Both the position numbers and the translations under genes were made by a program. The notes below the pieces were generated by a model. That model did not search any database, was not told the DNA's origin, and saw only the letters and a list, made by a program, of their open reading frames with translations. A stretch of DNA of 34,146 nt from an uncultured Clostridia bacterium (GTDB taxonomy: Bacteria > Bacillota > Clostridia > Peptostreptococcales > Anaerovoracaceae): assembly GCA_945644815.1 (NCBI GenBank), contig CALZFA010000004.1, forward strand, positions 1 through 34,146, read 5' to 3'. Of this stretch, positions 1 through 34,146 are shown piece after piece (positions within the stretch are counted from its first letter, which is position 1; each line of letters opens with the position of its first letter).

Positions 1-5
1 CCTCC

Positions 6-755
6 TTAACCGAATCTTCCGGTGATATAGTCTTCCGTCCTCTTATCCTCAGGGAAGGAGAACAGCTTTTCTGTATCTGCATACTCGATAACCTCTCCCA
101 GAAGGAAAAAAGCGGTCTTGTCGGAAATCCTGGCAGCCTGCTGCATATTGTGGGTTACCATAACTATAGTATACTTGTTTTTAAGCTCCGCCGCAAGGTC
201 TTCGATCTTAGATGTGGAAATGGGGTCCAGGGCAGAAGTCGGTTCATCCATCAGAAGCACCTCCGGCTCCACGGCCAGAGCCCGAGCTATGCAAAGCCTC
301 TGCTGCTGTCCTCCCGAAAGTCCCATGGCACTGTCCTTAAGCCGGTCTTTGACCTCATCCCAGATGGCCGCCCCTCGAAGAGAATTCTCCACAATTTCAT
401 CAAGTCGCACCCTGCTGCGCACTCCATGGGTTCTGGGTCCGTACGCGATGTTGTCATAAATACTCATTGGAAATGGATTGGGTTTCTGGAACACCATTCC
501 TACCCGCTTTCTCAGATTATTTATGTCAACATCTCCGTAAATATTCTGTCCGTCAAGCCTGATGTCGCCGGTAATTCTGCATCCCTCCACCAGATCATTC
601 ATTCTGTTAAGTGACTTGAGGAGCGTGGATTTGCCGCAGCCGGAAGGACCGATAAAGGCAGTAATTCTGTTTTCGGGAATGTCCAGATTTATACCTTTAA
701 GTGCCTGAAAATCCCCGTAAAACAGATTCATATCATGTATTGTCATCTTATCCAT
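6..755 (-). CDS. pstB: Phosphate ABC transporter ATP-binding protein PstB
   Basis: Cytoplasmic ATPase of the high-affinity phosphate importer; it powers uptake through the PstC/PstA channel. The ABC motifs are complete: Walker [11 protein letters not shown]-loop in VFQKPNPFP, signature LSGGQQQR, Walker [13 protein letters not shown] and an H-loop histidine in VTHNM. The length of about 249 aa is normal for PstB. An ATG at 770 is in frame, but it has no Shine-Dalgarno sequence; its own codons supply GGAG about 9 nt before the ATG at 755, so I prefer 755. It is the fourth gene of a minus-strand pstSCAB run. A phoU gene would be expected beyond the window edge, but that is not visible. Confidence 0.96.
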
Positions 756-806
756 TTTTCTTTTCTCCATATGACCAAAATCCAGTAATAAACTCTATAT
801 GTCATA

Positions 807-1679
807 TTATTTGTTTGTAAGGCGCTTTGCCACTGCTGCCGAAAGAGCATTTATCAATATTACCACAACCAGCAGCACCACTGCCACGGCATAGGCCTGA
901 TCTGTGTACCTGCCCTCATTGAGCAAAGTATAAAGGTGCACGGAAAGGGTGCTCGCCGATGAAAACAGGCTCTTTGCCGCCACCGGGTTGGTTCCAGAAG
1001 TAAATATCAGCGCCGCCGATTCTCCCACAATCCTTCCTATTGCCAGAATTACTCCGGAGAGTATTCCCGGCACAGCAGACGGAAGAACGATTTTAAAAAC
1101 TGTCCGAAGTTTTCCCGCTCCCAGTCCGAAGCTTCCCTCCCGGAAAGAATCCGGAACGGCCATAAGGGCTTCCTCTGTGGTTCTCATTATTAACGGGAGT
1201 ATCATTATAGCCATGGTTATTACCCCGGAAAGGAGGGTGAAACTCCAGCCCAGAGTTATTACGAAGACTATATATCCGAAGAGTCCGTATACAATGGACG
1301 GAATTCCCGAAAGGGTTTCCGCCGTAATTCTGATGACCTTAACCAGCTTGTTTCCTCTCTTTGAATATTCCACCAAATATATAGCGGCAAAAGCTCCTAT
1401 GGGCACCGCCAAAAGCAGAGTCAGGACTATCATAATCAGCGTATTGATAATAGCCGGCATCATGGACTGGTTTTCTGCGTTGAAGTCCCATGCGAAAAGA
1501 CCCGGCAAAGTCAGATTTGGCACTCCGTGATAGAGTATATATCCTATGAGAAAAAGCACCACCCCCGCGGTTATCAGCGCGCTGAGGCACACCGCCGCAT
1601 AAATAATCAGCGACAGAGGCTGATGCCTGTAGTTTTTTATTTTTTGTCTCAAAGTCTGTCTGTTAATGTATTCCATCAT
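807..1679 (-). CDS. pstA: Phosphate ABC transporter permease PstA
   Basis: Membrane permease subunit that pairs with PstC to form the phosphate channel. The 290-aa protein starts with a cytoplasmic Arg/Lys-rich segment, then a first membrane helix (about residues 24-48) and the BPD_transp_1 core with the family pattern EEALMAVPDSFREGSFGLGAGK (EAA loop contacting PstB). About six hydrophobic segments are readable, as expected. The start overlaps the pstC stop as ATGA, with a GGGGG ribosome binding site, which suggests translational coupling. The order PstS-PstC-PstA-PstB makes PstA, rather than a second PstC, the right call. Confidence 0.95.
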   Translation of the reverse strand: MMEYINRQTLRQKIKNYRHQPLSLIIYAAVCLSALITAGVVLFLIGYILYHGVPNLTLPGLFAWDFNAENQSMMPAIINTLIMIVLTLLLAVPIGAFAAIYLVEYSKRGNKLVKVIRITAETLSGIPSIVYGLFGYIVFVITLGWSFTLLSGVITMAIMILPLIMRTTEEALMAVPDSFREGSFGLGAGKLRTVFKIVLPSAVPGILSGVILAIGRIVGESAALIFTSGTNPVAAKSLFSSASTLSVHLYTLLNEGRYTDQAYAVAVVLLVVVILINALSAAVAKRLTNK

Positions 1680-2524
1680 TTATTCCCCCTTTTCAGAAGA
1701 GAGAAAGAAATATTTATTATGAGTATAAATACGAAAAGCACCACTGCAGTGGCTATGAGTGCCTCCCTGTGAAGCCCCTCTGCATATCCCATCTCAATGA
1801 TTACATTGGCGGTCATGGTTCTCACTCCGGAAAGAATTGAGTCCGGCAGAATGGGCTGGTTTCCTGCCACCATTGAAACAGCCATGGTTTCTCCTATGGC
1901 TCTTCCTATGCCCAAGACCACTCCCGCCATTATGCCTGATTTTGCTGCGGGAAGGGTGGCAAAGAAAACACTTCGCTCGTGAGTTGCACCCAAAGCCAGT
2001 GAACCCTCATAATAACTTTCAGGTACAGCTCTGATGGCCGCCTCGGAAACGCTGACAATGGTGGGGAGAATCATTATTGCAAGCATTATGGATGCCGAGA
2101 GAATTCCCTTTCCGCTGGTTCCGGTGAGTGTCTGTACCACCGGCACAATAACCATCAAGGCGAAGAATCCGTAAACGATTGACGGTATTCCTGCCAGCAG
2201 ATCTACTGCCGGCTTCATTATTCTGTAAATACCGGATGGACAAAACTTTGCCATAAATACGGCGCAGAGAAGCCCAACCGGCACACCTATAATAATTGCT
2301 CCTGCTGTAACATAAATGCTGCCTACAATCATAGGGAAAATTCCGAATTGTCCTTCAAGAGGCTTCCATACCGTACCTGTCAGAAAATCGAGTACCCCTA
2401 TTTCCCCTATGGCAGGAAAACCCTGCTCAAAGAGAAAGAAGCATATTACTATGACTGCAAAAATTGATACTGTAGCCGACAACGTAAACACTAATTTCAT
2501 TGTTTTTTCAGAAAAAATGTTCAT
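1676..2524 (-). CDS. pstC: Phosphate ABC transporter permease PstC
   Basis: Membrane permease subunit of the phosphate importer. The 282-aa protein has an N-terminal helix (about residues 10-32) followed by the permease core. An EAA-type loop, EAAIRAVPESYYEGSLALGATHE, marks the ATPase contact, and GRAIGETMAVSMVAG is typical of PstC. It lies 48 nt downstream of pstS. The ribosome binding site is weak (GGCGGGT before an A-run), so production may lag behind PstS, as is common where the binding protein is needed in excess. The intergenic gap repeats GGTAAAAAAA twice. Confidence 0.95.
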   Translation of the reverse strand: MNIFSEKTMKLVFTLSATVSIFAVIVICFFLFEQGFPAIGEIGVLDFLTGTVWKPLEGQFGIFPMIVGSIYVTAGAIIIGVPVGLLCAVFMAKFCPSGIYRIMKPAVDLLAGIPSIVYGFFALMVIVPVVQTLTGTSGKGILSASIMLAIMILPTIVSVSEAAIRAVPESYYEGSLALGATHERSVFFATLPAAKSGIMAGVVLGIGRAIGETMAVSMVAGNQPILPDSILSGVRTMTANVIIEMGYAEGLHREALIATAVVLFVFILIINISFSLLKRGNK

Positions 2525-2572
2525 TTTTTTACCCGCCGTTTTTTTACCTGCTGATTCTTTATCCGCAATGCT

Positions 2573-3451
2573 TTACCACTCAGTCACTTCACCTGTAAAT
2601 ATCTGTCTGATCTGCTCTGAAGTCAGGTCTTCTGTCGTATTTTCCTTGTTTACTATAACCGCGATACCATCCATGGCAATGGTTTCTCCTTTCACACCCT
2701 TTGCCAGTTCTTCATCCTTCAGTTCTCTTGATGACATCCCCAGATTGACAGCCCCTTCAATAGTTGAGGTGATTCCTGCACCGGAACCTGTCTGCTGAAT
2801 TTCAATTTCAACCTCCGGATTAATAGCTTTATATGCATCAGCCAGCTTCTGCATTACAGGTGCTACCGATGTTGAACCGCCCACTGAAATTTTCCCTTTA
2901 AGGCCGCTTCTGGTTTCATATGCCTTAGCTTCGTTCTTTACAGAGATGCACCCGTCTTCTTCAATAATAGTCTGACCTTCCTTACTCATAATAAAGGCGA
3001 TAAAGTCTTTTGTAAGTTCATCTGTCTTCTTTCCCGTAACTACCAGGAAAGGTCTCGACACCGGATATACTCCTGCCTTAATGTTTTCTACTGTTGGTTC
3101 AACACCATCAACCTTTATTGCCTTTACTGAATCGTCCATGGACGCCAGAGAAATGTAACCGATGGCGTTTTTGTTCCCTGATACTGTTGCCATCACTACA
3201 GATGTGCTTTGTGAAATTTCTGCCTTTGGAGTAGTATTATCCACATCACCCGCCATGATTCCCATTAGTTCTGTAAATGCCCCTCTGGTGCCGGAACCAT
3301 CCTCTCTTGATACAACTGTTATGGGGTTGCCGCTCTGATCCTGTCCATTGGTCTTATTGCCTCCACAGGCTGTCATGGCAAATACCATGGTAAGAGCCAG
3401 TGCTGATGCCGCAATCTTCTTTATTCCGTTCATAATCTTATTCTTTTTCAT
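2573..3451 (-). CDS. pstS: Phosphate-binding lipoprotein PstS
   Basis: Extracellular phosphate-binding component of the Pst importer, anchored as a lipoprotein. The N-terminus is Lys-rich and hydrophobic and ends in a lipobox (FAMTAC, then GGNK). Binding-site motifs are present: SREDGSGTRGAF, VGGSTSVAPVM and QQTGSGAGI, which carry the Ser/Thr/Arg ligands for the phosphate ion. The protein is 292 aa. The start has a strong GGAGG 6 nt upstream. It is first in the operon, behind a candidate Pho box (3536-3575), so PhoPR control in low phosphate is likely. A 6-bp hairpin lies just before the ribosome binding site (3471-3492). Confidence 0.95.
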   Translation of the reverse strand: MKKNKIMNGIKKIAASALALTMVFAMTACGGNKTNGQDQSGNPITVVSREDGSGTRGAFTELMGIMAGDVDNTTPKAEISQSTSVVMATVSGNKNAIGYISLASMDDSVKAIKVDGVEPTVENIKAGVYPVSRPFLVVTGKKTDELTKDFIAFIMSKEGQTIIEEDGCISVKNEAKAYETRSGLKGKISVGGSTSVAPVMQKLADAYKAINPEVEIEIQQTGSGAGITSTIEGAVNLGMSSRELKDEELAKGVKGETIAMDGIAVIVNKENTTEDLTSEQIRQIFTGEVTEW

Positions 3452-3470
3452 AATTTTCCTCCTCGATTTC

Positions 3471-3492
3471 AGCCCGTTCTTCTTCGCGGGCT
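3471..3492 (-). other. Small hairpin in the pstS leader
   Basis: Arms AGCCCG and CGGGCT flank a 10-nt loop in the 5' leader of pstS, ending about 6-10 nt upstream of the GGAGG site. There is no U-run, so it is not a terminator. It might affect ribosome access or mRNA stability. This is low-confidence structure reading without a folding calculation. Confidence 0.35.
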
Positions 3493-3520
3493 CCTTATAT
3501 TTTTTCCTTTTTACGAGCTC

Positions 3521-3575
3521 AGTATACTGCTCTAATGTTAAGTCCGAAACCGCATTTATGTTAAATGTAGGTAAA
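3521..3575 (-). promoter_or_regulatory. pstS promoter with candidate PhoP-binding direct repeats
   Basis: On the minus strand, three copies related to the Gram-positive Pho-box half-site TT(A/C/T)A(C/T)A are visible: TTTACC (3575-3570), TTAACA (3564-3559) and TTAACA (3541-3536). The first two are exactly 11 bp apart and the last is 23 bp further, close to two more 11-bp steps. A -10 hexamer TATACT (3526-3521) follows 9 bp downstream. This geometry matches the B. subtilis PhoP pattern. Control by PhoP is inferred from the sequence and from the pst operon it precedes. Confidence 0.65.
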
Positions 3576-3677
3576 ACATTATACGGGCTGCAGGCTCGGT
3601 CTTATTCCTCAGCGAAAAAAATCATAAGTGCCGGTGTCTCCGAAGTGCGGCTCCCACAATAAAATTAAAAACAGTCG

Positions 3678-3767
3678 ATTTACTGGGGAAATTTTGTCAA
3701 TAAATGTAAATTACGTGCTGATTTTCGGCCAAAATCTTGGTTTTTTTGCAAAAATTCCCCAGTAAAT
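3678..3767. repeat. Nested inverted repeat in gene-free AT-rich region
   Basis: Outer arms ATTTACTGGGGAA (3678-3690) and its reverse complement (3755-3767) are perfect over 13 bp and continue imperfectly through T-rich sequence. Inside lies a second inverted repeat, GATTTT-CGGCC-AAAATC (3720-3736). The motif (A/G)TAAATG followed by an ATTTTnGG-like string recurs at about 3700-3728 and 3762-3791. It lies between the pstS promoter and the terminator of the GTPase-NYN gene. The 450-nt gene-free stretch 3452-3901 otherwise holds only those two elements. It could be a small non-autonomous repeat element or a structured RNA; I see no coding gene. Confidence 0.55.
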
Positions 3768-3828
3768 GTGCTTTTTTGCTCGAATTTTGTGGGAAATCAG
3801 CTGTGTAGCGGCTCGCCCAACATAGAAA

Positions 3829-3854
3829 TAAAAAAACGCCACCCTGAGGCAGCG
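3829..3854 (-). terminator. Intrinsic terminator of the GTPase-NYN gene
   Basis: On the minus strand, stem CGCTGCC (3854-3848), a 4-nt loop and GGTGGCG (3843-3837), with two G-U pairs, are followed by a run of seven T. It starts 48 nt after the stop codon of the gene at 3902-6607. Confidence 0.75.
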
Positions 3855-3901
3855 GTTTTCGTTTTTCCAAAATGTATGGCCGAGAAAGCGGCTCAATTAC
3901 T

Positions 3902-6607
3902 TTATTCTGTCAAAGCTTTCTCAAATGGCCTGTTTTTTTTCAGTTTGACTTTGCAATCCGACAATCTTGCTCGTATTTCCTCGGATACACCGGTAACTTC
4001 CGCATGGAATTCTCTTGCCGACATGCGGCGTGCGCCGTCTCCCAAGGCTGCCATCTGTACCGGTCTGTCCGATGTAACTACTGCCACATCGTATTTGCGC
4101 CCCATCTCATAAACAGTCTTTTCTATAAACCTGTCGGCTGTCTCCGCTTCCTTGGTATAGACTACCTTTATTTCTCCATAGTCCATCCTGGTGCCCGGAT
4201 TTCCGACCACCTTATATCCATCAAAAACCACCACCATGTCGGCTTTAGTATAGCCCTGGTAGTTTCCCAGAATATCCAGAAAAGCCTCTCTGGCCGAATC
4301 AAGGTTTACCGCAGCAAGCTCCTTAAGCTCATCCCAGGCAAAGATTACATTGTATCCGTCTATTACCAGGAAAGGCTGTCCATTGCCCGTCTCATGCTTC
4401 CATTTAGGCTGCGGAAAAGTATCAGATCTGCCTGCAGCTTTGGAGTGGGTAGCTTTGCTCAAAGCTTCTTTTCGCAGAGCTTCATCACGCTTGCTTTTGC
4501 CGTAGGTCCTTTCAAATATAGCCAGAAGTTCTTTTTCCCCTGCCGCAGAAAGCTTTTCTCTGTCTGTGTTGCTTCCGTCTTTGATGCCGTCTTGCAGCAG
4601 AGCTCCGCCATAAGTGCCTGTCCTGTCGCTCCGCCTGATGAAGTGCCCGTTCTCAATAATGTATCCGCTGTCCACATGAGCCATTTCATCAACCTGCTTC
4701 CAGTCCACATATTCTGCTGCGCCGCGGCTGCAGAACACAGAACCTGTAGGGTTTTCAAGATCTGCCTCAGGTACATAGGCGCTGTTCGCCACAACTTCAT
4801 CCGCATTATGGCAAGGCCTGAATCCGCACAAAGCAGCTTCAAACCTGCCCTCACCTTTTGTATATGCGCTTACTTCTCTCTGGTAGCCCTTAAGAGTGGC
4901 AACAGGTCCCTCTCCTTCAATAACGTTGTTCATCATTCCATCTATTTCCGGAAGGCCACAGGAAGCCCCCAATCTCTGCATGTCGGACATGGCTCTCCCC
5001 ACACAGTCCTGAGGCACCTTAAGAGAAAAGCTGTAGAAAGGTTCCAGCAGCACGCTTTTCGCCTTTCTGAGCCCCTGACGCACAGCCCTGTACGTGGCCT
5101 GCCTGAAATCTCCGCCTTCCGTGTGCTTGAGATGAGCCCTGCCTGCCAGTATGCTGATCTTCATATCGGTTATCTCCGAGCCGGTGAGCACGCCTGGAAA
5201 AGGTCTCTCCCCAAGGTGAGCAAGTATAAGACGCTGCCAGTTTCTGTCAAGGCTTTCTTCGCTGCACAGGCTGCCGATTACAAGTCCGCTTCCCGGAGGC
5301 AAAGGCTCCAGCAGCAGCTGGACCTCAGCATAGTGACGCAGGGGCTCGTAGTGACCTATACCGATTACGGGCTCTGCTATAGTCTCCTTATATATTATGC
5401 TGCTTTCGCCAAAGGAAACATCTTCGCCGAATCTGTCCTTTATGCGAGTTTTCAGAATTTCCTCCTCCAGCTCACCCATTATCTGAACATGGATTTCTTT
5501 AACTTCTTCTTTCCATAATACGCGCATAGTAGGGTCTTCTTCTTCAAGCTGCCGGAGTTTAGAAAGAAAAACCACAGGATCAGTGTCAGGTGACATGATT
5601 ATCCTCGACGTTATCGCGGGAAGAAGCAAGGGTTTTATGTCTTCACTTTGAGCTTCCTCTCCCAGGCCCTGTCCGGCATATGTCCCTGTCAGCCCTGTAA
5701 CTGCGCAGACGGTTCCCGCCTCTGCTTCACCGGTCATTGTAAAGCTGTCACCGGAATAAAGTCGTATCTGCTCTGCTTTTTCCTCTCTTCCGCCGCAGTT
5801 CAAAAGCATTTTGCTCCTGAGCCTTCCCCCCGTGATCCTCATGTGACTAAGCCTGTTTCCCTGCTTGTCCCTGCTGATCTTATATACTCTTGCTCCGAAC
5901 TCTTCGCTGTATTGTTTAGCCCGAGTATATCTGTCAAAACACCGGAGAAACTCTTTTACACCCTCCAGTTTAAGAGCGGAGCCGAAGATGACAGGAAACA
6001 GCTGTCTGCCCTCAACAGCATCGGTAATGGTTTTGTCACTGATACTTCCGCCATTGAGATATTCCTCCATAAGTTCCTCGCTTGCCATGGCTGTCTCATC
6101 CTCGTTTAGACTGCCGTCGGTCTTTGCTGTGGCAAAGCTGTCCCCAAAAGTATCTGTCAGTTCCTTCATCAGGTTTTCCCGGTCAGTCCCGGGCCTATCC
6201 ATTTTGTTTACAAATACAAAAACCGGCAGTCCTCGATCTTCCAGCAGCTTCCACAAAGTTCTGGTGTGGGCCTGAACACCGTCGGTGCCGCTTACCACCA
6301 ATACTGCATAATCCAGAACCTGCAATGTCCTCTCCATTTCAGCGCTGAAATCAGCGTGGCCCGGCGTATCCAGCAAAGTGACCTGCTTTTCTCCCAGCAC
6401 AAAACGAGCCTCCTTGGAAAATACGGTTATACCGCGGGCTCGTTCTACTTGTACGTTATCAAGAAAGGCATCTTTGTGATCAACCCTGCCCAGCTGCCTT
6501 ATGGCTCCTGTCAGGTACAGTATTGCCTCCGATAAGGTTGTCTTTCCTGCATCCACATGGGCTAATATGCCCATAGTCAGGGGGTTAGGTCTGTTGTCCT
6601 TCTTCAT
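3902..6607 (-). CDS. TetM/EF-G-like ribosomal GTPase fused to C-terminal Rae1/YacP-like NYN ribonuclease domain
   Basis: A 901-aa fusion. Residues 1 to about 640 form a translation-factor GTPase of the ribosomal protection (TetM/TetO) branch: G1 GILAHVDAGKTT (13-24), switch RARGIT (56-61), G3 DTPGH (80-84), G4 NKMD (134-137), then EF-G-like domains II-V. After a charged linker (about 640-744) comes an NYN/PIN-like domain (745 to about 870) with acidic motifs at D750 (VIDGYN), D796 (VFDGYK) and D847 (VTSDRP), as in YacP/Rae1. Rae1 of B. subtilis cleaves mRNA in the ribosomal A site; TetM-like factors also enter there. The fusion therefore suggests ribosome-targeted mRNA cleavage, which is inference. 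Tetracycline resistance is not implied. The start at 6607 has no ribosome binding site but sits about 7 nt after a TATAAT box. An in-frame ATG at 6679 is possible but gives an atypical leader. Confidence 0.88.
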   Translation of the reverse strand: MKKDNRPNPLTMGILAHVDAGKTTLSEAILYLTGAIRQLGRVDHKDAFLDNVQVERARGITVFSKEARFVLGEKQVTLLDTPGHADFSAEMERTLQVLDYAVLVVSGTDGVQAHTRTLWKLLEDRGLPVFVFVNKMDRPGTDRENLMKELTDTFGDSFATAKTDGSLNEDETAMASEELMEEYLNGGSISDKTITDAVEGRQLFPVIFGSALKLEGVKEFLRCFDRYTRAKQYSEEFGARVYKISRDKQGNRLSHMRITGGRLRSKMLLNCGGREEKAEQIRLYSGDSFTMTGEAEAGTVCAVTGLTGTYAGQGLGEEAQSEDIKPLLLPAITSRIIMSPDTDPVVFLSKLRQLEEEDPTMRVLWKEEVKEIHVQIMGELEEEILKTRIKDRFGEDVSFGESSIIYKETIAEPVIGIGHYEPLRHYAEVQLLLEPLPPGSGLVIGSLCSEESLDRNWQRLILAHLGERPFPGVLTGSEITDMKISILAGRAHLKHTEGGDFRQATYRAVRQGLRKAKSVLLEPFYSFSLKVPQDCVGRAMSDMQRLGASCGLPEIDGMMNNVIEGEGPVATLKGYQREVSAYTKGEGRFEAALCGFRPCHNADEVVANSAYVPEADLENPTGSVFCSRGAAEYVDWKQVDEMAHVDSGYIIENGHFIRRSDRTGTYGGALLQDGIKDGSNTDREKLSAAGEKELLAIFERTYGKSKRDEALRKEALSKATHSKAAGRSDTFPQPKWKHETGNGQPFLVIDGYNVIFAWDELKELAAVNLDSAREAFLDILGNYQGYTKADMVVVFDGYKVVGNPGTRMDYGEIKVVYTKEAETADRFIEKTVYEMGRKYDVAVVTSDRPVQMAALGDGARRMSAREFHAEVTGVSEEIRARLSDCKVKLKKNRPFEKALTE

Positions 6608-6643
6608 AATTTGTATTATATATAAAAAAACATAAAAAGTCGA
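6608..6643 (-). promoter_or_regulatory. Promoter giving a probably leaderless mRNA
   Basis: On the minus strand, TCGACT (6643-6638, 4 of 6 matches to TTGACA), a 17-bp spacer, then a perfect TATAAT (6620-6615). The ATG at 6607 begins 8 nt after the end of the -10 box, so a normal start site would fall on or next to the A of ATG. No Shine-Dalgarno sequence precedes this ATG. The rest of the gap up to 6741 holds no clear terminator for the upstream ABC operon. Confidence 0.55.
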
Positions 6644-6741
6644 CCCGATTTTTATCTTATTGCCCATGTTGGTGTGCAATTCAGGCTTTGTTTTGGTGTC
6701 TTATCCGCAGAAGTAAACCTATATTTTCTATTTGCAATGGT

Positions 6742-8142
6742 TTATAATTCCCTGATCTTATCCGCCAGCCTTTCGGCATCTTCCCGACTATGAGTGATGA
6801 GGATTACAGTCCTGCCCTCGGTCTCACGCTTCCACAGTCTGTCAATAATTCTATCCTTCAGAGAACCATCCAGTCCACGGAAAGGCTCATCCAATATCAC
6901 CAGCGCTCCACCTGCAGCAAAGGTTCTCGCCAAAGCAGCTCTATGACGCTGACCCCCGGACAATTCACCGGGAAGTTTCCAAAGCTCAGTTTCGATTTCG
7001 AGCTGTCCTGCCAGATCCCTGATTCTTTCCGCATTTCCACCGCCTATGGCGATATTATCATAAATATTCAGCCAGGGCAGCAATCTGTCCTCCTGAAACA
7101 GAAAAGAAATCTTCCCCGCAAAAGCTTCTGTTTTCCCTATCGCCATTTTCCCTTCATCCTCAATGAAAACTCTTCCCGACTCTGCAGCTTCAAGCCCTGC
7201 GATAATTCGTGCGAGGGTAGTTTTGCCCTGACCTGAAGATCCCATGAGTGCCGTAACTTTTCCGGCCTCAAAGGTCATGTTCACATCGTCTAATACCCTT
7301 TTACCCTCAAAGGCCTTGGTCAAATGAGACACCTCAATGCCGGTTGCAGCCGGCTGCTGCGGCAAGTTTTTGACACCGTGAGCATGGAGTCTGCTGCCCT
7401 CATATCCTTTCCATTCAATGCGTCTCATACCAAGGTTTATCAGTTTCTCAAAGGCCATGCTGAGTACTACGATTACAAAAATATACGCAAATAGATCAGC
7501 TGTCTCCAGATAATACTTCGCGTTTATCATTTCATAGCCCAGAGAATATTTCGGTATTGAAAGTACTTCTGCAGCCACTACCGCCTTCCAGCTGAGTCCT
7601 GCAGTGAGACTGATTGCCGCCTTTATTTGCGGCAAAAGGCCGGGACCGTAAATATACTTCACGATTTCGCCTCTGCTCAGGCGACATATTTTTCCCACTT
7701 CCGGGTACGCTGAAGGCATGGCGTCCAGCCCTTCCAGAATATTGGTGTATACTATAGGAAAACACATAAAAAAGCACACTGTTACCGCAACCCAGTCGGA
7801 TTCTGCCAGCAATATAACATAGATTATGATGGCCATGACGGGGACAGCTTTAAAAAATCCCACAGGCAGGCTCAAAATGTTTCTAACCTCATCATACCTG
7901 AAGGAGAGAGCCGCCGCCGGAATTCCCGCTGCAAAAGAAACGGCCATTGCAACAAGGCACCTTGCCGCAGTCCAACCTATGTCCATATAAAATTTACTCG
8001 TACCGGCCAACGCTGTCAGAGCAAAAAAAGCATCCGCAGGGTCCGGCAGCAGCAGCTTGTTTGAAACCAGCAGCGCTGCTGCCTGCCACACTGCCAGCCA
8101 AAACATGGCGGTAATAAATTTACTGTATTTTTTATTTCGCAT
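6742..8142 (-). CDS. ABC transporter with fused permease and ATPase domains (SsuC-SsuB/NitT-TauT type)
   Basis: A 466-aa half-transporter that joins two subunits normally made separately. Residues 12 to about 240 form a BPD_transp_1 permease with about six helices and an EAA-type loop around EGLDAMPSAYPEVGKICRL (137-155). A short linker leads to an ABC ATPase (269-466): Walker A GSSGQGKTT (301-309), Q-loop Gln350, signature LSGGQRHR (394-401), Walker B ALVILDEP (413-420) and H-loop ITHSRED. The domains resemble SsuC/TauC permeases and SsuB/TauB ATPases, which import sulfonates, nitrate or thiamine precursors. The substrate here is unknown. The start overlaps the end of the binding-protein gene by 11 nt. 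Confidence 0.9.
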   Translation of the reverse strand: MRNKKYSKFITAMFWLAVWQAAALLVSNKLLLPDPADAFFALTALAGTSKFYMDIGWTAARCLVAMAVSFAAGIPAAALSFRYDEVRNILSLPVGFFKAVPVMAIIIYVILLAESDWVAVTVCFFMCFPIVYTNILEGLDAMPSAYPEVGKICRLSRGEIVKYIYGPGLLPQIKAAISLTAGLSWKAVVAAEVLSIPKYSLGYEMINAKYYLETADLFAYIFVIVVLSMAFEKLINLGMRRIEWKGYEGSRLHAHGVKNLPQQPAATGIEVSHLTKAFEGKRVLDDVNMTFEAGKVTALMGSSGQGKTTLARIIAGLEAAESGRVFIEDEGKMAIGKTEAFAGKISFLFQEDRLLPWLNIYDNIAIGGGNAERIRDLAGQLEIETELWKLPGELSGGQRHRAALARTFAAGGALVILDEPFRGLDGSLKDRIIDRLWKRETEGRTVILITHSREDAERLADKIREL

Positions 8143-9142
8143 AATATAAATCGTCTGCCGGCAGTTTGCCTCCCACCGCCTGAGGGTTCATTTCAAACAA
8201 AGTCTCATTAAATATTCTGAGGATTTCGTTGCCCTCCTCAACCTTATTTCCTGTATAGAGCACAATATGACAATTAGGAATTGCAGCCTCAGCGATTTCA
8301 ATCTTCCCGATAAAGCCCTTTTCCACTATGATCTGAGCCGCTTCTTCAGGCACCCCGTTTACGAAATCAACGGATTCCCGCAGATCACTTAAAAGCACCC
8401 TAAGGTCATCGGTCCTTTCTTCCACAAAGGCCTTGCGTGCAACCAGCACTCCCATAGGCAGCTCCTGTCCTGTAGCATCTTTCCACAGGGTGTTCATGTC
8501 GAATACCTCTGCAACGCCTTCTTTGCCTGCGGCAAGAGCCGTTGATACAAACGGTTCAGGAATCATGGCGATGGTGCCTTCTTCACTGAGGAGCCTGGTA
8601 TTTACTTCTGAATGATTTGCAAGCCACTCCACCTGTACATCTTCGTAGAGCTTAAGGCCTGCGTCCTCTAAGACCTTCTGCAGCACATACTCCGGTGTGC
8701 CTCCCTGTCCGCTGGCAACGACGGTGCTGCCTTTAAGCTGAGAAACCTCTGCGACCTGGATATTGTTTCCAAGAATATGAAGTACTCCCAAAGCAATCGG
8801 GCTTATGGCTGTCACCTGTCCCTCCGTCTTATTGTAAAGCACTGCCGCCATGTTTGACGGAAGTGCAGCCACGTCAACCTCGCCCTTTACCAGCTTTGCC
8901 GTAATATCTGTAGGGCTTTGATACGTTTCCACTGCATATTTGTCAGTCATATCCATAAGCTGCACCATACCCATACCCGTCGGGCCGTTGAGAGCAGCCA
9001 CATTCACCGTTTTGCTTACCGTATCCGGCACATGGCTGTCATCGCCGCCGCAGCCTGTCAGCACCGCAAAAGTCATGAACACGGCAAGAACCGCTGCCGT
9101 AAGTCTTATGATGCCTCTCTCCTGAATTTTTCTTTTCTCCAT
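8132..9142 (-). CDS. ABC transporter substrate-binding lipoprotein (NMT1/SsuA-like)
   Basis: Extracellular binding protein for the fused transporter encoded next to it. The 336-aa protein has a positively charged N-terminus, a hydrophobic stretch (about residues 13-28) and a lipobox LTGC followed by GGDD. The body has the type 2 periplasmic-binding fold pattern of the NMT1/SsuA/TauA group, with VNVAALNGPTGMGMVQL near the start and a VDVAALPSNMAAVLYNK segment. Ligands of this group include sulfonates, nitrate, pyrimidines and thiamine precursors; nothing here decides between them. It follows the TM1266-like gene by 24 nt and has AGAGGTGA as its ribosome binding site. Confidence 0.88.
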   Translation of the reverse strand: MEKRKIQERGIIRLTAAVLAVFMTFAVLTGCGGDDSHVPDTVSKTVNVAALNGPTGMGMVQLMDMTDKYAVETYQSPTDITAKLVKGEVDVAALPSNMAAVLYNKTEGQVTAISPIALGVLHILGNNIQVAEVSQLKGSTVVASGQGGTPEYVLQKVLEDAGLKLYEDVQVEWLANHSEVNTRLLSEEGTIAMIPEPFVSTALAAGKEGVAEVFDMNTLWKDATGQELPMGVLVARKAFVEERTDDLRVLLSDLRESVDFVNGVPEEAAQIIVEKGFIGKIEIAEAAIPNCHIVLYTGNKVEEGNEILRIFNETLFEMNPQAVGGKLPADDLYYAK

Positions 9143-9166
9143 ATCGCTTCACCTCTCACTGTTTTC

Positions 9167-9415
9167 TTATTTTTTTGAATAAACCGTTTTAGCACTGACT
9201 CCTTCCAAAGCACCCAGCTTTCCGGAAAGCGCACTGACCACATCCATAGGGCAGTCCATGGCCACGCTGATGATGGAAATATCTTTTTTAGGATATGGAA
9301 CCCCCATACGGCCTATGATATGCTGCCTGTAAAGATGAAGCAGAGAGTTTATCGCCTCAGCGGCATCAACATTTTCCACAATTATACTCACAACAGCTAC
9401 TCTTGTTTCTGCCAT
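9167..9415 (-). CDS. TM1266-like putative iron-only hydrogenase system regulator
   Basis: An 82-aa protein of the TM1266 family, annotated as a regulator of [FeFe] hydrogenase systems; the fold is small, ferredoxin/ACT-like. The family pattern is clear: TRVAVVSIIVEN at the start, a central LLHLYRQHIIGRMGVPYP with an Arg-Met-Gly turn, and a closing ISIISVAMDCPMDVVSALSGKLGALEGVSAKTVYS. GGAGG lies 5 nt before the ATG at 9415; an adjacent ATG at 9418 is in frame but too close. It is the first gene before an ABC binding protein and fused transporter. No hydrogenase or HydEFG gene is in the window, so the molecular role is unknown. Confidence 0.85.
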   Translation of the reverse strand: MAETRVAVVSIIVENVDAAEAINSLLHLYRQHIIGRMGVPYPKKDISIISVAMDCPMDVVSALSGKLGALEGVSAKTVYSKK

Positions 9416-9431
9416 CATTTCCTCCTCCAAC

Positions 9432-9463
9432 AAAAAAACGGTGCCGGCAAAAATACCGACACC
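9432..9463 (-). terminator. Intrinsic terminator between the WecA/TagO-like gene and the TM1266-like gene
   Basis: On the minus strand, GGTGTCGG (9463-9456), an 8-nt loop, CCGGCACC (9447-9440) with one G-U pair, then G and seven T. It lies 94 nt after the stop of the gene at 9557 and only about 5-10 nt before the GGAGG of the TM1266-like gene. It terminates the upstream operon. It could also act as an attenuator for the downstream genes, because no convincing promoter fits between its U-run and that ribosome binding site. Confidence 0.85.
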
Positions 9464-9556
9464 TGTCCACAAATACAAATGCTGTCTGTATATGTTTCCT
9501 CAGCCTTTCCCCTCAGAAAACCTTCGGGCGTCAGTACCATCAAAACAATTATTTCA

Positions 9557-10654
9557 CTATTTATTATATTCCTCCGTATGACCCCTTTCAACCACATTTT
9601 CAGCTTTTTCTCCGGTATTTGGGGAAGCTTTTATCTGCGGCATAATATGATTTGCATCCGTAAGGAAAATATATATCATCAGGAATGCAATTGCAAAAAG
9701 TCCCATGGTTTCTACCCACAGTCCTCTGCTAAAGGTAACCGCTGCTATGCCCATAATGCCGCTGACGCTGTAAAGCATCAAAGTGGCTCTCCTCTGTCCG
9801 TATCCAAGCTTCATCAGTCTGTGATGAAGATGCCCCTTGTCCGCTTCCATAATGGGCCTTTTATTTATCACTCTTCTGAAAATAGCAAAAGCCGTATCAA
9901 AGATAGGTACTCCCAGGACCAGAACCGGTATAATAACCGCCACAATGGTAGCGCTTTTTACGGGCCCCAGAATGGAAAGGGCGGAAAGCATAAATCCCAG
10001 ATACAGCGACCCTCCGTCGCCCATAAAAATCTTGGCAGGATAAAAATTGTAAGGGAGAAATCCCAAGGCTCCGCCTGCCAGGGCCAGCATAGCCCCGCAG
10101 GCAAGATACATGCCGTGAATATAGGCTACATAAGCAATGCAAAGGGATGCAATGGCGGAGGTTCCCGCTGCCAGACCGTCTAAGCCGTCTATGAGATTTA
10201 CCGTGTTGGTTATTCCCACTATCCATATTATTGTTACGATAAAACAAACTGCCGTACCAAGCTCATTTCTTCCTTCTCCGAAGAAGTTGGATATAAACTC
10301 AATCCTCACATCGTATACATACATTAATATTGCAATTGCAATCTGTCCCAGGAACTTAACCTTGGCAGGCAGATTCTTAAGGTCATCGATTATTCCCAAA
10401 ATATAAATCAGCACTCCGCCGATTATGATAACCGGCACTTTTGGTTCTGAATGCATAAAAATAAGCATTGCTGCGGTAGTTCCAATGAAAATTGCCATTC
10501 CTCCGAACCTGGGCATGGAATGTGTATGCATCCTGCGTTCATCCTTAGGAACATCTATTGCTCCGATTTTAGGAGCGATTTTTATAGCAAGGGGGGTAGC
10601 CGCCAGCGAGAGGAAAAAAGCTACGGCAAATACAGCCCATAAGATATTATACAT
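9557..10654 (-). CDS. WecA/TagO-type undecaprenyl-phosphate GlcNAc-1-phosphate transferase
   Basis: Integral membrane enzyme of the MraY/WecA family; it probably transfers GlcNAc-1-phosphate from UDP-GlcNAc to undecaprenyl phosphate to start teichoic acid or other wall polymers. About ten hydrophobic helices are visible. Catalytic loops are intact: GIIDD (Asp-Asp), NLIDGLDGLAAG, FMGDGGSLYLGF and the His-rich ADKGHLHHRL. The last separates WecA/TagO from MraY. The C-terminus has a hydrophilic tail. The upstream gene ends in ATGA over an ATG at 10660, but that ATG is only 1 nt from GGAGA; the ATG at 10654 is better spaced (8 nt). The preceding dCMP deaminase gene is translationally coupled. Confidence 0.88.
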   Translation of the reverse strand: MYNILWAVFAVAFFLSLAATPLAIKIAPKIGAIDVPKDERRMHTHSMPRFGGMAIFIGTTAAMLIFMHSEPKVPVIIIGGVLIYILGIIDDLKNLPAKVKFLGQIAIAILMYVYDVRIEFISNFFGEGRNELGTAVCFIVTIIWIVGITNTVNLIDGLDGLAAGTSAIASLCIAYVAYIHGMYLACGAMLALAGGALGFLPYNFYPAKIFMGDGGSLYLGFMLSALSILGPVKSATIVAVIIPVLVLGVPIFDTAFAIFRRVINKRPIMEADKGHLHHRLMKLGYGQRRATLMLYSVSGIMGIAAVTFSRGLWVETMGLFAIAFLMIYIFLTDANHIMPQIKASPNTGEKAENVVERGHTEEYNK

Positions 10655-10656
10655 TT

Positions 10657-11106
10657 TCATTCTCCTATTTTTTCTACTTCTAAACCTGCTTCTTTTAGAA
10701 TTTCAACGGAAAGCTCATCGGGATAGCCTTCCTTGACCACAATGCGCTCTATACCTGCGTTCACAATCATCTTTGCACAGATTACGCAAGGCTGATGGGT
10801 TATGTATATGGTTCCGCCTTCGATGGCATGTCCCATAGCCGCTGCCTGAATAATGGCATTTTGCTCAGCGTGCAGTGCCATGCACAGCTCATGTCTTTCA
10901 CCGGAAGGAACATTTAGCTTCTGCCTGAGACACCCTCCTCTGTCTTCGCAGTGCTTTATGCCTCTGGGTGCACCGTTATATCCTGTAGCAATAGCATGCT
11001 TATCCTTCACAATGACTGCACCTACATTTCTTCTTATGCAGGTAGATCTCTTAGCCGTAAGTTCGGCCATTTCCATAAAATACTGATCCCAGCTCGGTCT
11101 GTTCAT
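10657..11106 (-). CDS. dCMP deaminase (ComEB family)
   Basis: Zinc-dependent cytidine/deoxycytidylate deaminase that converts dCMP to dUMP, feeding dTMP synthesis. It is about 149 aa. The zinc site is complete: the HAE motif in ALHAEQNAI, and PCVIC (PCxxC) about 28 residues later. The segment [25 protein letters not shown] is typical of the ComEB group. The ATG at 11106 follows GGAGACAGGAG; the in-frame TTG at 11121 is less likely. The comEB name comes from the Bacillus competence operon, but no comEA or comEC is present here, so I infer only the nucleotide role. Confidence 0.92.
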
Positions 11107-11148
11107 TTCTCCTGTCTCCAATCTCCCGTGAAAATCTTTCTATATTAA

Positions 11149-11916
11149 TCAGTAATATACCTCTATTAAATACAGTCCCCCCGGCGGTGCAGTATGCCCC
11201 GCTTTTTGTCTGTCACCGCTTTCTATTATTTCAATGACATCCTCCGGGTTTTTCTTGCCCATACCAACCTCTGCCAGGGTTCCGGCTATTATTCTTACCA
11301 TATTGTACAGGAAGCCGTCTCCGGACACTTCTATTATAATATTTTCAGATACTTTCTGTATGGAGAGGCTGTGAATTGTTCTCACTGTGGTTTCTCTTTC
11401 CTGCCCGCCTGCAGCCTGAAAACACCTGAAATCATGGGTGCCTGCAATATATTCCGCTGCCTGCTTCATAGCCGCAAGGTCAAGAGGCTGACATATCTGA
11501 TAGCAGTAATGTCGCTTAAAAATATCCACTTCAGGCAAATTTCTTATGATATAGCGGTACATTTTTCCCCGGCTGGAAAATCTCGCATGAAAATCTGCGG
11601 GGACTTCCTCAGCAGATATAATACGAACATCTCCCACCCCATTCTGAGCACTCGCGCCGCCTGCCAGCAGATTGTTTACAGCCAGAGGTATTCTATCTGC
11701 AGGAATACCAAAATCACCTTTAAATGAGGCTCTCTGTCCGAGAGCATGAACACCTGCATCGGTTCTGCTTGTTCCGTTTAAAGCGACGGGTATTCCACAT
11801 ATGTGGGTAAGCACCTTTTCCAGCTCTCCCTGAACAGTCCTGACTTGAGGCTGCCTCTGCCAACCATGAAAACCGCTTCCATCATATTCGATTGTCAGCA
11901 AAATATTTCTTTCCAT
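11149..11916 (-). CDS. truA: tRNA pseudouridine(38-40) synthase TruA
   Basis: Modifies uridines 38-40 in the anticodon stem-loop of many tRNAs. The 255-aa protein has the family start IEYDGSGFHGWQRQP, the catalytic-Asp motif GTSRTDAGVHALGQ, and the later blocks YRYIIRN, FRCFQAAGG and GDGFLYNMVRIIAGTL. The ATG shares one nucleotide with the upstream yhbY-like stop (TAATG), implying coupled translation; no separate ribosome binding site is obvious. The neighbours, an RNA-binding YhbY protein and dCMP deaminase, make this a housekeeping cluster. Function is confident from motifs. Confidence 0.96.
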   Translation of the reverse strand: MERNILLTIEYDGSGFHGWQRQPQVRTVQGELEKVLTHICGIPVALNGTSRTDAGVHALGQRASFKGDFGIPADRIPLAVNNLLAGGASAQNGVGDVRIISAEEVPADFHARFSSRGKMYRYIIRNLPEVDIFKRHYCYQICQPLDLAAMKQAAEYIAGTHDFRCFQAAGGQERETTVRTIHSLSIQKVSENIIIEVSGDGFLYNMVRIIAGTLAEVGMGKKNPEDVIEIIESGDRQKAGHTAPPGGLYLIEVYY

Positions 11917-12212
11917 TATTTTCTCGGCAGTTCTATCTGCCTGTTTTCTTTGGATTCTCTGTATAAAGTAAACTTGCGGCCGATAGCCTGAACAAACTCG
12001 GCTCCCAGCACAGGTGCCAGCTCATTGGCTGTGGCTTTAGCATCAAGAACAGCTCCTTCCTGAAGCTTAATCTTTACCAGTTCTCTCGCTTCAAGGCACT
12101 GATCTATTTCCTTAATCACATTATCTGTAACTCCGGCCTTTCCGATGTATACCGTCGGATCAACATTATGAGCCAGACTTCGCAGATAGCTTCTCTGTTT
12201 GCTTGTTATCAT
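11916..12212 (-). CDS. YhbY-family (CRM domain) RNA-binding protein
   Basis: A 98-aa single CRM-domain protein, a small ribosome-associated RNA-binding fold related to E. coli YhbY, which binds 50S precursors. Typical features are the start LTSKQRxYLRSLAH-like (TSKQRSYLRSLAH), VYIGKAGVTDNVIKEIDQCLEARELVKIKL, and the terminal AIGRKFTLYRES; the conserved GxxG loop appears as GKAG. It is the gene directly before truA, with a one-nucleotide stop/start overlap. The ribosome binding site is AGAGAGA. A role in ribosome assembly follows from the family and is not demonstrated here. Confidence 0.92.
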   Translation of the reverse strand: MITSKQRSYLRSLAHNVDPTVYIGKAGVTDNVIKEIDQCLEARELVKIKLQEGAVLDAKATANELAPVLGAEFVQAIGRKFTLYRESKENRQIELPRK

Positions 12213-12236
12213 ATTTATCTCTCTTTCGTTTTTCTT

Positions 12237-12956
12237 CTAAAGCTGCACCACTATATTGTAACTCATTTCATGCAAAATGACCAGATAAATTGTTGCTGCT
12301 GCTGCAATATATGGTACCATAGGTCTCTCGTCAGACAGTCTGACCCCTTTTCTTATCATGAGCCAGATAAAGTGTCCTGCGCTGAGAAAGGTTGAAATCA
12401 CGAAAACGGCAATTATTCCGTCGGTGCCCAATGCCAGCCCCAGAGCCGCAAAAAGTTTTATATCTGCCCCTCCTACAGCAGGCTTCTTATATACCAGCCG
12501 GCTTATGAGTGCCAATATAAGAAGCACACCAAAGCCGATAACCGATCCCCTCAGGCAGTCCATAACCCCGAAGGCATGGTGGGAAATAAATCCCAGTCCG
12601 GTAACTACAAGGAGCATTATAAGCTGATCCGGTACTATCATATATTTTATGTCTGCCATGGACATTTCCAGAAGCAGCCAGATTGCCAAAAGAGCGGGGA
12701 GAGCAAAGAGAGGATCTTCCAGACCCATCTTGATGCCTATAACAACAAAAAAACCTGTGAATACATATTTCCACGGAGTGCTTTTTACTCTCTGACAGGT
12801 GGGATGCGCAAGCTCCTCTGTCGGTTCTTCCCCATAGTCGCAAAGCCACTTTCCGGGTATCTTATTAAAGAAATACACAGCTCCGTTTCCCAGCAGCACG
12901 CCTGCTCCGATGGCAGCCGCACATATTATCACAGTGACAAGCAACTGTTTTTCCAA
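12237..12956 (-). CDS. Prepilin peptidase-like A24 family aspartyl protease
   Basis: A 239-aa membrane protein with about six to seven helices. The two catalytic aspartates of the A24 family are present: the first in MADIKYMIVPD, the second in GGADIKL. It lacks the N-terminal cysteine-zinc domain of the longer bifunctional GspO/PilD enzymes, so methylation of pilins is unlikely. The substrate would be type IV pilin-like or competence pseudopilin precursors, but no pilin gene is in the window. Start is TTG at 12956, with AGGGGG 9 nt upstream. It heads the yhbY-truA run, behind a promoter at 13010-13039. Confidence 0.85.
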   Translation of the reverse strand: MEKQLLVTVIICAAAIGAGVLLGNGAVYFFNKIPGKWLCDYGEEPTEELAHPTCQRVKSTPWKYVFTGFFVVIGIKMGLEDPLFALPALLAIWLLLEMSMADIKYMIVPDQLIMLLVVTGLGFISHHAFGVMDCLRGSVIGFGVLLILALISRLVYKKPAVGGADIKLFAALGLALGTDGIIAVFVISTFLSAGHFIWLMIRKGVRLSDERPMVPYIAAAATIYLVILHEMSYNIVVQL

Positions 12957-12981
12957 TATGCCGTTCCCCCTTTGTTCAATC

Positions 12982-12994
12982 GCTGCATTGCAGC
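12982..12994. repeat. Short palindrome in the leader of the prepilin peptidase gene
   Basis: GCTGCA and TGCAGC arms separated by one base, between the promoter (13010-13039) and the start codon (12956) of the minus-strand gene. It is large enough for an operator, but no regulator is identified nearby. Confidence 0.3.
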
Positions 12995-13009
12995 AAGTTT
13001 AATATATGT

Positions 13010-13039
13010 ATTTTACCATATCATACAAAAAATGTACAA
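13010..13039 (-). promoter_or_regulatory. Promoter for the prepilin peptidase-yhbY-truA run
   Basis: On the minus strand, TTGTAC (13039-13034), an 18-bp spacer and TAAAAT (13015-13010), about 54 nt upstream of the TTG start at 12956. It is back-to-back with the plus-strand promoter at 13059-13087. Confidence 0.55.
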
Positions 13040-13058
13040 TTCTTCTTTCGTGCAGCGG

Positions 13059-13087
13059 TTGAGGTTTTGGATTTTATTAGCTATAAT
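13059..13087 (+). promoter_or_regulatory. Promoter for the AspT/YidE-like transporter gene
   Basis: TTGAGG (13059-13064), a 17-bp spacer and a perfect TATAAT (13082-13087). The ATG at 13124 follows after 36 nt, with AGGAGGA just upstream. Confidence 0.7.
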
Positions 13088-13123
13088 TAAGAAAGGCTTA
13101 AATAAAACAGGAGGAAGAGAAAA

Positions 13124-14536
13124 ATGCCATTTGTCAAATTTGATATAATAAGTCTTCTGATGAACCCCTTTGTGCTTATGTTCGTGACTATTGCACTGGG
13201 GCTTTTGTTTGGAAAGATTAAATTCGGAAAGTTCAGTTTCGGCACTTCCGGTGCTCTCTTTGTTGGCCTTGCCATAGGCTGGGGAGTATACGGATTCGCA
13301 CAGAAGATATATGAATCAGGTGACTCCGCAGCAGCCGGCATGAAAGCTGCCGTTCAGATAATGGAAGGCAACGGAGGAAAGGTAATCAACTCATACTTCT
13401 TCTCCACCGCTCTCATAATCTTCGTTGCAGCCGTCGGTCTTTTGGCTGCCAAGGACCTGGGTGTGGTAATAAAGAAATACGGCGCCAAGTTTGTGGTTCT
13501 GGGGCTTTTAATCACCTTCATAGGTGCCGCCGGCACCTATGCCTGCACTGCTTTTACAAAAAACACCAACGCATATGCCGTGGCAGGAGTATACACCGGA
13601 GCCATGACCAGCTCACCGGGCCTTGCTTCCGCCCTTGAAACAGCAGAAAACCACGCAACAGAGTACGCGGAAAGCTGGTCAGAAAGAACAGATTCAGAGA
13701 AAGAGGCAATGCTTCAGGTTCTTCATCTGGAGGAAAAGTATGCTTCTCTTACCGCAGCTGACATAGATGAGTTTACACCTGAGATGGAAGCAGACTATGT
13801 TAACCAGGCCACAGGTCAGGTGGGAATCGGCCATGCCGTAGGTTATCCTTTCGGAGTTATCATAGTAATACTTGCTGTTAACTTCCTCAATGTGGTATTC
13901 AGGTTTGATGTTGAGGATGAAAAGAAAAAGTACCTGCTTGAGATGGAAGCGGCAAGAAATGCAGGTTCTGTAAAAGATATACCTACAACTGATTTCAGCA
14001 TAATTGCCTTTGCTGTAGTGTGCTTCGCAGGATACCTGTTAGGCTCCATAAAGATATATATGGGACCTTTAGGATATGTCAGTCTCGAGTCTACAGGCGG
14101 AGTGCTTATAGGTTCCCTCATATTGGGATACATAGGAAAGATAGGACCTTTATCTTTCAGGATGGACCCTAAGACACTGGGAGTAATCAGAGAACTGGGT
14201 CTGGCATTTTTCCTTGCCATAGTAGGACTTAACTACGGATACGGAGCGGTGGATGCTGTTACGGGTTCAGGTATCACCCTTGCGCTTGTAAGCCTGATAG
14301 TTGGATTCGTTGCGGTAATCATAGGCTTCCTGGTAGGAAGATATGTGTTCAAGCTCAACTGGATAATGCTCTCGGGAGCAATCTGCGGAGGTATGACATC
14401 AACACCTGGTCTTGGCGCTGCAACAGAAGCGGTGGGAAGCGACGATCCCGGTGCAGGCTACGGGGCCACATATCCGTTTGCCCTGCTGGGTATGGTAATC
14501 TTTACTATCATTCTTCACAAGCTGCCGCTGCTGTAA
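13124..14536 (+). CDS. AspT/YidE/YbjL-family membrane transporter
   Basis: A 470-aa membrane protein with two copies of the Asp-Al_Ex (YidE/YbjL duplication) domain. The duplicated signature is plain: GVYTGAMTSSPGLASALETA near residues 160-180, and GAICGGMTSTPGLGAATEAV near 422-441. About ten to eleven helices are visible. The central region is acidic and hydrophilic (residues about 185-230), with no TrkA_C domain between the halves, so it is shorter than AspT (about 540-560 aa). AspT exchanges aspartate for alanine; the substrate of this protein is unknown. It has its own promoter (13059-13087) and terminator (14579-14612), and a strong GGAGG site. Confidence 0.85.
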   Translation: MPFVKFDIISLLMNPFVLMFVTIALGLLFGKIKFGKFSFGTSGALFVGLAIGWGVYGFAQKIYESGDSAAAGMKAAVQIMEGNGGKVINSYFFSTALIIFVAAVGLLAAKDLGVVIKKYGAKFVVLGLLITFIGAAGTYACTAFTKNTNAYAVAGVYTGAMTSSPGLASALETAENHATEYAESWSERTDSEKEAMLQVLHLEEKYASLTAADIDEFTPEMEADYVNQATGQVGIGHAVGYPFGVIIVILAVNFLNVVFRFDVEDEKKKYLLEMEAARNAGSVKDIPTTDFSIIAFAVVCFAGYLLGSIKIYMGPLGYVSLESTGGVLIGSLILGYIGKIGPLSFRMDPKTLGVIRELGLAFFLAIVGLNYGYGAVDAVTGSGITLALVSLIVGFVAVIIGFLVGRYVFKLNWIMLSGAICGGMTSTPGLGAATEAVGSDDPGAGYGATYPFALLGMVIFTIILHKLPLL

Positions 14537-14578
14537 TCTGAAGGGTACAATACATAACATCAATTGACAGTATTAAAG

Positions 14579-14612
14579 CCTGCATTGAGGGTGACCTCCG
14601 GTGCAGGTTTTC
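14579..14612 (+). terminator. Intrinsic terminator of the AspT-like transporter gene
   Basis: CCTGCA (14579-14584) pairs with TGCAGG (14602-14607), with an inner GAGG/CCTC stem, followed by TTTTCCTTT. It starts about 43 nt after the stop codon at 14536. Confidence 0.75.
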
Positions 14613-14639
14613 CTTTGCATATATTTTTTTCAGTCAATA

Positions 14640-14648
14640 TGATATAAT
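14640..14648 (+). promoter_or_regulatory. Extended -10 promoter of the ECF sigma operon
   Basis: TGATATAAT (14640-14648) is a perfect TGnTATAAT extended -10 box, 63 nt upstream of the sigma gene start. No good -35 is visible. It looks like a housekeeping (sigma-A) promoter, not an ECF autoregulated one. Confidence 0.55.
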
Positions 14649-14711
14649 CTTTGTAACGAAATGCCCCCGGCAGACACTAATATACAGAAACGCTTGGAAG
14701 GAGGAAAAAAC

Positions 14712-15206
14712 ATGGTGTCAATGGAACAACTTTATAAGAAACATTCCATGATGATTTATGCTTTTCTTCTGTCCAGGACCGAAGACCCCGGCCTTGCTGA
14801 AGAGCTTACTCAGGAAACCTTTTATCAGGCTGTGAAAAGCCTGAACAGCTTCAAAGGTCAGAGCAGCGCTTCTACATGGCTTTGCGGCATAGCAAACAAT
14901 GTCTGGCTTACGCACCTGAGGAAACAGAAAAAGGAGAAGGACCTCATGGCTGCGGATACAAATTCAGATGAAGTGAAATATTCCTCCGCCGAGGATGTTT
15001 TTCTTAAAAAATCAGACAGTATTGCGCTTCTTAAGGCCCTGCACCAGGTTAAAGAGCCTATGCGCGAGGTTCTCTATCTGAGGCTTATGGGATGCCTCTC
15101 CTTCAGAGAAATCGGTCAGATAATGGGTCAATCGGAAAACTGGGCCCGGGTAACATTTTACCGGGGCAAAACCAAGCTGATAGAGGGGGTTAAAATAGAT
15201 GAATAA
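14712..15206 (+). CDS. ECF-type RNA polymerase sigma factor
   Basis: A 164-aa extracytoplasmic function sigma factor. Region 2 is visible from EQLYKKHSMMIYAFLLSRTEDPGLAEELTQETFYQAVKSL to STWLCGIANNVWLTHLRKQK, and region 4 from ALHQVKEPMREVLYLRLMGCLSFREIGQIMGQSENWARVTFYRGKTKL (helix-turn-helix). It would direct RNA polymerase to a small regulon when released by its anti-sigma. The start at 14712 has GGAAGGAGG 6 nt upstream. The stop overlaps the next start by 8 nt. Its downstream partners are two zinc-finger anti-sigma paralogs. Confidence 0.93.
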   Translation: MVSMEQLYKKHSMMIYAFLLSRTEDPGLAEELTQETFYQAVKSLNSFKGQSSASTWLCGIANNVWLTHLRKQKKEKDLMAADTNSDEVKYSSAEDVFLKKSDSIALLKALHQVKEPMREVLYLRLMGCLSFREIGQIMGQSENWARVTFYRGKTKLIEGVKIDE

Positions 15207-16203
15207 TAAAATACCTTGCGATGTAATACTGGACCTGCTTCCTCTTTGTGCTGAGGGGCTTTCTTCAGATAAAAGCAGTGATGCTGTTCAGCAGCATATA
15301 AAAAGCTGTCCGTCCTGTCAAAGGGCCGCTGAGAATATCACGAAGAGTCCGGCAGATGGATCTGCTCCCTGTGACGAACGGGATAATGAGAGAAGCGTGG
15401 ATTACCTGAAAAAGATCCGCAGCCGCAGCCGCAAAAAAATAATAACGGCAGTCTGCATTACCTTTTGTCTGGCGCTTTTAACGGCAGGATTCAAGCTTTT
15501 TGTCTACGGCTCTCCTGACTACGACTACACTGTAAAAATTTCATCTGAAGTCCCTGCGGGTTCTGATGCGGACTATACCATCAAGGGAAACTTTATCGGT
15601 TCAGCAGCTGTATTCGGCCACTATAAAGTCAGGGCTACGGCTGACGGCGGCGAAGAGCTCATAGTCTACAGCTGTCTCTCCTCGCCCCTGAACCGGACGG
15701 GAAGCTTTTCAATAGACTGCTCTGTAAATGCAAAGTATCTGGATATAAACGGTACGCGCATTATGGCCGACGGGACCATATATGACGCAGGACTGGCCAA
15801 AAGGCTGTTCGACGCAGCACACCCGTATATAGGAGATATGCCTGCCAACAACGAACTTGCTTTTGTTTTGGATATTGCCGGTCTGGCAGGGCAGTATTAC
15901 AATAGACTTCACACAGAAGCTGAGCCCTACGGGTGGGAATTTGTTTTTAGCGAAACACAAAACTTGAACAAGCAGGATGAAATAAACGAGTATATGAAAA
16001 AAAATGCGGTAATTCTGCTGGCGCTGGTAGGAAACTGTGATGAAATCATGTGGTCTTTTGCCGCCGATGTTGACGATGCGCCTGATGAGCCTGCATATAA
16101 GGTAACCTCCGCAGAAGCAAGCTCTCTTCTGGGGACGGATGTCAAATCTTTCGGAGAAAGTCCGGAGCAGATAATGATGCTGCTCAAAGTCCTTAACCTT
16201 TAA
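15199..16203 (+). CDS. Zinc-finger anti-sigma factor with DUF4825-like extracellular domain (paralog 1)
   Basis: Membrane-bound anti-sigma factor, 334 aa. The N-terminus carries IPCDVILDLLPL and a zf-HC2 zinc finger His33-x3-Cys37-x2-Cys40, which binds the sigma factor. A single helix follows (about residues 81-98). The long extracellular part has YDYTVKISSEV and YIGDMPANNELAFVLDIAG-type blocks; the latter, with EPYGWEFVF, resembles DUF4825. It overlaps the sigma gene by 8 nt (ATGAATAA), so the two are translated together. The extracellular part probably senses or transmits an envelope signal; the signal is unknown. A paralog follows immediately. Confidence 0.85.
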   Translation: MNNKIPCDVILDLLPLCAEGLSSDKSSDAVQQHIKSCPSCQRAAENITKSPADGSAPCDERDNERSVDYLKKIRSRSRKKIITAVCITFCLALLTAGFKLFVYGSPDYDYTVKISSEVPAGSDADYTIKGNFIGSAAVFGHYKVRATADGGEELIVYSCLSSPLNRTGSFSIDCSVNAKYLDINGTRIMADGTIYDAGLAKRLFDAAHPYIGDMPANNELAFVLDIAGLAGQYYNRLHTEAEPYGWEFVFSETQNLNKQDEINEYMKKNAVILLALVGNCDEIMWSFAADVDDAPDEPAYKVTSAEASSLLGTDVKSFGESPEQIMMLLKVLNL

Positions 16204-16228
16204 ACTTCCAATGAGAGGAGGATGCGTA

Positions 16229-17167
16229 ATGAAAAACAGAATACCATGTGAAATAATCCGTGACCTGCTTCCCCTCTATACGGATAAGCAGACAAGGCCG
16301 GATACCTCACAAGTAATTGCCGGACATTTATCCCACTGCACCGAATGTGCTCGCATATACGAAGAAATGAATGCTCCCCTTACTCCCGCCGGTGCAGACG
16401 CCCCCACTGATGCCCTTGGAAAAATCCGCCGAAAAAACCGTCTGGAGGCTCTTGCCGGGGCGTGCATCACATTTTTCATCATTTTAATTATCACATTATT
16501 TAAGCTTTTCATATATGGCTCACCGGAAGCTTTCTACTCATCAATGGTTGAAGTAAACAGCGATATGTGCACAATTACAGTCAGCGGAACAGTTTCCGAT
16601 GAAAATAAGGCCTACAGCCACTACAAAATCGAGAAGCAAGGAGACGGATGCCGCCTGATTGTATACAGCTGTCTGCCTTCCTTTATACACGGCGAAGAGA
16701 CCTTTTCCATAGATCTTACCTACCAGGATATTCCTCTTAAAATCGGTGACCGTACAGTTATGCCTGACGGAAGTATAGTATATTCAATGGCAAATGCCCT
16801 GTACGACAATGCCGGATTTACGGATATTGCAGATAAAATAGGTTTGAGGAAAGCTTTGGGAAGCTTCGAGCTGCGACTGCTAAGTACAAGTGGTCCCTAC
16901 CAATGGGAAATTATTTTTAAAGAGACCTGCAGCTACAATGAAGCAGAATCAAAATCAGCCCTTATGGTAAAATATGCCTGTGCTATGCTGGCGCTCAGCG
17001 GCACATCAAAAGAAATAAAATGGAGCTTTGCCTCAGATGACGGCAGTACCATTTCCTCGTCTTTAGAAAGAAATCAAGCAAACAGCATGCTTAAAAACCC
17101 TATAGAGGGATATGCATCGACTCCCCAAGCAGTTCAGCAGCTCCTTGATGAGCTTGGAATTCTTTAA
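16229..17167 (+). CDS. Zinc-finger anti-sigma factor paralog 2
   Basis: A 312-aa paralog of the preceding protein, with the same architecture: IPCEIIRDLLPLY, zinc finger His33-x3-Cys37-x2-Cys40, one helix (about residues 75-97), then FKLFIYGSPEAFYSS and a comparable extracellular domain with YSHYKIEKQGDGCRLIVYSCLPS. Zinc ligands are kept at the same positions, so it is not obviously dead. The ATG at 16229 has GAGGAGG 7 nt upstream; an ATG at 16211 sits within that ribosome binding site and is rejected. Tandem duplication is the simplest explanation. Whether it binds the same sigma factor is unknown. Confidence 0.8.
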   Translation: MKNRIPCEIIRDLLPLYTDKQTRPDTSQVIAGHLSHCTECARIYEEMNAPLTPAGADAPTDALGKIRRKNRLEALAGACITFFIILIITLFKLFIYGSPEAFYSSMVEVNSDMCTITVSGTVSDENKAYSHYKIEKQGDGCRLIVYSCLPSFIHGEETFSIDLTYQDIPLKIGDRTVMPDGSIVYSMANALYDNAGFTDIADKIGLRKALGSFELRLLSTSGPYQWEIIFKETCSYNEAESKSALMVKYACAMLALSGTSKEIKWSFASDDGSTISSSLERNQANSMLKNPIEGYASTPQAVQQLLDELGIL

Positions 17168-17191
17168 ACATTTGAAAGGAGACCATTCTTT

Positions 17192-17869
17192 ATGGAACTA
17201 TCAAGAAAACAGAAAATAATAGCTGCAGTAGTTTTTTTTCTGGTCATAGGCTCTGCTGCCGCAGTTTACATGATCACGTCCTATGAGCGAATGAATAACG
17301 ACGAAAGCCGCATTTCTGCCGAGGAAAGCAGCTGCTACCTCAAGGTTAAGAACTACGCCCATGAAACGCTGAAATCCTATGCCAGCGACCATAATTACGA
17401 TTTTTCCGTCTGGACGAGTCCCATGATATCCGTCTCCACCAATTACCGTCCTCAGCTTGTTATCAGCCAAGGTGAGCATAATGTGGGAATGATAAAAATC
17501 TATCAGCGTATTGACCTGAGTACATTGGGAATTTCCTGCCAAAGCGGGCTTTACTGCACCGGAAATTCATGGGATGAAACCGTCAATTTGATGAAAAAAA
17601 ACCTCTCCAAGCTCTCAGAGGTTCACAGCCTCTTCGGAAGCACGGAATTTTCTGAGGAACTCCTTATTGAATTTGTATCGATGTATGAAGGCTCCGCAGG
17701 TTTTGATGCGAGCAGTGGAGACGACGCTGACCTGCAATCAGATTACATGGTACTGCGCTCCGGTTATTACAGTAAAGATGGCCAAAGCCAAAATCCGTAT
17801 TACTACGCTAAGCTGGAACTGACTGACACCTTCTCTGATGAAAAGGCAGAAATTGCACAGAGCAAATAG
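17192..17869 (+). CDS. Membrane-anchored extracellular protein of unknown function
   Basis: A 225-aa protein with one N-terminal helix (about residues 8-29), preceded by Lys/Arg and without a lipobox. The rest is hydrophilic and likely outside the cell. I do not recognise a family. It ends with a Tyr-rich segment (YYSKDGQSQNPYYYAKLEL). It is the fourth gene of the ECF sigma operon, 24 nt after anti-sigma paralog 2, so it probably belongs to the same stress or envelope response. The ribosome binding site is AAGGAGA. It converges on the minus-strand methyltransferase gene with a 33-nt gap and no clear terminator. Confidence 0.72.
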   Translation: MELSRKQKIIAAVVFFLVIGSAAAVYMITSYERMNNDESRISAEESSCYLKVKNYAHETLKSYASDHNYDFSVWTSPMISVSTNYRPQLVISQGEHNVGMIKIYQRIDLSTLGISCQSGLYCTGNSWDETVNLMKKNLSKLSEVHSLFGSTEFSEELLIEFVSMYEGSAGFDASSGDDADLQSDYMVLRSGYYSKDGQSQNPYYYAKLELTDTFSDEKAEIAQSK

Positions 17870-17902
17870 TATATTCAGTTCCCATGCTACCGCCGAACCG
17901 CA

Positions 17903-19945
17903 TCATAGTATCCCCTGAAGCACCTGAATAGCAGCCAGCACCAGTCCAGCTATGGTCAACAGATTTATCAGCCTGTTGGTGCTGGTCTGATATAGCAGGT
18001 CCAGTTCTGATTCCAGAAGCTCCAGCAGATATTTTATCTTCTCTATTATAGGTTCAATCTGCTGGCTTGTCAGAAGAACTCTTTCCATTTCACCTATTTC
18101 GGCAATCTCCAGATTTTCCACTTTATTTAAAGTTGTGATAAGCTCTCCTCTGTAAGTCTTGATTTTACGAATTTCTGCTCTCAGCTTGCTGCTCTGACCT
18201 CCCGTGTAGTAATCAGCCTGCCTTCTCAGTATTCTGTTACATATGGTCTTGATAACCATAACAAGTTCTGCAGAAAACAGCACTCCGTGGTTTACACCGG
18301 CCACATTGCTGTTCATTTCAAAATATGGGTTCATATCGCCGTAATAATTGTGATCGTAATCCATGCGGTCCGCCCTGTAGTTAACCGCATCACTGCTGTC
18401 AAACAGGTTAAAGAATACCGTGTTTGCGCCAAAGGAGATCAGTCTGATGAAGTCTCTGCTCCCCCATAGGTTACATAGCCGCTCGTCAGCTAATTCCTCA
18501 GGCACATGGCGCCATCCCTCATCTCCTGTCATGAGTCCGTATATCAGCTTTTTCTCTTTTCTTAAAACCTCATCAACGCTCTCATACTTTCCCAGCCTTT
18601 TAATCTCTACAAGATATGTTTCGGTCACATCCGTAATTTTCCGCCCCAGACAGCTGCTGACTTCATTAAAAATTTCTCTCACCGAAAGCTGTCGTCCGTC
18701 GGCGTTTTGCAGTACTGCTCCATTTCCCTGTACCTGACGGCAATACACAAAATCATCTGCATTGCCGTTCTTTACAGTAAGACATATGCACACCTGTACG
18801 GTGTCTGATTCAGGAAACACTGTCATAAAAACCGCGGAATCACGTATATCAAAATCCTTGCTTCTCTTTCCTGCCGAAGAAACAGTCTCCAGACGGAACT
18901 TAAAATCGTAGTTGTTTATGAGGATACGGAAGCAGTTAAACGGCAGTCCTCCGCCGTGAAGGAAGTTTTCTCCCACCTTCAGGTCCCTGAAAAGCGGCTC
19001 ATCATCTGCCTTTGGCTCATCCATAAAAACCGCATCGGGGTACGCTTTTTTTATGGAATCCCGCAACTCCTTCTCATCGTCAGTACGCAGTCCTGTCTCC
19101 TCGTCAAAAATGCTGAAGCTGAAATGATAGCATATATTCCCGTCAATCAGCATGCTGCTTTTCCTTCTGAAAATATACATTGCGTCTCTGGCACCCTCAT
19201 ATTCCCCGGCCAGGTTGGCTTTTTCATCTTCTGCAATGCTGTGATGATTCTGATAATGATACCTTGACATGCGGAGAAGTTCCATTCCTTCCGCTTCAGC
19301 CATAGACACTATGCTGTCCTCCGCAAACATACGCACAGGAAGCACGCTATCTGCACCAAAAAGCCCGTCGAAGCGTTCCCTGTCTATTTTCTCGCTTTTG
19401 CGGCTCTCACCTTCCCAGCTTTCGCAGAAAAACCGGTCTTCCTCGCCCTCAGTGTATGTGGTCGTCATCACCAGGATTCCCTCAGGCTCCAGCAGATCAG
19501 CTATTTTTTTCATCATATCTGCAGCCATATTGCATGTGATATGCTGAAGCACATGGCTGGAAATCACTGCGCTGTATTTTTTATCTTGCGGCAGTGAGGA
19601 GGCATCTCCGTTAATTACAGTAATCGGTATATTTACTGACTGTGACACTCTGTGTCCTTCATTTTCAGCCGCAGAAAACCGATTCGCATCAGGCTCCGCA
19701 GCTGTTATTTCATCCGCTACCATCGACTCTTCGCTGAAAAGCCTCCCCATGCCGCAGCCCAGGTCCAGCACACTGAAAGGAATGCCCTTTCCTGATGAAT
19801 TTCTCTTTTCCTTAAATGCTCGCAGTTCTTCACGCGCCTGCTCCAGCACACGTGCTTCACTCTCTGCCCAGTATTCTCCGTCAAATTCCTTTTCTATGAG
19901 TTGACAGGTCAGCCTGTCGTCCTTGTCCGGGTATGTATATGACAT
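17903..19945 (-). CDS. Membrane-anchored protein with N-terminal SAM methyltransferase domain
   Basis: A 680-aa protein of unusual layout. Residues about 55-240 form a class I SAM-dependent methyltransferase: motif I VLDLGCGMGR (59-68), acidic AAEPDANRFS in place of motif II, VISSHVLQHI, and LEPEGILVMTTTY. The middle (about 270-560) matches nothing I recognise. Residues about 580-650 are Leu/Glu/Lys-rich coiled coil, and the last 20-25 form a hydrophobic helix (LLTIAGLVLAAIQVLQGIL). The end recalls CorA-like membrane anchors, but no GMN motif is present. Start at 19945, with AGGA 6 nt upstream; the ATG at 19984 is less supported. Target unknown. Confidence 0.75.
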   Translation of the reverse strand: MSYTYPDKDDRLTCQLIEKEFDGEYWAESEARVLEQAREELRAFKEKRNSSGKGIPFSVLDLGCGMGRLFSEESMVADEITAAEPDANRFSAAENEGHRVSQSVNIPITVINGDASSLPQDKKYSAVISSHVLQHITCNMAADMMKKIADLLEPEGILVMTTTYTEGEEDRFFCESWEGESRKSEKIDRERFDGLFGADSVLPVRMFAEDSIVSMAEAEGMELLRMSRYHYQNHHSIAEDEKANLAGEYEGARDAMYIFRRKSSMLIDGNICYHFSFSIFDEETGLRTDDEKELRDSIKKAYPDAVFMDEPKADDEPLFRDLKVGENFLHGGGLPFNCFRILINNYDFKFRLETVSSAGKRSKDFDIRDSAVFMTVFPESDTVQVCICLTVKNGNADDFVYCRQVQGNGAVLQNADGRQLSVREIFNEVSSCLGRKITDVTETYLVEIKRLGKYESVDEVLRKEKKLIYGLMTGDEGWRHVPEELADERLCNLWGSRDFIRLISFGANTVFFNLFDSSDAVNYRADRMDYDHNYYGDMNPYFEMNSNVAGVNHGVLFSAELVMVIKTICNRILRRQADYYTGGQSSKLRAEIRKIKTYRGELITTLNKVENLEIAEIGEMERVLLTSQQIEPIIEKIKYLLELLESELDLLYQTSTNRLINLLTIAGLVLAAIQVLQGIL

Positions 19946-19968
19946 CTCATTTCCTTTCATTTTAAACA

Positions 19969-19991
19969 AGACCCTGCATATCACAGGGTCT
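19969..19991 (-). terminator. Probable intrinsic terminator after glnS
   Basis: AGACCCTG (19991-19984) and CAGGGTCT (19976-19969) on the minus strand form a perfect 8-bp stem with a 7-nt loop, followed by TGTTT. The U-tract is short. It sits between glnS and the methyltransferase gene, so some readthrough is possible. Confidence 0.6.
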
Positions 19992-20001
19992 CACGAGTTT
20001 C

Positions 20002-21630
20002 CTATTTCCACGAGCTCTTAAGCCCTACGATTTCGTTAAATAAAAGATTGTCCTTGCTGAACAGCTTCGGCTCTGCTATGAAGTAGCCGTGTCTGAAGAA
20101 CTGAAATCTTTCTCCCGCCTTTGCTTCAGTTATCGACGGTTCAGCATAGCAGGTGATTTCCCTCATGGTCTCAGGGTTCATAGTCTTCTCGCCATTCTCA
20201 TTCTCCAGCATAAGGTAATCAAACTGGCGGATCTTCACCGGCACTGCCGTTGCTGCATCCACAAAGTGAATAGTGCCCTTTACCTTGCGGCCATCAAATC
20301 CTGAGCCCGACTTGGTTTCAGGGTCATAGGTGCAGTGAAGTTCTTTAATTGAGCCGTCCTCGTTCTTCACAACATCATTGCAGGTGATGAAATATGCACC
20401 CTTGAATCTTACCTCATTGCCCGGAAAGAGTCTGAAATACTTCTTTGCAGGCACCTCCATAAAGTCAGCTCCATCAACCCAAAGCTCTCTTGAGAAAGGT
20501 ATCTGACGCGTTCCCATCTCAGGAACCTGCGGGTTGTTTTCTACCTCACAGAGCTCGCTCTGTCCTTCAGGATAGTTGGTTATGATCACCTTAACCGGAT
20601 CGAATACCACGTTTCTGGTTTCAACCTTTTCCTTAAGGTCATCTCTTACGCAGTGCTCCAGCAGAGAAATGTCCACTGTACTGTTGGCCTTTGATACGCC
20701 GATTTTTTCACAGAAATCTCTCACTGCCTCAGGAGTGTACCCCCTGCGGCGGATGCCTGCAATGGTAGGCATTCTCGGGTCATCCCAGCCGTCAACCGCA
20801 CCATCGTCCACGAGCGCCTTCAGATATCTCTTAGACATTACCGTGTTGGTAAGGTTGAGTCTGGCGAATTCAATCTGCTGCGGAGGCTCAGGCCACCAGC
20901 CCACTTCTCTCAATACCCAGTCGTATAAAGGCCTGTGGTCCTCAAACTCCAGAGTGCAGATGGAATGTGTAATACCTTCAATGGCGTCTTCTATAGGATG
21001 AGCAAAATCATACATCGGATAAATGCACCACTTGTCACCGGTATTGTGATGAGACGCATGAGCTATACGATAGATAATAGGATCCCTCATATTGATGTTA
21101 GGCGATGCCATATCTATCTTGGCACGGAGAACCTTTTCTCCGTCGGCATACCTGCCCGCCTTCATTTCCCCAAAAAGTGTGAGATTTTCCTCAACGCTCC
21201 TGTTTCTGTAAGGGCTTTCCTTACCGGGTTCTTTAAGAGTACCTCTGTATTCTTTAATCTGCTCCGGTGTCAGATCGCACACATATGCCTTTCCTTTTTT
21301 AATGAGCTCGACAGCAGCCTCATACATTTTGTCAAAATAATCTGAGGCCCAGAGTCGCTTGTCCCATTGAAATCCCAGCCACTTTACATCTTCTTCGATG
21401 GAACTTACATATTCCACATCCTCCTTGACAGGATTGGTATCGTCATATCTCAAATTACACTTTCCGCCGTATTTTGCCGCTGTTGAAAAGTTGAGGCATA
21501 TGGACTTGGCATGTCCGATATGCAGGTATCCGTTGGGCTCCGGCGGGAAACGAGTGTAAACCTTATCTCCGTATTTCTGGTTTTCCAGATCTTTTTCGAT
21601 GATGCCGTGAATGAAATTGGTCTCTGCCAT
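20002..21630 (-). CDS. glnS: Glutaminyl-tRNA synthetase
   Basis: Charges tRNA-Gln with glutamine directly. The 542-aa protein has the class I HIGH-type motif [14 protein letters not shown] near the N-terminus and KMSKS-type VMSKRYL in the middle. The catalytic blocks ([39 protein letters not shown]) mark it as GlnRS and not GluRS. Many Firmicutes lack GlnRS and use the indirect GatCAB route, so the gene is notable. The strong GGAGG site is 8 nt before the ATG. No T-box leader fits into the 51-nt gap upstream. Probably cotranscribed with the membrane protein gene before it. Confidence 0.96.
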
Positions 21631-21681
21631 TACATTTTCCTCCGAGTATACTATTAAGCAATCTTAAACCTTATTTTAACA

Positions 21682-22392
21682 CTATTTTTCAATACTATCA
21701 AGAAATTTAGGACCTTTAAGACGGCATATTTTATCCTGACAGTTTTTGCATTTCAAAACAGCATTTGAACCTTCCCAGAACCTTTCCGGATGTTTGATTA
21801 TGGTTATTTCCCATCTTATAACCAGCACCAGACTGGTAAAGAAAAGGCTCCATGTGAAGAAGTTTCTTATAAATAACATCGGTGTAAACATCATGAAATA
21901 TCCCCAGTTAAAAATTCGGCAGTTGACGCAGCATTTGTTCTTTATAATGAATGACTGGAAAGGGCACCAGATTACGACGCATATCAGGTCGCACATGTAA
22001 TAGAAGGTTGAAAGGAGCAAGAGTTCCCGCGGGCCTATTATTTCAGCCACATACAGTATTCCGAAAACAGCATTGAAACTGAGCCACACTAAAAGCACCT
22101 TCATGGCAGCCAGATTATTCTTCTGTACATACTCATACATCTTCAGCCGGTCATAATCCTGTTCCTGGGTGAAATGCACCGCAAAGCCTTTTTTGCTTCC
22201 CATGGTGATTCTTTTGTTTTCCGGAAAAAGCTGCATGGTCATGCTTATCATAAATATTGCCCATACGGCATATATCCAAGGTTTTTCCATATATTCAGGT
22301 CTGAAAATATACACCGCTAGTACAATCACAAAGATTATGCATCGAAAAACCAGCTTTCCCACATACTCTTTAAACATATCTATTTTTTTCAT
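21682..22392 (-). CDS. Membrane protein with conserved-looking cysteine clusters
   Basis: A 236-aa protein with about five hydrophobic segments. Between helices lies CCVNC (Cys154, 155, 158) followed by RIFNWG, and the C-terminal tail has Cys215-x2-Cys218-x4-Cys223. These clusters look like metal or iron-sulfur ligands, but I do not recognise the family. The ATG at 22392 is 1 nt after the ybaK stop; AAGGAGG lies 12 nt upstream, inside the end of ybaK. A TTG at 22425 is in frame and overlaps ybaK; I regard it as unlikely. Likely cotranscribed with ybaK and glnS. Confidence 0.75.
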   Translation of the reverse strand: MKKIDMFKEYVGKLVFRCIIFVIVLAVYIFRPEYMEKPWIYAVWAIFMISMTMQLFPENKRITMGSKKGFAVHFTQEQDYDRLKMYEYVQKNNLAAMKVLLVWLSFNAVFGILYVAEIIGPRELLLLSTFYYMCDLICVVIWCPFQSFIIKNKCCVNCRIFNWGYFMMFTPMLFIRNFFTWSLFFTSLVLVIRWEITIIKHPERFWEGSNAVLKCKNCQDKICRLKGPKFLDSIEK

Positions 22393-22393
22393 T

Positions 22394-22873
22394 TTAAACC
22401 CGGTCCTCCTTAGTGATATCCTCAAGTTTATACTCTATTACCCTGCCTAGATCTTCTATGTCCAGCTCAATCTGAAAGCCTATGCGCCCTCCGCTGAAAA
22501 AAATTGTATCGTAATCTGCCGCCGTATAATGCACCGTGGTCTTAAAAAATTTTTTCATTCCGATGGGCGAACATCCGCCGTGTATATATCCGGTGAGAGG
22601 TAACAGATCTTTTGATTTTATCATTTCGACAGACTTCTCGCCCACTGCTTTGGCCGCTTTTTTAAGGTCAAGCTCCGAGGCGACGGGAACCATAAAAACA
22701 TAGTGTTCCCCTGTCTTCCCCACGGTAACCAGGGTTTTGAAGCACCGGTCGGGGTCCTGTCCGAGAACCTCAGCCACTTCAGTTCCGCTTATGGCATCGG
22801 TGTCCGTATATGTATGCTCTTTATACTGTATTTTCAGTGCGTCAAGTCTGCGCATGGCATTGGTCTTTATCAT
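22394..22873 (-). CDS. ybaK: YbaK/EbsC-family Cys-tRNA(Pro) deacylase
   Basis: Hydrolyses mischarged Cys-tRNA(Pro) as a trans-editing factor. The 159-aa protein covers the whole YbaK domain: IQYKEHTYTDTDAISGTEVAEVLGQDPDRCFKTLVT, a conserved Lys in that block, the middle VPVASELDLKKAAKAVGEKSVEMIKSKDLLPLTGYIHGGCSPIGMKK, and the terminal GRIGFQIELDIEDL. The GGCSPIGMKK pattern fits the ybaK branch. The neighbour glnS is also a tRNA-charging gene. It follows the DUF1836 gene by 3 nt. Function follows from the family. Confidence 0.92.
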   Translation of the reverse strand: MIKTNAMRRLDALKIQYKEHTYTDTDAISGTEVAEVLGQDPDRCFKTLVTVGKTGEHYVFMVPVASELDLKKAAKAVGEKSVEMIKSKDLLPLTGYIHGGCSPIGMKKFFKTTVHYTAADYDTIFFSGGRIGFQIELDIEDLGRVIEYKLEDITKEDRV

Positions 22874-22876
22874 AGT

Positions 22877-23395
22877 TTATTTTTCACCTTCCCCACTGCC
22901 GGACAATGCTTCCTGCAGATAAATTTTTCTCACATAAAGCTGACAGGCAAAAGCATTGCAGGCATTCCACAGAAGCTCTCTGGGATCTCCTGCGTTCTGC
23001 CCTTTTTTCATTGATGTACGGTTAAATGCACAAAAAACGGCCTCCTCCACATAGTCGCAGAACAGGTTGTACGCTTCCCGTCGCTCGGAATGACCCAGCG
23101 ACAACCTTATGAGATATGCGATTTCCTCAATAGTATACACCGGCTTGAGAATAGCAATTACAAACAGAGAAGCAATGGCCAGCCTGTCGTATCTGCGACT
23201 CACCGGGGACGGGAGAAAACGCAGCTTCACATAATTATTTACCATAGTCCTGGTTATAACCTGCCTGCCGTCATGACTCAGGAAAGGTCCCAGCCATTCA
23301 TTCACCAGCAAAAGCACCTGGTCCAGATACTGTGGCACGGAAGGCAGTTCCTCCCACCTTGGCATTCTTAATTCGCCCGCTTCCTTAGTCTTCAT
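22877..23395 (-). CDS. DUF1836 domain protein, probable transcription regulator
   Basis: A 172-aa protein with the DUF1836 pattern: LPSVPQYLDQVLLLVNEWLG, then VITRTMVNNYVKLRFLPSPVSRRYDRLAIASLFVIAILKPVYTIEEIAYLI. The NNYVK and RYDR blocks resemble a winged-helix MerR-like DNA-binding region, which is the usual inference for this family. Start at 23395, with AAGGAGG 9 nt upstream. An inverted repeat over its own -35 box (23451-23465) suggests autoregulation. It is first in a run leading to ybaK, the Cys-rich membrane protein and glnS. Ligand unknown. Confidence 0.8.
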   Translation of the reverse strand: MKTKEAGELRMPRWEELPSVPQYLDQVLLLVNEWLGPFLSHDGRQVITRTMVNNYVKLRFLPSPVSRRYDRLAIASLFVIAILKPVYTIEEIAYLIRLSLGHSERREAYNLFCDYVEEAVFCAFNRTSMKKGQNAGDPRELLWNACNAFACQLYVRKIYLQEALSGSGEGEK

Positions 23396-23427
23396 CTGTT
23401 GTTTCCTCCTTGATAATATGCATAACA

Positions 23428-23465
23428 AAAATACCACAGCATCAGCAGGTTGTCAATCGTTGACA
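23428..23465 (-). promoter_or_regulatory. DUF1836 gene promoter with operator-like inverted repeat
   Basis: On the minus strand, TTGACA (23456-23451), a 17-bp spacer and TATTTT (23433-23428). The -35 box is one arm of a perfect inverted repeat TGTCAA-N3-TTGACA (23451-23465), which would let a repressor block the promoter. Further palindromes lie upstream: ATAACGTTAT (23474-23483) and TAGTT-N5-AACTA (23488-23502). Confidence 0.65.
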
Positions 23466-23560
23466 GGGTTATAATAACGTTATATCATAGTTTCTATAAC
23501 TATATAAAGTGTTTGTTAAAACTCAAATTCTTAAGAAATAAGGAGATAAAATAAAGAAAA

Positions 23561-23596
23561 CGCTCTCCCGGTAATTTTCCGGGCGAGCGCCTTTTT
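23561..23596. terminator. Bidirectional intrinsic terminator
   Basis: CGCTCTCCCGG (23561-23571) pairs with CCGGGCGAGCG (23579-23589), with one mismatch, over a 7-nt loop. On the plus strand CC and six T follow; on the minus strand TTTTCTTTATTTT follows. The minus-strand gene at 23612 ends just upstream, so it is mainly the terminator of that gene. Confidence 0.85.
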
Positions 23597-23611
23597 TGCT
23601 GTTCTTTATTG

Positions 23612-24598
23612 TTACAGTTCTCCGTCACGCATACCATATCCGCCGATTTTTACCATATTTCCTGCCGCTTTCTTTTCCTTGACTTTAGAGACAATTGTAG
23701 GGATTGCTCCGATCAGGACAAAAACGTACAACATCATCAGATTGGTTAAGTAGCTTGATAAATCTATAATTCCTTCTGAAATGGCTGTAAAAACCATTCT
23801 GTAACATTCAAAGAATGTGTATCCTACTTCTGCTCCGCCTGCGTCTCTGTACAGGATAATGGCCCAATCAAGACGGTCTCCGAAATATGTCATAAACAGC
23901 ATTATAATGGATGTGATCACGATTCCTTTTTTGGTGAGTTTCCCGCCAAGTATTTCATATCCCTTCAAAGCAGCAACAGCCATAAGCACTCCGGACAGAG
24001 CTGCAATATATCCAAGCTGGCTGAGAAGCAGGATACATGCAGCGCCGATCAGCGAACCCAACAGTGCTCCTACAATACCGCCCACTAAATTTTCTTTCTT
24101 CTGAGCGTGCTGCTGTGCCGCCATGGAAATGTTACTGCGCATTTGGGCCTCGCAGTCTGCGCACAGATGCCAGCAACCTGAACCTACAATATATGCCGAT
24201 ACCTGGCCCGTTTGTCCGCAGTAACCACAGCACGGAACAAAAGCATTGTTACGCAAAAATGCAGACATGGCAGAAAGACTGTCAGCCACTGCTTGTTCCA
24301 ACTTTTCAAGGTTTGTCTGATTCTTCAGATAAATAATGATATTATTGTTTTTTTGAACGAGCCTTGTAATCGGCTTGTTTTCTTTGACAAATGTTTTGAT
24401 TGTATCCTTATTCAAAATCGCACCATCAGTACTCTTTGCAGAGGTATGTATGGTAAGCATATTGGGATATGATGCGTTTTCCGCATATATAATTATATCA
24501 TATCCATCTTTCTGACCGTATAATACATTGTTTGCTTCATCGTATCGCAGTCCAACTGCCGCAGCCAGTGCCGCATAGTTGTCGCTTCTCTTGCTCAT
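23612..24598 (-). CDS. Zinc-ribbon-containing membrane protein of unknown function
   Basis: A 328-aa protein. Residues 1 to about 118 are soluble and contain repeated alternating hydrophobic segments. A zinc ribbon is likely from Cys124-x2-Cys127 and Cys146-x2-Cys149. From about 170 on there are four to five helices, starting with a Gly-rich GGIVGALLGSLIGAA segment, then QLGYIAALSGVLMAVAALKGYEI. Similar uncharacterised proteins are common in clostridia by my recollection. It is a single gene, with its own terminator and GGAG 12 nt before the ATG. Confidence 0.75.
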   Translation of the reverse strand: MSKRSDNYAALAAAVGLRYDEANNVLYGQKDGYDIIIYAENASYPNMLTIHTSAKSTDGAILNKDTIKTFVKENKPITRLVQKNNNIIIYLKNQTNLEKLEQAVADSLSAMSAFLRNNAFVPCCGYCGQTGQVSAYIVGSGCWHLCADCEAQMRSNISMAAQQHAQKKENLVGGIVGALLGSLIGAACILLLSQLGYIAALSGVLMAVAALKGYEILGGKLTKKGIVITSIIMLFMTYFGDRLDWAIILYRDAGGAEVGYTFFECYRMVFTAISEGIIDLSSYLTNLMMLYVFVLIGAIPTIVSKVKEKKAAGNMVKIGGYGMRDGEL

Positions 24599-24711
24599 AA
24601 ACTTGATTATCTCCTTTTTTCTGTAATTAAAAAAGAAAGTACCTTTCTGTGTTCAATCATACTATATTCTCTATATTCTTTGCAACCATTTTTTCCCTTG
24701 AGCTGATAAAA

Positions 24712-25233
24712 CTATATCCCCGGGATACCTCTGCATCCTTCATGCATCAGCAAACGTCTTTTAAGCTCTATGCCACCTGCATATCCTGTCAGACTGCCGT
24801 CTGCACCAATAACGCGATGGCAGGGGATAATTATGGAAATAGGGTTATGACCCACAGCTCCGCCTATGGCCTGTGCTGACATTTTGTCTCTGCCAAGGTT
24901 CAGTGCTGCCTTGGCCGCCAGCTTCCCGTAGGTTGTTACCTCTCCATACGGTATTTCACACAGAAGTCTCCATACTTCCTGCCTGAAGGCACTGCCCTCG
25001 GGTGCTAAGGGGAGTTCATCGGGACAAGGCTTTTCACCGTGAAAATATCTGTCAAGCCATTCCCTTGCAGCATCAAAGATTGCAAGGTCATTTTTTTCTA
25101 TATGTTCATGGTCCCCGGTTCCTCCATAATATTTCTGTCCTTCAAACCATACGCCCGTGATCTTCTCACATGCGACATCGGATGCCAGTGTCATCCCTCC
25201 CAAAGGAGAAATATATTCGGTTACATAGTACAT
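24712..25233 (-). CDS. ogt: Methylated-DNA--protein-cysteine methyltransferase
   Basis: Repairs O6-alkylguanine by transfer of the alkyl group to its own cysteine. The 173-aa protein has the active-site motif IIPCHRVIGADGSLTGYAGG and the DNA-binding helix region GEVTTYGKLAAKAAL. The N-terminal domain (YYVTEYISPLGGMTLASD) is of the Ogt/Ada-C type, without an Ada Cys-rich domain. The start has GGAG 8 nt upstream. It is downstream of the thiolase gene in the same direction, with a hairpin between them. Function is firm from the motif. Confidence 0.94.
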   Translation of the reverse strand: MYYVTEYISPLGGMTLASDVACEKITGVWFEGQKYYGGTGDHEHIEKNDLAIFDAAREWLDRYFHGEKPCPDELPLAPEGSAFRQEVWRLLCEIPYGEVTTYGKLAAKAALNLGRDKMSAQAIGGAVGHNPISIIIPCHRVIGADGSLTGYAGGIELKRRLLMHEGCRGIPGI

Positions 25234-25255
25234 AGCTTTTTCTCCTCATACAGGA

Positions 25256-25283
25256 ATGCCGCTCCCAAAGCCGGAAGCGGCAT
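25256..25283. repeat. Intergenic hairpin between thiolase and ogt
   Basis: ATGCCGCT and AGCGGCAT form a perfect 8-bp stem, with a partly paired CCC/GG interior. No U-run follows on the minus strand, so it is not a standard terminator. It may stabilise the thiolase mRNA 3' end or cause partial termination before ogt. Confidence 0.45.
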
Positions 25284-25314
25284 CAAATCATATGTATTAA
25301 TTGTTCCTTGCTGA

Positions 25315-26493
25315 TTATCTTTCAACGATAAGAGCTGTTCCCATACCGCCGCCGATGCAAAGAGTTGCAAGACCGTATTTGGAATCTCTCTTCATCATTT
25401 CGTAGATGAGAGTGATAAGAATTCTGCAGCCGGAAGCTCCGATTGGATGTCCGATTGCAATAGCTCCACCGTTTACGTTAGTCTTTTCAGGATCAAGGTT
25501 AAGATCCTTTCTTACTGCTAATGACTGAGCTGCAAATGCTTCGTTAGCTTCTACAAGGTCAATATCCTCAATGGTGAGGCCTGCCTTCGCAAGAGCCTTC
25601 TGAGAAGCAGGGATAGGTCCAACGCCCATGATTGAAGGGTCAACACCTGCGGAAGCATAGGACTTGATTGTGCAAAGAGGCTTGATTCCTAACTCATCAG
25701 CCTTTTCCTTTGACATTACCACTACAGCAGCACCGGCATCATTGATACCTGAAGCGTTTGCAGCAGTTACGATACCATCCTTCTTGAATGCAGGCTTCAG
25801 CTTTGCAACCTTTTCCATAGTCGTTCCGAACTTAGGGAATTCATCTGTATCGAAGATGATAGGATCGCCTTTCTTCTGAGGGATTTCTACAGGAACGATT
25901 TCATCCTTGAATTTGCCTGCCTTGATAGCAGCTTCTGCTCTGTTCTGAGAAATTACTGAGAACTCATCAAGCTCTTCTCTGGTAATTCCCCACTGTTCTG
26001 CAACGTTTTCTGCTGTGATACCCATGTGGTATCCGTTGAATGCGTCCCAAAGACCGTCGTTAACCATCATATCTACCATCTGGGTGTTATTCATTCTTGC
26101 TCCCCATCTTGCTGTAGGCATTGCATATGCTGTAGCTGACATGTTTTCAGCACCGCCTGCTACAATAACATCAGCGTCTCCCGCTTTGATTATCTGAGCT
26201 GCAAGCTCAACAGCTCTTAAGCCTGAACCGCAAACCTTGTTGATAGTCATAGCCGGTGTCTCAATAGGAAGACCTGCATCTAATGTCATCTGTCTTGCAA
26301 CGTTTTGTCCCAATGCGCCCTGAAGAACAGCACCCATGATTACTTCATCAACCATTTCAGGCTTGATTCCTGCTCTTTCAACTGCGCCCTTAATTGCGAT
26401 TGCTCCCAGCTTTCTTGTCGGCACACCTTTCAGCGAACCTCCAAAGCTTCCGATTGGTGTTCTTGCTGCACTTACAATTACAACTTCTCTCAT
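25315..26493 (-). CDS. Acetyl-CoA C-acetyltransferase (thiolase)
   Basis: Joins two acetyl-CoA molecules into acetoacetyl-CoA in butyrate-type fermentation, or the reverse. The 392-aa protein has all catalytic residues: Cys in [14 protein letters not shown], His in [14 protein letters not shown], and Cys in [15 protein letters not shown]. The length matches biosynthetic thiolases (Thl/AtoB). Codon use appears smoother than in its neighbours (AT-ending codons, few rare ones), as in highly expressed genes. It has its own promoter with a 12-bp inverted repeat right downstream (26535-26577). The rest of the butyrate pathway (Hbd, Crt, Bcd) is not in the window. GGAGG is 9 nt before the ATG. Confidence 0.95.
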
Positions 26494-26534
26494 TGTTATG
26501 TTTCCTCCTTAAAGAAAAAATGCTTTATGTTTCA

Positions 26535-26577
26535 AATGTTGTATACCATTTTTCCTTTGAATTCTGTATACAACATT
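26535..26577. promoter_or_regulatory. Long inverted repeat in the thiolase promoter/leader, operator candidate
   Basis: AATGTTGTATAC (26535-26546) and GTATACAACATT (26566-26577) are perfect 12-bp arms, 19 nt apart. They start next to the -10 box and cover the transcription start and early leader. Each arm also ends in the palindrome GTATAC. They could bind a dimeric repressor (GntR or TetR type) or fold as an mRNA hairpin. Confidence 0.65.
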
Positions 26578-26605
26578 ATTATACACCACAAAACCCAAAA
26601 AGCAA
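26578..26605 (-). promoter_or_regulatory. Thiolase promoter
   Basis: On the minus strand, TTGCTT (26605-26600), a 16-bp spacer and a perfect TATAAT (26583-26578), about 85 nt upstream of the ATG at 26493. Confidence 0.65.
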
Positions 26606-26667
26606 GATATTATAGTTAAAAAAATAACAAAGTCTTGTTCTTTTTGGAGTACATCACTATATTACCA

Positions 26668-26697
26668 GTAAAACTGCCGGAGCGCAATACCTCCGGC
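26668..26697 (-). terminator. Terminator of the sirtuin-surE-DUF2156 operon
   Basis: GCCGGAG (26697-26691) and CTCCGGC (26682-26676) on the minus strand, perfect 7-bp stem with an 8-nt loop, then AGTTTT. It begins 10 nt after the stop at 26707. Confidence 0.7.
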
Positions 26698-26706
26698 GAA
26701 AGTAGT

Positions 26707-27654
26707 TTATTTAACAAGAGTTGAGTATTTTTCTCCCATTTTATAAGGCTTGTACGAAAGCTTTGTCTGACGCAGGTTTTCCATTCCCATATCCTCTTCG
26801 CGATTGACATACACAGTCTCTTCAGGCAAGCGTTTACAGAATTCGTTGTTAATGGCCTGATAAAGTCCTCTTATTCTGTCATCAGCTTTTTCAACATGGA
26901 CAATTACCGTCTCCTTATCTGTAGAACGAGCAAATTCTCCTATGGTAACAGCCTCAATTTTACCGCCGATTCTTATTATCCCCGTCAGAAGTCCTTTCCC
27001 CACAAATTTAAGGAGTTCATCTATCGCCACATTTTCCATCTCAAGAATGTCTTTCCACTCCTCCGGCGTCTCCCCCAGCTTGTACTCATTTTTGCTGCGG
27101 ATGTACTCCCGGATTTCGGGAACCATGTCAGGAGTGGCTTCCTCATAAGTAAAGTCATAATTACGCATGAAAAAGTTCAGATGATTTTTCTTTTGGTGCA
27201 GCTTGCGTCCCCTTAAGGTTATCAGGTCTTCCTTAAGATATATATAGTCGTCGTCATCCCTGTCGTGTTGAGGGTTTACTGCATCACCCATAGCTTCGGA
27301 AAGATAATGAACAAGGTGCCCCGGAATCAGACTTATATACAGCTGCTGCCCCCTTGCTTCAAAAATATTCTTTGCCTCGCCTATGGTGTATCTGAGCGCC
27401 TTAATGTCATATTCCCCGGTTCTGGTCAGCGGAAAGGACATGAAATATTCTCTTTCATCTTCACCTACATCGCCTCTTCCGGCTATGCACAGATATTCCC
27501 CTATAATCTGCCAGCTCAGATGATGGGTGTTTCTCCATATATAGTTTGCCAGGAATGTGTGTCCGGATGATTGATAGTCGTATCCGTCAAAATATTCTTT
27601 AAGCAGTTTTTCATCTGCTTCTGTAAGGTTGTTAAAGGTCTTTTTAAAAATCAT
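26707..27654 (-). CDS. DUF2156 (phosphatidylglycerol lysyltransferase C-terminal-like) protein
   Basis: A 315-aa soluble protein of the DUF2156/LPG_synthase_C family, two GNAT-like folds related to the catalytic part of MprF. The family start FNNLTEADEKLLKEYFDGYDYQSSGHTFLANYIWRN and the central block LRGRKLHQKKNHLNFFMRNYDFTYEEATPDM are clear. The membrane flippase half of MprF is missing, so lipid lysinylation cannot be assumed; aminoacyl or acyl transfer to another target is possible. It is last in a four-gene run, 35 nt after the isochorismatase-like gene, followed by a terminator. The ribosome binding site is weak. Confidence 0.85.
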   Translation of the reverse strand: MIFKKTFNNLTEADEKLLKEYFDGYDYQSSGHTFLANYIWRNTHHLSWQIIGEYLCIAGRGDVGEDEREYFMSFPLTRTGEYDIKALRYTIGEAKNIFEARGQQLYISLIPGHLVHYLSEAMGDAVNPQHDRDDDDYIYLKEDLITLRGRKLHQKKNHLNFFMRNYDFTYEEATPDMVPEIREYIRSKNEYKLGETPEEWKDILEMENVAIDELLKFVGKGLLTGIIRIGGKIEAVTIGEFARSTDKETVIVHVEKADDRIRGLYQAINNEFCKRLPEETVYVNREEDMGMENLRQTKLSYKPYKMGEKYSTLVK

Positions 27655-27689
27655 AAATATCTTCTATCTTTTGCTTCTAATCTTCAGAT

Positions 27690-28241
27690 CTATTTGATGA
27701 TAGCCGAAACAGCCTTAAATTCAGCTGCCCCGGAACTTCCGAGAAGTTCATAAAGAATGCTTTCTCCGCAGGTGACGACCACTCCTGCCTCTTCCATTCT
27801 TCTGAGCGAAAGCTCCCTGTTTGCAGGGTTTCTCGACTGAACGCAATCTGCAGGAACAAAAACAGTAAACCCGTTTTCAAGCAGATCAAGTGCCGTCTGT
27901 TCCACGCAGATGTGGGTTTCAATCCCCATGATTATCACTGTTTTCCTTTCCGTTCTTTTCAGCGCATCCCTGTATTCTTTGTTTGCCCAGGCACTGAATG
28001 TATTCTTATCTATAGGCTGGAACTCTCCGAGAGCTTCCGCCACGGGAGCGACGGTTTTTCCCAATCCTTTTTCATACTGAGTGGTAACCAGCTTGGGAAT
28101 TCCCATCACATCCAGTCCTGCAGCCAATTTTATTGCAGCGGCCTCTGTCTTATCAGCCTCAAACATGGCAGGCAGCAGTTTTTCCTGAAAATCTATGGCC
28201 GTAAGTACGACATCTTCTCTCTTTATTCTCTTAATACTCAT
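27690..28241 (-). CDS. Isochorismatase-family hydrolase (YcaC-like)
   Basis: A 183-aa cysteine hydrolase. The catalytic Asp is in TAIDFQEKLLPAM and the nucleophile Cys in GIETHICVEQTALDLL, as in the family. The metal-binding DxHxxxxxxH pattern of nicotinamidase (PncA) is absent, so I do not call it nicotinamidase in spite of the sirtuin nearby. The true substrate is unknown. The ATG shares one nucleotide with the surE stop (TAATG), so translation is coupled. GGAGA lies 10 nt upstream within surE. Confidence 0.88.
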   Translation of the reverse strand: MSIKRIKREDVVLTAIDFQEKLLPAMFEADKTEAAAIKLAAGLDVMGIPKLVTTQYEKGLGKTVAPVAEALGEFQPIDKNTFSAWANKEYRDALKRTERKTVIIMGIETHICVEQTALDLLENGFTVFVPADCVQSRNPANRELSLRRMEEAGVVVTCGESILYELLGSSGAAEFKAVSAIIK

Positions 28242-29005
28242 TACAGCTTAATCTCCCATTTCTTTATTTCTTCCAAACCTTGATAGTCATTAAGATCATA
28301 TTTTATCATTGAAATCACCGCATAGCCTTTTTTCACCAGCAAGGCGTCGGTATCACCGTTCCAGTCGGGGGAATCCATTGGCTTTCCCGAATATCTGTAT
28401 GTAACAGAATTTTGGTTTTTTTCAACGACATTAAAACTCTCTTCGTACTGCATGACCCCCAGTGTGGCAGCAGTTACTCCCTTTATTTCCTTTTCCGGAA
28501 GGTCAGGTGTATTGATGCTTATAACCTTCCTCTGATTCTCTGCCTTCATGGCAAAAGGTAAAATCCGCTCTGCAAAGGAACACGCTGCATCAAAATGTTC
28601 AGGTTCATGGGAGGCAACGGATACCGCTACTGCCGGCTTTCCTAAAAAAGCCCCTTCCGCCGCAGCAGACACAGTCCCCGAATACATGGTGTCGCTGCCA
28701 AGATTTCCTCCGTGATTTATACCTGAATACACAATGTCGATTTCTATGCCTCTTTCGTGCAAGGCATATATGCCCAGTTTCACGCAGTCTGCCGGAGTCC
28801 CGTCAACAGAGTATGCCTCCTTGACTCCGGGAAAATCTTCTCTGGTAATCGTCAGATTATTTCCGATGGTGAGGGCATGGCTGCTGGCGCTGCGCTGTCT
28901 GTCAGGCGCAAAAACATAAACATCCCCCTCTTTGCCAAGAGTCGACGCAAGTCTTCTTATTCCTTCTGCCTTTATTCCGTCGTCGTTTGCAACAAGTATA
29001 TTCAT
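28241..29005 (-). CDS. surE: 5'/3'-nucleotidase SurE
   Basis: Metal-dependent nucleoside monophosphate phosphatase. The 254-aa protein has the metal-binding motif ANDDG near the N-terminus, RQRSASSHALTI, and SGINHGGNLGSDTMYSGTVSAAAEGA with conserved Asn and Ser/Gly residues. The start is the ATG at 29005, which overlaps the sirtuin stop as TGATG. A TTG directly before it is in frame but less likely. It lies in a chain of overlapping genes with the sirtuin and the isochorismatase-like hydrolase. The physiological nucleotide is not evident. Confidence 0.95.
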   Translation of the reverse strand: MNILVANDDGIKAEGIRRLASTLGKEGDVYVFAPDRQRSASSHALTIGNNLTITREDFPGVKEAYSVDGTPADCVKLGIYALHERGIEIDIVYSGINHGGNLGSDTMYSGTVSAAAEGAFLGKPAVAVSVASHEPEHFDAACSFAERILPFAMKAENQRKVISINTPDLPEKEIKGVTAATLGVMQYEESFNVVEKNQNSVTYRYSGKPMDSPDWNGDTDALLVKKGYAVISMIKYDLNDYQGLEEIKKWEIKL

Positions 29006-29733
29006 CAATCCAAATCCATTACCTTTCCTATACTGTCATTTATGACTAAATCCGCCTTACTGTCGTAAGGTGTGGATTGTTTATTGATCAGTACTAATTT
29101 ATTACCCCTAAAATACCTTATCAAACCTGCGGCCGGATAAACCACCAAAGAAGTTCCTCCGATTATCAGAGTGTCCGCCTTCTCAATAGCACTGACAGCA
29201 CCCATCATGCAATCATCATCAAGCGCTTCTTCATAAAGGACAACATCCGGCTTAACAGTTCCACCGCATTTTTTGCATTTAGGTATTTGTCCTTTGCAGT
29301 TTGCTTCATCCATGATATAGTCCAGGTTATAGAATTCTCCGCAGTCCATACAGTAGTTTCTCAGCACGGAACCATGAAGTTCATAAACATTTCCGCTGCC
29401 TGCTTTCTGATGAAGGCCGTCAATATTCTGCGTAATCACGGCTTTAAGCTTTCCTGCCTCTTCCAGCCTGGCCAGAGCTCTATGCGCCTTATTAGGCTCT
29501 GCATCCCGGTAAATAAGGTTGTTTTTATAGTAATCAAAGAAAGTCTCCGTATGCCTTAGAAAAAAGCTGTGAGAAAGCATTTCCTCCGGCGAACGTCCGT
29601 ATTTTTGCTGTGCATTGTAGAGGCCGCTTTCCGAGCGAAAATCAGGAATATTGCTTTCTGTCGAAACTCCGGCTCCTCCGAAGAATACAATGTTTTGACT
29701 ATTATCTATTATTTCTCTCAGTCTTTTATCCAT
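29005..29733 (-). CDS. cobB: NAD-dependent protein deacylase, Sir2 family
   Basis: Removes acetyl (or other acyl) groups from lysines using NAD, releasing nicotinamide. The 242-aa protein has FGGAGVSTESNIPDFRS, the NAD/catalytic block TQNIDGLHQKAG with ELHGS, and a zinc site from CMDC and CKKC, with Cys in NCKGQ nearby. The length matches bacterial CobB. It is first in a four-gene run and lies back-to-back with the patatin gene at 29822. GGGGAGG is 6 nt before the ATG. Acyl preference cannot be read from the sequence. Confidence 0.94.
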   Translation of the reverse strand: MDKRLREIIDNSQNIVFFGGAGVSTESNIPDFRSESGLYNAQQKYGRSPEEMLSHSFFLRHTETFFDYYKNNLIYRDAEPNKAHRALARLEEAGKLKAVITQNIDGLHQKAGSGNVYELHGSVLRNYCMDCGEFYNLDYIMDEANCKGQIPKCKKCGGTVKPDVVLYEEALDDDCMMGAVSAIEKADTLIIGGTSLVVYPAAGLIRYFRGNKLVLINKQSTPYDSKADLVINDSIGKVMDLD

Positions 29734-29756
29734 ACTACATCCTCCCCTGTTTTTTG

Positions 29757-29786
29757 TTGCTTATAGTATATCATTTATGGTACAAT
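29757..29786 (+). promoter_or_regulatory. Promoter for the patatin-mocR pair
   Basis: TTGCTT (29757-29762), an 18-bp spacer and TACAAT (29781-29786), 35 nt before the ATG at 29822. The opposite strand must hold the sirtuin promoter in the same 88-nt gap, but no clear pair was found. Confidence 0.5.
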
Positions 29787-29821
29787 TTTGGTAGATAATT
29801 TCAAGGATTGGGGGAAATTAA

Positions 29822-30973
29822 ATGTCGGCAAACGGAAAGAAGAAAACAGCCCTGGTACTGTCCGGAGGCGGAGCCAGAGGCGCCTACGAAGCAGGTGTGT
29901 GGCAAGCCTTGACCGAGCTGGGAATAGAAATAGATATCATAACCGGAACCTCTGTAGGTGCCATAAATGCAGCCATGATCGCTCAGGGCGAACTGGAACT
30001 TGCCTGTAATCTTTGGAAGGAAATGGAGACCCATATGGTTTTTGATGTTCCGGAAGGCAGTCAGCCCTTTGACTATGCCAGAGAAATTGTATTCAACCAC
30101 GGTGCCGGCACATCAGGATTGAAGGAGCTTATGGAAAAGTATATTGACGAGGAAAAGGTGAGAAATTCTCCTGTGGACTTTGGCATCACTGCAGTTTCCT
30201 TGCCTGATTTTAAGGCTCATCTTCTCTTTAAAGAGGATATTCCTCCCGGCAGACTGATTGACTTTATCATGGCCAGCGCTTCAGCATTTCCCGCCATCCA
30301 CAGCTACCCTATCGACGGTACTGAATATATTGACGGAGGCTACGCAGATGTGCTGCCTATAGATATGGCTCTTTCCAAAGGTGCTACCCATGTTATCGCT
30401 GTAAACTTGAGAGGTTACGGTATAATTGATCAGGATGCGGTAAAAGCGGCGCCTAACCTTGTCTGGATTGAGTCGCCTTGGGAACTGGGCCTTCAGTTTG
30501 TATTTGATGTGGATAATGCAAGACGTCTTTTGAGGCTGGGATATCTTGACACACTTAAGGCCTACGGCGTATTGGACGGAACCTATTATGCCTTCGGGCA
30601 CGGCTCTTTTGACAAGACCACCACCAAAATGGCTGATGCCTGTGCCAAGATTTTTGAAATGGATCCTACTCTTCTATATACAAAGGAAACCTTCCTTGAA
30701 AAACTTTCCGATGCTCTGGCAGCATCTCAAGCAGAAGCCGAAGAGGCGCTGGAAAGCTATCGCACAGCTCCCCGTCACCGCCCTGCTTCTGAAATCAAGG
30801 AACTCATCAAAAACATCAAAAGCATCGCCAACCAGCAAGTGCTCACTTATATAATAGCCGACGCTCTCAAAGAAAAAGGCCAGGACAGTATTTTCCTGAC
30901 GAGGCCTGTTTTCAAATTACTTTCAGAGCAGATACCTGCCGCCAGATTTTTAGTCAAATACGAACTGGTATAG
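29822..30973 (+). CDS. Patatin-like phospholipase
   Basis: A 383-aa serine acyl hydrolase. The catalytic features are complete: oxyanion hole SGGGARGAYEAGV (near residues 15-27), nucleophile Ser in GTSVGAINAA (GxSxG) and the Asp of DGGYADVLP. The C-terminal third is helical and charged, with DALAASQAEAEEALESYR. No signal peptide is present, so it is cytoplasmic or peripheral. The substrate (phospholipid or other acyl ester) is unknown. GGGGGAAATT precedes the ATG. The MocR-type regulator begins 26 nt downstream, so both probably share one mRNA. Confidence 0.92.
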   Translation: MSANGKKKTALVLSGGGARGAYEAGVWQALTELGIEIDIITGTSVGAINAAMIAQGELELACNLWKEMETHMVFDVPEGSQPFDYAREIVFNHGAGTSGLKELMEKYIDEEKVRNSPVDFGITAVSLPDFKAHLLFKEDIPPGRLIDFIMASASAFPAIHSYPIDGTEYIDGGYADVLPIDMALSKGATHVIAVNLRGYGIIDQDAVKAAPNLVWIESPWELGLQFVFDVDNARRLLRLGYLDTLKAYGVLDGTYYAFGHGSFDKTTTKMADACAKIFEMDPTLLYTKETFLEKLSDALAASQAEAEEALESYRTAPRHRPASEIKELIKNIKSIANQQVLTYIIADALKEKGQDSIFLTRPVFKLLSEQIPAARFLVKYELV

Positions 30974-30999
30974 GCCTATGAGAATCAGGAGGTCATAAA

Positions 31000-32385
31000 T
31001 TGAAACCCGTCATACTGAGCCAGAAGGAAAACAGTGATTTCTTATATGTCCAGCTTTATGAGGCTATTAAGGAGGATATCCTTTCCGGAGATATGACCGC
31101 AGGAGAGAAGCTTCCATCCCTTCGCAGCCTTTCAAAGGAGCTTGGAATCAGCATTACAACCACTGAGCTTGCATATAATCAGCTCCTGGTGGAGGGCTAT
31201 GTCATCAGCAAACCTCAGTCAGGTTATTATGTAGCAAGCATAAATCCGGAAGCAGGATTACCGGACGGGCGCCTCATAAAATCTGCTCCTGCCAACCTTG
31301 AAGACTACACTTTTGAAGAATCACCATATATAACTGACCTTTCATGTTTTGACTTCGGCAAGTGGAAAAAGTGTGCCGCAAGAGTTTTTAACGATTATTC
31401 GTCACTGCTTTTGTTTGAGAGCGACCCTCAGGGAGAACCTGCCCTGCGGTACGAAATCTCCAAATATGTCTATCGTTTCAGAGGTGTTACGGCAAGTCCC
31501 GAGCGTATCGTTATCGGTGCAGGAACCCAGCAGATTACAAGCCATCTTTCCAGAATTCTGAAAAGAATGGGAATAAATCACGTATCCCTGGAGGCCCCCG
31601 GATATCTGCCGGTACAGAGCATGTTCCGGGATGCCGGATTTAATGTTTCCCATATTCCAGTGGAACGTGACGGCATAGATATTTCAAAGCTTCCGGCAAA
31701 CATCAGCTCTGCAGTGTATGTAAGCCCTTCCAATCAGTTCCCTACCGGTGCAGTTATGCCCGTAGGGCGCCGTTATCAGCTCCTTGACTGGGCATGCGAT
31801 AACAACAGCATAATCATCGAAGACGACTACGACAGCGAACTGAGATATTTCGGAAAGCCGGTTCCTGCCATGCAGGGATTGGATAAGCATGGTCGTGTTG
31901 TTTATCTGGGCTCTTTTTCATCTACCCTTTTCCCTGCTATTAAAATTTCCTACATGGTTCTGCCGGAGGAAATGGCGGAGATATTCAGAGGCATAAAGAA
32001 TCAGTACACTCAGACCTGTTCCAAATCAGAGCAGCTGACCCTTGCTTTTTTTATGGAAGACGGCTACTATTATACAAATATAAAAAGGCTGCGCAGTCTC
32101 TATGCCCAGAAGCTTCAGGCGGTTATTCAAGCCTTTGCCCGACATGCTGCAGGCAGTGTGGAGCCTGTGGATACACAGTCCGGAATCAGCCTGACTGTGA
32201 AAGTCCATTCAATGAAAAAAGCCTCGCTGCTGTGCATCGAGGCAAGGTCCGTAGGGCTTCAGATGGTTCCCCTTTCCCAGGTTTCTGACCAGAGCACCAG
32301 CGCCCTTATTTTTTACTACAATCAGATACCATCAGAGCGCATCGACGAATGTGTGGGCAGGCTGACCGATATATGGTTCAGTTAA
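31000..32385 (+). CDS. MocR/GabR-type regulator lacking the PLP-binding lysine
   Basis: A 461-aa protein with an N-terminal GntR winged helix (about residues 12-75; SLRSLSKELGISITTTELAYNQLLVEGYVIS) and an aminotransferase-like C-terminal domain (about 110-461). The Asp that contacts the PLP ring nitrogen remains in IIEDDYDSELRY (about 272-283). The Schiff-base Lys is missing: the motif, usually GTFSKTL, reads GSFSSTLFPAIK, with Ser at residue 308 (31921-31923). It cannot form the usual aldimine. Start is TTG with AGGAGG 7 nt upstream. It may regulate the patatin gene before it. Its 3' end overlaps the apbE end by 4 bp. Confidence 0.9.
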   Translation: MKPVILSQKENSDFLYVQLYEAIKEDILSGDMTAGEKLPSLRSLSKELGISITTTELAYNQLLVEGYVISKPQSGYYVASINPEAGLPDGRLIKSAPANLEDYTFEESPYITDLSCFDFGKWKKCAARVFNDYSSLLLFESDPQGEPALRYEISKYVYRFRGVTASPERIVIGAGTQQITSHLSRILKRMGINHVSLEAPGYLPVQSMFRDAGFNVSHIPVERDGIDISKLPANISSAVYVSPSNQFPTGAVMPVGRRYQLLDWACDNNSIIIEDDYDSELRYFGKPVPAMQGLDKHGRVVYLGSFSSTLFPAIKISYMVLPEEMAEIFRGIKNQYTQTCSKSEQLTLAFFMEDGYYYTNIKRLRSLYAQKLQAVIQAFARHAAGSVEPVDTQSGISLTVKVHSMKKASLLCIEARSVGLQMVPLSQVSDQSTSALIFYYNQIPSERIDECVGRLTDIWFS

Positions 32386-33521
32386 AATTTTATATCGTCG
32401 CTCGAAAACTCCACATTGCCCTCTACATCCACAAACACCGCCTCAAAACCATCGAGGCTCTTTACAAGTTCCATACCCTTGTCCATGCCCAGGACAAGGC
32501 AGGTGGTGCTGAGACCGTCGCAGTCGGCAGACTTGCCTCTGTCTGCAATTATAGTCACGGAAAGTACATCTGTCTCAACCGGATATCCCGTCTTTACATC
32601 CAAAATATGATGATATCTGACACCGTCCTTCTCAAAGTACCTTTCATAGGTGCCTGAGGTAACGACGGTTTTGTCTTTGCACGGAACTACTCCTAAAAGT
32701 TCTCCCTTGTCTGACAGAGGATTCCTTATGCCCACATTAAAGTCTTCTGTATTCTCAGTTGAGGTGACATCCTCCGATGCAGTCACAAGGCAGGATGTCT
32801 TGGCTCCGACGGCAACGATATTTCCGCCCAGGTCCACAATGGCACTTACTACCCCACGGCTTTCAAGATATTCGGCCACCTTATCGGCAATATATCCCTT
32901 TGCAATTCCCCCCAGATTAATTTCTGTCTCCGGGTCTGTCAAGCTGACCTTTTGACCATCTATCACAATGTTTTTATAATTTACATGAGCCACTGCTTCT
33001 TTTAAATTTTCTTCTTCAGGGACAATGCCGCCTTCATGACCTGTTTCTTCGCCATCGTGAAAGTCCCAGAGATCGGTAACCTTTCCTATTGTTATATCAA
33101 AAGCACCTCCCGAAAGCTCACCGAACCCCATGCCTTTTTTAAGAACTTCTATAGTCTCTTTACTGACGGTGACTGCTTTCCCGCCTGCATCGTTTATTCT
33201 GGCAATGTCGCTGGTTTCGATGGTCTTACTGAGCATATTTTCGTATTTCGTGCAGATTTTGAAAGCATCAGTGATAATAAGATAACACTCCTTTTCAAGT
33301 TCTTCGGCGCTCATTGCTGCCAGCCTGCCATCCGCATCCTCCATCCCGTAGATGGTGACAGTGCAGATAGTATCAAGATAAAAACCGGTTTTTGAAACGC
33401 CTTGATTTGCGGCTGCATTTTGACCGTTGGACATGCATCCCGTTTGTGTTATAATTAAGACGAAAGCAGTAAGTAACAGTCCTGCTTTTACGATAAAATT
33501 ATTTGTTGAAAATTTTTTCAT
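32382..33521 (-). CDS. apbE: FAD:protein FMN transferase (ApbE), lipoprotein
   Basis: Attaches FMN covalently to Thr/Ser in flavoproteins such as RnfG/RnfD-type or extracellular electron-transfer proteins. The 379-aa protein has a lipobox (TQTGC then MSNG), so it is anchored outside the membrane. Family blocks are YGMEDADGRLAAMSAEELEKE, GGAFDITIGKVTDLW, EINLGGIAKGYIADKVAEYL, IVDLGGNIVAVG and GVRYHHILDVKTGYPVETD, which supply the metal and FAD contacts. Start at 33521 (AAAGG 11 nt upstream) is preferred over the ATG at 33542. It diverges from the NusG_II gene with only 31 bp between. Confidence 0.93.
   Translation of the reverse strand: MKKFSTNNFIVKAGLLLTAFVLIITQTGCMSNGQNAAANQGVSKTGFYLDTICTVTIYGMEDADGRLAAMSAEELEKECYLIITDAFKICTKYENMLSKTIETSDIARINDAGGKAVTVSKETIEVLKKGMGFGELSGGAFDITIGKVTDLWDFHDGEETGHEGGIVPEEENLKEAVAHVNYKNIVIDGQKVSLTDPETEINLGGIAKGYIADKVAEYLESRGVVSAIVDLGGNIVAVGAKTSCLVTASEDVTSTENTEDFNVGIRNPLSDKGELLGVVPCKDKTVVTSGTYERYFEKDGVRYHHILDVKTGYPVETDVLSVTIIADRGKSADCDGLSTTCLVLGMDKGMELVKSLDGFEAVFVDVEGNVEFSSDDIKF
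33427..33455 (+). promoter_or_regulatory. Promoter of the NusG_II-Gx transporter operon inside apbE
   Basis: TTGGAC (33427-33432), a 17-bp spacer with TGT directly before a perfect TATAAT (33450-33455), i.e. an extended -10. It lies about 98 nt before the NusG_II start and within the antisense strand of the apbE 5' coding region, so the two mRNAs would overlap in antisense. Confidence 0.6.
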
Positions 33522-33552
33522 TTTGATTAAAGCCTTTCTCATAGGAGTTTAT

Positions 33553-33927
33553 ATGATAAAAAAAGCCGATATTATTTTACTGATTGTTATTCTGGCCGTA
33601 GGTATTCCCCTGGCCGTACTTTCTCTTTCCTCCGGCACCGGCGGCGACAAAGTTAAGATTTCTCTGAACGGGAAAGTATACGGTACCTACCCTCTCCATG
33701 AGGACAGGGTAATCGAAGTGTCCGAAGACGGCCACACTAATCATATTACCATAAAAGACGGTCAGGTTTCAATGTCTTATTCCACCTGCCGCAACCAGGT
33801 GTGCGTAAATACGGGTGCAATTTCCGAGACAAAGGATGCCATTGTGTGCCTGCCCAACCGGGTAGTTGTGGAAATCATCTCTTCAGTTAATGGCAAAGGA
33901 GGTGATGCCGATGTCATCTCAGGATAG
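33553..33927 (+). CDS. NusG domain II (DUF1312) membrane-anchored protein
   Basis: A 124-aa protein with an N-terminal helix (about residues 7-27, IILLIVILAVGIPLAVLSL) and an extracellular domain of the NusG_II type: VKISLNGKVYGTYPLHEDRVIEV, then a CRNQVCVNTG motif with two Cys (C-x4-C) and ICLPNRVVVEI-like ending (IVCLPNRVVVEII). In other Firmicutes this family sits beside Gx transporters and ApbE. In Listeria the extracellular electron-transfer gene pair eetA/eetB is, to my recollection, of this kind. Start at 33553 has AGGAG 5 nt upstream. The function is not established. Confidence 0.85.
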   Translation: MIKKADIILLIVILAVGIPLAVLSLSSGTGGDKVKISLNGKVYGTYPLHEDRVIEVSEDGHTNHITIKDGQVSMSYSTCRNQVCVNTGAISETKDAIVCLPNRVVVEIISSVNGKGGDADVISG

Positions 33928-34146
33928 CTCCCATGGAATACGCAGACGGAGCTCATCACAAAACACGCGGAGACTGGCTTTCGGTGCCATGTTCACCGCT
34001 CTTGCCATAATTTTTTCCTATGTGGAATTTCTGATTCCACTGCCTGTTCCCGTTCCCGGCATAAAGCTTGGCCTTGCCAATCTTGTGATTATAATAGCAA
34101 TTTACAGAATGGGCTTTAAATATGCCTTTACCATAAACTGCGTGCG
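33911..34146 (+). CDS. Gx transporter family protein (heptaprenyl diphosphate synthase component I-like), N-terminal part
   Basis: Only the first 78 codons are in the window; the gene runs off the right edge. The reading frame gives a charged N-terminus followed by RRLAFGAMFTALAIIFSYVE, then LIPLPVPVPGIKLGLANLVI, typical of the Gx transporter/HepS1-like family of membrane proteins. It overlaps the end of the NusG_II gene by 17 nt, so the two are translated together. AGGAGG is 8 nt before the ATG at 33911; an in-frame ATG at 33905 is too near it. It may move isoprenoid or quinone-related substrates; the function is uncertain. Confidence 0.82.
   Translation, partial: MSSQDSSHGIRRRSSSQNTRRLAFGAMFTALAIIFSYVEFLIPLPVPVPGIKLGLANLVIIIAIYRMGFKYAFTINCV

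Follow-up and report, generated by a model that had tools for sequence, protein, structure and literature searches.

To our knowledge, the CorA-like membrane effectors so far known in immunity all occur beside Cas10, the maker of SAM-AMP. The N-terminal domain of the CorA protein of type III CRISPR is described as a unique fold. In type III-B CRISPR, the CorA effector is activated by SAM-AMP (Chi et al. 2023, PMC10600005). SAM-AMP is bound by CRISPR CorA, whose presumed action is to open or disrupt the membrane; the CorA gene stands next to the gene of a SAM-AMP-degrading enzyme or is fused with it (PMC12255297, PMC10600005, PMC11229360). How does the gene studied here compare? In the window (the whole stretch of 34,146 nucleotides that was analysed) and its relatives, a protein that is probably CorA-like nearly always has a SAM methyltransferase as its partner, and none of the loci seen was a CRISPR locus. 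In the window the two are encoded as one chain, with the following features.

17903 to 19945, minus strand: fusion gene of a SAM methyltransferase and a probably CorA-like membrane protein, 680 aa (reading frame and homologues)
19952 to 19957, minus strand: ribosome-binding site AAAGGA, 6 nt 5' of the ATG (read from the sequence)
19968 to 19992, minus strand: hairpin in the gap that separates glnS from the fusion gene, possible glnS terminator (10 bp, weak T tract)
19160 to 19945, minus strand: class I SAM methyltransferase domain, residues 1-262 (Pfam Methyltransf_25, E=2e-10)
18593 to 19147, minus strand: soluble alpha/beta domain, residues 267-451 (AlphaFold2, pLDDT mostly >85)
18266 to 18583, minus strand: central, most conserved region, residues 455-560 (conservation in 21 homologues)
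17963 to 18184, minus strand: helical stalk, probably CorA-like, residues 588-661 (AlphaFold2 helices; PADLOC CorA matches in relatives)
17906 to 17962, minus strand: single C-terminal transmembrane helix without GMN, residues 662-680 (Kyte-Doolittle mean 2.19)

The gene is real. Its 680-codon frame runs on the minus strand from an ATG at 19945 to a stop at 17905-17903, with a GTG at 19984 as an alternative start upstream. It is 79% identical to the orthologue in G003 with a dN/dS of 0.12, and 0.04 in the helical part, so the frame is under purifying selection. Upstream on the same strand lies glnS (20002-21630), separated by a gap of 56 bp. The first-pass annotation placed a glnS terminator in this gap. 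The hairpin is there (-17.8 kcal/mol with flank, z=-3.2), but its T tract is weak and a consensus terminator scan did not call it. The convergent ECF-sigma/anti-sigma operon on the other side is as that annotation described. It has one ECF sigma gene (14661-15206), followed by two tandem paralogous anti-sigma-like membrane proteins (15199-16203 and 16211-17167) which by eye are of zinc-finger type, so that the anti-sigma arrangement is duplicated.

Is the fusion gene a lone oddity? It had been taken for a solitary gene without a partner, and this view is ruled out, because in relatives its halves are adjacent genes; the missing partner is part of the same gene. The window gene joins the two genes of a module, one for a methyltransferase and one for a membrane protein of an unnamed family. 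The two parts are fused in the window and in G003, G311, G312, G313, G196, G051 and G322. In G001 (272 and 404 aa), G008, G302, G335, G671 and G1301 they are separate, co-oriented neighbours that overlap or lie within a few bases of each other. The pairs of G671 and G1301 are outside the host family, and the gene for the C-terminal part in G1301 has a frame break. In G869, which belongs to another class, the two genes are divergent. Fusions occur in two separated clades, that of the window and that of G051 and G322, which indicates that joining took place at least twice or was undone.

The pairing also shows in the counts. The profile of the C-terminal part (residues 263-680) matched 19 of 351 genomes of the host family, and that of the methyltransferase subfamily (E<=1e-15) matched 19 of 249. 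Both parts are common to 18 genomes (Fisher p=3e-25, a descriptive value, given the non-independence of related genomes). Two genomes depart from this: G005 has the C-terminal gene only, and in G310 the contig, of 4.1 kb, ends within the methyltransferase. Trees of both parts at 16 loci agree with r=0.895 (0 of 5000 permutations), to which shared species descent contributes. The genomes searched were Bacillota. Beyond them, the search covered collections of viral, phage and plasmid sequences, and a single pattern scan across genome contigs turned up one close relative. There were no relatives in viral contigs, phages or plasmids, so phage or plasmid cargo was rejected as an explanation. A match in G637 (E=6e-4) was discarded as an unrelated short ORF. 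The whole picture points to a module of two parts, so far undescribed, for signalling or defence, rather than a lone oddity; literature searches on methyltransferase-CorA pairs brought up nothing of relevance.

In G317, G318, G319 and G351 the methyltransferase is cut short or frameshifted, and in G005 it is lost, while the C-terminal part is still open, so a strict dependence between maker and effector is not absolute. Decay is also seen in the C-terminal part, which ends early in G319 and has a break in G194. In G005 an AAA-ATPase-like gene (L011 4038-5327, DUF4143-type by eye) stands in the place of the G001 methyltransferase gene and precedes the orphan C-terminal gene, and the flanking genes are the same as in G001. 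G1301 has a second C-terminal gene without a methyltransferase beside it (L068 7130-8836); the short ParA-like fragment adjoining this orphan copy suggests a mobile or plasmid-derived region.

Pfam methyltransferase models exceeded their cut-offs on residues 58-170, among them Methyltransf_25. The domain has the marks of the class I SAM methyltransferases, with a Rossmann-type motif I (LDLGCGxG) and an acidic residue after strand 2. The nearest solved structures are small-molecule enzymes, namely phosphoethanolamine N-methyltransferase 5wp5 (E=9e-14) and TehB 2xva, and the fold is shared with both groups at E values from 1e-10 to 9e-14. Unlike them, the window subfamily has its own conserved N-terminus, a C-terminal ARD motif and a CorA-like partner. 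The motifs Y-PD..D.LT..LI..YW..SE, LDLGCGxGRL, SHVxQHI and ARD are kept in 17 sequences. The methyltransferase of the window belongs to a specific subfamily of the small-molecule type. The PADLOC mad2 model also matches residues 58-170 (E=9e-12). The likeness to Mad2 of the MADS defence system is the generic methyltransferase fold alone, so identification as a known defence gene by this match was rejected; other MADS parts were not seen.

What is the C-terminal part? The roughly 400 residues after the methyltransferase belong to no Pfam, NCBIfam or PDB family. The first-pass annotation had read this region as an unrecognised stretch, a coiled coil and a terminal hydrophobic helix, which was right, and a full-length match to a characterised family was looked for and not found. 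Membrane anchoring stands as well. The C-terminal part is more than a tether, since it is a stand-alone protein in relatives, a gene of 404-492 aa in G001, G005, G008, G302, G335, G671 and G869. An AlphaFold2 model of this part built with 21 homologues has a pLDDT of 86.2 and a pTM of 0.82, and was used instead of an earlier run with 7 sequences (pLDDT 54), which was too poor. The soluble domain (model residues 2-186) is predicted to have the strand/helix order b-a-b-b-b-b-a-b. The central region carries the motifs Y-G-x-x-x-G-D-E-G-x3-V-P, W-G-S-R-D-F and A-G-x-N-H-G. Among the 21 homologues Y469, G470, D475, E476, V481, P482, R497, N513 and H553 are invariant or nearly so, and E447, Y469, G470, D475, E476, V481, P482, N513 and R599 are invariant wherever covered by sequence. 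Four helices follow this region in the model, the last of 50 residues and running into the membrane; the stalk helices are model residues 323-348, 351-362 and 365-414.

The protein had been thought to end like CorA without the GMN motif, and the analysis supports this. One hydrophobic segment follows the long helices, and none of the 21 members has GMN near the membrane helix. The window and the host-family members have one C-terminal membrane helix, while G869 has two. In a Foldseek search of the PDB with the C-terminal model, ranks 1-8 were all ZntB/CorA, each weak alone (E 0.045-0.21). The top 50 contained 15 CorA/ZntB/Mrs2 proteins, nine S-adenosylmethionine decarboxylases and six MoaC, and the TM-scores of the PDB matches were low (0.15-0.22), with none reaching E 0.001. 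Pfam CorA (PF01544) was the sole Pfam family with matches in two or more members (4 of 21, E 0.046-0.18); these matches are in register at the pre-membrane helix, and the best of 13.5 bits is below the curated cut-off of 27. PADLOC CorA models matched three relatives. PDLC01043 matched L067 with E=3.2e-5 (residues 296-365 on profile 345-414), L044 was matched with E=8e-4 and 1.2e-3, and L040 with E=0.012. The HMM consensus of the C-terminal family matched PDLC01043 with E=2.1e-5, residues 290-404 on profile 292-405 of 457, which means that the lengths before the stalk agree. The signal is confined to the stalk and membrane helices, where scores may be inflated by coiled-coil composition; the soluble parts searched alone gave no CorA match, and the C-terminal domain of the window itself matched no PADLOC or Pfam family.

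These signals are weak but agree with one another. They support placing the stalk and membrane helix in the CorA superfamily, with the CorA-like effectors found in type III CRISPR as the nearest relatives, and we regard this assignment as probable. Like CorA/ZntB/Mrs2, the C-terminal part is predicted to have an alpha/beta cytoplasmic domain and a stalk helix; unlike them, the family has no GMN, usually no second membrane helix, and no significant full-length match. With the CRISPR effector it appears to share a cytoplasmic N-terminal domain of similar length before the probably CorA-like stalk and membrane helix. Both also usually have as partner, in some cases within one chain, an enzyme whose substrate derives from SAM, which is NrN, a DEDD nuclease or a SAM-AMP lyase for CRISPR CorA and a methyltransferase here. 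The differences are this partner, the one membrane helix in the host family, and a likeness limited to the stalk and membrane helix. Genes for cas10, NrN, DEDD or lyase were not seen in the flanks of the loci read by eye. There is a further point about conserved residues. Immunity by the B. fragilis CorA depends on two conserved residue pairs, R152-R153 and D219-D220, where its domains meet (PMC10600005). In the window family R403 is kept in 17 of 20 sequences and lies 72 residues from the invariant D475-E476, against a spacing of 67 in B. fragilis; this similarity is a lead only.

The soluble domain may have another relative. Its predicted strand/helix order is that of S-adenosylmethionine decarboxylase (AdoMetDC, PF02675), which recurs among its Foldseek matches (probability up to 0.72, target TM 0.48 for 1tlu) and again at rank 8 in BFVD. 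A hairpin reads T-V-F-P-E in the window family where AdoMetDC has H-T-W-P-E. Pfam AdoMet_dc matched one relative (residues 38-116 on profile 15-92 of 107), with E=0.042, a value that chance can yield among so many tests. An hhalign comparison of the C-terminal family with 13 AdoMetDCs was not significant (P 0.12-0.26), with the expected register of TVFPE on HTWPE. The catalytic His and Cys and the cleavage (pyruvoyl) Ser of AdoMetDC are not conserved. Thus an AdoMetDC-like fold without the catalytic residues is possible, at slightly less than even odds, and the evidence is suggestive only. If the soluble domain does share the fold of a SAM-binding enzyme, this would bear on how CorA-like effectors recognise SAM derivatives.

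The architecture is firm, and from it we infer a mechanism. The best explanation, to which we give a probability of about 0.4, is a ligand-gated membrane effector whose ligand would be made or removed by the methyltransferase. The soluble domain, possibly of AdoMet-decarboxylase fold, would bind a SAM-related small molecule, which the methyltransferase may supply, modify or remove (SAM to SAH, or a methylated product). Ligand binding would rearrange the stalk, and assembly of the C-terminal helices might then permeabilise or depolarise the membrane when the cell is under stress, for which phage attack is a plausible cause. The two parts would be held at 1:1 by their fusion and strict pairing. 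By analogy, the mode of action would be like that of the SAM-AMP-gated CorA of type III CRISPR. A pore is easier to envisage for two-helix CorA than for the host-family proteins, which have a single membrane helix. In CorA the pore is lined by the first of these helices, so the loss of the second need not abolish it. A bolder form of this reading seems to us unlikely. It holds that the pair is a Cas10-independent, self-contained SAM-signalling module, sometimes a single polypeptide, in which the methyltransferase makes or destroys a SAM-derived messenger gating a CorA-type effector with a dead AdoMet-decarboxylase-like sensor, and that the SAM-AMP/CorA branch of type III CRISPR descends from it or is its sister. 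Whichever form holds, the pair, encoded by one or two genes, is a simple system that would allow direct tests of the ligand, its binding site and the membrane effect.

Several other explanations should be weighed against a ligand-gated effector. The most serious is a membrane-tethered metabolic enzyme, whose C-terminal part scaffolds and perhaps regulates a small-molecule or lipid methyltransferase, with no gating and no defence. The small-molecule substrates of the nearest solved methyltransferases, the single membrane helix of most members and the housekeeping genes adjoining the fusion gene all favour it. A sporadic gene (19 of 351 genomes) with changing neighbours is unlike a metabolic gene. 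What is more, the C-terminal part persists alone (G005 and the second copy in G1301) and its helical part is better conserved than the methyltransferase, which argues that it is more than an anchor; we consider the metabolic enzyme rather unlikely. The place of TehB among the closest solved relatives, and a membrane protein as the partner of the methyltransferase, recall the detoxification pair TehA/TehB, in which a metalloid or xenobiotic would be methylated and then exported or sensed by the membrane part. However, this part is CorA-like and not TehA-like, most members have one membrane helix, and resistance genes were not seen beside the fusion gene, which leaves such a pair improbable. Equally improbable is a toxin-antitoxin system with a membrane toxin neutralised through modification by the methyltransferase, which the tight two-gene arrangement, sporadic distribution and membrane-active candidate would suit, since both parts are fused in one chain, transcription is divergent in G869, and copies that keep only the C-terminal part are tolerated (G005, G1301, and G317-G319 and G351 with a broken methyltransferase).

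The genomic context varies by lineage. Named by eye, the neighbours are glnS in the window and G003, rplQ, pcrA and ligA in genus g29, ispG, a permease and mutY in genus g47, carAB in G008, a sugar kinase in G302 and a sensor kinase in G671. The sporadic distribution and unrelated gene contexts suit an accessory or defence module. The neighbourhood survey of homologues found the partner, which is the other half of the gene, while cas or familiar defence genes were not seen in the flanking translations read by eye. In G003 a co-oriented 225-aa gene (L009 13848-14525) lies between glnS and the fusion gene, 3 bp from the latter. The window lacks this gene, which means that the surroundings of glnS have been remodelled between close relatives. 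The fusion gene of genus g47 (L047 8250-10835, L045, L046) is flanked by an AI-2E-type permease and mutY in a tight operon, and the N-terminus of the methyltransferase is progressively lost there. Elsewhere in the window, a large EF-G-like GTPase (3902-6679), which by eye resembles the TetM-type ribosomal protection proteins, adjoins a pst phosphate transport operon (6-3451, also by eye).
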